Of a stretch of DNA of 56,705 nucleotides, positions 1-56,705 are shown one piece after another. The position numbers and the translations under genes are program-made. The stretch lies in contig JAHEEE010000019.1 of the NCBI GenBank assembly GCA_024640845.1, forward strand, positions 1 through 56,705, read 5' to 3'. The notes beneath the pieces were generated by a model. That model saw only the letters and a program-made list of their open reading frames with translations, had not been told where the DNA came from and did no database searches. Source of the DNA: Myxococcales bacterium (GTDB lineage: Bacteria > Myxococcota_A > Polyangia > Polyangiales > Houyiibacteriaceae). Within the stretch, counting starts at the first letter, position 1, and every line of letters starts with the position of its first letter.

Positions 1-2
1 GT

Positions 3-305
3 CAGCGGATCGAACGTGGTGAGGCCGAAGTCGAGTGGTGGTCATGCCGCGCCTGGCGGCCGAAGACGATTTTCACCGAAGACGAAAATCGTCCATCGTA
101 CCTACCCATGGTTCGACGCCGGCGGAAAAAGAGGTTGGTGGTGGGTACCCCAACACGCTTTCGTCGCAAAGACGCCGTGGCGGTCCTCGTCGATCAGGCG
201 CGACGGGAAGAGGCGCACAACGCACTGCAAGAGGCGGGGTTCGTCCCCATGGAGACGGACCCGAGCGGTTGCGAGGCGGACAGCGTGTCCCATACCAAAG
301 ACTGA
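3..305 (+). CDS. 3' end of an unrecognised gene (5' truncated by window edge)
   Basis: A frame is open from the first bases of the window to a TGA at 303-305, two bases before the AsmA start, so this reads as the last 100 codons of a gene whose start lies outside. The first internal ATG is at 108, which would give only 65 residues. The translated tail is rich in Arg/Lys in its middle (MVRRRRKKRLVVG) and then forms a likely amphipathic helix followed by an acidic end (SVSHTKD). I do not recognise a family. Tight spacing to the next gene suggests co-transcription with AsmA. It could still be a chance open frame, because only one edge of the gene is visible. Confidence 0.4.
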   Translation, partial: QRIERGEAEVEWWSCRAWRPKTIFTEDENRPSYLPMVRRRRKKRLVVGTPTRFRRKDAVAVLVDQARREEAHNALQEAGFVPMETDPSGCEADSVSHTKD

Positions 306-306
306 G

Positions 307-3108
307 ATGGGAAAACCGCTTCGAATTACGCTGATCGTGACCGGGCTCTTGCTGACCTTGCTGGTCTTCGGAGCCGTGGTTGTGCCGCTGCTCTTCGAGG
401 ACCGTATCGTTCAGCTTCTCCGCACGGAGCTCAATGAGCGTCTCGATGCAGAGGTCGAGCTAGCCGACGTCGACCTCTCGTTCCTTTCTACGTTTCCTAC
501 GTTCACAGCCGAGGTGACGGAGCTCAGGGTGACGGGCAAAGGCGAGTTCGAGGGCGTCCAACTTCTGCGAGCGAGCTCGGTGGGAGCGGGGCTCGACTTG
601 CTTGCCCTGCTTTTTGAAGACCGGATTCGGATCACGTCGGTGACGGTCGATCAACCGGACGTCCACGTCATCATCACCAAAGAAGGCGCGGCCAACTACG
701 ACATCCTCGGCGACCTGGTCGAGCCGTCCGAAGACAATGAGGACGCCGAGGATCAACTCGGTTTCGAAATCGAACGCTACACGGTCAACGAGGGCCAGAT
801 TCACTACGAGGAGCCGGGGGTCGATGTCCTGGCAACGAGTGTGAATCACGATGGACGCCTGCGGGTCGCGGGGGATCGCGAGGAGCTCTCGTCAAAGACC
901 CGTATCGAAGAGCTCTCCATCCGTCTGGGTGGCATTCGCTACCTCAAAAAAGCGTGGGTCGGAGTCGAGATCGACGGCGTCCTCGAAAGCGAGCGGGCCC
1001 GACTCACGCTCAACGCGATCAAAGTGATGGTCAACCGACTTGCAATCGAAGGATTGGGCTCGATCGCGTGGTCTGGCGAGGGGACGGAAGTCGACCTGAC
1101 GTTTGCGTCGCCCGAGGGCCTTCCGATCAAGGCGCTGATCTCCGCCGTGCCGAACGCGTATGCGGCCGACTTCGACGGTCTGCAGGCAAGCGGCAGCTTC
1201 GGCTTGCGCGGCACCGTCCGGGGCCAACTGGGACCGGACGACAACGACATTCCGTCGTTCGCGGTGAGCGCGCGCGTTCGCGGCGGCGCGCTCAAGTACC
1301 CCGACCTCCCGCTCGGACTGACCGATATCGAGCTCGATGCGACGCTCGACCACCCCGGCGGGAACCTCGAGAAGCTCAAGGTGAACGTGCCGAAGTACGG
1401 CCTCCGCGCCGCAAAGAGTCACGCGAACGGAAGCCTACGGCTTTCGCGCCCGCTTTCGGGTCCGGACATCGTGCTGGCGCTCGATGGTCGCTTCGACCTC
1501 GCGGAGATCGCGGACGCCTATCCGATCCCAGAGGTCGAGGGGCTTGCGGGGCTCGTCGAGGCCAGGGTCGATCTCAGTGCGCAAGGGGAGCGGGTCGAGA
1601 AGCTCACCGGTTCGATTTCGGCGCGCGACGTGACCTACCGGACCTCCGACGGCCAGGGCGTCACCGTCTCCGAGGCCCGCGTGGATCTCTCGCCCGCGAG
1701 CACCACAATCCAGGCTCTTCGCGCCAAGGTGGGGACGAGCGACGTCAGCGTCCGCGGTGTGACCTCGCCACTGACGACCTTCCTGTCGGACGGACAGAAG
1801 ATCACGGCCAGCCTTTGGCTCACCTCGAACAGGCTTCGGGTGGAGGACTTTCTCGAGGAATCGAAAGAGACGCCGACCGGGAAGGGCGAGGACACCCAAG
1901 CCCCGTTCCTTCTTCCCGACAACCTCGACGCCAAGCTCGACCTGGACGTGAAGACTTTGACATACGGCGAGTTGGTGCTCGAGAGCTTCAAGGGCTCCGG
2001 CCGCATTCGAAACCAAAAGCTCATCCTCGAGGGTGTTCGGGCGAACGCGCTCGGGGGCTCGATGAAGCTCGACGGGACGCTGACGACTCGACCAAACCGA
2101 CCTGCGACCTTCGACATGACCTACAGTGTCGACAAGGTCAGCTTCGCCAAGGCCTTCGACGCGCTCCCGTCGATGCGCGCCTACGCGCCCATCGCTCGCT
2201 ATCTCGACGGGAGGTTCTCGACCGACCTTCAAGCGAGCGGCACGCTCGGCGACGACCTATCCCCGAAGCTCGATTCGGTCAACGCCGGCGGCCTCGTGGC
2301 GGCCCTGCAAACCAAGCTGAGCAGCGAGTTCAAGCCTCTCCAAATGTTGACCGGCGCAGTCCCCGCCATTCCCAAGCCGCTCAGCGTCGAAGGCTTCAAG
2401 ACTCGTTTCGCGATCAAGGACGGCGGGGTCGAGGTGAAGCCGTTCACCGCGACAGCCAAAGGGCTTACGATGTCGGTCAGCGGGCGACACGGGCTCGATC
2501 AGGAGATGCGTTATCGCGTGTCGACCGAAGTGCCTATCGACAGTCTGACCTCGAAGCTCAGCGCAGAGGTGAAGAAGCTGGGGATCGACGTTGCCAAAGT
2601 CAAGAACGTCGGCATCAACGCGGATCTGACGGGCTCGATCACGAACCCGCGCGTGTCGGTGAACGTCGATACTGGAGGGCTCCGAAGCGCGGCCGCCGAC
2701 GCACTTTCAACCGAGCTCGCTGAGCAGCGCGTCCGTGCGCTCGAAGAGGCGCAAAAGCAGGGAGCGCGTTTGGTTGCCGAGGCGGAGAAGCAGGCAGAGC
2801 GTATTCGGTCCGAGGCCAAGCGCGCGGCGGAGAAAGTTCGGAAAGAGGGCTATGCCAGGGCCGACCAGGTCGAGCGCGAGGCGGCAGGCAATCCGATCGC
2901 CGAGATCGCCGCGCGGGAGGGCGCCAAGCGCATTCGGAGCGAAACCGACAAGCGCGTGAACCAGGCGATTGAGGAAGCCGATCGGAGAGCGGACCAGGCG
3001 GTGGCCGAGGCGAAGAAACGCGAAGCCGCTCTGATCAAAGAGGCGGCCATCCGGAGCCAGCAGGCGACTGACCAGGTGGAGAAGCAGACCAGCGAGAAGC
3101 TTCGTTAG
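307..3108 (+). CDS. AsmA-family envelope protein with C-terminal Ala/Glu/Lys coiled coil
   Basis: This 933-residue protein starts with one N-terminal membrane helix (LRITLIVTGLLLTLLVFGAV) and continues with the AsmA layout: the family opening (RTELNERLDAEVELADVDLS) and a long beta-rich body. AsmA-like proteins sit in the inner membrane facing the periplasm and are linked to lipid transport between membranes and outer-membrane assembly. The frame is open upstream, but the ATG at 307 is preferred because it starts directly before the membrane helix. Unusually, residues about 800 to 933 form a highly charged Ala/Glu/Lys/Arg heptad region (for example KQAERIRSEAKRAAEKVRK) that is not part of the AsmA fold. 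The role of that tail is unknown. The family call is firm, the function is inference. Confidence 0.85.
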   Translation: MGKPLRITLIVTGLLLTLLVFGAVVVPLLFEDRIVQLLRTELNERLDAEVELADVDLSFLSTFPTFTAEVTELRVTGKGEFEGVQLLRASSVGAGLDLLALLFEDRIRITSVTVDQPDVHVIITKEGAANYDILGDLVEPSEDNEDAEDQLGFEIERYTVNEGQIHYEEPGVDVLATSVNHDGRLRVAGDREELSSKTRIEELSIRLGGIRYLKKAWVGVEIDGVLESERARLTLNAIKVMVNRLAIEGLGSIAWSGEGTEVDLTFASPEGLPIKALISAVPNAYAADFDGLQASGSFGLRGTVRGQLGPDDNDIPSFAVSARVRGGALKYPDLPLGLTDIELDATLDHPGGNLEKLKVNVPKYGLRAAKSHANGSLRLSRPLSGPDIVLALDGRFDLAEIADAYPIPEVEGLAGLVEARVDLSAQGERVEKLTGSISARDVTYRTSDGQGVTVSEARVDLSPASTTIQALRAKVGTSDVSVRGVTSPLTTFLSDGQKITASLWLTSNRLRVEDFLEESKETPTGKGEDTQAPFLLPDNLDAKLDLDVKTLTYGELVLESFKGSGRIRNQKLILEGVRANALGGSMKLDGTLTTRPNRPATFDMTYSVDKVSFAKAFDALPSMRAYAPIARYLDGRFSTDLQASGTLGDDLSPKLDSVNAGGLVAALQTKLSSEFKPLQMLTGAVPAIPKPLSVEGFKTRFAIKDGGVEVKPFTATAKGLTMSVSGRHGLDQEMRYRVSTEVPIDSLTSKLSAEVKKLGIDVAKVKNVGINADLTGSITNPRVSVNVDTGGLRSAAADALSTELAEQRVRALEEAQKQGARLVAEAEKQAERIRSEAKRAAEKVRKEGYARADQVEREAAGNPIAEIAAREGAKRIRSETDKRVNQAIEEADRRADQAVAEAKKREAALIKEAAIRSQQATDQVEKQTSEKLR

Positions 3109-3201
3109 GGGGCTCGCGTCGATGCGCTCGAGGCGTCACCCTGACGTGGGTTTGACCTAAGTTTTACAAACGGGGCGCGATGCAGACCTTAGATTATCGG
3201 C

Positions 3202-4347
3202 ATGGTAGCGCGAGTAGAATCGACGAACGGCCCCAATCGGCTGGTCGACCGACTGGTTCATCACGGCGAGGTTGCATCATTTCGCGATCTCTGCGAGCGA
3301 GTTCTCACCTCGAAAACGCGGTACCTTGTTCTCGACCTGGACCGGACGACTCACCTCGGGCGTGACCTCGGGCAGGACCTCGGCTGGGAGCTCTGCGCCT
3401 ATCAGGGCTACGGGAGCGAGCACTTCGAAACCATCGAAGACCGCCAGGAGAGCGGGCGTTTCCTCCTCGACTGGGCACACCCTCGGAAGACTGCGCGCTA
3501 CCTCGCGCAGAGCTTGAGGATTTGGGCCTATCCCGGCGTGTACTATGGGTTTTGGGGAAAGGCCGCCGCGCGTGTCGACTGGCTTCGGCGGCGTGGGTTT
3601 CGCCACTTCGTTTCGGATCCGGTGCGTGCTGCACAGCGAGTCCCTCAGCTCACGCTGCTCCGGCACCTCGAAACCACGCCGGATGACGTGCTCCGCAGGC
3701 TCGCGCTGCAGATCTGGGCGCGGTACCAGCCTGACCAGGTAATCGACCGCGCCGACCTCGACTGGGTCCGAAGCCGGTGGCCTCAGGTGGAGGTCGTGCT
3801 CAGTAGCGCGTCACCCAAGCCGACTGTCGAGGTCGCCGGCGAGGCGCTGGGCGTGGACCATATGCACTATTCGACCCTCGACCACATCAACAGCGGGGAG
3901 GCGAAGATCGAGCGTCTTCGAGAGCTCTGCGCTCGCGTGGGCGATCCGGAGGTCGAAATCGTCGGCATCAGCGATACCAGCCGTGGCGAGGATCACTGTT
4001 GGGCGCAACATTTCACACGGGTCGTAGACATCAACAGCCCGACGCCCTTTCCGGCGATCGTCTCGAGCGATTCGCCACTGCTCGAAGTGCACTCCGCCAC
4101 GCTGCTTAGCAAGCACGAGCGCGCGCGCCGCGCTGCCGGCGACGCAGCCTACCTCGACCCGCGCCGAGAGAAACTTGCGCCGCCGCAGAAGAAGGTCGAG
4201 CTGACGCGCGAGGATCTCGAACGCCGTGTCGGCTGGGTTCTTCGGCGCGTCAACGCCCTCGCAACCGCCCCCAGCCAAATCACGGGGGATATCGCGTACC
4301 GCCTCGCCCTGTTGCAGGAAGCCTCGACGAGCTTCGTCCGCGCATAG
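3202..4347 (+). CDS. HAD-superfamily hydrolase-like protein
   Basis: The 381-residue protein has a HAD motif I (VLDLDRTTH) with Asp45 as the expected nucleophile, Asp47 as acid/base and Thr49. A motif II Ser lies in the VVLSSASPK stretch, with a nearby Lys, and an acidic motif in GISDTSRGEDH would bind Mg2+. Between motif I and motif II lies a large insertion (about residues 50-195, rich in Trp and Tyr) that would act as a cap domain. After the HAD core there is a helical C-terminal extension of about 80 residues. It may be a phosphatase or phosphotransferase, but the substrate cannot be read from sequence. It stands alone, with 93 bases before it and no clear Shine-Dalgarno at the ATG at 3202. 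Confidence 0.7.
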   Translation: MVARVESTNGPNRLVDRLVHHGEVASFRDLCERVLTSKTRYLVLDLDRTTHLGRDLGQDLGWELCAYQGYGSEHFETIEDRQESGRFLLDWAHPRKTARYLAQSLRIWAYPGVYYGFWGKAAARVDWLRRRGFRHFVSDPVRAAQRVPQLTLLRHLETTPDDVLRRLALQIWARYQPDQVIDRADLDWVRSRWPQVEVVLSSASPKPTVEVAGEALGVDHMHYSTLDHINSGEAKIERLRELCARVGDPEVEIVGISDTSRGEDHCWAQHFTRVVDINSPTPFPAIVSSDSPLLEVHSATLLSKHERARRAAGDAAYLDPRREKLAPPQKKVELTREDLERRVGWVLRRVNALATAPSQITGDIAYRLALLQEASTSFVRA

Positions 4348-4449
4348 ACAACACGGTCGCCCCCTGGAGGTCTCTTGCACATGGGCGCTGGCGGCTTCGC
4401 CGAGATCGGGTAGTTCAGTCGCGTTTTTCCGTCGTTTAGCGAGTTGCTC

Positions 4450-6015
4450 ATGTCTTGGATGAAACCTATTCGATTGCTCGTTGTCTTGACGCTGCTGACG
4501 TCCCTCGGGTGCAGCAGCTCTTCGAGCGACCGCAGCAGCGTACCGACTCCCGGCGATCCGCTGCCCGCTCTTCACGCGGTTCCCGGCGAGATCGACGTCG
4601 GCCGTATCGTGGATGCAACCGGGCGCGAGGTCTTGCTTCGTGGAGTCAACGTCAATGCGCACGTCGACTATTGGCAATACGACCCCGACTTGTTCACGAC
4701 GTACCCCTTCACAGAAGACGACGCCGACATGATCGCCGCGATGGGCTGGAACATGGTGCGCCTCCTTCTGAGTTGGTCCCGCATCGAGCCATCTCCCGGG
4801 GAATACGACGAGACCTACCTCGACGAGATTGCGGAGTCCGTCGCCATGCTGCGCGAGCGCGGCATCTACACACTGATCGACCTGCACCAGGACCCGTGGA
4901 GCCGCTACATCGTGGCTCCTGCCGATCAGGAGTGTCCGGCGGGCGCACGTCCGACCGGGGGGTGGGATGGTGCACCGGAGTGGGCGACTTTCGACGACGG
5001 CTTGCCGCGATGTGAAGTGATCGGCGCGCCACGTGAGCTCATTCCCGTCGTGCAAGCCGCGTGGAAGAACTTTCTCGACGATGTGGAGGGCCCCGGAGGC
5101 ATGGGGATTCGCGCGCGGTATGCGGCGATGTTTGGTCATTTGGTTGCGCGCTTCGCCAACGACGACTCCGTGGTTGGCTATGAGGTGATCAACGAGCCTG
5201 CCGTGTTCGAGCTCGGTCAAGAGACGCAGCTCACGGGTTTGTACGAAGATTGCCTGGCCGAGATGCGGGCGGCCGAAGAGGCCGTCGGCGCGCCGAAGCG
5301 ACTGTTCTTCTTCGAGCCGAGCGTTGGTTGGAACGCCGTTGGCTTGCCCGCGCCACCTCCCTTCGACCACGATGATCAGGTCGTGTACGCACCCCACATC
5401 TATCAGGGCGGCATCGACCCACCGCCGCTCGAGAGCGGTTTCGCGCAGGCAGCGCGAGACTCGGTCACGCTGTACGGCGGCGCTCCCGTCGTGACAACCG
5501 AGTGGGGAAGCGGCCCCGAGCGGGCCAAGGATCCCGAGGACGACTACTTCGAGCGCCATCTCGGCGAGCAGGAGAGGTATCTGTTCGGCGCGGCGATTTG
5601 GACCTGGCGCGAGGCGTGCGGCGACGCGCACAAGTACAATGATGTTCGCGACGGGCGCATTCCGTATGTCTGGGGCTTCTTCGAAGTGAACTGCGAAAAC
5701 AACAGCGTCGAAGGGCCGCGGACCGAGTATCGCGACGTCCTCCAGAAGATGAGCGTACGCTTCGCCCCTGGCCCGTTGAGCGAGGTCGACTGGGCGCAGG
5801 ACGACAGCGTACTCCGAGCGAGCGGAGATACCGCAGCGGCCGGCAACAGACTCGAGGTGTTCGTGCCGAGCGACGATCCCGCCTCGGTCGACGTCGAATC
5901 GAGCGGCCTCGGGGCGATCGAGCTGGTTCCTTGGTTCGGCGGCTCCCTCTTCTATGCACGAGCCGAGGGTGGGCCGTGGTCGATTCGGTTGGCGCTCTTG
6001 CCGTCAGGTTCGTAG
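4450..6015 (+). CDS. Lipoprotein glycoside hydrolase family 5 (endoglycoceramidase-like)
   Basis: This is a secreted (beta/alpha)8 glycosidase. The N-terminus is a lipoprotein signal, MKPIRLLVVLTLLTSLGC followed by a Ser-rich linker, so the protein is probably anchored to a membrane by Cys21. The catalytic domain begins with the GH5 strand VLLRGVNVNAH. The acid/base is Glu249 in VINEP and the nucleophile is Glu351 in VVTTEWGSG, with the His-Gln-Asp pocket at LIDLHQDPWSR. This pattern and the insertions resemble endoglycoceramidases more than cellulases, though the substrate is inferred. A TTG at 4444 and ATGs at 4450 and 4459 are all possible starts, and the last gives the cleanest signal peptide. 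The 3' end overlaps the convergent esterase gene by 12 bases. Confidence 0.82.
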   Translation: MSWMKPIRLLVVLTLLTSLGCSSSSSDRSSVPTPGDPLPALHAVPGEIDVGRIVDATGREVLLRGVNVNAHVDYWQYDPDLFTTYPFTEDDADMIAAMGWNMVRLLLSWSRIEPSPGEYDETYLDEIAESVAMLRERGIYTLIDLHQDPWSRYIVAPADQECPAGARPTGGWDGAPEWATFDDGLPRCEVIGAPRELIPVVQAAWKNFLDDVEGPGGMGIRARYAAMFGHLVARFANDDSVVGYEVINEPAVFELGQETQLTGLYEDCLAEMRAAEEAVGAPKRLFFFEPSVGWNAVGLPAPPPFDHDDQVVYAPHIYQGGIDPPPLESGFAQAARDSVTLYGGAPVVTTEWGSGPERAKDPEDDYFERHLGEQERYLFGAAIWTWREACGDAHKYNDVRDGRIPYVWGFFEVNCENNSVEGPRTEYRDVLQKMSVRFAPGPLSEVDWAQDDSVLRASGDTAAAGNRLEVFVPSDDPASVDVESSGLGAIELVPWFGGSLFYARAEGGPWSIRLALLPSGS

Positions 6016-6717
6016 CGCGATCTCGCGCACGAAGCGTCCGAGCGCCTCGATCACCTGCATCGGGATCTCGTGGCCGCCCCTGAACGGGATCCATTCGGTC
6101 TGAAGGCCCGCAGCGCGCATCGTGTCGCGGAGATCCTCCGCCGCCTCAAACGAAAGCAGCGGGTCGTGCTCTCCGTGGCTTTGGACCACGCGGAGGTTCT
6201 GGTGGCGCGACATGCCCGCCTGCCAAATCGACAGGTTCACGGCGGTTCCGGAGAGGATGACCAGGCCCGCCGGTGCGACATCGCGAGTGAACACGGTGTT
6301 GCATGCTGCCATCGAGCCTTGGGAGAAGCCTCCAATGACCAGTCGCTCGTCCGGGACCCCTAGATCTCGCTGCAACTCGGCCAGCATGACCACGATCTGG
6401 TCGGTCGCAGCCTCCATACCCGGGGGCACTTCGCGTGCATAGCTCCGCGGCCCTTCGGCCATCGCCGCCTCCGCGCGAGCGAGGTCGAGCATCCACCAGG
6501 CACGCGCCCCGGGCATCCCAGGCATCTCGTTCGGCGCCTCGGGGAACGCAAAGCGAACGTCGCGCGGCACGTCGAGCACTCGCCAGAGGCCGATCAAGTC
6601 TGTCCCAGGAGCCCCGAAGCCATGCATCAAGACTACGAGGGGCCCGTCGCCGCCCCCTTCACGGTCTTCGCCGCCGGTCAGCCGTACTGTGATTTCGCCG
6701 AATCGCTCTTGGCGCAT
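6004..6717 (-). CDS. Alpha/beta-hydrolase, carboxylesterase/phospholipase type
   Basis: The 237-residue cytosolic hydrolase carries a complete triad: nucleophile Ser132 in the elbow GGFSQGS, Asp185 in HGEHDPLL and His216 in GGHEIP. The oxyanion strand LVVLMHGFGA is near the start. Length and motif order fit the small bacterial carboxylesterase/phospholipase family (YpfH-like) that cleaves short acyl esters. No signal peptide is visible. It faces the GH5 gene tail to tail, with a 12-base overlap. The 56 bases that separate its start from galE, also on the minus strand, allow a galE-esterase transcript, but nothing in the sequence proves one. Confidence 0.8.
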   Translation of the reverse strand: MRQERFGEITVRLTGGEDREGGGDGPLVVLMHGFGAPGTDLIGLWRVLDVPRDVRFAFPEAPNEMPGMPGARAWWMLDLARAEAAMAEGPRSYAREVPPGMEAATDQIVVMLAELQRDLGVPDERLVIGGFSQGSMAACNTVFTRDVAPAGLVILSGTAVNLSIWQAGMSRHQNLRVVQSHGEHDPLLSFEAAEDLRDTMRAAGLQTEWIPFRGGHEIPMQVIEALGRFVREIALRT

Positions 6718-6773
6718 CTTGGGAGGCTAGCAGGTAGCGCGAGGCGCTGCGCGGTCTACCCCGATGCAAAGCG

Positions 6774-7793
6774 TTAGCCTGAAAAGCCTTCGGGGTTCGC
6801 CTGTTGCCACCGCCAGGCGTCCTCGACCATCGTGTCGAGGTCACGCTCGGCCTGCCATCCGAGCTCCTGCGAGGCGAGCGAGACATCGGCATAGCATTCG
6901 GCGATGTCTCCCGGCCTGCGCGGCAGGATCTCGCAGGGGATCGCCCGCCCGCTGGCTTTGCGCGCCGCCTCGACCATCTCGAGCACGCTGTGGCCAGTGC
7001 CCGTGCCGAGGTTGTACGTCGCGCAACCGTTGGTCTCAGCGAGCTTGCGAAGCGCGGCGACGTGCCCGAGCACGAGATCGACTACGTGCACGTAGTCGCG
7101 CACGCCGGTGCCGTCCCTTGTGGGGTAGTCGTCACCAAACACCCGAAGGTGAGGGCGCCGGCCGACCGCGACCTGCATGATGTACGGCATCAGGTTGTTC
7201 GGTACGTCTCGCGGGTCCTCGCCAATCCGGCCGCTAGCGTGCGCACCGATCGGGTTGAAGTAGCGGAGTGAGATCACCTTCCAAGCGGGATCCGATGCGG
7301 CCAAGTCCGCGAGGATTCGCTCGATGACCAGCTTGGTGCCACCGTATGGATTCGTTGCGCTCGTTGGGAAATCCTCGCGGATCGGTAGCGAGGCGGGATC
7401 ACCGTAAACTGTCGCAGAGGAGCTGAACACGATGCGTCGCAATCCATGCTCTTTCATCGCGCGAAGCAGGCTCAGGGTGCCCGAGACGTTGTTGTGATAG
7501 TAGCGGAGCGGCATCTGCACCGACTCTCCAACCGCCTTGAGCCCAGCGAAGTGGATCACGGCTTCGAAGTCATGTGCGCCAACGACCCGGCTCGTCGCGG
7601 ACTCATCCAGGAGGTCGACTTGTTCGAAATGCAAGACCTTGCCGGTAATCTCTTGGACGCGCCGAAGCGACTCGCGCGAGCTGTTGCAGAGGTTGTCGAG
7701 CACGACGACCTCATAGCCGGCATCCAGAAGCTCGACACAGCAGTGGCTTCCGATGTAGCCCGCGCCCCCAGTGACGAGGATGGTTCCTTTCAT
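6774..7793 (-). CDS. galE: UDP-glucose 4-epimerase
   Basis: GalE interconverts UDP-glucose and UDP-galactose using bound NAD+. The 339 residues match the usual family length. The NAD-binding Rossmann motif VTGGAGYIG is at residues 7-15, the catalytic Ser125 lies in FSSSATVYG, and the Tyr150-Lys154 pair lies in NPYGGTKL. The C-terminal half keeps the epimerase signature [12 protein letters not shown]. The ATG at 7793 is followed at once by the first Rossmann strand, so the start is secure. Its product would feed cell-surface polysaccharide synthesis. No galactose operon genes are next to it, although a GH2 beta-galactosidase is encoded some 41 kb away in the same window. Confidence 0.95.
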
Positions 7794-8560
7794 GTGTCGG
7801 CCCAGACATTCCCCGAGCTCCCGCTCGTATAGCCGAATGAAGTCCTCGTTTTCGCGAACACGAGCTTCAGGATGTCACGGATCGAATCTTGTGCATGCTG
7901 TGAGCGCACGCGCCGCTCCACCATCGAGAGCACCCGCACGATTTACAGGATAAGACTAAATCCTTGGAATGAAAAGCGACTGAGTCCCTCCCGAGCGAAA
8001 GGTCGTTCACGTAGCCTTCGAAGTGGGCGCGCGGCGATGACGGTCTCGTCAGATCCCTACGAGCGTAGTCCTTCGCGGGTCGGCGGCTAGCCGCCCCGGT
8101 TCTTGAATTTCTCCGGGTCGATCTCGAGCGTCGGCCCCTGCTCACCCTCGTCGCTTGCGAACTCGAGGTACAGGGTCCCGATCAAGCTGCGCCCCAACGG
8201 GACGAGGTGGGAAAGGACCAAAGCGGCACCGCAACGAACGACCCTTCGCCGCGTAGGGCACCGGGCCGGCGCTCTCCTTGGCAGGTAGAGTCCGCGCTGC
8301 AGGCAGGGGGCGTTGTCGGAACGACTCGGATCGCGCTTCTGGAGGGGTCTGCTTGGCGGTCGAACGTGACATGCCCGGAGTGGTACACGGCACGTGCCAC
8401 CGAAAAACCACAATGATTTCAGGGACAGCACCATGTTTTCGACGAAAAACGACGACGGTCGTCATCACTCGGCGACGCTGAGCATCACTTGACGGCCTCG
8501 CGCCGCAAAGGTGTCGAGCAGGCTGGCGGCCCAACAGTGCTATCCTCAGGCGAGGTCATC
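7794..8560. other. 767-base gene-free stretch with a possible decayed gene tail
   Basis: No convincing gene lies here. GalE leaves on the minus strand and the CBS gene on the plus strand, so promoters for both must be inside. On the minus strand a frame closing at 8087 ends in a plausible protein tail (GRSLIGTLYLEFASDEGEQG, then about 15 more residues), whereas its upstream part is low-complexity Arg/Pro text with no recognisable start. That looks like the 3' remnant of a decayed gene, or a chance frame. A short inverted repeat followed by five A on the plus strand lies at 8445-8465. Local base composition is less GC-rich around 7930-7990. I saw no tRNA, repeat or mobile-element end. Confidence 0.5.
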
Positions 8561-8992
8561 ATGGCGACAGTTGCGCAACTCCTGGAACAGAAAGGCCACA
8601 ACGTGGAATCGATTGCGCCCCACGCGACGGTCTACGATGCGATCCGCCGCATGTCGGACTTGGACATCGGCGCCCTCGTCGTCCTGGACGACGGCAAAGT
8701 CGTTGGCGTGATCACCGAGCGGGACTACGCTCGCAACGTGTTTCTCAAGGGAAAGGCTTCGCCCACGACCCCAGTTCGAGATGTCATGGCGGACGATATC
8801 TTGTTCGTCGGCCGCGACAAGACCACTCGCGACTGCATGGCGATCATGACCGGAAAGCGTACGCGCCATCTCCTCGTGATGGAGGACGACGAATTGTTGG
8901 GCATCCTTTCGATAGGCGACCTCGTTCGGAGCATCGTGGCCGAGCAGGACATGGCGATCGAGCAACTCGAGCAATACATCCACCGAGGCTGA
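8561..8992 (+). CDS. CBS-domain pair protein
   Basis: The 143-residue protein consists of two CBS domains in tandem and little else. The first covers about residues 5-60 (VYDAIRRMSDLDIGALVVLD) and the second about 75-130, beginning PVRDVMADDILFV. Each ends in the typical VVGVITERD-like or LLGILSIGDLV strand-helix. Such stand-alone pairs bind adenine nucleotides and often regulate a partner, but the partner is not evident here. The start at 8561 is chosen over an earlier GTG-like frame opening because a Shine-Dalgarno-like AGGCGAGG lies 6 bases upstream and the CBS fold begins immediately. The NnrU-like gene follows after 57 bases on the same strand. Confidence 0.85.
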   Translation: MATVAQLLEQKGHNVESIAPHATVYDAIRRMSDLDIGALVVLDDGKVVGVITERDYARNVFLKGKASPTTPVRDVMADDILFVGRDKTTRDCMAIMTGKRTRHLLVMEDDELLGILSIGDLVRSIVAEQDMAIEQLEQYIHRG

Positions 8993-9049
8993 GCGGGACG
9001 GGCGCGAGATCGTGATTCCGTTCAAACGATCGTAGGCTAGGCTTGCGCG

Positions 9050-9823
9050 ATGCAAGAGGGATTCGTCACTGCGTTGTTGTGGCTCGGGTTCGGTGGAACC
9101 CACGTAGGCTTGTCCCTCTCGCCGATCCGGAAGCGCTTGGTGCGCGCCTTCGGCGAAGGCGGGTATGTGTTTCTGTACTCGATAATCGCGATCGGCACGT
9201 TTGCTGCGCTGGTCCATTACGTCGCGCTCCATAGGTTCGACGAGCCTCAAGCCTCTCTCTTGGCGAGCGTTCCACCGGTTCGCGGCGTGCTGCTCTTGCT
9301 CTCGGTATTTGGTTTCGCACTCTTCATCACGGCAGTGCTTGCCTATCCCGGGTTTCCGATGGCTGTGTTTCGTCATCGCGCGATGCCAGCGCGCGGGGTG
9401 CAACAGATCACGCGTCATCCGTTTTTTTCTGGAATCGCGTTGTGGGCCGCAGCGCACACGTTCCTGGCTCCGTCCCGAGTTACGTTCATCTTCTTCATCG
9501 GCGTGATTGTGTTGTCCTTCGTCGGCGCGATGCATCAAGATCGCCGGCTCGTCGCAGAGCTCGGGGAGCCCTATCGGAGCTACGTTGCATCGACTTCATT
9601 TTGGCCCTTTGTTGCGGTCGCTACGCGGCGCCAGAGGATCCGTTGGAGCGAGCAACCGTGGCTTGGGTACGCGCTCGGCGTCGGCGCAAGCCTCGGTCTG
9701 TATCGCGTTCATGGTCACATCTTCGACCATGGGGGCGCGTACGTGATCGCGGTCGTATCGATCGGCTCGGTCGCGGGCATTCTCAACTCGCGCGCCCGTG
9801 CCCTACGGCAGAGGGAGCGCTGA
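9050..9823 (+). CDS. NnrU-family integral membrane protein
   Basis: The 257-residue protein has about six to seven hydrophobic helices. The diagnostic stretch ITRHPFFSGIALWAAAH matches the NnrU family, which also contains the plant 15-cis-zeta-carotene isomerase and coordinates heme through His residues. NnrU itself was found near nitric-oxide reduction genes, but no denitrification or carotenoid gene is next to it here, so the role is open. A later segment, GAMHQDRRLVAELGEPYRSY, is also typical of isoprenylcysteine-methyltransferase-like relatives. The C-terminal third (after residue 190) adds two more helices. The stop at 9821 lies only 5 bases before the amidase start, so the two genes are probably co-transcribed. 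Confidence 0.75.
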   Translation: MQEGFVTALLWLGFGGTHVGLSLSPIRKRLVRAFGEGGYVFLYSIIAIGTFAALVHYVALHRFDEPQASLLASVPPVRGVLLLLSVFGFALFITAVLAYPGFPMAVFRHRAMPARGVQQITRHPFFSGIALWAAAHTFLAPSRVTFIFFIGVIVLSFVGAMHQDRRLVAELGEPYRSYVASTSFWPFVAVATRRQRIRWSEQPWLGYALGVGASLGLYRVHGHIFDHGGAYVIAVVSIGSVAGILNSRARALRQRER

Positions 9824-9828
9824 ACGCG

Positions 9829-11316
9829 ATGTTCGCCAACTACGTGCATTACGACGGGCTCGGGCTCGCTGAGCTTCTGGCCAGAGGCGAGGTGAGGCCC
9901 CGAGAAGTCTTGGATGCTGCCATCCTTCGGGCCGAGCGGATCAACCCGGAGATCAACGCGATCGTGACACCCCTTTACGACTACGCGCACCAGCGCATCA
10001 AAGAGCCGTTGTCGGGTCCGTTCGCCGGAGTGCCGTTTCTCTTGAAAGATGCGCACCACGCACTGCGGGGGACGCCGATGAGCAACGGAAGCCGCCTCCA
10101 CAAGGGGGAGCTTTCGACCTTCGACGCCGAAATCGTCCGGCGATACCTCGCTGCCGGGGTCGTCGTCTTCGGCAAAACCAACACCCCCGAGTACAAGCTC
10201 TCGCCCCACACAATCTGCAAAGTATGGGGCGCGACCCGGAATCCCTGGGATGTCACACGCTCTGCAGGAGGGTCGAGTGGGGGTTCGGCGGCCGCCGTGG
10301 CTGCGGGCATCGTGCCGCTCGCCTCCGCCACGGATGAGGGCGGCTCGATCCGCTTGCCGGCCTCGGCATGTGGTGTCTTCGGCCTGAAGCCCACGCGTGG
10401 CCGCAATCCCATCGGGCCGGATTTCGGCTGGGAGTGCGGGGGGCAGTCGACATCCCACGTTGTCAGCCGAACCGTCCGGGACTCTGCGGCGATGCTCGAC
10501 GCGACCGCCGGTGCAGAGCCTGGTTCACCCTATGCGGCGCCTCCAGGCGATGGCTTTCTTGCCGCCACGACGCAGCATCCGGGGCAATTGCGTGTCGGCA
10601 TATCGACCGCCGGAGATGCGTTCGGCCTTCGCATGGATAGCGCGTGTGTGGAGGCGATCTCTGTTGCCGGCCGTCTTTTGCAGGGTTTGGGGCACCGGGT
10701 CGAGGAGGTCTCGCTGCCTTACGACGAGTGGGAGGTGTTCCGCACGTGGATTATTCTTGCCGCTGCCGACACGGCGGCCGTCGTCAAGAGGCTGGAGCTT
10801 CGGTATGGGCCTAAGAAGGTGCACGGAAGCCTCGAAGAGGTCGTTCGATTGTTAGCGGCGATGGGTCGGGCGATGCCCGCCGAGGTCAGCGCTAGTGCCA
10901 GTCATGAGCGGCGAGAGCTCGGAGTCAAGATGGCGAGCTTCTTCGAGAGGTACGACGTCCTGGTGATCCCAGCCTCGGGTCGGATCCCGGCTCCGCTCGA
11001 GAACGTCGAGCTCACAGGGACAGAACGTGGGCTCCTCGAGCTCTTTGGATCGCGGGCCGGGTCAAGATTGCTCCGCTTCGGCCGGGTCCGTGAGGCCGTG
11101 ATCGACGGGCAGCTCGAGAGGCTGGCGGAGCAGGTGATGCACAGGACCATGGTGGCCAACCTCAGTGGGATCCCGGCGATGTCGGTCCCGCTCCACCGGA
11201 CCGAGAACGATCTGCCAGTAGGGGTGCAGTTCCTCGGCCGCTTCGCCGACGAGGTCACGCTCTTCAAGCTGGCGGCCCAGCTCGAGCAGGCGAAACCGTG
11301 GCGTGTCCGGCGCTGA
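9829..11316 (+). CDS. Amidase-signature-family hydrolase
   Basis: The 495-residue enzyme shows the full amidase signature with a Ser-cisSer-Lys triad: Lys73 in [10 protein letters not shown], the cis-Ser in [16 protein letters not shown] (about residues 145-160) and nucleophile Ser173 in [11 protein letters not shown]. The body continues with the usual GLKPTRGR strand. Such enzymes hydrolyse carboxylic amides, and the physiological substrate is not predictable from sequence. The frame is open for 390 bases upstream, but this overlaps NnrU, and the ATG at 9829 places the protein start where amidases normally begin. The C-terminus lacks the extended tail of GatA, and no gatB or gatC is nearby, so a role in tRNA amidation is unlikely. 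Confidence 0.85.
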
Positions 11317-11336
11317 AGTCGCTCAACCGTCTACTG

Positions 11337-12959
11337 TCAGAATACGAGCTGGAGTTGCAGGCCGCAGCCCATTCCATTGCGGCGACCCGCGGTCCAGAGT
11401 TGGGTTTCCCACGCGACTTCAGCAACGACCTTGAGGCTGCGGCCGATGACGTACGAAGTGCCCGCCAGCGCCAGCCGTTGGCTCATCGTCTGGTCTCCGT
11501 TGTTGCCGTACTGCTCCATCGCCTGAGCCGGATCGGAGGCGTTCATGATCTGAAACTGCCCGTAGCTCCGGGAGTCGCTACGCAGCCATGGCGTGAGGTA
11601 AACGATGTTGTAGCGAAGCGCGATCTCCCATGTGAGATTGAAGCGGTATCCGGTCTCGGCCATGAGACCGACGGGGCCGAAGAGTATCTTTCCGCCTTCC
11701 CAGGGTGGGAACCAGGCCAAGTAGTTGACGACGTTGATGTGCACGCCACGGATCTTGCCAAGCCACTCGACCTGCAGACGAAGAGCAAGGTCCTCTGCGG
11801 GGGTCGGCCGCGCATCCCAAGAGATGCCAGCCCCTAGGCTGTGCCGAAGATCGGCCGAGCGGAGCTCGTCGCTGTTGGTATCCGTATTGATGTTTCCGAA
11901 GTTCTTCGCGAAACGTCCGGTCAGCTCCGGGTGAAACTCCGAGAGCACTTCGCCGTCCCCAAGGTTGGATGGATTGGTTGGAACGTTGCCGTAAACCTCA
12001 ATGAGGCCCACCGCGAACGTCGCTCGGGCGTTCACCCCGCTGAAGATTCCGAAGGCGTATTCCAGGTCCGCGAATCCGCCCGATGCCAACATCTCGGCTC
12101 CGATTTGACGCTCGGATCCGAACATTCGGGCCGTTGGAGGCCAATCTATGAACGTGAGCGCCGCAAACGACTGCGCGCGATAGCGATCATACGGGATTTT
12201 GAACTGTCCGATGCGGAACGTCGCAAACTTGAAGCGTGTGAACGCGAACCACATGTCGAGGACCTCGAACGAGCTCGGCGTGAGGTTGATCTGAAAGCGA
12301 CTACGAATGCGTCCCTCGACGAAGGAGCTCGAGAGAATCAGTCGGAGGCGGCGCCACCGCAAGACTTCGGTCGACTCTTTCTCTAGACCGGCGCCCTCGA
12401 AATCTTGGAGGTAGTTGAATTCCAACTGGCTCGCGAAGCCAATGCCAAGGAAGTCGTCCCCCTTTCCGAAGCGGATCCGAACGGGTCCCAACCGAGTCGG
12501 CAGGCGGCGGGCTCCGGGAGCCTCCGCCTCGGCTTCGGCAAGCGTGGTCGTGCTGGGCTCGGATCCCATGCTCTCTTCGGGTTGGGTCACGGTTTCCGGG
12601 TTGGTCGCGCCGCTTTCTGCGGCGACCTCGAGCGTGCGCTTGCTGTGCTCCTCTTGCGCCTTCTCTCCTTCGAGCTGGGCCTCGAGGCAGTCGAGGTCAC
12701 ATTCCTCCTCGTCGACCTGCGTGGCTGGTCCACTCTCCGAGGCAGCCTTTCCTTCGGTCAGTGAGGGCTCCCCGCCGAGCTGTTCGTTGTCGGCCTTCTC
12801 GCCCTGGCGGCTGATGAAGGGCTGGCGTTCCTGGCGCTCTTCTCTTCGAGGGACCCCGGCGTCGGCACCGGGTGCGCTTGCGTCCGAATCCTGTGCCGAG
12901 CCCCAAGAGGCATTTCCGAGCACAATGGCCAGAATCACTGCTGGCCCTCGACCACGCAT
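11337..12959 (-). CDS. Outer-membrane beta-barrel porin (phosphate-selective porin O/P type)
   Basis: The 540-residue protein has a signal peptide ending near SWGSAQD and then about 140 residues of acidic, low-complexity Glu/Ser/Ala text with a Cys pair (ECDLDC). A C-terminal domain of about 370 residues alternates short amphipathic strands, for example RFQINLTPSSFEVLDMWFAF and FRIGQFKIPYDRYRAQSFAA. It ends in LQLQLVF, a terminal Phe being the usual mark for outer-membrane barrel insertion. The IGQFKIPYDRYRAQS pattern is characteristic of OprO/OprP-type barrels. The solute is unknown. The gene lies 59 bases downstream of fdhC on the same strand, so a read-through transcript from the formate dehydrogenase operon is possible. 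Confidence 0.75.
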   Translation of the reverse strand: MRGRGPAVILAIVLGNASWGSAQDSDASAPGADAGVPRREERQERQPFISRQGEKADNEQLGGEPSLTEGKAASESGPATQVDEEECDLDCLEAQLEGEKAQEEHSKRTLEVAAESGATNPETVTQPEESMGSEPSTTTLAEAEAEAPGARRLPTRLGPVRIRFGKGDDFLGIGFASQLEFNYLQDFEGAGLEKESTEVLRWRRLRLILSSSFVEGRIRSRFQINLTPSSFEVLDMWFAFTRFKFATFRIGQFKIPYDRYRAQSFAALTFIDWPPTARMFGSERQIGAEMLASGGFADLEYAFGIFSGVNARATFAVGLIEVYGNVPTNPSNLGDGEVLSEFHPELTGRFAKNFGNINTDTNSDELRSADLRHSLGAGISWDARPTPAEDLALRLQVEWLGKIRGVHINVVNYLAWFPPWEGGKILFGPVGLMAETGYRFNLTWEIALRYNIVYLTPWLRSDSRSYGQFQIMNASDPAQAMEQYGNNGDQTMSQRLALAGTSYVIGRSLKVVAEVAWETQLWTAGRRNGMGCGLQLQLVF

Positions 12960-13018
12960 TGGCCGGAGGATGCCATCTCCTCGAGGAAGTTACTAGCCTG
13001 TGTTGCTTGGATCCTTCG

Positions 13019-14059
13019 CTAGCTCACGCGGGCCGAGCCCGCGTCCGGTTCTGCTTTGGTCCCTCGGCTAGCCATGATCTCGTCGTACCAAACGTCGTGA
13101 TGCAGCTCCGCCCAGCGTTCGTCCACCTCACCGCCCACCATGGCTTCGAGCGTACCCTCGTTGCCGATGGTCGCGAGGTACATGTGCACCAAGGAAAAGC
13201 AGATCAGACCGATTGCGGAAGCGATGTGGAAAAGACTGGACAACTGCATGGTAGATCGCGACCACTCAAAATTCGGTGTTAGTAAGAAGAGGCCTGACGC
13301 GACCACCACCAGGCCGGCGACGGAGAGAAACCAGTACCAGACCTTTTCGCCCGCGTTGTTGAAGCCCGCGGGCACGTGCTCACGAGTCAAGTACCCGCCA
13401 ACCTTCTTGAACCATTCCAAATCATAGGACGTGAAAAAGTTGTATTTCATCCAAGCGACTACGGTCAGCAGCAAGAACGCGATGAAAAAAGGAGAGGCGT
13501 AATCATGGACCGGCTTTGAAACGGCTGCGACGGCCCCAAAGGCTTCCTTGCCCACCAAGGGCATCAGCACGTATCTCCCGAACAAGAGCCCTAGTCCCGT
13601 CAAGGCCAGCAGCAGGAAACTGACGGTCAGCCCCCAATGGATGAACCGGTCGAAGGCCGACCAGCGCTTGATCGTCCTGCCTGTGCGGTGATCCAGCTTC
13701 CATGTCCCTTTGAAGATCTGGAGCAAACCCAGCGCAAGCACTACGCCAGCCATGAGCCATGCGCCGATGGTGGAGGCGGGTCCGTTGCGGAGCTCTTGCC
13801 AGGTCTCACCGCCGTCTTGAATCAGCACGTTGGCTTCGGGACCAGTGACGGCCGAATAGCCTTGCGCGCCATGGCGCACCTCTCTCCAATACTCCGCACG
13901 CGGATTCTGCGAAGCCTCACGAGCCTTCTCCTGGTCGCTTGCCTCGGCTCCAGCGGACGATTCGGTCAACGTGACAGAAAGAGCGATAGGCGCGGTGACA
14001 ACGATCCACCCTCCGAGAACGAGCGCGAGCCAACTTCTTCGCCGCCGCTCAGATTTCAT
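13019..14059 (-). CDS. fdhC: Formate dehydrogenase cytochrome b subunit
   Basis: FdhC is the membrane anchor that takes electrons from FdhB and reduces quinone through two b hemes. Of its 346 residues, 1-30 form a hydrophobic N-terminal signal or anchor, residues 35-95 are a periplasmic extension, and four core membrane helices follow. Likely heme ligands are His141 (FDRFIHWG), His185 (KPVHDY), His278 (LFHIAS) and His292 (LVHMYL). The periplasmic extension is longer than in E. coli FdnI, as in Wolinella- or Rhodobacter-type subunits. Start at 14059 is chosen because it overlaps the fdhB stop by 11 bases and the basic KSERRRRSW begins directly. A GTG-type start 24 bases earlier is possible. 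It is the last enzyme subunit gene in the operon. Confidence 0.9.
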   Translation of the reverse strand: MKSERRRRSWLALVLGGWIVVTAPIALSVTLTESSAGAEASDQEKAREASQNPRAEYWREVRHGAQGYSAVTGPEANVLIQDGGETWQELRNGPASTIGAWLMAGVVLALGLLQIFKGTWKLDHRTGRTIKRWSAFDRFIHWGLTVSFLLLALTGLGLLFGRYVLMPLVGKEAFGAVAAVSKPVHDYASPFFIAFLLLTVVAWMKYNFFTSYDLEWFKKVGGYLTREHVPAGFNNAGEKVWYWFLSVAGLVVVASGLFLLTPNFEWSRSTMQLSSLFHIASAIGLICFSLVHMYLATIGNEGTLEAMVGGEVDERWAELHHDVWYDEIMASRGTKAEPDAGSARVS

Positions 14060-14648
14060 GGCTGCCGTCCTTGTAGGCGACATCCCAGCCCCAGGTGTCA
14101 GGACGCGTGTTGCGCCTCATGCTGCGCTCCCGGAAGATATCAGCGACCTCATCGCCATCGCCCGCGAGCAGGGCCTTGGTGGCACACATCTCCGCGCACA
14201 AGGGCAACTTGCCTTCAGAGACACGGTTATGGCCGTATTTCTCGAGCTCCGCCTGGGAGCCGTCTTCTTCGGGCCCGCCAGCGCAGAACGTGCATTTGTC
14301 CATCTTGCCGCGTGTCGCGAAGGCGTCCTGCTGCGGGAACTGCGGCGCGCCGAACGGACAGGCGTAGAAGCAGTAGCCGCAGCCAATGCAAATGTCCTTG
14401 TCGTGCAACACGATGCCGTCATCGGTGGTGTAGAAGCAGTCCACCGGGCAGACCGCCGCGCACGGCGCGTCCGAGCAGTGCATGCAAGCGACCGAGATTG
14501 ATCTCTCGCCCGGCTCACCGTCGCCGAGCGTCACCACGCGGCGGCGGTTGATGCCCCACGGCACCTCGTTCTCGTTCTTGCAGGCGGTCACGCAGCCATT
14601 GCATTCGATGCAGCGCTCGGCGTCACAGAGAAACTTCATTCTTGCCAT
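14049..14648 (-). CDS. fdhB: Formate dehydrogenase iron-sulfur subunit
   Basis: FdhB wires FdhA to the cytochrome b subunit. Its 199 residues hold four ferredoxin-type clusters visible as Cys groups: Cys13/16/19/23 (CIECNGC), Cys55/58/63/67 (CMHCSDAPC), Cys87/90/93/97 (CIGCGYC) and Cys119/122/151/155, whose last pair lies in LPLCAEMC. Unlike E. coli FdnH there is no C-terminal membrane helix, so docking must rely on FdhA and FdhC. A Shine-Dalgarno AGGAGT precedes the ATG at 14648. The stop at 14049 overlaps the fdhC start. It follows fdhA by 13 bases, consistent with one operon and a fixed subunit ratio. Confidence 0.95.
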   Translation of the reverse strand: MARMKFLCDAERCIECNGCVTACKNENEVPWGINRRRVVTLGDGEPGERSISVACMHCSDAPCAAVCPVDCFYTTDDGIVLHDKDICIGCGYCFYACPFGAPQFPQQDAFATRGKMDKCTFCAGGPEEDGSQAELEKYGHNRVSEGKLPLCAEMCATKALLAGDGDEVADIFRERSMRRNTRPDTWGWDVAYKDGSHEI

Positions 14649-14661
14649 GGCGTTCAGACTC

Positions 14662-17553
14662 CTATGCTGGGATAATGCGACAAAGGCTGCACTTGGTTTC
14701 CTGCATCGCGGTCACCGAGTCGTAGCCATAGGTGAAAACAGTGTTGGCGGCCTCGCCGCGAACATAGGGCTCGGTCCCCTGCGGATATTTGTCGATGAGG
14801 TCCTTGCCCTCGTACCAGCCACCAAAGTGGAAGGGGGTGAACACGACACCGCGCGCAACCCTACGGGTCACCATGGCCTTGACCTTGATGCGCCCACCTT
14901 CTGGGCCTTCCACCCATATGTCGCTGCCGTCTCGAATGCCGTGGTCATTCGCGTCCGCGGGGTTGATCTCGGCGAACATGTTTTGCTGTAGCTCGGCGAG
15001 CCACGGGTTGGAGCGGGTCTCTTCGCCGCCCCCTTCATATTCTACCAAGCGCCCACTGGTGTGAATCAGCGGGTATTTCTCGGAATAGTCTGTCGCCTGT
15101 ATCGACGCATAGCGGGTCGGTAGGCGCCAGAAGCTCTTGCGGTCCTCGTAGGTCGGGTACTTCTCGACCAGATCCCGGCGAGTCGTGTACAGAGGCTCGC
15201 GATGCACCGGAATCGGGTCCGGAAAAGTCCAGACGTTGCATCGGGCCTTCGCGTTGCCGAACGGAGAGCAGTTGTGCTTGATTGCGACCCGCTGAATGCC
15301 GCCCGATAGGTCGGTCTTCCAGTTCTTGCCTTCGGCGGCTTTCTTCTCCTCGGCCGTGAGGTCATCCCACCAACCAAGTTGCTTGAGGAGGTCCGCTGTG
15401 AACTCGGGATAACCGTCTTTGATGCCGGAGTCCTTGCCCCAGGAACCCTCGGCGAGGAGGTTGACCCCTTCGTGCTCGACACCGAAGCGGGCCCGGAAGG
15501 TGAGGCCCCCTTCGGCCACCGTCTTGCTCGTGTCGTACAACACCGGAGTGCCCGGGTGCTTCATTTCAGGCGTGCCCCAGCAAGGCCAGGGCAAACCGTA
15601 GTAATCACCATCGCAGGGGCCACCCTCGGCCTTGAGCGTGGTGATGTTGAACGTGTGCCGATTCTGAGCGTGCAGCTTGAGGCGTTCCGGGCTTTGACCC
15701 GTGTAGCCAATGGTCCAGGAGCCGCGATTGATCTCGCGTAGGATGTCTTCGATGAGCGGCTCGTCCTCGTTGACCTCGATGTTCTTGGTCAGTTGTTCGG
15801 CGAAGCCCAGCTTCTTTGCAAACTTGTACAGGATGACATGATCGGGCAGCGATTCGAAGAGTGGCTCGATGACCTTCTCTCGCCATTGGAGGGACCGGTT
15901 CGACGCGGTGAGCGAACCGTAGGTTTCAAACTGGGTCGAAGCCGGCAGCAGGTACATGTTGTCCTTGCGGTCCGGAAGCACGGCTGAATGAGTGGGGTAT
16001 GGGTCGACCACGACCAGCAGGTCCACGATTTCCATGGCCTTTTTCATCTCGGGCTGGCGCGTCTGGCTATTGGGCGCATGCCCCCAGAGGAACATCGCGC
16101 GGATGTTGTCCTTCTGCGCGATGTTTTCCTTGTCTTCGAGAACCCCGTCGATCCATCGGGAGACGGGAATGCCGAAGGTGTTCATCGCGCTGACCGGCGC
16201 GCCACCCACTTCCTCGTAGCTTTCCGGATCGAAGCGGCTCTTAACCCATTCGAAGTCGAGGTCCCAAACCTCGGACCAATGGCGCCAAGCGCCCTCGGAC
16301 AGGCCGTAGTAACAGGGCAGCGTGTTGGCAAGCACGCCAAGATCGGTCGCGCCCTGAACGTTGTCGTGACCGCGAAAGATGTTGGCGCCACCGCCCGATA
16401 CCCCAATGTTGCCGAGTGCCAGCTGGAGCGCGCAGTAGATGCGGGTGTTGTTGTTGCCAATCGTGTGCTGAGTGCCACCCATGCACCAGACGATCGTGCC
16501 AGGCCGATTCTCAGCCATCGTCTGTGCCGCTAGCTTCACCTGGGCCTCGGGTGCCCCGGTGACGTCTTCCACGACCGCGGGCGGCCAGTTCGCCGCCTCC
16601 TCGCGGATCTTGTCCATGCCATAGACGCGCGTGCGAATGTACTCTTTGTCCTCCCAGCCGTTTTCGAAGATGTGCCACAACATGCCGTAAATGAATGGCG
16701 TGTCGCTGCCGGGGCGGATACGCACGAACTGGTCTGCATGGGCGGCGGTTCGCGTGAAACGGGGATCCACGACGATCATTTTGGCGCCGTTCTCCTTGCC
16801 CTTGAGGATATGCAGCAACGACACCGGATGCGCTTCAGTGGGGTTGGAGCCAATGAACAGCATGGCTTTGCAGTTGTGCATGTCGTTGTAGGAGTTCGTC
16901 ATCGCCCCGTATCCCCAGGTGTTCGCCACGCCGGCGACAGTGGTCGAGTGACAGATGCGCGCCTGGTGGTCGACGTTGTTCGTGCCCCACATCGCAGCGA
17001 ACTTGCGGAAGAGATATGCTTGCTCGTTGTTGAACTTGGCCGAGCCCATCCACATCGCGCAGTCGGGCCCGGACTCCTTGCGCATCTTGAGCAGTTGATC
17101 ACCGATATCTTCGATCGCCGCGTCCCAGCTGACGCGTTGCCATTGGCCGCCCACGAGCTTCATCGGGTATTTGAGGCGCCTTTCGCCATGGCCATGCTCG
17201 CGAAGCGCCGCGCCCTTGGCGCAGTGCGCACCGCTATTGAGCGGTGAATCAAAATCCGGTTGTTGCCGCGTCCATACACCATTGCGCACTTCGGCCAGCG
17301 CGCCGCAGCCGACTGAGCAGTGCGAGCAGATCGTGCGCTTCGTGACGGTCTCTCCGGACTCGGCGGTCGCCTTCTGATCGGCGCGTGCCCGCCGCACCAT
17401 CGTATGGGCTAGCCCTGTCGCAATCGCACCGCCTCCGAGTGTCAAACCAGTCCGCTGCATGAAGGCGCGGCGGTTGATCGCTTTTCCGAGCGTTCCTTCC
17501 GGTGGGGCGTCTGGGGTGGGTCTGGGATGCTTGCTGGTCTTGGTGAGTTTCAC
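14662..17553 (-). CDS. fdhA: Formate dehydrogenase catalytic (Mo/W-bis-PGD) subunit, Cys type
   Basis: FdhA oxidises formate to CO2 at a bis-pterin molybdenum or tungsten centre. The 963-residue protein starts with a Tat signal (INRRAFMQRTGLTLGGGAI, residues 26-44), predicting export of the folded enzyme to the periplasm. A [4Fe-4S] site follows: Cys76, Cys79, Cys83 and Cys111. The metal ligand is Cys201 followed by His202 in QARICHSTTVAG, the position that is selenocysteine in E. coli FdnG, so no Sec machinery is needed. No in-frame TGA is found. The C-terminal cofactor-closing domain reaches the last residue (CSLCRIIPA). The start is a GTG at 17553 with a GGGAGA Shine-Dalgarno. Tungsten rather than molybdenum is suggested only by the adjacent tupABC genes. 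Confidence 0.96.
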   Translation of the reverse strand: MKLTKTSKHPRPTPDAPPEGTLGKAINRRAFMQRTGLTLGGGAIATGLAHTMVRRARADQKATAESGETVTKRTICSHCSVGCGALAEVRNGVWTRQQPDFDSPLNSGAHCAKGAALREHGHGERRLKYPMKLVGGQWQRVSWDAAIEDIGDQLLKMRKESGPDCAMWMGSAKFNNEQAYLFRKFAAMWGTNNVDHQARICHSTTVAGVANTWGYGAMTNSYNDMHNCKAMLFIGSNPTEAHPVSLLHILKGKENGAKMIVVDPRFTRTAAHADQFVRIRPGSDTPFIYGMLWHIFENGWEDKEYIRTRVYGMDKIREEAANWPPAVVEDVTGAPEAQVKLAAQTMAENRPGTIVWCMGGTQHTIGNNNTRIYCALQLALGNIGVSGGGANIFRGHDNVQGATDLGVLANTLPCYYGLSEGAWRHWSEVWDLDFEWVKSRFDPESYEEVGGAPVSAMNTFGIPVSRWIDGVLEDKENIAQKDNIRAMFLWGHAPNSQTRQPEMKKAMEIVDLLVVVDPYPTHSAVLPDRKDNMYLLPASTQFETYGSLTASNRSLQWREKVIEPLFESLPDHVILYKFAKKLGFAEQLTKNIEVNEDEPLIEDILREINRGSWTIGYTGQSPERLKLHAQNRHTFNITTLKAEGGPCDGDYYGLPWPCWGTPEMKHPGTPVLYDTSKTVAEGGLTFRARFGVEHEGVNLLAEGSWGKDSGIKDGYPEFTADLLKQLGWWDDLTAEEKKAAEGKNWKTDLSGGIQRVAIKHNCSPFGNAKARCNVWTFPDPIPVHREPLYTTRRDLVEKYPTYEDRKSFWRLPTRYASIQATDYSEKYPLIHTSGRLVEYEGGGEETRSNPWLAELQQNMFAEINPADANDHGIRDGSDIWVEGPEGGRIKVKAMVTRRVARGVVFTPFHFGGWYEGKDLIDKYPQGTEPYVRGEAANTVFTYGYDSVTAMQETKCSLCRIIPA

Positions 17554-17608
17554 GGCGAGGTCTCCCTATCGTGTAGCCGCCCGAGTTCCGGACGTTGAAG
17601 GATAAGAA

Positions 17609-17809
17609 TCAGAGTCTGGCGGTTTCGTAATAGCGGCGAATGTGAGCCGTTTCCCGGTAGCCCCCCTGCGGGCTGTCGGGTGCAGCCGACGATTTGCCTT
17701 CCTTAGTGGTCTTGCAGGCGGCGCCGACTGCCGCCGTAGCGCCTGCGGCGACTACGGCACTGAGAAACTGGCGCCTTTCGAGGCGTTTGGTGGTCTTTTG
17801 TTCTTTCAC
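17609..17809 (-). CDS. Small Tat-signal protein of formate dehydrogenase regions
   Basis: The 66-residue product is almost only a Tat signal: KRLERRQFLSAVVAAGATAA, followed by a Cys (GAACKTT) and a short hydrophilic tail ending in RRYYETARL. Small proteins of this layout are conserved just upstream of fdhA in many Proteobacteria and are named formate dehydrogenase region TAT target proteins. Their job is unknown; a helper that escorts FdhA or stabilises the complex is a reasonable guess. The GTG at 17809 is taken as start because it overlaps the torD-like stop (GTGA) and sits 7 bases after a GGAG. A longer upstream frame would run inside that chaperone gene and is not used. Confidence 0.8.
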   Translation of the reverse strand: MKEQKTTKRLERRQFLSAVVAAGATAAVGAACKTTKEGKSSAAPDSPQGGYRETAHIRRYYETARL

Positions 17810-18447
17810 GAGGCTGCTCCTACGCCGAGATAACGGCCTTCGATTTCCATCAGCTCCCGGCCCAGCGTGCCAACCGCCTGATAGAAGCGGGCGGAAGGCG
17901 CGTTCGCCAAGTCGGTAAACAAAGTCTGCATCCACGGTGCGATGTGCCGGCCGAAAAACTCACGCTGCTCTTCCAGCGCGTCCGGTGCTGCGTCCGCAAC
18001 GATCGAGGCCATGACTTCGCAAACAGCGGCAGCGTGATCTTCGGGTTCGCATACCCCAGGGCGTCGCTCAAAACCCAATCGGGTCAGGTCATCGCGCAGA
18101 TCGGCAAGCGGGCGGTCGTTCAGGTAACCGGTGAGATATCGCGAGGCATACGGAACAATCTCGCCGGAACCAAGACCGATGAACAGAGCGTGATATTCGC
18201 GGGCGAGCTCTCGAGGAGCCGCGTGGATCGCAGCTTCACGCAAGGCGCCCCAAGCCGGCGCGAGACTCCCGTTTTCCTCGTTCGGGGTTTCGCCGTTGGT
18301 GCGTGCGATTTCGCGCAGGCGCCCGAGCGTGTCTTCCGTGGGCGCCGCGGCGAGCAGGTGTGCGAGCAGGCTGTACGCATTTGCCCGCAACGCTTGATAG
18401 CCATTCCCATCGATCGCGGCTTCCAAGGTGTCCATTTGAGCAGTCAC
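17806..18447 (-). CDS. TorD/DmsD-family redox-enzyme maturation chaperone
   Basis: This all-helical protein belongs to the TorD family, which binds the Tat signal of a molybdoenzyme and holds it back until the cofactor is inserted. Visible family marks are the N-terminal helix YQALRANAYSLLAHLLAAAP and the segment AREYHALFIGLGSGEIVPYA, which holds the family EYHxLFxG...PYAS pattern. A C-terminal helix pair includes FGRHIAPWMQTLFTDLA. Its client should be FdhA, three genes on. The start is uncertain: the GTG at 18447 has a weak GGAG upstream and gives 213 residues, a usual length. A GTG at 18543 would add 32 residues without homology-like features, and an ATG at 18435 is also possible. Confidence 0.85.
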   Translation of the reverse strand: MTAQMDTLEAAIDGNGYQALRANAYSLLAHLLAAAPTEDTLGRLREIARTNGETPNEENGSLAPAWGALREAAIHAAPRELAREYHALFIGLGSGEIVPYASRYLTGYLNDRPLADLRDDLTRLGFERRPGVCEPEDHAAAVCEVMASIVADAAPDALEEQREFFGRHIAPWMQTLFTDLANAPSARFYQAVGTLGRELMEIEGRYLGVGAAS

Positions 18448-18586
18448 GATTGCTTGCTCCGACTGGCGCTCGAAACCAGAGTCACCCTCACAGCCGGAGT
18501 CTACGTCTTTCTGCCGTCGACGAATAGGGCCGATGTGGCTCACCCTAGAGGGTGCAGGGACGGCTTCAGCCCCGGGATCCGCGGCC

Positions 18587-20554
18587 TCAGCGCGTCATAT
18601 CGCGGACACGGCAATCGCCACACATTTGTAGCCTTCGGAGCGCTTCCTCCGACTGGAACATCGGGTGCCCTTGGAGCTTGCGCGCGATGTTGTCGAGCAT
18701 CGAGCGCGTGGCCAGGGATTTCCCGCAGATGATGCAGGAGAGCGGCTCATCTTCGTGAAGAACCCGGCGGGCACCGCGCCGTTCTGCATCGGTCAGAAAT
18801 CGGGCATTTCGAGTGATCGCGTCCTCTGGGCAGGCGTCCTCGCAAAGACCGCACTGCACGCAGTTCCATTCCTTGAAGCTAAGGCTGGGGAGCTCGCCGC
18901 CGGCGTTTAGGGCTGAGGTCGGGCAAACACCAACGCAACTCATGCACAGCGTGCACTTCTCGGGATCCACTCGAACCTCGCCGAAAGGCGCGTCCGCGGG
19001 CAGCGCGATCTCGTCCGGTTGCCGGGGAGCCCGTCTCACCAGGTGCATCAACGCGAGTTTCAGTGCGGTACGTTTGTCGCTGAGCGCATCGAAGCTGGCC
19101 GGCGCCTCGACCCATTCGTCCGGGAAGCGATCTTCCGCGCTCCAGCTCGAGTCCTCACCCCCGCCCGGGTACACGATCTGGATCATGCGTCGGTCGTAGC
19201 CCAATCCTTCGAGCAAGGCGTGGGCGATGGTGGCTTGGTGGAGCAACTCCGCGTTGATGCGCTCGGGTGTGCCTGGCCCGACGGTCACCAAGACGGCCCG
19301 AGCACCGTAAGCGAGGCAGCTCAGCCATGTATCCATACCGACAGACCCGCTTTCCTCCACCGGCACTTGCAGTAATTGCCCGGCGCGTTTGAGCGTGGCC
19401 TCAATCGCGTTCGCGCTGCGCTCGTCGTGAAAAACGACGCATGCCCCACTGCCACCGGCCTCACCATAAGCCGCTAGCAAGCGCTTGATGTGGGTTTGCA
19501 GGTCGCCTGACTGCGGCATCGCATACGTAATCGCCCCAGTTGGGCAGGTGGTCGCGCAAATGCCTCCGCCCTGGCACAGGTTTGGATTCACTTGAACGCA
19601 GTCGCCGAGGGAAATAATCGCCTCGGTGGGACAGGTCTCAATGCAGCGACTGCAGCCTTGAAGGCCTTTCTGACCGTGCGCACAGATCGTGGTGTCGAGG
19701 TTGAAGAACTTCGGCTTTTCAAACGTACCGCGTAGCTCGGCAAGCTCCGCAAGGGCGGCGGTCAGCGCCTCCTCGCTGCGACCGGGGTGGAAGTACCCGA
19801 GTGGCGGCATCTCCGCTTGAATGCACGCGGTATTCTCCAAATCCAGCACCAGGTCGATTTGAGCGTCGGCTACGGGCAGTAGCGCCGACAGCGGCACGGT
19901 CTCCTCTTGGCTGCGAATGCCGACCTCGAACTCACCGAGCCAGCCTTTGATGTCCGGTTGACCGCTCGTGATGACCGCGTGGCCCTGGATCTTGTCGACT
20001 CGGGGCGCCTCCGGGCCGGGCGTGAAAACCGTGCAGACGAATTCAGGGATCAGCTGGGCGGCGGTCTGCAATGCCACATCTCGTTCGCCGATGATCAGTA
20101 GTTTGCCGGTCGAGCTGAACTCGATTACCGAGGTGGGCGTGACTTGCACATCTTTCACCGCATCGAAGGCGGCGGCGCGGGCCTTGTGGTTGGGGGTGGA
20201 CCCAGCGGCAGGAGCCGGGGTCGATGCGGGCGCCGTGCCGGCTCGAGCTGCCGCGGCCTCGAGGCGGTGCCGCATCTCCGCGGTGACGATGTCACCCAGA
20301 GGGGCATGCTGGGTATAGTCTTCGGCGTAATCGTCCAGCCCGTCCGTGACGTTGAACTTGGGACTGGAAAAGAGCTTGCGTAGGGCGGCACGCCTGAGTT
20401 CAGGGCTCACGGCCTTCGATAAAAAGTCGCTGTAGTCGGAGTCTGGACCGAGGCTCTCCAGCGGAGGCATCTCCTCATCGGTCTTCTGCTCTTGAGGCTC
20501 GGCCGCCTCTTTCTCCTCGGTCGGTTCCTGCTCGTGCCCTTCCTCCGAGCTCAT
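18587..20554 (-). CDS. DUF3306 domain fused to multi-cluster ferredoxin protein
   Basis: The 655-residue protein joins two parts that are normally separate genes in formate dehydrogenase clusters. Residues about 25-95 match DUF3306 (PPLESLGPDSDYSDFL and RKLFSSPKFNVTDGLDDYAE). A linker rich in Ala and Pro follows. The rest is a soluble iron-sulfur protein with ferredoxin-like motifs CSRCIETCPTEAI, CATTCPTGAI, CTLCMSCVGVCP and CVQCGLCEDACPEDAI. A last CxxC pair set (CIICGKS and MCGDCRV) resembles a zinc ribbon or rubredoxin site. Up to four [4Fe-4S] clusters are possible, so it could move electrons to or from formate dehydrogenase or its maturation. The ATG overlaps the DUF3305 stop (ATGA). Function is unknown; the context in the fdh operon is strong. 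Confidence 0.88.
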   Translation of the reverse strand: MSSEEGHEQEPTEEKEAAEPQEQKTDEEMPPLESLGPDSDYSDFLSKAVSPELRRAALRKLFSSPKFNVTDGLDDYAEDYTQHAPLGDIVTAEMRHRLEAAAARAGTAPASTPAPAAGSTPNHKARAAAFDAVKDVQVTPTSVIEFSSTGKLLIIGERDVALQTAAQLIPEFVCTVFTPGPEAPRVDKIQGHAVITSGQPDIKGWLGEFEVGIRSQEETVPLSALLPVADAQIDLVLDLENTACIQAEMPPLGYFHPGRSEEALTAALAELAELRGTFEKPKFFNLDTTICAHGQKGLQGCSRCIETCPTEAIISLGDCVQVNPNLCQGGGICATTCPTGAITYAMPQSGDLQTHIKRLLAAYGEAGGSGACVVFHDERSANAIEATLKRAGQLLQVPVEESGSVGMDTWLSCLAYGARAVLVTVGPGTPERINAELLHQATIAHALLEGLGYDRRMIQIVYPGGGEDSSWSAEDRFPDEWVEAPASFDALSDKRTALKLALMHLVRRAPRQPDEIALPADAPFGEVRVDPEKCTLCMSCVGVCPTSALNAGGELPSLSFKEWNCVQCGLCEDACPEDAITRNARFLTDAERRGARRVLHEDEPLSCIICGKSLATRSMLDNIARKLQGHPMFQSEEALRRLQMCGDCRVRDMTR

Positions 20555-21027
20555 GACCGTTCGCTTTCCGTCCAGTTCCGACGCTTACGCTTCTTGCGTT
20601 CACGCGGCACGTAGTTCTCTACGACGAACTCTTCGAGCCGTCGATAGATATCGGGCGGAATGGGTGCGCGAAAGACCTTGTCGTCACCCTCGGTGGAGGC
20701 GGCGGCCTCCAAGCCATCCGCAGTGACGATCAAGGGTTGCATGCCGCCGTCCTCGGTCTCTGTGCAGATCACAAACAGCGAGGGCAGCTCGCCCGTGAGG
20801 TTGTGCCAATAACTTTCGCAGCTGTCCAAGTAGAGGTTGAGGCGATATCCGCCCCACAGGTATTGATCGTCCTCGTCTCTGATCAGCACCGGTTCGGAAA
20901 CCTCGCCGCCGCTGTGTTCGCCTCCAACGACGCCGACGACATTCCATTGCGGCACGGCCCAGCCCTTGCCCTGGACGAGCTTCTTCTCCAGCACGACGGC
21001 GACGGGAATGTGGAGCGACTTGCCCAT
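20551..21027 (-). CDS. DUF3305-family protein of the formate dehydrogenase cluster
   Basis: The 158-residue cytosolic protein opens with IPVAVVLEKKLVQGKGWAVP and carries the family pattern of a Trp-Gly-rich middle (YLWGGYRLNLYLDSCESYWH) and PSLFVICTE. It ends in a basic tail (PRERKKRKRR). This matches DUF3305, a family found almost only beside DUF3306 and 4Fe-4S genes upstream of formate dehydrogenase operons. No catalytic motif is visible. Its stop overlaps the start of the DUF3306-ferredoxin gene by four bases, so the two are translated in step and may form one complex. Recognition rests on recalled family features and gene order. Confidence 0.8.
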   Translation of the reverse strand: MGKSLHIPVAVVLEKKLVQGKGWAVPQWNVVGVVGGEHSGGEVSEPVLIRDEDDQYLWGGYRLNLYLDSCESYWHNLTGELPSLFVICTETEDGGMQPLIVTADGLEAAASTEGDDKVFRAPIPPDIYRRLEEFVVENYVPRERKKRKRRNWTESERS

Positions 21028-21050
21028 GCCTGTTGATTCGAACCGACGGG

Positions 21051-21272
21051 CTAGGCCAGTGCGAGGTCACCTTCGATAACTACGGTCTTGCCAAGTTCAG
21101 GCAGTTCCAAGGTTACCCGGGCATGCACCGTGCCGTCGACGCCCAGCTGTCCGCGTTCTACGGCGCCATAAATGGCGCGCTCCATTTCTCGCTGCGAGGT
21201 GATACCGACCTTCTTCAGAAATTTTCGGATCTCCAGGTTCAGCGCGTCGTCATCGGGTTTGCCATCGCTCAT
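21051..21272 (-). CDS. Small DUF6494-like protein
   Basis: The 73-residue protein begins with an acidic stretch, then has LNLEIRKFLKKVGITSQREM, which is typical of the DUF6494 family, and ends with a beta-rich acidic half (HARVTLELPELGKTVVIEG). The upstream part of the open frame is discarded, because the ATG at 21272 has a GAGGA Shine-Dalgarno 6 bases before it. It is the first gene of the minus-strand formate dehydrogenase operon and lies 23 bases before the DUF3305 gene. Function is unknown. A regulatory or cofactor-related role is a guess from position only. Confidence 0.7.
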   Translation of the reverse strand: MSDGKPDDDALNLEIRKFLKKVGITSQREMERAIYGAVERGQLGVDGTVHARVTLELPELGKTVVIEGDLALA

Positions 21273-21284
21273 GAGGCTTCCTCG

Positions 21285-21313
21285 TTGTTGGGGACTGCCT
21301 GCGACAGTATACC
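21285..21313 (+). promoter_or_regulatory. Candidate sigma70-type promoter for tupBCA-mob operon
   Basis: A TTGTTG at 21285-21290 and a TATACC at 21308-21313 are separated by 17 bases, the standard spacing. The predicted start of transcription would be near 21320, leaving a leader of about 40 bases before the tupB ATG. The -10 matches four of six consensus bases, the -35 three of six. It overlaps the opposite promoter of the formate dehydrogenase operon. Confidence 0.3.
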
Positions 21314-21334
21314 CGCTCCTAACCTTTCGCAAAC
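21306..21334 (-). promoter_or_regulatory. Candidate promoter for the minus-strand fdh operon
   Basis: Read on the minus strand, TATACT at 21311-21306 is a five-of-six -10 element, with a weak GTTTGC at 21334-21329 after a 17-base spacer. The leader to the ATG at 21272 would be about 27 bases. The central GTATAC is a palindrome shared with the plus-strand -10, so both operons could start from one melted region and share control. Confidence 0.35.
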
Positions 21335-21361
21335 CGCTGAAACGCAGTATCCAGATCCCCT

Positions 21362-22066
21362 ATGGACGAGTTTTCCAATGCCTCTCGCACCGCGCTACAC
21401 CTGCTGGCCGAAATGCACCCGGACCTGATCGAAATCGTGCTGTTGTCCTTGCGGGTCAGTCTGTCAGCCGTGGTTCTAGCCGCCCTGCTCGCCCTGCCAT
21501 TGGGTGCATTCGTCGCGCTGAAACCATTCCCAGGCAGGCGCGGTATCGTAATACTCATGAATGCGCTGATGAGCCTGCCACCGGTCGTGGTCGGGTTGGT
21601 AATCTACCTTCTGCTGTCTCGCACTGGCCCTTTTGGCGTCACGGGGTTGTTGTTCACCCCCGCAGCAATGATTATTGCCCAGTGCGTGTTGGTGTTCCCC
21701 ATCATCGCGGCGCTGACCCGGCAAACCGTGTTCGATCTGCATGAAGAGTACGATGAGTACTTGCGGTCCCTGGGCGCTGGCACTTGGCAGAAGATCACCA
21801 CACTGTTGTGGGACGGCCGGGCACGCTTGCTGACCGGGATACTCGCCGGATTCGGTCGCGCAATCGCGGAGGTTGGCGCCGTAATCATCGTGGGCGGAAA
21901 CATCGTGCACAGTACCCGCGTGATGACGACAACCATTGCCCTCGAAACCAGCAAGGGCGATCTGGGGATGGCGCTGGGGCTCGGCATCATCCTCGTGCTC
22001 ATTGCGGTTGTCGTGAACACCGCCGTCGTCACAATCGGGGGCAGCGCGAGTCGGCGCACGCTCTGA
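21362..22066 (+). CDS. tupB: Tungstate ABC transporter permease
   Basis: TupB is the membrane channel of an oxyanion importer. The 234-residue protein has five hydrophobic helices and the permease loop that docks to the ATPase (EEYDEYLRSLGAGTWQKITT, the EAA-like motif). The following segment GFGRAIAEVGAVIIVGGNI is the signature of TupB-type permeases and distinguishes it from ModB. The ATG at 21362 is the first start of the frame. It heads the plus-strand operon, divergent from the formate dehydrogenase genes, and ends 6 bases before tupC. Tungstate as substrate follows from similarity to Tup rather than Mod systems; molybdate cannot be excluded. Confidence 0.9.
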   Translation: MDEFSNASRTALHLLAEMHPDLIEIVLLSLRVSLSAVVLAALLALPLGAFVALKPFPGRRGIVILMNALMSLPPVVVGLVIYLLLSRTGPFGVTGLLFTPAAMIIAQCVLVFPIIAALTRQTVFDLHEEYDEYLRSLGAGTWQKITTLLWDGRARLLTGILAGFGRAIAEVGAVIIVGGNIVHSTRVMTTTIALETSKGDLGMALGLGIILVLIAVVVNTAVVTIGGSASRRTL

Positions 22067-22072
22067 GTCCGT

Positions 22073-22798
22073 ATGCGGTTGCAGCACGATATGTTGCCGC
22101 TCGTGGTAAGCCACGTGAGCTATCGTGTGGATGGCAAAGCGATCATCGAAGAAGTGTCGTTCGCGATCAACGATCCGGGTCTCACCGTCCTGCTCGGACC
22201 CAATGGGGCCGGCAAGAGCAGTCTGTTGAAGTTGTGCCATGGATTGTTGCCCCCGAGCTCCGGCTCGATCCGCTGGGGCGATGCGGATGCACGGACGGCC
22301 CGACAGAAGCAAGCAATGGTGTTTCAGCGGCCGGTCCTGTTGCGCCGGTCGGCTGCCGAAAACATCGACCACGCGCTCAAGCTCCGGGGAGCATCAGCGG
22401 CCGAACGTGCCGGGGTGATCGAGGAGTCGCTCGCGTGGGCTGGACTGGGCGACGTAGCCAACATGCCAGCGCGCAAGCTTTCGGGCGGGGAACAACAGAG
22501 CCTGACCATCGCGCGTGCCTGGGCGCTGAATCCCGAAGTGCTGCTCCTAGACGAACCCACAGCAAACCTTGATCCGAGTGCCACACGGCGCGTCGAGAAC
22601 TTGATCCGTTCGTTTGCGGCAACCGGTAGAAAGATCATCATGGCGACGCACAATATTGCCCAGGCTCGACGCCTTGCCGACGAGGTGCTGTTCATGAATC
22701 ATGGCCGTCTGTTGGAGCATGCGCCGGCCGAGCGCTTTATGGGCGGACCATCGAATCCGCTGGCGGCGCGTTTCATCGCAGGGGAGCTGGTCGAGTAA
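22073..22798 (+). CDS. tupC: Tungstate ABC transporter ATP-binding protein
   Basis: This 241-residue ATPase powers the importer. It has a Walker A (GPNGAGKSS), Q-loop (MVFQRPVLLRRSA), ABC signature (LSGGEQQS), Walker B (VLLLDEPTANLDP) and the switch His (MATHN). No C-terminal oxyanion-sensing TOBE domain follows, unlike ModC, which fits TupC. The gene begins 6 bases after tupB and ends 2 bases before tupA, so all three are clearly one transcript. The order permease-ATPase-binding protein differs from the common tupABC order, in which the binding-protein gene comes first. Confidence 0.9.
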   Translation: MRLQHDMLPLVVSHVSYRVDGKAIIEEVSFAINDPGLTVLLGPNGAGKSSLLKLCHGLLPPSSGSIRWGDADARTARQKQAMVFQRPVLLRRSAAENIDHALKLRGASAAERAGVIEESLAWAGLGDVANMPARKLSGGEQQSLTIARAWALNPEVLLLDEPTANLDPSATRRVENLIRSFAATGRKIIMATHNIAQARRLADEVLFMNHGRLLEHAPAERFMGGPSNPLAARFIAGELVE

Positions 22799-22800
22799 GA

Positions 22801-23655
22801 ATGCAGGAGACTCACAGGAAGATACTCTCCGCCGCGGCGGTGCTCGTCGTTCTGGCCGCGGTCGCGTCTTTGGTGTTTCTCTCTTCGCCGAAGGGGCCGT
22901 CCATCACCGTCGCATCGACGACCTCGACCGAGAACTCGGGACTCTTCGGATATCTGTTGCCGATCTTCATGACTGAAACTGGCATCAACGTCCGCGTCGT
23001 GGCCGTGGGCACAGGGCAGGCGATACGTATGGCGATGAAGGGCGACGCGGACGTGTTGTTGGTCCATCATCGGGCTTCTGAGGAAAAATTCGTCAACGAA
23101 GGCTACGGCGTCGAGCGTACCGCGCTCATGCACAACGATTTCGTAATCGTCGGTCCGGCATCCGATCCCGCGGGCATCAAGGGCACCGAGGACCCCGCGG
23201 ACGCGCTACGTCGAATTCGCTCCAGTCGTGCGACCTTCGTTTCCCGAGGTGATGACAGCGGAACCCACAAACGAGAGCTTGGCTTGTGGAAGGCGCTCGG
23301 CTCCCTGCCTAGAAACGACGATGCCGACTGGTATCGCGAGTCCGGTGCCGGGCAGGGTGCGACGCTCAACATCGCCAGTGAAGTGGACGGGTATTGCCTG
23401 TCGGATCGGGCCACTTGGGTCAAGTTCGCCAACAAGCGCAACCTCGAAATCCTGGTCCAGGGTGATCCGCAGCTGTTGAATCCGTATTCGTTGATTCTCG
23501 TGAGCAAACAGAAGCATCCTCATGTAAGAACGGCGGAGGGGCAGCAGTTCATCGACTGGTTGACGTCGGAGCACGGCCAGGAACTGATTGCTGCTTACCG
23601 CGTGGACGGCCAGCAGCTGTTCTTTCCTGATGCGCTGGAAGCGGCAAAGGAATAG
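22801..23655 (+). CDS. tupA: Tungstate-binding periplasmic protein
   Basis: TupA captures the oxyanion in the periplasm and hands it to TupB. The 284-residue protein has an N-terminal hydrophobic segment (AAAVLVVLAAVASLVFLSS) acting as signal or anchor. The ligand motif TTSTENSGLFGYLLP and the hinge motif TFVSRGDDSGTHKREL are both characteristic of TupA. Ligand contacts are expected at the Thr/Ser of the first and the Ser-Gly-Thr of the second. There is no obvious lipobox Cys, so it may stay attached by an uncleaved helix. It lies between tupC and mobA with gaps of 2 and 6 bases. Confidence 0.92.
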   Translation: MQETHRKILSAAAVLVVLAAVASLVFLSSPKGPSITVASTTSTENSGLFGYLLPIFMTETGINVRVVAVGTGQAIRMAMKGDADVLLVHHRASEEKFVNEGYGVERTALMHNDFVIVGPASDPAGIKGTEDPADALRRIRSSRATFVSRGDDSGTHKRELGLWKALGSLPRNDDADWYRESGAGQGATLNIASEVDGYCLSDRATWVKFANKRNLEILVQGDPQLLNPYSLILVSKQKHPHVRTAEGQQFIDWLTSEHGQELIAAYRVDGQQLFFPDALEAAKE

Positions 23656-23661
23656 GCAGCG

Positions 23662-24273
23662 ATGAGCCGGCGGCGCATTACCGGACTCGTGTTGGCAGGC
23701 GGTCGCGCGACGCGTTGGGACGGCCGCGACAAGGGACTGATCGAAGTGTACGGCCGGCCCATGATCGGCCACGTGCTCGAGGCTCTGGAATCGCAGGTCG
23801 AGCAGGTCATCATCAACGCGAATCGCAATCTCGATCGATATCGAGCTTTTGGAGCGCCGGTGGTGACCGACGAGAGCAGCGACTACCGTGGGCCGCTAGC
23901 CGGGCTCGCCAGCGGCCTAGCCGCCGCGAAGACCGACTGGGTGGTCATCGTCCCCTGTGATGCACCGCTCATTTCGGAAGATTGCGTCGACCGATTGGCG
24001 TCAGCCCTCGAGGACGATCCGAGCGCCGATGTTGCCGTCGCTCATGACGGTAAGCGGATTCAGCCCGTGTTTGCGCTGGTTCGACGCAATCTTCGCGACG
24101 ATTTGCAGGCCTTCCTCAATTCAGGCGGACGCAAAATCGACCAATGGTACGGGAGGCAGCGAATGCGGCTTGTGGATTTCAGCGATAGGCTGGACACTTT
24201 CGTCAACATCAATGGGCCCGAGGACTTGAATCTGTTGGAAAGCCAGATGAAGCAACGGCATCATATCCGATGA
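23662..24273 (+). CDS. mobA: Molybdenum cofactor guanylyltransferase
   Basis: MobA adds GMP to the pterin to give the guanine dinucleotide cofactor that FdhA needs. The 203 residues begin with the nucleotidyltransferase motif LVLAGGRATRWDGRDKGL, which binds GTP. The metal-binding Asp lies in the PCDAPLI motif near residue 94, and RIQPVFALV follows as the second substrate loop. Length is usual for MobA. The final ATGA overlaps the moeA start, so the two enzymes of late cofactor assembly are made together. Its presence beside FdhA supports a bis-MGD enzyme. Confidence 0.93.
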   Translation: MSRRRITGLVLAGGRATRWDGRDKGLIEVYGRPMIGHVLEALESQVEQVIINANRNLDRYRAFGAPVVTDESSDYRGPLAGLASGLAAAKTDWVVIVPCDAPLISEDCVDRLASALEDDPSADVAVAHDGKRIQPVFALVRRNLRDDLQAFLNSGGRKIDQWYGRQRMRLVDFSDRLDTFVNINGPEDLNLLESQMKQRHHIR

Positions 24274-25523
24274 GGGCGGATCAGAAAGCCGGCTGTGGCC
24301 ATGACGAGCCAGCACTGCCCTTGAGCAAGGCGCGGGATCGAGTGTGTGAGGCGGCGGTGTCCGTCTCCGAGACCGAATCGCTTCCGATTAGGCAGGCGCT
24401 GGGGCGGGTGCTGGCCGAAGATGTGCGCTCGGCGATCGACGTGCCGGGGCACGCGAACTCGGCCATGGATGGTTACGCGTTGCGGGCCGGGGACTTGCCT
24501 AACGAGGCTCCGCGTGCCCTCACATTAATTGGCGCCGCATTCGCTGGTCGGCCGTTTTTGGGTCGCGTCAACCAAGGACAATGCGTCCGCATCATGACAG
24601 GTGCGCCCGTGCCAGACGGCGCCGACACCGTGGTCATGCAGGAACGCGTAAGCGTGGATGCCGAGCGGGTGCAGGTCAATGCCTTGCCCGCCGCCGGCGC
24701 CAATGTGCGCCAAGCCGGCGAAGACATCAAAGCCGGTCAGGTCGCTTTAGAAGATGGGGTGCAGTTGAGGCCCGCCCACATCGGGCTGCTGGCATCGATC
24801 GGCGTTGCCGAGGTGACGGTGCTGCGCCGACCGCGGGTCGCGTTCTTTTCCACTGGCGACGAGCTCTGTGAGGTCGGCAGGCCTACGAGACCGGGCCAGA
24901 TCTACGATAGCAATCGCTACACCCTCTTCGGCATGTTGCAACGGCTGGATGTCGAGGCCATCGATCTCGGTGTGATCCGCGACCGCCCCGAAGAGCTCGA
25001 AGCGGGTCTTGCGCGTGCGGCTGAAGGAGCAGATCTCATCATCACTTCAGGCGGGGTCTCGGTGGGAGAGGCGGACTACCTCTTGGAGGTCGCCGAGCGT
25101 TTGGGCAAGGTGGACTTCTGGTCGGTTGCGATCAAGCCTGGCAGACCAACCGTATTCGGCAAACTAGGCGATGCGCTCTATCTCGGTTTACCGGGCAATC
25201 CGGTTTCTGTGATGGTCACATTCTACCAATTAGCCAAGCCGGCCATCGAGAAGCTCAGCGGGTTGCAGCCGCGGGAACCGCTCCTGATTCGCGCGTTGTG
25301 CATGGCAACCATCAAGAACAAAGCCGGCCGAAGGGAATTCTTGCGTGGCGTCCTGTCCCGTGATGAAACGGGTCGGTACATCGTGTCGAAGACGGGACAC
25401 CAGGGTTCCGGCATCCTTAGCTCGATGACGCAGGCGAACTGTTTCATCGTCGTTCCCGAGGATTCAGAGCTCATCGAAGCCGGTTCGCAAGTCGACGTGC
25501 AGCCCTTCGAGGCGCTGGTCTAG
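24270..25523 (+). CDS. moeA: Molybdopterin molybdenumtransferase
   Basis: MoeA inserts molybdate, or tungstate, into adenylylated molybdopterin. The 417-residue protein shows the MoeA order: the N-terminal domain with HANSAMDGYALRAGDL, the loop RIMTGAPVPDGADTVVMQE, and the MoaB-like central domain with FFSTGDEL and ITSGGVSVGEADYL. A KPGRPTVFG strand, LPGNPVSVMV and a C-terminal beta domain follow. All the motifs that touch the pterin look intact. It overlaps mobA by four bases at its start. It is followed after 12 bases by the propeller gene, suggesting that the accessory proteins downstream are expressed together with cofactor synthesis. Confidence 0.95.
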   Translation: MRADQKAGCGHDEPALPLSKARDRVCEAAVSVSETESLPIRQALGRVLAEDVRSAIDVPGHANSAMDGYALRAGDLPNEAPRALTLIGAAFAGRPFLGRVNQGQCVRIMTGAPVPDGADTVVMQERVSVDAERVQVNALPAAGANVRQAGEDIKAGQVALEDGVQLRPAHIGLLASIGVAEVTVLRRPRVAFFSTGDELCEVGRPTRPGQIYDSNRYTLFGMLQRLDVEAIDLGVIRDRPEELEAGLARAAEGADLIITSGGVSVGEADYLLEVAERLGKVDFWSVAIKPGRPTVFGKLGDALYLGLPGNPVSVMVTFYQLAKPAIEKLSGLQPREPLLIRALCMATIKNKAGRREFLRGVLSRDETGRYIVSKTGHQGSGILSSMTQANCFIVVPEDSELIEAGSQVDVQPFEALV

Positions 25524-25535
25524 AAGAACTACGCA

Positions 25536-26618
25536 ATGGCGGAGCAGAATGACGTTACCCTTCTCGTCGGCACGCGAAGGGGGCTGTTTCGCGTTCGAAG
25601 TGACGCATCGCACACGCGATGGGAGATTGAAAAGCCGCAAATCGAAGGCTACGAGATCGCGCACGTCTGCGCACATCCGACGGAGCCCGGGCGCTTCCTT
25701 GCCGCAGCGAATCACAACATTTGGGGCGCACATGTTTACGTGAGCGACGATCGGGGTTCGAATTGGGAGCCTCTCGGTTCGGCACCCCATCATGCGCAAG
25801 GCCGCCACAAGCAGAGCCTGAAAGCGATCTGGTACCTCGCGATGACGCCGGACGGCCGGCGACTCTACGCCGGTATCGATCCCGCGGGGCTGTTCGTTTC
25901 GGACGACCTCGGCGAAACCTGGCGACCGGTCGAGGCGCTCAATGAACATCCCACGAATCGTTTCTGGGAGCCCTCCAAGGGCATCTTTGCGGTACATTCC
26001 GTGTGCATCGATCCGTGCGATCCGAAGCGGATTTTCGCTGCCGTTTCTGCAGGCGGCGTTTATCGCAGCTCGGATGGCGGCCAGAGCTGGGATACGGCCA
26101 ACGAGGGCATTCGCGCGGAGAACATTCCACGAAAGAACCCCGAAGCGGGCCATAACGTGCACCGGCTGATTATGCATCCGTGTGGTCGACTCTACCGGCA
26201 GTGTTACAACGGGGTGTACCGAAGCGACGACGGTGCGCGATCATGGTTTGAAATTACCGGCGATGTGCCGAGCGATTATGGCTTCGCAATCGCGACCAGC
26301 GCTGCCGATGCGGATACTCTCTTTCGGATCCCGATGTCGAATGCACACATGCGGGCAACGGTAGATGGCCGTTTGCGCGTCTACCGAAGCAGCGACGGGG
26401 GAGCTACCTGGGGCGATGCCAGCAACGGTCTGCCACAGCAGCACGCTTATGTGGGTGTGCTCCGGGAGGCGATGGACACCGCAGTCGGTGAACCTTGTAG
26501 GGTCTATTTTGGAACCAACGGTGGACACCTGTTTGCCAGTGGCGATGCAGGTGTTAACTGGAAAATGCTGGCCGCATTCTTGCCCCCCATATCGAGCGTG
26601 CTGGCCTGGGCGATATGA
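25536..26618 (+). CDS. Asp-box (BNR) beta-propeller protein of the cofactor operon
   Basis: The 360-residue protein has six Asp-box repeats, SxDxGxxW type: residues 70-77 (SDDRGSNW), 122-129 (SDDLGETW), 178-185 (SSDGGQSW), 230-237 (SDDGARSW), 285-292 (SSDGGATW) and 335-342 (SGDAGVNW). It should fold as a six- or seven-bladed propeller. No signal peptide is visible, so it is probably cytosolic. Sialidase catalytic residues (Arg triad, Tyr/Glu) are not obvious, and a glycosidase role is unlikely. Its place between moeA and the YqeC-like gene, with an ATGA overlap into the latter, points to a role in Mo/W cofactor handling. That role is an inference and no function is known. Confidence 0.8.
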   Translation: MAEQNDVTLLVGTRRGLFRVRSDASHTRWEIEKPQIEGYEIAHVCAHPTEPGRFLAAANHNIWGAHVYVSDDRGSNWEPLGSAPHHAQGRHKQSLKAIWYLAMTPDGRRLYAGIDPAGLFVSDDLGETWRPVEALNEHPTNRFWEPSKGIFAVHSVCIDPCDPKRIFAAVSAGGVYRSSDGGQSWDTANEGIRAENIPRKNPEAGHNVHRLIMHPCGRLYRQCYNGVYRSDDGARSWFEITGDVPSDYGFAIATSAADADTLFRIPMSNAHMRATVDGRLRVYRSSDGGATWGDASNGLPQQHAYVGVLREAMDTAVGEPCRVYFGTNGGHLFASGDAGVNWKMLAAFLPPISSVLAWAI

Positions 26619-27373
26619 CCGACGACGACATACTCGATCTCTTCCACGCGCGTCGCGGCGTGATTTGCGCAGTGGGCGCAGGGGGCAAAAAGAGCACGCT
26701 CTACAACCTCGTGGCTCGGCATCCGGGCCGCGTGGCGCTCACCGGAACGGTGTTCACAGCGCGATTTCCGGCACACCTGGGCCTGACGTCCGCCATTGCC
26801 GAGGAGTCGGATCTCCCCGCTCGAGCGGAGGCGATCTCTCAGATGGATCGCATTGGATTTGCTGCTCCGTCCGGCAAACCGGGGCGCTATGCCGGTCTTG
26901 CAACTGAAATGGTGTCGCGCTTGCACGCGGAGACGAGGCGCGACGCAACGTTTGTGAAAGCAGATGGGGCCCGCATGCGCTGGCTCAAGGCACCCAGGGA
27001 AGGCGAGCCAGTGTTGCCAGCCAACTGCAGCACGTTGATATGCATTTGCTCGGCTCAGGCGCTTGGCAAGCCGTTGTCATACGAGATCGCTCATCGCTTG
27101 GAGCGGATCACGGCGGTAACCGAGTTGCAGGAAGGCGAAGTGATCGAGCCGCAGCACCTGGCACGGCTGATGGTCAGTGATTCCGGAATGCTCAAGGGTT
27201 CTCGAGGTCGCACCGTGGTGCCGGTGATCAACATGGTCGATGACGCAGAGAGAGAAGGGCTCGCGCGCCAGGTGGCGCAGATGGCTCTCACAAACACGTG
27301 CCGTTTTGACCGGGTCATACTCACCTCAATGCGCAGGACCGATGAACCGGTGGTTGCCGTGGTTGAGCGTTAG
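26615..27373 (+). CDS. yqeC: YqeC-like P-loop protein
   Basis: The 252-residue protein begins with a P-loop (AVGAGGKKST, residues 19-28), followed by ALTGTVFTARFP and the segment FVKADGARMRWLKAPREGEP, which matches the YqeC family hallmark of Asp-Gly-Ala-Arg and Lys-Ala-Pro. YqeC was named for its phylogenetic link to selenium-dependent molybdenum hydroxylases. Here the neighbouring enzyme is a Cys-type formate dehydrogenase and no selenium genes are visible. A nucleotide-driven cofactor-handling role for Mo or W is therefore a better fit. The start overlaps the propeller stop (ATGA). The symbol is assigned by family resemblance only. Confidence 0.78.
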   Translation: MTDDDILDLFHARRGVICAVGAGGKKSTLYNLVARHPGRVALTGTVFTARFPAHLGLTSAIAEESDLPARAEAISQMDRIGFAAPSGKPGRYAGLATEMVSRLHAETRRDATFVKADGARMRWLKAPREGEPVLPANCSTLICICSAQALGKPLSYEIAHRLERITAVTELQEGEVIEPQHLARLMVSDSGMLKGSRGRTVVPVINMVDDAEREGLARQVAQMALTNTCRFDRVILTSMRRTDEPVVAVVER

Positions 27374-27390
27374 TTGCGAAGAGGTGAGGT

Positions 27391-27672
27391 GTGAGTCGTG
27401 TGACTATCCGTATTCCTTACGCTTTGCGGCCATTCACCGATGGTGCGGCTGAGATCACCGTGGATACCGACACGCTCGGGCATGCGCTCGCGACCTTGGA
27501 AGAACGCCACCCCGGGGTCAGGGCGCGCGTCCTTACGCCGGAGGGCGACATTCGGCCCAACGTGAACCTCTTCATAGGCGAGGAGAGCGCTCGTTCCATG
27601 AATGGCCTCGAAACGCCTCTGGGGGACGGCACGGTCGTTTCGATCATTCCCGCGGTGGCTGGAGGCCGGTAA
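27391..27672 (+). CDS. MoaD/ThiS-like sulfur-carrier protein with C-terminal Gly-Gly-Arg
   Basis: The 93-residue ubiquitin-fold protein starts at a GTG with a GAGG 6 bases before it. Typical features are the strand VTIRIPYALRPF, the middle GHALATLEERHPG and the end VVSIIPAVAGGR. MoaD and ThiS normally end exactly in Gly-Gly, the site of thiocarboxylation; here one Arg follows, so the protein would need trimming or works in another way. It closes the plus-strand cofactor operon, 17 bases after yqeC. It may donate sulfur to the pterin or the metal centre. This is inference, and a general MoaD would be expected with a MoaE, which is not in the window. Confidence 0.8.
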   Translation: MSRVTIRIPYALRPFTDGAAEITVDTDTLGHALATLEERHPGVRARVLTPEGDIRPNVNLFIGEESARSMNGLETPLGDGTVVSIIPAVAGGR

Positions 27673-27686
27673 CCTTGGTGGCTCCA

Positions 27687-28922
27687 TCAGCGGCCGTCGG
27701 CGCAACGCGAGCTTGCGGTGGCGACGGCGACAGGGCGTAGGTCTCCTGGGATTCGGCCGCCGAAACAGTTGGTGACGATGGCGACGCCGAGCTCGCGCTC
27801 CGGGTCGGCCCACGCACCGGATCCGCCGGCGCCGAAGTGGCCGAACGCGTGCGGGTTCGGACGACCCAAGTCCACGAGACGCTTGCCGAGAGAGAGACGA
27901 ACCCCGAGCGAAACCGGTCGCATGTAGCCGACTTTGAAGCGGAGCGGAAACGGGATGACCCTGCCGATGAGCGAGTTCTGATCTTCGGCTGCTTCGGCGA
28001 GCGTCGACGCCGACATCAGGCGGACGCCGTTGAGCTTGCCGCCTAGGCTGAGGGCGCCGTAGAGACGCGCAAGTGAGCGCGCGTTGAAGACCCCGTTGCC
28101 GGAGGGAATGACGGAGGTGAGCCAGCGTGGGTCGCCCAACACGTCACCGAGGCCAGGAGGGATCATCGCGTCTACGAACTGACCGACCGCAGAGTGCCAG
28201 CGTGCGGTGGTCGATGCGGTCTTGCGAACCTGCGCGCGAAGGCTTCGGGGACGCCCGCGGAGCACCTTGCGTGGGATTCGCGGGATCAAAAATTCGGCGA
28301 CGCGATGGAGCTCGCTCTCGGGCAGGCCCATGTAAAGGCCGTCGAGATCGAGTGGATCGGCCAGGTGCTCTTTGACGAGGTCGGGAAAGCGTTTGCCGGT
28401 CACGCGCTGCAACACCTCGCCAATGATCCATCCTCCGGTCCAGGCGTGGTAACCGAAGTCGGTGTCGGGTGTATGGACCGGCCACATGTCCTCGACGACC
28501 TGGATCATATGGTCCCAATCGAACATCTCCTCCGCCGAGTCGATGATGCGCGCGATGGAATAGAGGCCCGCGCGATGAGAGGCGGCTTGGCGGATGGTGA
28601 TCTGCCCTTTGCCGTTCTTCCCGAACTCCGGCCAGTACTTGGCGACTGGCGCGTCGAGGTCGATGGCGCCGCGGTCCACCATCAGATGCAGTAGCGTCGC
28701 CATCACGCCCTTCCCGGTGGACATGCTCAGCGCCAATGTGTCGGGTTCGAACGGCGCCCCCCATCGGTCGCGGGTCCCGCAGGCGAGATCCGCAACCAGC
28801 TCGCCTCGGTGATAGACCGCGATGGCGACGCCGCCGGGGCCGCTGGCCGGGGCGCACCAACGGACGGTGTCCCGGAGGGAGCGGAAGTCGGGATGGCTGT
28901 ACCCACGGACTTGGATGGTCAT
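27687..28922 (-). CDS. Serine beta-lactamase-fold hydrolase
   Basis: The 411-residue protein has the class C/penicillin-binding-protein fold with the SxxK nucleophile motif Ser68-Thr-Gly-Lys71 in ALSMSTGKG. A Tyr-His-Ala pattern (DFGYHAWTGGW) stands where YxN is usual, and HFGAGGSGAWADP is the third (HxG) motif. Such proteins include esterases and peptidases, so antibiotic hydrolysis should not be assumed. No signal peptide is seen, which argues against a periplasmic beta-lactamase and for an intracellular esterase-type (EstB-like) activity. It faces the MoaD-like gene tail to tail with a 14-base gap and marks the outer edge of the formate dehydrogenase island. Confidence 0.83.
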   Translation of the reverse strand: MTIQVRGYSHPDFRSLRDTVRWCAPASGPGGVAIAVYHRGELVADLACGTRDRWGAPFEPDTLALSMSTGKGVMATLLHLMVDRGAIDLDAPVAKYWPEFGKNGKGQITIRQAASHRAGLYSIARIIDSAEEMFDWDHMIQVVEDMWPVHTPDTDFGYHAWTGGWIIGEVLQRVTGKRFPDLVKEHLADPLDLDGLYMGLPESELHRVAEFLIPRIPRKVLRGRPRSLRAQVRKTASTTARWHSAVGQFVDAMIPPGLGDVLGDPRWLTSVIPSGNGVFNARSLARLYGALSLGGKLNGVRLMSASTLAEAAEDQNSLIGRVIPFPLRFKVGYMRPVSLGVRLSLGKRLVDLGRPNPHAFGHFGAGGSGAWADPERELGVAIVTNCFGGRIPGDLRPVAVATASSRCADGR

Positions 28923-29132
28923 GAAACCTCTCTTGATGGCTCACACGCGGCCTCCGACCATCAGTGCAATTCGGATGCCTCGTCCAGAATGGACGTTTTC
29001 AGAATGAATTGGCGACTTTTCGGCCGTGTAAGGCGCAGATGGTGCGCCGCGTTGGCGCAGCCACGCACTCCTTTCGTCGAAGGAGCTGTTTGTCGCGAAG
29101 AACTCGAACGAAGCTCGGGTAAACTCCGACCG

Positions 29133-30362
29133 ATGTCTCAGGGTCCACCTTCGCAACCATACGAATCGTTCGATGAGCTCGTCGCTGAATTTCGCGAGCA
29201 TGTCGCGCCGAACAAGCTTGCATACTACCAGCGCATGGGCCTGCAGCTCGTGATGGGTCGGCGCCAAGGCATTTGGTTCGAGGACGCGTACACGGGGCTT
29301 CGGCTCATCAACTGCCACTGCAATGGAGGTGTGTTCAGTCTCGGTCATTGTAATCCGCGAGTGACGGCGGCAGTGGCAGATGCCCTCGGTACGCTCGACA
29401 TCGGGAACCATCATTTCGTATCCGGCCAGCGCACGCAGCTCGCGGCGCGGCTTTCTGCAACGCTCGACGATGCGCTACCGCGCGTGGTCTTTGGTGTGTC
29501 CGGAGGGGAGGCGATCGACGTCGCCATCAAGGCGGCGCGCGGCGCCACAGGTCGCTTGAAAGTCGTTTCCGTTCTGGGTGGGTACCATGGTCATACGGGA
29601 CTGGCGCTTGCTGCAGGTGACGCCGCGTTCCGTGACCCGTTCGGTCCCAACCTGCCGGGGTTCGCGCAGGTGCCGTTCAACGACGTTGGCGCAATGGAGG
29701 CGGCCATCGACGACGAGACGGCGGCCGTGCTTCTCGAAGCGGTGCCGGCGACGCTCGGCATGCCTATCCCCGATGCCGGCTACTTTTTGGCGATTCGCAA
29801 ACTCTGCGACGAACGCGGCGCCCGGCTGCTGGTCGATGAGGTTCAAACGGGTCTTGGGCGCACGGGCCGATGGTGGGGGATCCAGCACGAAGGGGTGACT
29901 CCCGACGCTCTGATCACCGGCAAGGGTCTATCGGGCGGAATCTATCCGATCACCGCAACACTGCTGACTTGCGAGATGCACGAAGTTCTCGACTCGGAAG
30001 CCAACCCGTTCGTACACATCTCCACCTACGGCGGTGCCGAGCTCGGGTGCGTCGCTGCCCAGGCCGTGCTCGACATCGTCGGGGAACCTGGCTTCCTCGA
30101 TCGGGTAGGGGATTTGTCGGACCGATTCGAGGTCGCATTCGCGCCTCTTCCGTTCGAGCTTCGTCGGCGCGGACTCTTCATGGGCCTTCGCTTCGGAAGT
30201 GAGCCAGAGGCGCTCGGCTCTCTCCTTCGACTCATGCAGCAGGGCGTGTTCTGTTTTCCCGCCGGCAATGATCGGTCGGTGCTTCAGTTTTTGCCGCCGC
30301 TGATCCTGAGCGATGAAGAGGCAGATGATTTGATTGCTCGAGTGGCGAAGGCTTTTTCCTAA
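29133..30362 (+). CDS. Class III PLP aminotransferase
   Basis: The 409-residue enzyme is a fold-type I aminotransferase. The PLP lysine is Lys264 in DALITGKGLSGG, Asp235 in RLLVDEVQTGLG binds the pyridine nitrogen, and GGYHGHTG holds the aromatic stacking residues. The start at 29133 is used because the earlier frame reads through the divergent beta-lactamase promoter region, and MSQGPPSQPYESFDELV is a normal aminotransferase opening. Class III members act on omega-amino groups or as racemases/mutases; the substrate is not clear. The TAATG junction with the next gene gives a one-base overlap, so the two are translated as a pair and probably act in one pathway. Confidence 0.88.
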   Translation: MSQGPPSQPYESFDELVAEFREHVAPNKLAYYQRMGLQLVMGRRQGIWFEDAYTGLRLINCHCNGGVFSLGHCNPRVTAAVADALGTLDIGNHHFVSGQRTQLAARLSATLDDALPRVVFGVSGGEAIDVAIKAARGATGRLKVVSVLGGYHGHTGLALAAGDAAFRDPFGPNLPGFAQVPFNDVGAMEAAIDDETAAVLLEAVPATLGMPIPDAGYFLAIRKLCDERGARLLVDEVQTGLGRTGRWWGIQHEGVTPDALITGKGLSGGIYPITATLLTCEMHEVLDSEANPFVHISTYGGAELGCVAAQAVLDIVGEPGFLDRVGDLSDRFEVAFAPLPFELRRRGLFMGLRFGSEPEALGSLLRLMQQGVFCFPAGNDRSVLQFLPPLILSDEEADDLIARVAKAFS

Positions 30363-31258
30363 TGCCTCTCGTCAGCATGTCGAACATCGAAGCGTTCGAA
30401 GATCGGCTCGGCGCAGCCGTGCGCGCGGGCGATGCTGGAGACTTCGAGATCGTAGGCTATGGCGAGATCACGATCGCGGTCAGGCTGACGACCGCGGATG
30501 GGGACTTCGTGTGCAAGCGGTTGGCGCCGCTTTCGTCGCGCGCCTCCGCTGAGGGATTCGCAGACGCGATTGCGCAGTACATCGATGCGCTGCACGCGTG
30601 CGGCATCGATGTCGTCGAGACCGAGACACGCATATTGGAGAGCGACGGCTGCTGGGTTCTCTACTGCGTGCAACCGATGCTCACGCCGGGCTCGCTCGGG
30701 CCCGACTTTCTAAGGGGGAAGAGCGCACAGGAGGCAGCGCCCCACGTCCGCCGGATCTTCGAGCGAATTCGCGGCTCAGTCACGCCGACGCTGGCGCCCG
30801 ACGGACAGCTCTCGAACTGGGCGTTCGAAGGCGAGCGCCTTCGCTATCTCGATGTCGGCACGCCCTTCCTTCGAGATGACGAAGGCAATCAGCTCTGTGA
30901 CTTCACTGAGATCACGCGCGCGCTGCCGCGCCCAGTGGCGGCAGTCGTGGCGCGCTTCGTGCTCAAGGGAATCCTAGACAACTACCACTCGCTGCGGGGT
31001 CAAGCGCTCGACTTCCTCGGCAACCTCATCAAGGAGGGGCTCGGTGACATCTTTCCACCGCTGATCCCAATGGCGAACGAGGTGTTCGAGCTATCTCCTC
31101 CGATCACCGAGGCTGAGGTGCGCGCCCACTACAAGAGTGATGCCCAAACCTATGCATTCATCCAGGCCGCGCGCCGTGCCGACCGGTGGATCCATCGCAA
31201 CCTGCTGCGAAAGCCGTATCCGTATTTGCTGCCCCCACGAATCGAACGCTCCGCCTAG
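30362..31258 (+). CDS. DUF6206-like protein, possibly kinase-fold
   Basis: The 298-residue protein is not assigned a function. It has a fold reminiscent of small-molecule kinases (APH-like): an N-lobe with EIVGYGEITIAVRLTTAD and a Lys in DFVCKRLAP, then LSNWAFEGERLRYLDVGTPF where the catalytic and metal-binding region would be, with an Asp in LDVGTPFLRD. The HRD-type loop of true kinases is not clear. I recall DUF6206 proteins with the same LSNWA and LDV stretches. It is translationally coupled to the class III aminotransferase by a one-base overlap. Its stop overlaps the convergent AAA/TPR stop region by 4 bases. Confidence 0.6.
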   Translation: MPLVSMSNIEAFEDRLGAAVRAGDAGDFEIVGYGEITIAVRLTTADGDFVCKRLAPLSSRASAEGFADAIAQYIDALHACGIDVVETETRILESDGCWVLYCVQPMLTPGSLGPDFLRGKSAQEAAPHVRRIFERIRGSVTPTLAPDGQLSNWAFEGERLRYLDVGTPFLRDDEGNQLCDFTEITRALPRPVAAVVARFVLKGILDNYHSLRGQALDFLGNLIKEGLGDIFPPLIPMANEVFELSPPITEAEVRAHYKSDAQTYAFIQAARRADRWIHRNLLRKPYPYLLPPRIERSA

Positions 31259-34200
31259 GGCTCGTACGTGCAGTAGGCGCCGGTCCGAACGGCGCGGTCC
31301 AGATGTTTTGCGAGCGCTGGATGATAACGCTTGATGCGTCGAATCGCATCGCGGATGCGCCGTTGCACGTTGACTCGCGCTCGCTCGGTCGCGGAGCCGG
31401 ACCGCCGCTGACGGCCGCCTAAGCCGATTGCGCTAGACAACTCTCGCTCGATCATGTCGAGCTCCTCGCGCGCCCGCTCCGCACGCCCAAAGTCGTTCCA
31501 CCTCTCCGCCTCTTCGAGCTCCGCACGAAGCGCGAGGACGCGAGCGCGATACTGACGCCGCGCCTCCGCGTCAATCACTTCGCCGCTGTCGCTGCGGATG
31601 ATGACTCCGGTCTCCTCCCTCGGCCTGCCGCTCAAATCGAGGACGTGGAACTCGCGCCCCGGCTCGTTGACCAAGGTCGCCAGCAAGCGGACTCCACGTA
31701 CATCCTTCAGTTGAAACTCGACATTCTCGTAGCAGACCAACCACGAATCACCGACCTTGCTGATCGTGAGGGAGTCAGGCTCAAAATCTGTAGAGCTGGT
31801 GGCCTCGTCGCATTGCGGGAGCGCGTCGATGAGCCTCCGTGCGGCGGACTCGACGGCAGGCATCCCGACCTCGGAAGCGACGGTTTGCGCGAGGCGCGCG
31901 AGCTCCACTGCGCGGGCAGACGCTTCGGGTCCGCTGTCTGTCGAGAGGTGCTGCGCGAGCTCGAGTGCGATGAGGGCGCGAACGGGTCGGCCGCGGGTGC
32001 GCCGCGCAACCTCGAGCGCGTGCTCGTAATGCTCCGTGGCCTCCTCGCGACGCCCGAGGAAGCTCGCCAAGGCGCCGATCGCCCAGCTCGTCGGGCCCTC
32101 GACGGTCAACCACAACATGCCGCCCGTCACGAGGTGCTCCCGCGTGACGAGAAGTCGCCTGTGGAGTCGTTTCGCGAGCTCTACGTCTCCAGCCACGATG
32201 CAGAGTCTCGCGATGCCGAGCTCCAGGGTGTGGTCCCCCAGGCGCAGGGCTCGCCGAAGCGAGGCTCGGTCGAAGTGGCGTAGCGCGTCGTCCAACCGGC
32301 CGGCCGCCATGTGCTCTATCCCGATGATCAAGCTAGCGGTGTTGCGCCCGAGCTCGGTGTTGTCCCATTGCTCCTCGACCGCAGCCAAGAGAGGCAGCTG
32401 CGCGTCGAAGTCGCCCCGGTACTGAAGCAGCCTCGTCTTCTGCATCGTGTAGACGACGACGGCATTGGGATCCGATGATCCGCCGAGTGCGCGCACCTTT
32501 TCGATGAGCTTCTCGGCCTTGTCGAGCTCGCCTTCCCACAGGGCACGGAGCCCTTGCAAAGCCACGGACCGCCAGGCGTAGGCAGGATGGCCGAGCTGTT
32601 CCGTGATGCGTTCGCAGGCGCGAATGGTCCGAAAAGCGTCGTCGATTCGTTCGAGCTCGAGGTAGTCCATGATCGAGCGCATGTTGCCGCGGAGAGCTTC
32701 GACAGGGTTATCGAGCTCCTCTGCGAGAACGGCGTGCTCGCGATCAAGCGCGATGCGTTCCTCGAGGTCGCCCAGGTCGACCATCGCCGAACCGCCGTTG
32801 CGGAGCGTGTCGAGCAGCGTTTCCGGGTCAGCGATCCGTCTCGCCATCGCGATCGCTTCGCGCGCGAGTTGCATGGGGCCCTCCGGATCCTCGGCGGGCT
32901 GCTGTGCGGCCGCGAGCCTGGCCATCACGCGTGCGCGAAGGGCGCTGTCCGTCGGGTCGAGCCCTTCCAACGCTTCCTCCAACAACGCGATGAGCTCCGT
33001 ATCAACCCTGCCGTAAATCAATTGAGCTCCGTGCTCGAGCGCGGCTCGGGCCATCATCTCGGCGTCACCTTCTTGGCGGGCGAGCGCCGCGGCAGCCGCG
33101 CAAGTCGCCTTCCCCTTCGTGACGAGGCCGGCGCGTGTCTCGGCGTGGCCAAGTTCGAGCAGGAGCGTGGCACGCTCGCTTGGGTCGACGATGCCGGCTT
33201 TGTCGGTCGTGCGGAGGGCATCGGAGTACGCTTTCACGGCTTCTTCGAAAGCGAGTTGGCGCAGGGCCTGTGCGCCCGCGTTTCGGAACGCACCCGCGGC
33301 GGCCTCGCATTTTCCGGAGGCAACCAAGTGATGTGCGACCTCCGACCAGCGTGGCTCGACGTGGCGAGCGTCGGTTCGGAGGATCTCCGCCACCCGCGCA
33401 TGTGCCTGCACGCGCTCCTCCTCGGCGATGCCTTCGTACACGACCTCGCGAATCAAGAAGTGCACGAACCGATAGCGCTGCGGCGCGACCTCGACGAGGA
33501 TCGCGGCCTGGGTCGCCTCCTGTGCAGCCGAGACGTAGTCGGTCTTGCCGTGGCAGGCCTCCAGAAGAGCGATGTCAAACTCTCTTCCCACGATGGCGCC
33601 GCGCCGAAGCGTTTCGAGACAGGCGGACGAGACGGCGCTCAAGCGCTCCTGAATCGCGGTGCGAACAGAAAGTGGGATCGACGGTGGAGTCGCTCCTTCT
33701 GCTCTGCCTTGCGCGCGCCACAGGAGGGCCACCTCGACGAGAAACAACGGGTGGCCGTCGGTGGTTCGGTGGAGCGCGCTGACGAAGGAGGGATCCACGG
33801 TTTCGCCCGAGGCGCGTACAAACGTTTCGACGTCTCGCTCGCTCAGGCGACCGAGCGAAAGGCGCTGCCCTTCTTGCGCAGCGCGCGTCAATTGGGGGCC
33901 CGCGGGCGCAGACGGCAGCTCGACCTCGCGAAACGTTCCCACAATCAGCAAAGGTTGGTGACGGATGGTCGCAGACAGAAACTCCAGCATATGGATCGTC
34001 GATACGTCTGCGACGTGAAGGTCTTCGAGGACGATGACGATTGGCAAACGCTGCGCGGCGTCGGCAAGTGCGTTGCTGACGGCGTCCATGAGAAAAAAAC
34101 GTGCCTGCTCAGGGCCGAGGTCCGCGCTTTCGCGTATCACGTCGGTTGATGGGAGCTCGGGCAAGATTTGCGATAGGAAACCCAGATATCGGTCGAGCTG

Positions 34201-34470
34201 CCCCGGCTCGGCGGTGCGAAGGACGGCGCGCAGCACTTGGACCCACGGCCAGTAGGCGGGCGCGCCGCCGGCTTCCCAGCATCGGCCCCAATAGGCGCGC
34301 ATCCCGCGCTCTCGAGCGAGATCGGCGACCTCCTCGGCCAGCCGGCTCTTCCCGATGCCGGGCTCGCCCGTCAGGTACCAGGTGGAACCATGCCCTTGAG
34401 CTGCGGCCTCGATCGCTCGGGTGAGACGGCGGAGCTCTCGTTCGCGTCCAACGATGGATGATTGTGCCAA
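31255..34470 (-). CDS. Large AAA-ATPase/TPR signalling protein with conserved C-terminal domain
   Basis: The 1071-residue protein begins with an AAA/NACHT-type ATPase: VGRERELRRL, Walker A TGEPGIGKS (residues 34-42) and Walker B VIVLEDLHVAD. A Sensor-like segment and a winged-helix part follow. Residues about 390-880 are TPR-like helical repeats (many Ala/Leu/Glu pairs). The C-terminal 180 residues form a separate basic domain (KVGDSWLVCYENVEFQLKDV, then a helical bundle and RRIKRYHPALAKHLDRAV). Proteins of this layout are common in myxobacteria and actinobacteria and resemble LuxR/MalT-type regulators, but no HTH of that kind is visible at the C-terminus. The role is thus a regulator or scaffold by inference. 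Confidence 0.8.
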   Translation of the reverse strand: MAQSSIVGRERELRRLTRAIEAAAQGHGSTWYLTGEPGIGKSRLAEEVADLARERGMRAYWGRCWEAGGAPAYWPWVQVLRAVLRTAEPGQLDRYLGFLSQILPELPSTDVIRESADLGPEQARFFLMDAVSNALADAAQRLPIVIVLEDLHVADVSTIHMLEFLSATIRHQPLLIVGTFREVELPSAPAGPQLTRAAQEGQRLSLGRLSERDVETFVRASGETVDPSFVSALHRTTDGHPLFLVEVALLWRAQGRAEGATPPSIPLSVRTAIQERLSAVSSACLETLRRGAIVGREFDIALLEACHGKTDYVSAAQEATQAAILVEVAPQRYRFVHFLIREVVYEGIAEEERVQAHARVAEILRTDARHVEPRWSEVAHHLVASGKCEAAAGAFRNAGAQALRQLAFEEAVKAYSDALRTTDKAGIVDPSERATLLLELGHAETRAGLVTKGKATCAAAAALARQEGDAEMMARAALEHGAQLIYGRVDTELIALLEEALEGLDPTDSALRARVMARLAAAQQPAEDPEGPMQLAREAIAMARRIADPETLLDTLRNGGSAMVDLGDLEERIALDREHAVLAEELDNPVEALRGNMRSIMDYLELERIDDAFRTIRACERITEQLGHPAYAWRSVALQGLRALWEGELDKAEKLIEKVRALGGSSDPNAVVVYTMQKTRLLQYRGDFDAQLPLLAAVEEQWDNTELGRNTASLIIGIEHMAAGRLDDALRHFDRASLRRALRLGDHTLELGIARLCIVAGDVELAKRLHRRLLVTREHLVTGGMLWLTVEGPTSWAIGALASFLGRREEATEHYEHALEVARRTRGRPVRALIALELAQHLSTDSGPEASARAVELARLAQTVASEVGMPAVESAARRLIDALPQCDEATSSTDFEPDSLTISKVGDSWLVCYENVEFQLKDVRGVRLLATLVNEPGREFHVLDLSGRPREETGVIIRSDSGEVIDAEARRQYRARVLALRAELEEAERWNDFGRAERAREELDMIERELSSAIGLGGRQRRSGSATERARVNVQRRIRDAIRRIKRYHPALAKHLDRAVRTGAYCTYEP

Positions 34471-34571
34471 CCGTTGCCCTCGTCGGCGAACTTATCATGC
34501 GGAACGATGTTCCCTCCAAAGTCACGCCTCTCGGTGACAAGGCGGGCTATGACTCGCCGAGGAGGCACGAG

Positions 34572-35378
34572 ATGGACCCGGTAATGATCGGCATCATATT
34601 GTTTTTTTTCGCGTTTATGGCGTACGATACGCTTTGGCCCGCGCGCGACTACCCCAGTGTCGACCGTTGGGTACTCAAGGGCATCGTCGCGTTCGTCGTC
34701 TATGCAGGGCTCTCAACCGGGCTTCCGTTCGTTTGGGACGCGTGGCTTGGAGAGCACCGCCTGATCGACGCCACCGGCCTCGGGACTTGGGGTGGCGCGG
34801 CTGCCGGATTCTTGGCCGTAGAGGTATTCATGTACGGTTGGCACCGGCTCATGCACAACAACGACTTCCTCTGGAGATGGTTCCACCAGATGCATCACAG
34901 CGCCGAGCGCGTCGACGTCGCGGGGGCGTTCTACTTCTCCCCGCTCGACATGGTCGGCTGGACCTTCCTCGGCAGTCTCGCGTTGGTTTGGGCTGTCGGC
35001 GTGACGCCAGAAGCTGCCGTCGTTGCGAACGTGATCGTCACGTTCTTCGGGGTGTTCAGTCACGCGAACATCCGAACGCCGAAGTGGCTTGGCTATTTCG
35101 TCGCGCGGCCCGAGATGCACGCGGTACACCACGAGCGCGGGTCCCATGCGCACAACTATTGCGATTTGCCGTTCATCGACATGGCGTTCGGCACCTACAA
35201 GAATCCCCAGACCTTCGAGGGTGTGGGTGGCTTCTACGATGGGGCGTCAAGCCGCGTTGTCGACATGCTGTTGGGCAGAGACGTTTCCGTTCCCAGCGAG
35301 AACCACGCCGAGTTTTCAACACCCAACTCCGAGTGGCTCACCCGCCGAACGGCCGAAAGACGGCGAACGTCACGATGA
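34572..35378 (+). CDS. Sterol desaturase/fatty-acid hydroxylase-family membrane enzyme
   Basis: The 268-residue membrane protein carries the three His clusters of the diiron hydroxylase family: HRLMH (residues 91-95), HQMHH (105-109), and HAVHH with the following HAHN near residues 178-190. These would bind two irons and use O2 to hydroxylate or desaturate a lipid. Four to five hydrophobic helices are visible. The ATG at 34572 has a strong GGAGG 6-7 bases upstream, and the earlier frame is ignored. The gene is divergent from the AAA/TPR gene by about 100 bases and its 3' end overlaps the HemJ-like gene by 41 bases, tail to tail. The lipid substrate is unknown. Confidence 0.85.
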   Translation: MDPVMIGIILFFFAFMAYDTLWPARDYPSVDRWVLKGIVAFVVYAGLSTGLPFVWDAWLGEHRLIDATGLGTWGGAAAGFLAVEVFMYGWHRLMHNNDFLWRWFHQMHHSAERVDVAGAFYFSPLDMVGWTFLGSLALVWAVGVTPEAAVVANVIVTFFGVFSHANIRTPKWLGYFVARPEMHAVHHERGSHAHNYCDLPFIDMAFGTYKNPQTFEGVGGFYDGASSRVVDMLLGRDVSVPSENHAEFSTPNSEWLTRRTAERRRTSR

Positions 35379-35757
35379 GTATGCTCAAGACCGAGATCGC
35401 CACTGCGAGTCGCGAAAACGTTTTTGGGCCGATTTCTTCGCCGTCTGCCCATCGACGCAGCTTCCCCGAGAGCACGCCGGTCACGCCGGCGAGAATCAGA
35501 AGCAGCGTCAGCTTGCTGTGCATCCATCCCTGCTTCGCGTAGACGTCCGCGAAGTTGGGGATGAGCATGCCTAAGCCGCCCGCAAAAGCGACGAGCATGG
35601 CGGGCGTCGTCACGCGCACGGTCACCTTTCGCAGCGTCTGGGCGATGCCGCTCTCCCATGGGGTTGGTGCGGCCGCTGCGATCGCCACAGCCACAGCCGA
35701 GCCGATCCAAAACGTGATGCCCAAAAAATGAAGGTAACGAAATATGGTCATGCTCAT
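35338..35757 (-). CDS. CopD/HemJ-like four-helix membrane protein
   Basis: The 139-residue protein has four predicted membrane helices. It has a conserved-looking His near the N-terminus (FRYLHFLGITFWIGS) and the pattern MHSKLTLLLILAGVTG, which resembles the His/Lys helix of HemJ and CopD family proteins. It is shorter than true HemJ. Heme or copper binding is possible, not shown. The ATG at 35757 follows a GGAG at about 7 bases; a longer upstream frame is discarded. It lies 25 bases after pcm on the same strand and may be co-transcribed. The 3' end runs 41 bases into the convergent hydroxylase gene. Confidence 0.6.
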   Translation of the reverse strand: MSMTIFRYLHFLGITFWIGSAVAVAIAAAAPTPWESGIAQTLRKVTVRVTTPAMLVAFAGGLGMLIPNFADVYAKQGWMHSKLTLLLILAGVTGVLSGKLRRWADGEEIGPKTFSRLAVAISVLSILIVTFAVFRPFGG

Positions 35758-35782
35758 TGCGTGCTCCTTCGCGCGGCGGACT

Positions 35783-36412
35783 CTAGCCTCCGTAGACGAG
35801 GGGCACAAAGACACATCGGCATAGCTCGGCGGTCTCTAGCTTGCCGTGGCGTTTGCGCGAGGCCTGCAGGGCTTGGCCCCATCTACCGCCAACGGGAATG
35901 ACCAGTCGGCCTCCTTCTCGCAGCTGCTCGACGAGAGCAGGGGGCACCTCCTCGGCTGCTGCGGCCACGACGATGCCGTCGTACGGGGCGCCCGGGGGCC
36001 AGCCTTTTCGACCGTCTGCACAGACGAGCTCGACATTGTCGATTCCGAGGTCGGCGATCGCGCGTTTGGCGCTTGCGACGAGCTCGGGAATGATTTCGAT
36101 CGCGTAGACCTTCTTGGCCAGCTTGGAGAGCACCGCCGCTTGGTATCCCGATCCGGCCCCTACCTCCAGTACCGTTTCGTCGCCCGCGAGCTGCAACGCC
36201 TCGACCGACATCGCGACCATGAGAGGCTGCGAGATCGTTTGGCCGTGGGAGAGGGGAAGGGCTCCGTCGACGTAGGCGTTGTGTTTCTGGGCGTCGGGAA
36301 CGAACGCCTCGCGGGGGATCTGGCCCATCGCCGTCAGCACACGACTGTCGGCAATTCCCCTTCGGCGGAGTTGCTGCTCCACCATTCGAGCCCGCTGCTT
36401 GTCCGGATCCAT
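35783..36412 (-). CDS. pcm: Protein-L-isoaspartate O-methyltransferase
   Basis: Pcm repairs damaged proteins by methylating L-isoaspartyl residues using S-adenosylmethionine. The 209 residues fit the family length. The SAM-binding motif is VLEVGAGSGYQAAVLSKLA, and the surrounding family pattern includes AYVDGALPLSHGQTISQPL upstream and the conserved IVVAAAAEEVPPALVEQL region. The start at 36412 is preferred to the upstream in-frame starts, because it follows a short leader and gives a normal length. It is divergent from the hydratase gene, with 116 bases between the starts. Confidence 0.92.
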   Translation of the reverse strand: MDPDKQRARMVEQQLRRRGIADSRVLTAMGQIPREAFVPDAQKHNAYVDGALPLSHGQTISQPLMVAMSVEALQLAGDETVLEVGAGSGYQAAVLSKLAKKVYAIEIIPELVASAKRAIADLGIDNVELVCADGRKGWPPGAPYDGIVVAAAAEEVPPALVEQLREGGRLVIPVGGRWGQALQASRKRHGKLETAELCRCVFVPLVYGG

Positions 36413-36528
36413 CGTGGGGAGCTTGATGTCAGTTGCCCCCGCGGTAAAGCGACTCCGTTGCTTCGGCGCTACGCTTGCGTTCGACGGGGGCCCGCGTATG
36501 GTCCGGCCTTCGAAAACGAGGAATCGAT

Positions 36529-37602
36529 ATGGCGAAGACCAATCCAGGCAATTTTTTCGAAGATTTCGAGGTGGGATCGGAGCTCGTGCACGCCGTGCCA
36601 AGAACAATCACCGAGGGCGAGGCCGCGATGTACATCGGGCTGACCGGGTCGCGGTACCCGCTCCATTGTTCCGCGGAATATGCGCGGTCTCTCGGGTTTA
36701 AGCGCGAGACGATCAACGACATGCTCACGTTTCACATCGTGTTCGGCAAGACGGTCAACGATGTGTCCCTCAACGCCGTCGCGAACCTCGGCTATGCGGG
36801 GGTGCGTTTTCTCCAGCCGGTATACGTCGGCGACACCTTGCGAACTGTCTCCGAGGTCCTCGGAAAGAAGGAGAACAGCAACGGCAAGACCGGTGTCGTC
36901 TGGGTCAAGAGTACAGGCACCAATCAGCGCGGAGACATCGTGCTCGAGTTTTACCGCTGGGTCATGGTGAACAAGCGCGACCCCTCGACGCCGACCGGTG
37001 CCTCTGATCGGCCGGCGATGCCCAAGGAGGTCGCTCCCGACGAGCTCGTGGTGCCTGCAACGCTCGATCTGAGTGGTTACGAAGCATGGCCGTCGGGGGG
37101 CAGCGCCTACTTCGACGACTACGAAGCGGGTGAGAAAATCGATCACGTCGACGGCATGACCATCGAGGAAGCCGAGCACGCGATCGCGACCCGGCTCTAC
37201 CAGAACACAGCGAAGGTACACTTCGATGCCGTACAAACGAAAGACACCCGTTTCGGTCGCCGTTTGATGTACGGCGGGCATGTGATCAGCATCGCGCGCT
37301 CGCTCTCGTTCAACGGCATGGAGCGCGTGCTTGGGATCCTCGCGTGGAACGGCGGTGCTCATGCAAACCCCACGTTCGCAGGCGACACGATCTACGCCTA
37401 CAGCGAAATCCTGGACAAAGCCGAGCTTCCTGGCCGAAACGACTGCGGCGCGCTTCGCGTGCGTTTGGTTGGCCTAAAGGACGTTCGACCGACCGACGCA
37501 GGCTTCCCACTCAAGGTCGAAAAGGATGGACGCGACGTCTATCACAAGGATGTTGTACTGGACTTGGACTACTGGCTGCTCGTCCCCAAGCGAGCTCGCT
37601 GA
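36529..37602 (+). CDS. MaoC double-hotdog hydratase, mesaconyl-CoA hydratase-like
   Basis: The 357-residue protein has two hotdog domains in tandem. It begins with KTNPGNFFEDFEVGSELVHA, the N-terminus typical of mesaconyl-CoA (beta-methylmalyl-CoA) hydratases. It keeps the phrase SLNAVANLGYAGVRFLQPVY and the C-terminal half GRRLMYGGHVISIARSLSF. Mesaconyl-CoA hydratase works in the ethylmalonyl-CoA and 3-hydroxypropionate pathways. The partners of those routes (crotonyl-CoA carboxylase/reductase, malyl-CoA lyase) are not in this window, so pathway membership is uncertain. The ATG at 36529 has a GAGGA 6-7 bases upstream. The next gene, a lipoprotein, starts about 26 bases after the stop. Confidence 0.82.
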   Translation: MAKTNPGNFFEDFEVGSELVHAVPRTITEGEAAMYIGLTGSRYPLHCSAEYARSLGFKRETINDMLTFHIVFGKTVNDVSLNAVANLGYAGVRFLQPVYVGDTLRTVSEVLGKKENSNGKTGVVWVKSTGTNQRGDIVLEFYRWVMVNKRDPSTPTGASDRPAMPKEVAPDELVVPATLDLSGYEAWPSGGSAYFDDYEAGEKIDHVDGMTIEEAEHAIATRLYQNTAKVHFDAVQTKDTRFGRRLMYGGHVISIARSLSFNGMERVLGILAWNGGAHANPTFAGDTIYAYSEILDKAELPGRNDCGALRVRLVGLKDVRPTDAGFPLKVEKDGRDVYHKDVVLDLDYWLLVPKRAR

Positions 37603-37628
37603 CCCAGTCGAATGGGGGGAGGTCCTCG

Positions 37629-38999
37629 CTGCGTCTCTGTATCTCTAGCTTTCTTGCGACGATTCTGATTGCGGCATGCGGAGGCGACGGCTCGCCGAAC
37701 ACGCAGAGCGGCGGTGCCGGTGGGGTGGGCGAGACCGAACCGACGCCGGCCTGCGACGATCGCATGATCGTTGCGGGCGAGCTCGGCGGCCCCTGCATCG
37801 ACGGTGCCCCCGAGTGCGACGGAAGCTCCGTCTGTCTCGTGGAACAGGCCTTCACCATCGGCCCAAACATCCAGAACCATCCGAACGGCGCGGGTTACAC
37901 GTTTGAGGTCGTCGACTTCCCCAGAGACTACTGTACGCCGGCGCTGCCACCGTCTTGGCCCGACACCCAGTGCAACTCGGAAAACGCGCTTGCGTGTGCC
38001 GACGAATGCGGCCTGTGTGCGCCGAGATATACCGATGCGGACATCTGCTTGAGGGGTTGCCGCGCCGAAGTCGAAACGAATAGCACCTGCCGCGAGGGCT
38101 ACCAGTGCGACCTGTTATTCGACGTCTGCGATAGTGGGTGTAGCTCCGACGACGAATGCCGGGTGTTCCTCAACGACATGGACGAGCTCGTCTACGACGC
38201 CGATTCGAGTTACTCCTGCAACCCGCAGACAAATCGCTGCGAGCACCCAGGTACACCCGGCGCGGAGGCGGGCATCCCGTGCGTCCGCGACGAGGATTGT
38301 GAGAGCAGAGGCATCTGTCTGGACGAAGAGACCTTCGGCTTCAGCGGTGGCTACTGCTCGAAGATACGCTGCGACATCGACTCTTGCGCAGGCGACGGAA
38401 TCTGCGCCTCGCTCGACCTCGGCGTGCCGCTTTGCGCGGAGCGCTGCCAGGTTGGCGCCGGCGCGGACGAGGGGAATCCGAACACGTATCTGAACAACAC
38501 CCAGGGATGTCGGGACGGCTACACCTGTTTTTGGACTGGCACACCTAGCGACGCGACCGGCGCGTGCGTGTCCGGCGAGTTCAACACCATCATAGAGAAC
38601 AACATCGGCTCTTCGTGCGCTGACTCGGGCGAGTGCTACTCGCCTTTTGGTCAGGGCACCTGCGGCGATCCCGATTTCACGTGCTCGCTCATCGGCGAGG
38701 CGCCCGGCCTTTGCAACACCGGCTTTGGCTGCACGGTCCTCGACTGTGCGGTCCCTGGTATGCCCGCCGACGTCTGCGGCGACGACGCGGAGTGTATCGT
38801 CGACCCGAGTAGCGGCGCATCCCTCTGTGTCGCCAGGTGTGCTTCTGCCGAGGAATGCCCGTTCAGTGGCGCGTGCGCCGACCTCGATGGCGACCGGCTC
38901 ACGCTCGATTCCGTCTGTCTGGCGTTCTGCCTGGAGAACGCGGAATGCAGAGGAGGAGAAATCTGCAATGATTCTGGCGAATGCGAGGCGCAGAGGTGA
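37629..38999 (+). CDS. Cys-rich lipoprotein
   Basis: The 456-residue protein begins LRLCISSFLATILIAACGGDG, a lipoprotein signal with the acylated Cys in LIAACG. The rest is Cys-rich, with repeated patterns such as CEHPGTPGAEAGIPCVRDED and groups ending in Cys at regular spacing, as in disulfide-rich surface proteins of myxobacteria. No catalytic motif is visible. No ATG, GTG or TTG in the frame sits near the signal. The best start is CTG at 37629, with a GGGGGGAGG 6 bases before it; CTG at 37599, which overlaps the upstream stop, is the alternative. The protein should sit on the outer membrane or be surface-exposed. Confidence 0.75.
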   Translation: MRLCISSFLATILIAACGGDGSPNTQSGGAGGVGETEPTPACDDRMIVAGELGGPCIDGAPECDGSSVCLVEQAFTIGPNIQNHPNGAGYTFEVVDFPRDYCTPALPPSWPDTQCNSENALACADECGLCAPRYTDADICLRGCRAEVETNSTCREGYQCDLLFDVCDSGCSSDDECRVFLNDMDELVYDADSSYSCNPQTNRCEHPGTPGAEAGIPCVRDEDCESRGICLDEETFGFSGGYCSKIRCDIDSCAGDGICASLDLGVPLCAERCQVGAGADEGNPNTYLNNTQGCRDGYTCFWTGTPSDATGACVSGEFNTIIENNIGSSCADSGECYSPFGQGTCGDPDFTCSLIGEAPGLCNTGFGCTVLDCAVPGMPADVCGDDAECIVDPSSGASLCVARCASAEECPFSGACADLDGDRLTLDSVCLAFCLENAECRGGEICNDSGECEAQR

Positions 39000-39050
39000 G
39001 GGGTTGCGGCGCCCTGCGGCTTCCCCTAAACACCGCCATTAGGAGAAATC

Positions 39051-39182
39051 ATGTACCTGCCAATCGTCGACAGTGACCGGCCTCGGAAACGCAACAAGAG
39101 CGCGCGTCGGAACGCGAAGCGCAAGGCGAAGAATCGCCGCCGTATCAACCGCATGCACGGACGCAAACTGGGTCGTCGCTGA
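39051..39182 (+). CDS. 43-residue very basic small protein
   Basis: An AGGAG Shine-Dalgarno at 39041 precedes an ATG at 39051 and a short frame ending at TGA 39180-39182. The product begins MYLPIVDSDRPRKRNKSARR, continues with a Lys/Arg/Asn-rich helix and ends in GRKLGRR. More than a third of its residues are Lys or Arg, so nucleic-acid or ribosome binding is likely. I do not recognise a family. The gene sits between the Cys-rich lipoprotein and the PEP synthase regulator, with 51 and 13 bases between. The good ribosome binding site and the lack of stops make chance unlikely, but confirmation needs expression or conservation. Confidence 0.65.
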   Translation: MYLPIVDSDRPRKRNKSARRNAKRKAKNRRRINRMHGRKLGRR

Positions 39183-39195
39183 GCTCGCCACAGTA

Positions 39196-40044
39196 ATGGA
39201 CGCGAAGGTCATCTACGTCGTCAGCGATTCGACCGCTGAGACCGCAGAGCGGGTGACCCGCGCGACTCTCCTACAGTTCCCGGACGAAAAGGTTCGCCTG
39301 AAGATCGAGCGGCGTGTCCGGGACCGACGTGCGTTGAGCGCCATCCTGCAGCAGGCCGCCGAGGCTCAAGCGATGGTCGTCTTTACCCTGGTGCGCCCTG
39401 AGCTTCGCGACCACTTCAACGAAGAGGCGACCAGGCTCGACGTACCGCACGTCGATGTGATCGGCTCGCTCCTCATCCAAATCGCCCGTCACCTCGAAGC
39501 AGCGCCGGTCAACATCCCGTCCGCTGAGCTTCCTCTCTCGGCCGAGTATTTTCGCCGCGTGGAGGCGATCGAGTTCGCCGTCAAGAGCGACGACGGGAAG
39601 GAGCCTCGCAACCTGCACAAAGCCGACCTGGTTCTTTGCGGCGTGAGCCGTACCAGCAAGACGCCGCTTTCGACCTACCTGGCGGGGCGCGGCCTCAAAG
39701 TGGCGAACGTGCCGCTGGTGCTCGGGGTAGAGCCGCCTCGCGAGCTTCTCGAGCTTCCCGGGTTCCGTGTGATCGGGCTCACCATCGATGTCGACCAGCT
39801 TCTCGACATCCGCAAGCACCGCCTGCAACAGCTCGGGATGCCGCCAGATGCCAACTACGGACTACGCGACCACGTGAGGTCCGAGATCGAGTACGCGCAC
39901 ACGATTTTCCGCGATCACCCGGAGTGGATGGTCGTCGACGTCACCAACTGCGCGATCGAAGAGACGGCCACGATCATTCTGGAGACCCTCTCGGAAATCG
40001 ACCAGCTCCGAGGGTTGACGATTCCTCCGCCCAAACAGCGCTGA
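39196..40044 (+). CDS. PEP synthase / pyruvate, phosphate dikinase regulatory protein
   Basis: This is a bifunctional kinase/pyrophosphorylase that switches PEP synthase or PPDK off and on by phosphorylating a Thr. The 282-residue protein opens with IYVVSDSTAETAERVTRATL, the family N-terminus. It contains the unusual P-loop CGVSRTSKTPLSTYLA at about residues 148-163 and ends with ETATIILETLSE. Length is usual for the DUF299 family. The regulated enzyme (PpsA or PpdK) is not in the window, so which of the two it controls is unknown. It starts 13 bases after the small basic protein and may be on the same transcript. The ATG at 39196 gives the normal start; upstream frame is discarded. Confidence 0.9.
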   Translation: MDAKVIYVVSDSTAETAERVTRATLLQFPDEKVRLKIERRVRDRRALSAILQQAAEAQAMVVFTLVRPELRDHFNEEATRLDVPHVDVIGSLLIQIARHLEAAPVNIPSAELPLSAEYFRRVEAIEFAVKSDDGKEPRNLHKADLVLCGVSRTSKTPLSTYLAGRGLKVANVPLVLGVEPPRELLELPGFRVIGLTIDVDQLLDIRKHRLQQLGMPPDANYGLRDHVRSEIEYAHTIFRDHPEWMVVDVTNCAIEETATIILETLSEIDQLRGLTIPPPKQR

Positions 40045-40048
40045 GTGC

Positions 40049-40558
40049 TCAGCGTCCCGGGGGTGAGCCGTATCGATGCGAGAGCGCAGCGTAGAACTGC
40101 GCAAGGATTCCGTCGGCGACCCGCAAGCGTCTGCTGAGCTCACGGGCGATGTTCATGATGAACAGCGCGTAGTCTTTGAGGTTTCGCCGATAGAGCAGAT
40201 TCTCGACATGATCGGCTGTTACCGAAAGGACCAGCGTGGGCGCAACTGCGCGGACGCTGGCGGAGCGCGGCTGAACGTCGATGATCGACATTTCACCGAA
40301 CCAGTCGCCCGGGCCCAGGACGGCCACGCGGACGTCGCCCCCCGACTCCCCCTTCTTGATCACTTCGAGCTCCCCCGCGATGACCACGAACATCTGTGTC
40401 GAGGTGTCGCCTTCTTCGACGACTATTTGGCCAGCTTCGATGCGGCTGGCCGGAATCGATGATGCGAGAACTTCGAGCGTCTCCTGGCTCAATCCGCCAA
40501 AGAGACCGATGTCAGCCAAGTGGCTCGCAGTGAGCTTCGGCGTAGGTGGTCGACTCAT
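40049..40558 (-). CDS. Cyclic-nucleotide-binding-domain protein
   Basis: The 169-residue protein is one cNMP-binding (CRP-like) beta-roll: FGGLSQETLEVLASSIPASR, the phosphate-binding cassette near GDWFGEMSIIDVQPRSASV, and a final helical part of about 45 residues (YALFIMNIARELSRRLRVAD). No DNA-binding helix-turn-helix follows, so it is not a classical CRP regulator. It may act as a sensor subunit with another protein. The cassette has Gly-Glu-Met and Pro-Arg-Ser in place, which suggests that cyclic nucleotide can be bound. It lies 77 bases after panC on the same strand and is convergent with the PEP synthase regulator, four bases away. Confidence 0.85.
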   Translation of the reverse strand: MSRPPTPKLTASHLADIGLFGGLSQETLEVLASSIPASRIEAGQIVVEEGDTSTQMFVVIAGELEVIKKGESGGDVRVAVLGPGDWFGEMSIIDVQPRSASVRAVAPTLVLSVTADHVENLLYRRNLKDYALFIMNIARELSRRLRVADGILAQFYAALSHRYGSPPGR

Positions 40559-40635
40559 GCCATCAGCATACGCGACTGATTCGGCTACGTCATGGAATCG
40601 AAGCCTGATGAGGCCAGGCAGTCTGCCGTGAACGA

Positions 40636-41493
40636 CTAGGGCCGGGGGTCTTCGCCGAGGACCACGTTGTCGATCAGCCGCGTCTTCCCGAGATGCGCGG
40701 CCACTGCCAACAACAGTCTGGACTCGGGGTCCTCCGGCGCTCCGAGCGTTTCCGGATCGGCGGCGGCGACGTAGTCGGCCCGATCGAAGAGCGCTTCGAC
40801 CGGGGCCGCGGCGAGGGCGCGGAGGGTGTCTGGGTTACGTTGTCCACCGGTCCATGCGTCGTATGCCGCCCGTAGACCGGTGACGATCCCGAGTGCGCGC
40901 TTCCGCTCGGAGGCTGACAGGTATCGGTTCCGCGATGAGAGTGCGAGTCCATCGGCCTCTCGGATGATCGCGCAGCCCACGACCTCGATCGGCATGTCGA
41001 GGTCGAGCGCAAGCCGCGATAAGATCCTCCACTGCTGGTAGTCCTTGCGCCCGAATACGGCGACGCTCGGGCCAGTCAGGTTGAACAGCTTCGTGACGAC
41101 CGTGGTCACGCCATCGAAATGGCCGGGCCGGAACTCGCCTTCGAGCGGCTTGGTGATCTCGCCCAAAGAGACCTGGGTCTGAAAGCCGTCCGGATACATC
41201 GCCTTGGGGTCTGGAGCGAACACGACGTCGACATCGCGCCCTCGGCAGCCTTCGAGATCGGCTTCCATCGTTCGCGGGTAGCGGTCCAGGTCCTCGCCTT
41301 CGCCAAACTGCAGGGGATTGACGAAGATCGTGACCGCGATGAAGTCTGCGCGGGCTTTTGCCTCGTCGATCAATGACAGGTGCCCCGCATGCAGGGCACC
41401 CATCGTGGGCACCAAACCGACCCGCTGCCCTCGGCCGCGAGCTTCGTCGCAGGCTCGCCTGAAGTCCGCGGGCTCGCGGACGACGGCCGTCAT
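40636..41493 (-). CDS. panC: Pantothenate synthetase
   Basis: PanC joins pantoate and beta-alanine with ATP to make pantothenate, the vitamin precursor of CoA. The 285-residue enzyme has the HIGH-like motif PTMGALHAGHLSLI (His35, His38), the pantoate/ATP pocket FVNPLQFGEGEDLDRYPRT, and the KMSKS-like part in GLALSSRNRYLS. All expected catalytic motifs are visible. Its start overlaps the panB stop (ATGA at 41490-41493), so the two consecutive pathway steps are translationally coupled. The third pathway gene, panD, which makes beta-alanine, is not present here. Confidence 0.96.
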   Translation of the reverse strand: MTAVVREPADFRRACDEARGRGQRVGLVPTMGALHAGHLSLIDEAKARADFIAVTIFVNPLQFGEGEDLDRYPRTMEADLEGCRGRDVDVVFAPDPKAMYPDGFQTQVSLGEITKPLEGEFRPGHFDGVTTVVTKLFNLTGPSVAVFGRKDYQQWRILSRLALDLDMPIEVVGCAIIREADGLALSSRNRYLSASERKRALGIVTGLRAAYDAWTGGQRNPDTLRALAAAPVEALFDRADYVAAADPETLGAPEDPESRLLLAVAAHLGKTRLIDNVVLGEDPRP

Positions 41494-42398
41494 CCCTTCG
41501 GGCCGTACGCCGCGCGCACGCCCTTTACGAGGCTGAGGCCGGGGGCCTCCTCCGTCTCGCTCGTCTTCACGTTGCCGAAGCCGTATTCCTCGCTTGGGAA
41601 AACACCCGCACGGACTTCGTCACGGAACTGTCGCGCGGCGGCCACGCCATCCTCGAAGAACTCGGCATACCGCTTGACGAACTTGGGCTTGAGGTCCGGG
41701 GTGAGCCCTAGCAGGTCGTAACAGACCAGGACTTGGCCATCGCAGTGGGGGCCGGCCCCAATTCCGATGGTGGGGATGTCGATCGCTTCGGTGATCTGTT
41801 GTGCGAGATCGGTTGGAATACCTTCGAGCACCAGGGCATAGGCGCCCGCCTCGGCGACCGCCTTTGCGTCGTTGAGCACGCGGGCCGCAGCCGCTTCGGT
41901 CTTGCCCTGGACCCGGAAGCCTCCCATCGCGTGGACGCTCTGCGGTGTGAGGCCCACGTGCGCCATCACCGGGATGCCAGCGTGGACGAGGCGCTCGATC
42001 GTGGGCGCGGCATCGACACCGCCTTCGAGCTTGACCGCCTGAGCCCCACCTTCCGCGAGGAAGCGCGCGGCGTTCCGGAGCGCTTCCTCGGTGCTGATCT
42101 GCCAGCTCATGAATGGCATGTCCCCAACGAGGTGTGCGCGGCGCGTGCCGCGGGCGACAGCGCGGCAGTGATAAATCACCTCATCGACCGTCACGGGAAG
42201 GGTGGAGTCCAGGCCCTGCACGACCATGCCGAGCGAGTCTCCCACCAGGAGCACGTCGATTCCGGCCTCCTCGAAGAGCCGCGCGAACGTCGCGTCGTAG
42301 GCCGTCACCATCGTGATCCGCTTGCCATCGCGCTTCATCTTGCCAAGACGAGGCACCGTCACGGGCCGCCCGTCGGGGGCGTGTGGTCGTCCGGTCAT
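41490..42398 (-). CDS. panB: 3-methyl-2-oxobutanoate hydroxymethyltransferase
   Basis: PanB makes ketopantoate from 2-oxoisovalerate and methylene-tetrahydrofolate, the first step of pantothenate synthesis. The 302-residue TIM-barrel protein carries ITMVTAYDATFARLFEEAGI, the metal site LLVGDSLGMVVQG, VKLEGG and VMAHVGLTPQS, and the C-terminal strand IPTIGIGAGPHCDGQVLV. These are the standard PanB signatures. Start at 42398 is chosen because the ATG gives a normal opening (MTGRPHAPDGRPVTVPRLGK) and earlier residues look random. It overlaps panC by four bases and follows the TPR gene by 126 bases, on the same strand. Confidence 0.96.
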   Translation of the reverse strand: MTGRPHAPDGRPVTVPRLGKMKRDGKRITMVTAYDATFARLFEEAGIDVLLVGDSLGMVVQGLDSTLPVTVDEVIYHCRAVARGTRRAHLVGDMPFMSWQISTEEALRNAARFLAEGGAQAVKLEGGVDAAPTIERLVHAGIPVMAHVGLTPQSVHAMGGFRVQGKTEAAAARVLNDAKAVAEAGAYALVLEGIPTDLAQQITEAIDIPTIGIGAGPHCDGQVLVCYDLLGLTPDLKPKFVKRYAEFFEDGVAAARQFRDEVRAGVFPSEEYGFGNVKTSETEEAPGLSLVKGVRAAYGPKG

Positions 42399-42524
42399 TG
42401 GATTGGCTCGCTTTGGTCGCGGCCAGGTCGATTCCCGGTCCACGCCGCTACGCTCGTTGACTGTAGCACCGATTCCGGAATCGTCAGCAGTCCAAAAAGC
42501 GTTTGGAATACGAACGGTTGCAAC

Positions 42525-43769
42525 CTAGGGCTGCAGCAGCGCGGCGATCTTCTCGCGGAGACCCGAGTCCGAGTCGTCGACCAAAGCCTCGGCGCGCGTG
42601 AGCATTCGGCGGGCCTCGTCGTCGAGGTCGAGCGCCTTGAGCAGCCGACCCGCCTCGTAGTGATAAGCTGCATGATTCGCGCCGTCGCTGCCTTTGGTGA
42701 GCGCGCGGTACATGTCCGCCGCACGGTCGATCCGACCCTCCGCTTCATAGAGCTTTGCGAGAGTCGTCGTGGTGGCCGGTGGAAAATCCATCACCTGCCG
42801 ATTCGTAAAGAACTCGACAACTTGCTCGAGGAAGCTCTTTGCTTCTTCGGGTTTGCCGGCCTGCTCCGACGCGAGGCCCAGCTCCTCGAGGAGACGCCAG
42901 TCGGTCGCCGAGCTCTGGCTTAGCTCGAGCGAGGTTTGCAGCACATCGAGCGCTTCCTCGGCATGCCCTTTGTCCCGTAGGAAGGCCCCCATGGCGAGAT
43001 AGGGCCGGTAGTCATCGGGAATGGCTTGCACAGCAGCCTCGAAGCGCTTCATGGCCTCCTCGAACCGTCCATCCTCGTCCGCCAGCCTAGCCAACGTGAG
43101 ATTGACCGCCACCTTGGTCTCATTGGCTTCGCCGTCCTCGAGGGTATCGAGGAATCGGTCCAGTGCCTCCGCGCCCCCGGTTGGGTCGTCGGTGAGTAGG
43201 CGCGCGCGGCCTACCTCGAGCCAGAGGTATTGTGGGCTCGGCGCAGAGTCGATCAAGGCCTCGAGCGCGGCGCGCGCGTCGTCGTAGCGCTCACTGTGCA
43301 AGGCGAGCAATGCGTCGAGGAGGGTGTCCCCGTATAGCTCGTACTCCTCGGCCTGGGCCTCCTCCCATTGGCCCATGAAGAGCGCGATCCGCTCCTCATC
43401 GGTCATCTCATCGGAGGTCGCCTGCGCCTGCGCGTCCTCTGCCTCGAGCCCATCTAGCAGCGCTTGGGCCTGCTCCCTCAAGGATTCGTCCGCGGCGACT
43501 TCGAGAGCGCCCGCAAGCTCTTGCTCTGCGAGCTCGATCGCGCCTTGCTCGAGATAGACCCGCGCCTCTTCGACCCGCTGCCTCGCGATGGCGTCCATGC
43601 ACGACCGCACCCGTTCTTGCAGGGGAGTGCGTGCTTCTTCGGGCGCCGCCGCGATCGCTCTTTCGTATGCGAGCTTGGCCGGTCCAAAGTCGCCGGCTTC
43701 GAAGAGTCGATCCGCTTTTCGCTTCAGCTCCTCTGGGTCTGTGGAAAAGAGCTTCTTGAACAAACTCAT
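42525..43769 (-). CDS. TPR-repeat protein
   Basis: The 414-residue protein is a set of tetratricopeptide repeats. It starts LFKKLFSTDPEELKRKADRL and shows TPR consensus helices such as FGPAKLAYERAIAA and YEAEGRIDRAADMYRALTKG. An acidic Glu/Gln-rich stretch (residues about 105-140) lies between the first and second groups. No signal peptide or catalytic motif is visible, so it is probably a cytosolic scaffold. The ATG at 43769 overlaps the previous gene's stop (ATGA), linking it to the HEAT-like protein. The frame extends 180 bases further up, but that part lies inside the neighbour and is not used. Confidence 0.75.
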   Translation of the reverse strand: MSLFKKLFSTDPEELKRKADRLFEAGDFGPAKLAYERAIAAAPEEARTPLQERVRSCMDAIARQRVEEARVYLEQGAIELAEQELAGALEVAADESLREQAQALLDGLEAEDAQAQATSDEMTDEERIALFMGQWEEAQAEEYELYGDTLLDALLALHSERYDDARAALEALIDSAPSPQYLWLEVGRARLLTDDPTGGAEALDRFLDTLEDGEANETKVAVNLTLARLADEDGRFEEAMKRFEAAVQAIPDDYRPYLAMGAFLRDKGHAEEALDVLQTSLELSQSSATDWRLLEELGLASEQAGKPEEAKSFLEQVVEFFTNRQVMDFPPATTTTLAKLYEAEGRIDRAADMYRALTKGSDGANHAAYHYEAGRLLKALDLDDEARRMLTRAEALVDDSDSGLREKIAALLQP

Positions 43770-44878
43770 GATTGGAACTGCTTGGCTCGGCGCTTGGCCG
43801 CCTGCTTGAGCGGACTCGGAATGCCCCGGCTGCGCGACAACGCGCGCAGGTCGTTCCTCCTCAAATGTGCGAGAAACGTCATCGACAGGGCGAGAGGGGT
43901 CTTCGGGTTGTTGCAGAGGTGGCGCTTGATCTCGTAGCTCCGGAGCCATTCGCGCTTGCGGCCGATGTACCGCAGTACGTCTTCGGAAACCTCACGGCTC
44001 TGCGCTGCGTTCTTGGCTTCGCTCTCGCCCATCGTAGGCGACGAAATTGCAGCCATTGCGACGACGCGATTGGGATCGCGGACCAAGATCGAGCGCGCGG
44101 CGGCGTTTCCAAGGAGCGCCATTCGGATCTTCTCGCCGATGTTCATGTCGCGAATCTGGTTCTGCAAGGGGACGAACTCCTTCTTGGTTTCTTCGGTTCC
44201 CTCCACTGCGTCGACCTCGACCGCGTCCTGGTCGCTGTCCTGGTCGAGCGCCTTGCTGAATGCGTCGTCACTCGGAAGCGGCTCGTCGCTCGGCTCTGCG
44301 ATGAGCTGGCCCAGCACTGCCCGCTTGAGCTCTTCGAACATCGGGATGCCAGTGATCTCGAGGTCGTGCCGAGCCGCGAGCTCGATCAAACGGTCCGCTG
44401 TCGACATTCGCGTGTTGCGATTCTTGTAGAGAGCCTCGATGATCGCGGGCGCGTCAATCAATCGCTGCTGGTTCGTGGCGATGATCTCGGTAATGCGCTC
44501 GGGGCAGTGAGTCGAGATCATGGCAATGGTCGCGTCCGCCACCGAGTGGTTGGCGGCGAGCCGCGCGAGCACTTCGTCATTCTTCGGGAACCGAAGCGCC
44601 AGCTCGTGGAAGATCGCTGGCGGCAGGTCTTCGGTGCATGCGGGGAACAACACGCCTTCGGGGAGGCTGATCAGGGTATCGCTGGCCGACTGCGACACAC
44701 CGGGATCTTGGTCGGCGGTGAGCTGCACGAGCAGGAGCACGAGATCCCCACCCTTGACCGGGACCATTCCGCGGGCGGCCATCATCTTGGCGGGGCCGGG
44801 CGCGTTCGGATCGGCAAAGCGCCGCAACCGCTCGGGAAGGGCGTGGGTCGGTATCGGTAGCGTTGGGATTGCCTGCAT
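43766..44878 (-). CDS. HEAT-like helical protein of unknown function
   Basis: The 370-residue protein opens with PTLPIPTHALPERLRRFADP and reads as helical repeats of Ala/Leu-rich pairs, similar to HEAT or DUF2336-type solenoids. An acidic linker of about 35 residues (SDDAFSKALDQDSDQDAVEV and on) splits it. The C-terminal part (GEKIRMALLGNAAARSILVR, then IGRKREWLRSYEIKRHLCNN) looks strongly constrained and likely conserved. No enzyme motif is seen. It lies 29 bases after the crotonase gene and overlaps the TPR gene by four bases. Paired helical-repeat proteins suggest a scaffold complex, but this is inference. Confidence 0.65.
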   Translation of the reverse strand: MQAIPTLPIPTHALPERLRRFADPNAPGPAKMMAARGMVPVKGGDLVLLLVQLTADQDPGVSQSASDTLISLPEGVLFPACTEDLPPAIFHELALRFPKNDEVLARLAANHSVADATIAMISTHCPERITEIIATNQQRLIDAPAIIEALYKNRNTRMSTADRLIELAARHDLEITGIPMFEELKRAVLGQLIAEPSDEPLPSDDAFSKALDQDSDQDAVEVDAVEGTEETKKEFVPLQNQIRDMNIGEKIRMALLGNAAARSILVRDPNRVVAMAAISSPTMGESEAKNAAQSREVSEDVLRYIGRKREWLRSYEIKRHLCNNPKTPLALSMTFLAHLRRNDLRALSRSRGIPSPLKQAAKRRAKQFQS

Positions 44879-44907
44879 CGGTTCTCGCGACTCCTCGATC
44901 GTAGCGC

Positions 44908-45693
44908 TTAGTTACCGGTGAACGCGGGTTCTCGCTTTTCGAGGATGGCGGCCACACCCTCTTTGGCGTCGTCGGTCCCGAGGCTGGCGGCCTGAAGGCC
45001 CGCTTCTTCGAGTGCCGCCTCGCGGATCTCCCAGCCGAGTCCGCGGCGAATCGAGGCCTTCATCTGCTGAACCGCCAGCGGTGCGGAGCCGGCAATGGCG
45101 CGCGCGAGCTGCATGGCTGTCGGCAGGACCTCGTCGGCGTTCTCCGCATGGGTAACCAAGCCGATACGGAGCGCCTCGCTGCCCCGGATGAGCCGACCGG
45201 TGAAGAGAAGCTCCGACGCGTAGGCCGCGCCGACCAAGCGCGGAAGCACATAGCTGATGCCGAGTCCAGAATGGATCCCCAAGCGCGCGAAATTCGCCCC
45301 GTATTTCGCGTCGAGGTTCGCGACGCGAATGTCGGCGAGCAGCGCGAGGCCGAACCCTCCGCCGACGGTGTGCCCGTTCATCGCGGCGATGACCGGCACC
45401 TCGACGTCCAGCACTTTCAGGAAGGGCTCGTACATCGCGAACGAAGCCTCTCGGGACGGCTTTCCGAGGTCGGTGCGCTGCATCGAGGAGCGCAGATCGG
45501 CCCCCGCGCTGAAGCACTTGCCTTTCCCCGTGATGACGAGGGACCGAATCTCGTGGTCGGCTCTGGCCTCGTCGATCGCCGCGGAAAAGGCGTCCAAAAG
45601 CTCTGGAGTCATGGCGTTGCGGTGGTCGGGTCGATTCAACGTGATCAGCCCGATCCGGTCCGCCGCCTCGTACAAGACCGCTCGCTCGCCCAT
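44908..45693 (-). CDS. Crotonase-family enoyl-CoA hydratase/isomerase
   Basis: The 261-residue protein has the crotonase fold: IGLITLNRPDHRNAMT, the oxyanion-hole loop CFSAGADLR, and NGHTVGGGFGLALLADIRVA. Where classic hydratases have the first catalytic Glu (Glu144 in the rat enzyme), this protein reads GANFARLGIHSGLG, with Phe or Ala instead, while the second Glu is kept in AYASELLFTG. It may therefore be an isomerase, dehalogenase or single-Glu hydratase rather than a standard enoyl-CoA hydratase. It heads a minus-strand series with the HEAT-like and TPR genes; a functional link is not apparent. Confidence 0.85.
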   Translation of the reverse strand: MGERAVLYEAADRIGLITLNRPDHRNAMTPELLDAFSAAIDEARADHEIRSLVITGKGKCFSAGADLRSSMQRTDLGKPSREASFAMYEPFLKVLDVEVPVIAAMNGHTVGGGFGLALLADIRVANLDAKYGANFARLGIHSGLGISYVLPRLVGAAYASELLFTGRLIRGSEALRIGLVTHAENADEVLPTAMQLARAIAGSAPLAVQQMKASIRRGLGWEIREAALEEAGLQAASLGTDDAKEGVAAILEKREPAFTGN

Positions 45694-45790
45694 CGTCCGC
45701 GGACTCTAGCCCCCCGGAGGCGCCGGGCAACCACGCGGATTGTTGGCCGATTTCTTGCCCCGCTGGCGCTGAACGGGTTAGCGGGACTCT

Positions 45791-46579
45791 ATGCAGGGAA
45801 CCAAGGTCGTTCGCCCGTTTCCGTTCTTCCGCGCAGGCGCCCGCGCGAGCCAGCCGCAGCTCGCCAAGCCGATTCTAGTGCTGGAGGACGTCTACAAGTT
45901 TTTTCGGCCCGACCAGCCGACGTTACGCGGGGTCAATCTTTCTGTCGAGCGTGGGGAGTTTGCGTTCATTACCGGCCCAAGCGGGGCGGGCAAGAGCACA
46001 CTTCTCAAGCTCATCTACCGCGAGCTCGGAGTCGATGAGGGGCGGGTGCTGTTCTGTGGTCGCGACATCGCGCGGCTCACCGACAAGTCCATCCCCTTCC
46101 TTCGGCGCAATCTTGGAATCGTGTTTCAGGATTTCCGGATCATCGACCACTGGACCGCGTATGAGAACGTCGCGGTCGCGCTCGAGATCCTCTCCATGCC
46201 CCAGCGGCTGGTTCGCTCTCGTGTCGCCGAGGCGCTCGAGCGAGTCGGGCTGGCAGGCCGAGGTGCGGAGCGCACGAGCAACCTTTCGGGCGGCGAGAAG
46301 CAACGCGTCGCCGTTGCTCGCGCGATCGTTCCAGAGCCCGCCCTGATTCTCGCAGATGAGCCCACTGGCAATCTCGACCCACACCTGGCGATCGACATTC
46401 TGACTCTGTTCGAAGAGATCAATACGACAGGGACGACCGTCCTCTTTGCGACGCACGATCACTCCCTGATCTCCAAGCGCGATCACCGTTTGATCTCGAT
46501 CGATGAAGGCCGCGTCGTGGAAGCCCAGCATGGGCTCAAGCAGTGGCCGGGCAGTGGCATTCACACGTTGGTGGGGTGA
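45791..46579 (+). CDS. ftsE: Cell-division ABC transporter ATPase FtsE
   Basis: FtsE is the ATPase of the FtsEX complex, which links ATP hydrolysis inside the cell to peptidoglycan hydrolase activation outside. The 262 residues hold a Walker A TGPSGAGKST (about 61-70), the Q-loop IVFQDFRIID typical of FtsE, LSGGEKQRVAVARAI, Walker B LILADEPTGNLDP and the switch His in FATHDHSL. An N-terminal extension of about 26 residues (FPFFRAGARASQPQLAKP) precedes the usual start, and no strong Shine-Dalgarno supports the ATG at 45791. An internal GTG near 45879 would give the normal length. It is followed by ftsX after 4 bases. Confidence 0.92.
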   Translation: MQGTKVVRPFPFFRAGARASQPQLAKPILVLEDVYKFFRPDQPTLRGVNLSVERGEFAFITGPSGAGKSTLLKLIYRELGVDEGRVLFCGRDIARLTDKSIPFLRRNLGIVFQDFRIIDHWTAYENVAVALEILSMPQRLVRSRVAEALERVGLAGRGAERTSNLSGGEKQRVAVARAIVPEPALILADEPTGNLDPHLAIDILTLFEEINTTGTTVLFATHDHSLISKRDHRLISIDEGRVVEAQHGLKQWPGSGIHTLVG

Positions 46580-46583
46580 GCGG

Positions 46584-47465
46584 ATGGATGTGAAGAGCGC
46601 AATCACGCGAGCGAGGCGAGGGCTTCGGGAGGAGCGGAGGCTGTACATCGTGGCGGTAACCAGCCTTGCGGTGGCATTCCTATGTTTGGGAGCGACCCTA
46701 CTGGGCGTCACGAACCTCGACGCCGCGGCAACTCGGTGGGGCCAAAGCGGCCGCATCACGCTGTTCTTGAAGGACGATGCGGACCCACAAGACATCGCGC
46801 AGCTTCGGGTGGTGCTCGAGGGGCTGGCCGACGTCAGCAACGTGACTCACGTCACTCCTGACGAGGCACGCGCTTCGTTTCTCGAGGAAGCGGATGTTGG
46901 CGCGGACTTGAGCTCGCTTCCGCCTGAGGTCTTTCCGGCTTCGCTCGAAGTGACGCTGGTACGGGGGGTGACCCGCGAGCGAAGCGAATCGATCGCATCA
47001 CGACTGGCACAGTTCCGCGCGGTGAGCGACGTGGAGAGCTACAGAAGCTGGTTCCAGAAGCTCGACCACTTGCTCTGGGGGGCGCGGATGCTTGCGGTGG
47101 GGCTTGCCGTGCTGGTGGTGTTCTGCGTGGTAGCCGTAATCGGCAACACGATTCGTCTGGCCGTCGCGCGGCGCCGTCAAGAGATCGAAGTCATGAAGCT
47201 CTGCGGCGCGACGAACGGCTTCGTGCGCGGCCCATTCGTGCTCGAGGGGATGTTCCAGGGGTTTGCCTCGGCGCTCCTTGCGGTGCTGGCCTTGCTCGCT
47301 GGCTATCTTTCGCTTCACGAGTCGGTCGATGGAACACTGGCAGCGTTGACGGGCAGCCGCGTGGTGTTCTTGAGCGTATGGACGCTGGTGGCGCTTCTCG
47401 CTGGGGGAGCCCTCATCGGCGCGATCGGCAGTGCGATGTCGGTGCGGCGCTACCTCTCGGTGTGA
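46584..47465 (+). CDS. ftsX: Cell-division membrane protein FtsX
   Basis: FtsX is the membrane half of FtsEX. The 293-residue protein has one helix near the N-terminus (LYIVAVTSLAVAFLCLGATL) and a periplasmic loop of about 130 residues that binds the hydrolase activator. Three C-terminal helices form the usual FtsX/MacB permease part. The hallmark RRRQEIEVMKLCGATNGFVR is the segment that couples to FtsE. The ATG at 46584 lies 4 bases after ftsE, with GGTGAGCGG before it, and fits a polycistronic start. The next gene, encoding an EnvC-like protein, begins one base after its TGA, so all three form one operon. Confidence 0.93.
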   Translation: MDVKSAITRARRGLREERRLYIVAVTSLAVAFLCLGATLLGVTNLDAAATRWGQSGRITLFLKDDADPQDIAQLRVVLEGLADVSNVTHVTPDEARASFLEEADVGADLSSLPPEVFPASLEVTLVRGVTRERSESIASRLAQFRAVSDVESYRSWFQKLDHLLWGARMLAVGLAVLVVFCVVAVIGNTIRLAVARRRQEIEVMKLCGATNGFVRGPFVLEGMFQGFASALLAVLALLAGYLSLHESVDGTLAALTGSRVVFLSVWTLVALLAGGALIGAIGSAMSVRRYLSV

Positions 47466-47466
47466 C

Positions 47467-48456
47467 ATGAGAATCAAAAGCAGACTCTGGGTTTGGATTG
47501 CAGTCGGGCTTTTCGTCGTCGCAACGGGCGCTGCCGCAGAAAGAGATCCGGGAGTCGCAGCCCTGACCGACATTCCGGAGGTCGAGGGAAAGATCGCCGA
47601 GAACCTCGCGCGGGTTGAGCACGCGCAGACACGACAATCGCAAATCGACACCGAAATCTCCGGGCTCGCGAGTACGCGCGAAGAAGCCGAGGGACGGTTG
47701 CACGAACGTGCGCGAGCTCTTTACCGGGTTCGTCGCGCGGGGATGCTGCCCGTAGCAGGCGGGTTCGACGCTCTGATGGCGCACCTCGCGCGGACGCAGC
47801 GCCTGTCGCGCATGGTCAAGAACGACCTCGAGACGATGGAGCAGCTCGAGGAACGCGGCGCTGCGCTTCGGAGCGAGAAGAACGAGCTCGCGGATGCTCT
47901 ACGAGAAGCCCAGATCGAGCTGCAGGCCCTGGAGTCGAAGAAAGAAGAGATCGAGCGCAGCCGTCGAAGCGCCACGCTCTTCGAAGAGACGCTCCGCGGT
48001 GAGCCGCAGGCCGCTCCACGCGACGATTCGATGAGCTATGGCCGCATCCGCGTGACGGGCGACATGGAAGACCTCGGCGAGGGTTTCGCCAACATGCGCG
48101 GCCAGCTTGCGCTTCCGGTGCAAGGCTCGATGCGGATCGGCGAGAGCTCGCGAGAGGGCGCCCCGGGTCTCGAGTTCTACGGGCGTTCAGGCGGCCCGGT
48201 ACGCGCGGCTGCAGATGGCAAGGTAGCCTTCGCGCGCGAGTATGGCGCCTACGGACTCATGGTCATCCTCGACCACGGAGGCAGCTTCTACACCGTGTAC
48301 GGGGGCCTCGGCAGCACCGACGTTCAAGTGGGAGACTGGGTCGGCATGAGCACCCGCGTTGGCACGCTCGACACCGCCGGGCCTGATGCGATCCTCTTTT
48401 TCGAAGTTCGAAGAGGCACCCGCCCCCTGGATGCACGAAGCTGGTTGGGACTGTAA
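47467..48456 (+). CDS. envC: EnvC-like murein hydrolase activator (degenerate LytM)
   Basis: The 329-residue protein has an N-terminal signal (LWVWIAVGLFVVATGAAAER), a coiled-coil of about 170 residues (for example LETMEQLEERGAALRSEKNE) and a C-terminal LytM/M23 domain. The zinc-site His residues are missing: the first motif reads GLEFYGRSGGPVRAAADGKV, the Tyr-His motif is VYGGLG, and the final His-x-His is ILFFEVRRG. E. coli EnvC is degenerate in the same way and also ends in a Pro/Trp-Leu-Gly-like tail; here the end is ARSWLGL. It should therefore activate an amidase on the outside rather than cleave peptidoglycan. Being in one operon with ftsEX supports this strongly. Confidence 0.9.
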   Translation: MRIKSRLWVWIAVGLFVVATGAAAERDPGVAALTDIPEVEGKIAENLARVEHAQTRQSQIDTEISGLASTREEAEGRLHERARALYRVRRAGMLPVAGGFDALMAHLARTQRLSRMVKNDLETMEQLEERGAALRSEKNELADALREAQIELQALESKKEEIERSRRSATLFEETLRGEPQAAPRDDSMSYGRIRVTGDMEDLGEGFANMRGQLALPVQGSMRIGESSREGAPGLEFYGRSGGPVRAAADGKVAFAREYGAYGLMVILDHGGSFYTVYGGLGSTDVQVGDWVGMSTRVGTLDTAGPDAILFFEVRRGTRPLDARSWLGL

Positions 48457-48484
48457 GCTCGGCTCCTCAGGACCGAGGAGACCC

Positions 48485-48952
48485 ATGAGCTACAAGGACT
48501 TCATCAACAACCTTTCCGTGACGCCGTTTGGGCGTTGGGCGGCCAAGACGTTTGCGGCGAAGGTCGATCCGTTCCTCTACAAGGTGAGCGGTGGCAAGTT
48601 CACGAGCACGGGGCCGCTCACGATTCCGCAGCTCACGCTCACGACGGTCGGGCGCAAGTCGGGCAAGGAGCGCACCGTACAGCTCGGATACCACGAGGAC
48701 GGCGACGACGTGCTGATCGTCGCCAGCAACTTCGGTGGGACTAACCATCCGGCCTGGTCGTACAACCTCGACGCGAACCCGGAGTGCAGGATTCGATTGG
48801 GGGCCGAGGAGAAGTCGGTCACCGCGCAGCGTCTGACTGATTCCGAAAAGGCGATCGTCTGGCCGAAGATCGAGGGCACGATTCCGCAGATGAAGTCCTA
48901 CAAGGTGCGGACCGATCGGAATATCAAGGTGTATCGCTTGAAGGCGAGTTGA
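48485..48952 (+). CDS. Nitroreductase-family (deazaflavin-type) split-barrel protein
   Basis: The 155-residue protein has the DDN/F420-nitroreductase split beta-barrel. It starts YKDFINNLSVTPFGRWAAKT and carries the signature LTLTTVGRKSGKERTVQLGY followed by DVLIVASNFGGTNHPAWSYN, which in the family forms the F420/flavin phosphate pocket. Cofactor choice (F420 or FMN) cannot be read. The ATG at 48485 has a GAGGAG 5-6 bases upstream, and the frame before it is discarded. It lies 28 bases after the envC-like gene on the same strand but is unrelated in function. Confidence 0.78.
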   Translation: MSYKDFINNLSVTPFGRWAAKTFAAKVDPFLYKVSGGKFTSTGPLTIPQLTLTTVGRKSGKERTVQLGYHEDGDDVLIVASNFGGTNHPAWSYNLDANPECRIRLGAEEKSVTAQRLTDSEKAIVWPKIEGTIPQMKSYKVRTDRNIKVYRLKAS

Positions 48953-48993
48953 GGCGGCAGCTCGCGTCGCGGGTGCGCAGCGGTCGCCGATAG

Positions 48994-52329
<3,336 letters not shown>

Positions 52330-52331
52330 CC

Positions 52332-52697
52332 TTAGCGCTTGACGGCGCCGAGGGTCTCCGCGTAGGCCAGAAGCGCTTCGAGCTGGGTGTTGCTGATCTT
52401 GTCGGGGCCGAACGCGGGCATGTCATCGCCACCCGTGCGTACTTTCCAACGGACTTCGGCAGGCGACTCCATCTTGCCCGCGATCTTGGGGCCGTCGCCT
52501 TTTTCGCCGCCGGGATGGCAGCCCTCGCAGAACTCTGCGTAGACCTCTTCGCCTCCGGCCACGTTCTTGGACGTGAGCGGATACTCGAAGTCTGCGAGCG
52601 ACGCGGCGGTGGTCCCGCCACTGCTGCCCGAGCCGGAGCATCCGTATGCCAGTGCCAACGCGCCGATCGCGGCGACCAAGATCAGTTTCTTCCCCAT
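52332..52697 (-). CDS. Lipoprotein class I cytochrome c
   Basis: The 121-residue protein is a small c-type cytochrome with a lipoprotein signal (LVAAIGALALAYGCSGSGSS, acylated Cys20). The heme is bound by Cys57, Cys60 and His61 in CEGCH, and the second axial ligand is probably Met93 in DDMPAFG. Such lipoproteins shuttle electrons at the outer face of the inner membrane. It lies 26 bases after thiC on the same strand and is tail to tail with the beta-galactosidase gene (2 bases). Transcription from the thiC side is likely, but a link between thiamine synthesis and this cytochrome is not evident. Confidence 0.88.
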   Translation of the reverse strand: MGKKLILVAAIGALALAYGCSGSGSSGGTTAASLADFEYPLTSKNVAGGEEVYAEFCEGCHPGGEKGDGPKIAGKMESPAEVRWKVRTGGDDMPAFGPDKISNTQLEALLAYAETLGAVKR

Positions 52698-52723
52698 CTC
52701 TCTACCTTTCCCAGGGAGCGCAG

Positions 52724-54608
<1,885 letters not shown>

Positions 54609-54715
54609 GGACCATAGCGCCTGTTCTTCGGAAACGAAAGCGCCCGCATTCGTCAATGCTACGCAAAGAGCCGTGGTCCCCGCGGATCGGCCGAGAACCG
54701 ACGCCGAGGGCGTGT

Positions 54716-55702
54716 TCAACCCCGCGGGGACATCCCGGCGGCCCGATAGACCGCGTCGATGACGCGCATGTTCTTCACCGCGTCCCTGGTAGTCGTCGGA
54801 AAGGGTTTTCCGGAGAGAACTGCGTCGCGGAATGCCTCGAGCTGGTACTCGTAGGTTGGCTTTTTTCCGAACTTCTCCCTGGTCCAGCGGCCGCCGTTCT
54901 TGCGCCACTTCAGGCCATGGAAGAGCTGGGGTACCACCGGATTCAGCGCCCGGATTTCGCCACCCTCGAGAATCACTGCCGCCGCGATCTTCGCGATCCT
55001 CCTCGACCACATCGAGCAGTGGATGGTTCCCTCGGCGCCGCTCGGAAAGCGGAGGTCCGCATCCATGGCGCCATCGATCTCGTGCGAGACGAGCTTTGGA
55101 CGCGCGGAGAGCACCTCGGGTTCCTCCCCGGTGATTGTGCGTGCCATGTGGATGGCATAACAGCCGGCGTCCATCGTCGCGCCGCCCGCCAAATCCAGTT
55201 GGTAACGAATGTCGTTCTTGAATGGCAGGGGAAAGCACATCCAAGTTTCGACGCGCTGAAGGCTGCCGAGCTCACCGGAGGCCACGAGGGCCCGCACCCT
55301 CTGAATCAAGGGATGATAGCGGTAGTGAAACGCTTCCATCACGACGAGGCCGCTCTGTTCGGAGGCCTGGTGCACGCGATCGGCCTCTTTTGCGTTCGAC
55401 GCAAAAGGCTTCTCGCAAAGCACGTGCTTGCCGGCATCCAGGGCTCGCAGAGTCCACTCGGCATGAAGGGAGTTGGGAAGTGGATTGTAGATGGCGTTTA
55501 GATCCCGGTCCGCGAGCAGCGTGGCGTAATCGTCATAAACCCTGGCGATGCCTTGCATCTTCGCGAACGATTCCGCGCGCTGGCGGTGACGAGCGGCCAC
55601 CGCGGTCACCACGACGTCTTCGACGTTTCTCGCCGGCCGAGTCAGCGCCATCGGCGTGATCTTGGCGGCCCCCAAGGTGCCGATGCGGAGCTCGGTAGCC
55701 AT
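54716..55702 (-). CDS. Gfo/Idh/MocA-family NAD(P) oxidoreductase
   Basis: The 328-residue protein has an N-terminal Rossmann domain (RIGTLGAAKITPMALTRPAR) and the family Glu-Lys-Pro motif in HVLCEKPFAS (residues 97-99). The C-terminal domain starts with MEAFHYRYHPLIQRVRALVA, and a conserved GGATMDAGCYAIHMARTITG follows. It probably oxidises a sugar or inositol derivative with NAD(P); the substrate is unknown. The ATG shares one base with the SDR stop (TGATG), so the two are translated in step. Another family member, partial, begins the same operon at the window edge. Confidence 0.9.
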   Translation of the reverse strand: MATELRIGTLGAAKITPMALTRPARNVEDVVVTAVAARHRQRAESFAKMQGIARVYDDYATLLADRDLNAIYNPLPNSLHAEWTLRALDAGKHVLCEKPFASNAKEADRVHQASEQSGLVVMEAFHYRYHPLIQRVRALVASGELGSLQRVETWMCFPLPFKNDIRYQLDLAGGATMDAGCYAIHMARTITGEEPEVLSARPKLVSHEIDGAMDADLRFPSGAEGTIHCSMWSRRIAKIAAAVILEGGEIRALNPVVPQLFHGLKWRKNGGRWTREKFGKKPTYEYQLEAFRDAVLSGKPFPTTTRDAVKNMRVIDAVYRAAGMSPRG

Positions 55703-56571
55703 CAGACGGCCTCCCAGCGGACGCCGGTCGTGGACTCGCTGACCTCCCAGAGCCTTCGTGCAATCTCGTCCCGGCGTGCGATCGGCTTGGGCGCGGTGAC
55801 CTTGCTGTCGGCGATGTACTTCCCACTGACCCCCTCGAGCTCCGGTGAGGTAGCCGCCCAGAAGACACAGGTGTGTCCTTCCGACTCGTCCTTCGCGAAA
55901 AGGCCCCAGATGGCTCCAATGAGCTTCTTGGCGAAGTGGGAATTGTTGCCGAGGCCCAGATTGGTGAAGATGAGACCCGGGTGGGTCGCGTTGACCGTGA
56001 TATCCGTGCCTTCGAGCCGCCGGGCGAGCTCGCGGGTGAAGTAGATGTTGCCGAGCTTACTCGCGGAGTAGGGGCCGAGCATCCAGTAACGGCGCTCGAA
56101 GGTGAGGTCGTCGAAGTCGAGGCGTGCGATCGCATAGCTGTTCGACGTCACGTTGACGATGCGCGCCCGCTCGGCCCGGCGTAGGGCCGGGAGGAGCTTG
56201 AGGGTCATGGCGAACGGGGCGAAGTAGTTCACCGCCATGGTTTGCTCGAGCCCTTCGGAGGTTAGGATGCGATGCCGGTTGACCACGCCCGCGTTGTTGA
56301 TGAGAACGTCGATCGGGAGGTCTATGGCGAGGATTTCGTCTGCTGCGCGCTTGGCCTCCGAGAGCAGCGACAGGTCCGCGATGATCGTGATGGGTTCTGG
56401 TCCGCCGACGTCTCGAAGTCGCTGAGCGACGGTGGCGCACTTCTCGGAGCTTCTCGCGACCAGAATCACGCGCGCACCCGCGCCGGCGAGTGCGAGCGCG
56501 GTGGCTCGGCCGATACCACTGGTGGGCCCAGTGACCACCGCGTTCTTGCCCGCGAGCTTGGGTGGGCTCAT
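55702..56571 (-). CDS. Short-chain dehydrogenase/reductase
   Basis: The 289-residue SDR is of retinol-dehydrogenase-like length. The cofactor motif TGPTSGIG is at residues 14-21, the structural NNAG is in LINNAGVVNRH, and the catalytic Tyr-Lys lies in YSASKLGNIY, with the Ser in VNVTSNSYAIA. NAD(P) binding is certain; the substrate is not. Its start overlaps the upstream partial gene (ATGA) and its stop overlaps the following oxidoreductase start, so the three are one polycistronic unit. Confidence 0.92.
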   Translation of the reverse strand: MSPPKLAGKNAVVTGPTSGIGRATALALAGAGARVILVARSSEKCATVAQRLRDVGGPEPITIIADLSLLSEAKRAADEILAIDLPIDVLINNAGVVNRHRILTSEGLEQTMAVNYFAPFAMTLKLLPALRRAERARIVNVTSNSYAIARLDFDDLTFERRYWMLGPYSASKLGNIYFTRELARRLEGTDITVNATHPGLIFTNLGLGNNSHFAKKLIGAIWGLFAKDESEGHTCVFWAATSPELEGVSGKYIADSKVTAPKPIARRDEIARRLWEVSESTTGVRWEAV

Positions 56572-56705
56572 TTCGTTCCTTTCTCGGCTCGGAGTCTCGC
56601 GAGGACCGCCTCGTCTCCGCGCACCGGAAGACCGGCGGCGAGGTAGACCGCGTCGATGACCCGCATGTTCAGGAGCGAGTCGGCGACCGTCGTGACGGGC
56701 TGTGT
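56568..56705 (-). CDS. C-terminal end of a second Gfo/Idh/MocA oxidoreductase (partial)
   Basis: The minus-strand frame that runs in from the right edge ends at TGA 56570-56568, four bases overlapping the SDR start. Its last 45 residues contain LLNMRVIDAVYLAAGLPVRG, very close to the tail of the neighbour gene 54716-55702 (VKNMRVIDAVYRAAGMSPRG). This shows a related oxidoreductase, most of it outside the window. The order oxidoreductase-SDR-oxidoreductase suggests duplication and a multi-step redox conversion of one substrate. Confidence 0.75.
   Translation of the reverse strand, partial: TQPVTTVADSLLNMRVIDAVYLAAGLPVRGDEAVLARLRAEKGTK

Follow-up and report, generated by a model that had tools for sequence, protein, structure and literature searches.

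Why a gene for a six-Asp-box β-propeller, followed by yqeC and by a gene for a small β-grasp protein, should lie at the end of a run of tungstate uptake and molybdenum cofactor genes was examined in a 56,705 bp stretch of a Myxococcales bacterium genome (GenBank assembly GCA_024640845.1, contig JAHEEE010000019.1, positions 1–56,705), hereafter the window. ORF calls confirmed the three genes (the trio) on the forward strand at 25536–26618, 26615–27373 and 27391–27672, in a run with the order tupB-tupC-tupA-mobA-moeA-propeller-yqeC-carrier and spacings of 6, 2, 6, -4, 12, -4 and 17 nt. As originally predicted, the trio follows moeA, the propeller gene starting 12 nt past its end, with a 4 nt (ATGA) overlap between the propeller gene and yqeC and a 17 nt gap between yqeC and the carrier gene. 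Promoter- and terminator-like sites along the run were no more frequent than expected by chance in this stretch. A formate dehydrogenase (FDH) cluster, from the DUF6494 gene through that for the cytochrome b561-type subunit, diverges from the tupB side of the run, and the features of both are as follows.

13019–14083, reverse strand: cytochrome b561-type subunit of FDH (domain match)
14049–14648, reverse strand: 4Fe-4S subunit of FDH (domain match)
14662–17553, reverse strand: fdhA, Cys-type FDH catalytic subunit, presumed client (PDB 9vap FdhA, 1486 bits; motif RICHSTTVAG)
17806–18543, reverse strand: TorD/NarJ-like chaperone, FDH cluster (PF02613)
18587–20554, reverse strand: protein with DUF3306 and ferredoxin domains, FDH cluster (domain match)
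20551–21027, reverse strand: DUF3305 protein, FDH cluster (domain match)
21051–21332, reverse strand: DUF6494 protein, FDH cluster (domain match)
21362–22066, forward strand: tupB-like ABC transporter permease (NF038017 above cut-off; TupB 151.8 bits, below its cut-off of 320)
22073–22798, forward strand: ABC transporter ATPase in the tupC position (ABC_tran PF00005)
22801–23655, forward strand: tupA-like tungstate-binding protein (best NCBIfam match TupA, 231 bits, below its cut-off of 400)
23662–24273, forward strand: mobA, guanylyltransferase (TIGR02665, 225 bits; cut-off 151.85)
24270–25523, forward strand: moeA, molybdopterin molybdotransferase (Pfam/NCBIfam)
25536–26618, forward strand: six-Asp-box β-propeller of 360 aa, relative of 3b7f (PDB profile match 8e-108; model pLDDT 90.8, TM 0.91; Asp-boxes)
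26615–27373, forward strand: YqeC (TIGR03172), P-loop protein with a SIMIBI-type GTPase fold (family models; model pLDDT 94.5; fold matches)
27391–27672, forward strand: predicted CysO-like sulfur carrier of the MoaD/ThiS superfamily, GTG start, C-terminus PAVAGGR (3dwg CysO, 4e-16; 4n6e, 2.3e-12; ThiS PF02597)

The FdhA encoded in the window, for which the best PDB match was 9vap FdhA, has an apparent twin-arginine leader and an intact active site, and the Cys-His of its motif is kept in the FdhAs of trio organisms. DUF3305, DUF3306, DUF6494 and DUF6505 proteins are recurrent in such FDH clusters (window 20551–21332; L041, 7421–8038).

The six Asp-boxes expected in the propeller were located at residues 70, 122, 178, 230, 285 and 335, and inspection of its N-terminus (MAEQNDVTLLVGTRRGLF) agreed with the prediction that there is no signal peptide. 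Pfam matches were to BNR/Asp-box and Sortilin-Vps10. A profile search matched PDB 3b7f over the full length (positions 4–358), and the TM score of the predicted model to 3b7f places the protein among the 3b7f-type Asp-box propellers. His154, His209, Gln222, Trp99 and Arg310 were invariant in an alignment of 18 relatives; in the predicted model, His154, His209 and Trp99 each lie on the first strand of the respective blade, and the invariant residues may form one pocket.

A glycosidase function of the propeller is highly improbable, as is its presence in the operon as an unrelated passenger. Relatives are annotated as exo-alpha-sialidase or glycosyl hydrolase, and there is distant fold likeness to GH74 and sequence likeness to GH33 entries. 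Some arginine and acidic residues are conserved, and the strictly invariant Asp residues all fall inside the Asp-boxes. However, the propeller gene stays next to Mo/W genes across several phyla, and the protein lacks a signal peptide on inspection and scored 72 bits against the F510_1955 glycosylhydrolase model, for which the cut-off is 175. Structure prediction, the check first proposed, gave confident folds for the propeller and YqeC modelled singly. A conserved glycosidase active site, named beforehand as a finding against the cofactor role, was not observed; as family matches were only sub-threshold or generic, the glycosidase reading is disfavoured, though not fully closed.

The trio was found in 12 genomes, with mobA/moeA alongside in 10 and mostly beside FDH and/or tupABC genes. 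A second species of the genus keeps mobA-moeA-propeller-yqeC-carrier at 62–78% identity (L009/L120), with the TorD-like gene and the carrier gene as the two ends of the conserved block there (G011). Further afield, the trio with mobA and moeA was present in Chromatiales and other Gammaproteobacteria (L033–L036), Ectothiorhodospiraceae (L041, L042), Lysobacterales (L043) and Spiribacter salilacus (L046), and in G227 and G338 it occurs with no mobA/moeA next to it. An NAD-type FDH directly follows the trio in L033, a second architecture. Among Gemmatimonadota, propeller-yqeC was seen in L037–L039 and moeA-propeller in others, L040 having fdhD just upstream. The genomes were scanned with a three-sequence propeller profile, a broader profile being too diverse. 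Across 369 gammaproteobacterial genomes, yqeC lay directly downstream of the propeller in 8/8 of those with a propeller of the window clade, and YqeC was above cut-off in 16 of the 361 others (p 9e-11). As most of the genomes compared are MAGs, any single absence carries little weight. As the trio recurs across genomes beside mobA/moeA, FDH and/or tup genes, its Mo/W link is not due to chance or an accident of the window genome. In two other genomes of the window genus, apparent cluster remnants were found, a mobA fragment beside yqeC in G014 (L118, 9818–10958) and a yqeC fragment beside the carrier gene in G013 (L119, 9196–9875); neither genome yielded the propeller or fdhA.

In the propeller tree, a strongly supported branch parts all Mo/W-linked propellers from those linked only to a MoaD-like gene and from unlinked ones. 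A MoaD/ThiS-like gene beside a propeller annotated as exo-alpha-sialidase is a widespread two-gene unit (L003, L005, L006, L010, L012, L013, L049–L056), which in the annotated cases lies far from any Mo gene. On plasmids of Mitsuaria, Pseudomonas and Burkholderia the propeller family is paired with a MoaD-like gene and Mo genes are absent; the association of propeller and β-grasp carrier is therefore the wider one, and what marks the clade of the window is that YqeC joins the two close to Mo/W and FDH genes. A lack of co-occurrence with Mo/W enzymes, named beforehand as the finding that would count against a cofactor role, was not seen, as the propeller clade sits with FDH. The trio is thus very probably a maturation module for Mo/W FDH.

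The yqeC product belongs to the YqeC family (PF19842, 1.5e-26; TIGR03172, 135.8 bits against a cut-off of 73.05). Its predicted model (pLDDT 94.5) shows the fold of SIMIBI-type GTPases and matches SRP GTPases at Z about 13; the Foldseek matches also include HypB and the G-domains of MeaB/IcmF. A selenium role was rejected, as SelD was not above cut-off in the window genome (G000), in G011 or in 14 of the 15 gammaproteobacterial propeller-yqeC genomes, G338 being the sole holder. The selD matches in Gemmatimonadota genomes G061–G064 and G068 each contain one in-frame TGA, as expected for a selenocysteine-containing SelD. Deletion of yqeC in C. difficile gave no obvious phenotype (PMC11448449). 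YqeC was also found in other Moco clusters and is therefore not diagnostic of sulfuration; no carrier of the trio type was found near YqeC in other contexts (G165, G286 and nine more). In other gammaproteobacteria, yqeC lies near fdhD (L155, L156, L157) or inside Moco or tup clusters (L227, L229, L230), and at these loci 'selenium cofactor biosynthesis protein' seems apt to mislead as a product name.

The small protein matched ThiS (PF02597, 1.9e-9) in Pfam, and its best PDB match was Mycobacterium tuberculosis CysO (3dwg, 4e-16), followed by 4n6e (2.3e-12). It ends in PAVAGGR, one extra residue after the GG in which close relatives end. With CysO its closest match and the GG conserved, it is, on sequence, a CysO-like carrier. 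In mycobacteria MoeZR makes the CysO thiocarboxylate (PMC3227635), and a MoeZ-type rhodanese-E1 (ThiF-rhodanese) adjoins the carrier gene in four trio loci (L035, L043, and L148 and L149 of the G227 and G338 genomes), three of which also have a JAB protease. The window genome has its own MoeZ-type rhodanese-E1 on another contig (L220).

That the small protein is an extra MoaD, serving as the molybdopterin synthase small subunit for a tungsten cofactor with the propeller and YqeC as helpers, is improbable. It falls within the MoaD superfamily, and MoaD genes linked to AOR have been proposed to act in tungsten-cofactor synthesis (PMC1779556), but it is closer to CysO. In the window genome canonical MoaD is fused to MoaE on a different contig (L160), making the trio carrier a second carrier; G011 has the fusion as well, and many trio genomes have a canonical MoaD beside MoaE. 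In addition, an E. coli moeB strain with MoeZR was rescued by MoaD1/MoaD2 but not by mycobacterial CysO (PMC3227635). The canonical-MoaD reading was rejected for the window carrier, which is neither adjacent nor fused to MoaE. Around MoaE, no separate MoaD was evident in L041, L042 or Spiribacter, where the trio carrier might therefore double as MoaD. The one-frame MoaD-MoaE fusion of both species of the window genus (L160, 1446–2495; L161, 1776–2447) resembles mycobacterial MoaX. Use of the carrier as a ubiquitin-like modifier, conjugated to proteins such as the propeller or FdhA and removed by JAB in the manner of archaeal SAMPs, is very unlikely: the SAMP1 model scored 53.8 bits, just below its cut-off of 60, some trio loci have JAB and E1 neighbours and the window carrier has a residue after the GG, but JAB was found in only three trio loci, and JAB and rhodanese-E1 belong just as much to the CysO sulfur pathway.

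FDHs, which convert CO2 to formate and back, need a terminal sulfido ligand in order to be active. The protein known to sulfurate the FDH cofactor is FdhD (PMC10609526, PMC12140954), and FDH organisms lacking fdhD were named as an open caveat in a review (PMC10609526). Outside the window genus, 18 genomes have propeller-yqeC, made up of 10 trio gammaproteobacteria, 5 other holders of the pair and 3 Gemmatimonadota, and FdhD was found in none of them. The FDH type of the window is shared by 45 gammaproteobacteria, of which 38 had FdhD and none had it together with the trio (Fisher p 0.0025, kinship ignored), and four genomes with this FDH type had neither. FdhD absence alone was not significant over all 369 genomes (p 0.11; 8 propeller genomes), the contrast holding among holders of the same FDH. 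Five propeller-yqeC genomes, in which no carrier was seen beside the pair (one at a contig end), lacked this FDH type, the only type searched for. FdhD organisms commonly have fdhD divergent from the DUF3305-DUF3306-TorD-fdhA cluster, and the trio occupies that place in L041, L042 and L046.

The window genome and G011, of the second species of the genus, both have FdhD. In the window genome, fdhD overlaps a gene for another molybdopterin oxidoreductase (L147, 7596–10774; G000:C65), and in G011 it directly adjoins the other oxidoreductase gene in the same order (L222, 7421–10596); the partner in the window genome is apparently of the FdhF/YdeP type, judging by sequence and by a weak match to FdhA. 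FdhD is also kept with the propeller in Gemmatimonadota L040, L044, L047 and L048, where yqeC is not nearby. In the FdhA tree, trio-linked enzymes form essentially one clade, with that of the window separate, and both stand among FdhD-linked enzymes; thus the swap from FdhD to the trio may have happened only once or twice; an independent-pairs test on this tree had too few pairs. No FdhD domain (PF02634) was among the Pfam matches of the three trio proteins, which could therefore at most work like FdhD.

The CysO-like carrier, the rhodanese-E1 and JAB neighbours and the FdhD pattern together suggest an FdhD-independent route of FDH maturation. That the trio is a dedicated Mo/W FDH maturation module standing in for FdhD is close to an even call, and that it supplies the sulfido ligand in place of FdhD is a little less secure. 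More tentatively, a ubiquitin-like, thiocarboxylate-based relay of sulfur through rhodanese-E1, CysO-like carrier, propeller and YqeC, a route undescribed so far, may insert the ligand and replace FdhD. The contacts and chemical steps that we infer for this relay are that the MoeZ-type rhodanese-E1 would charge the C-terminal glycine of the carrier as a thiocarboxylate; that the propeller, as an assembly platform, would bind the charged tail, the metal cofactor that MobA/MoeA make, or both; that YqeC, as a SIMIBI-type nucleotide-binding protein, would gate the hand-over; and that the sulfur would end as the essential sulfido ligand of bis-MGD in FdhA, before Tat export.

It is less likely, and on balance doubtful, that the trio forms a complex for assembly or delivery of the Mo/W cofactor to FDH without sulfuration, with the propeller and YqeC as a chaperone or metallochaperone (for tungstate insertion with MoeA, or for cofactor hand-over) and the lack of FdhD incidental or compensated otherwise. 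The position of the propeller gene directly after moeA would fit such a complex, as would the tup genes in the same run, the likeness of YqeC to SIMIBI GTPases, which include the metallochaperone HypB, and the occurrence of propeller-yqeC without a carrier and of moeA-propeller with FdhD in Gemmatimonadota. However, delivery alone leaves the CysO-type carrier, the rhodanese-E1 and JAB neighbours and the FdhD pattern unexplained. The original prediction of a cytosolic assembly step thus fits a Mo/W enzyme, given the co-localisation of the propeller clade with moeA/mobA/tup/FDH across phyla, but the metal or pterin delivery it suggested is less favoured than sulfur handling, to which the carrier, its neighbours and the missing FdhD point more.

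The three protein families are already known, and neither their combination nor the proposed role was found in the literature searched, which covered FdhD together with YqeC or with sulfur carriers, MoaD in connection with propellers, and sulfuration in connection with YqeC. The trio is a concrete candidate for how some organisms without fdhD activate FDH. If the sulfur relay is correct, a propeller family now labelled sialidase would gain a function and YqeC a role outside selenium metabolism, and active W/Mo FDHs could become easier to produce in laboratory hosts.

PDB 3b7f (Reut_B4987; BNR-repeat, putative glycosyl hydrolase) has the same family and fold as the window propeller (TM 0.91), but shares 34% identity with it and carries no assigned Mo/W role. 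The photosystem II assembly factor Ycf48/HCF136, solved with a D1 peptide (5ojp, 5oj5), is likewise an Asp-box propeller that works in assembly; however, the fold likeness is distant (TM about 0.55) and the target is another, which makes this an analogy rather than membership. The window YqeC is by score a member of the selenium-dependent molybdenum hydroxylase accessory proteins (TIGR03172), which also act around Mo-enzyme maturation, but its partner is an FDH and not a hydroxylase. With the mycobacterial CysO-MoeZ-Mec+ cysteine pathway the trio shares the CysO-type carrier, as well as the rhodanese-E1 in four loci and JAB in three, but it is linked to FDH and Moco genes, and no cysteine synthase (CysM) was among its annotated neighbours. 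With the FdhD/FdsC sulfurtransferase (PF02634) it shares the task proposed for it, namely to sulfurate bis-MGD and deliver it for FDH, and the position divergent from the FDH cluster, and the two have complementary distributions among genomes with the same FDH. They have no sequence relation, and FdhD is one protein fed by IscS, whereas the trio is made up of the carrier, the propeller and the GTPase-like YqeC.
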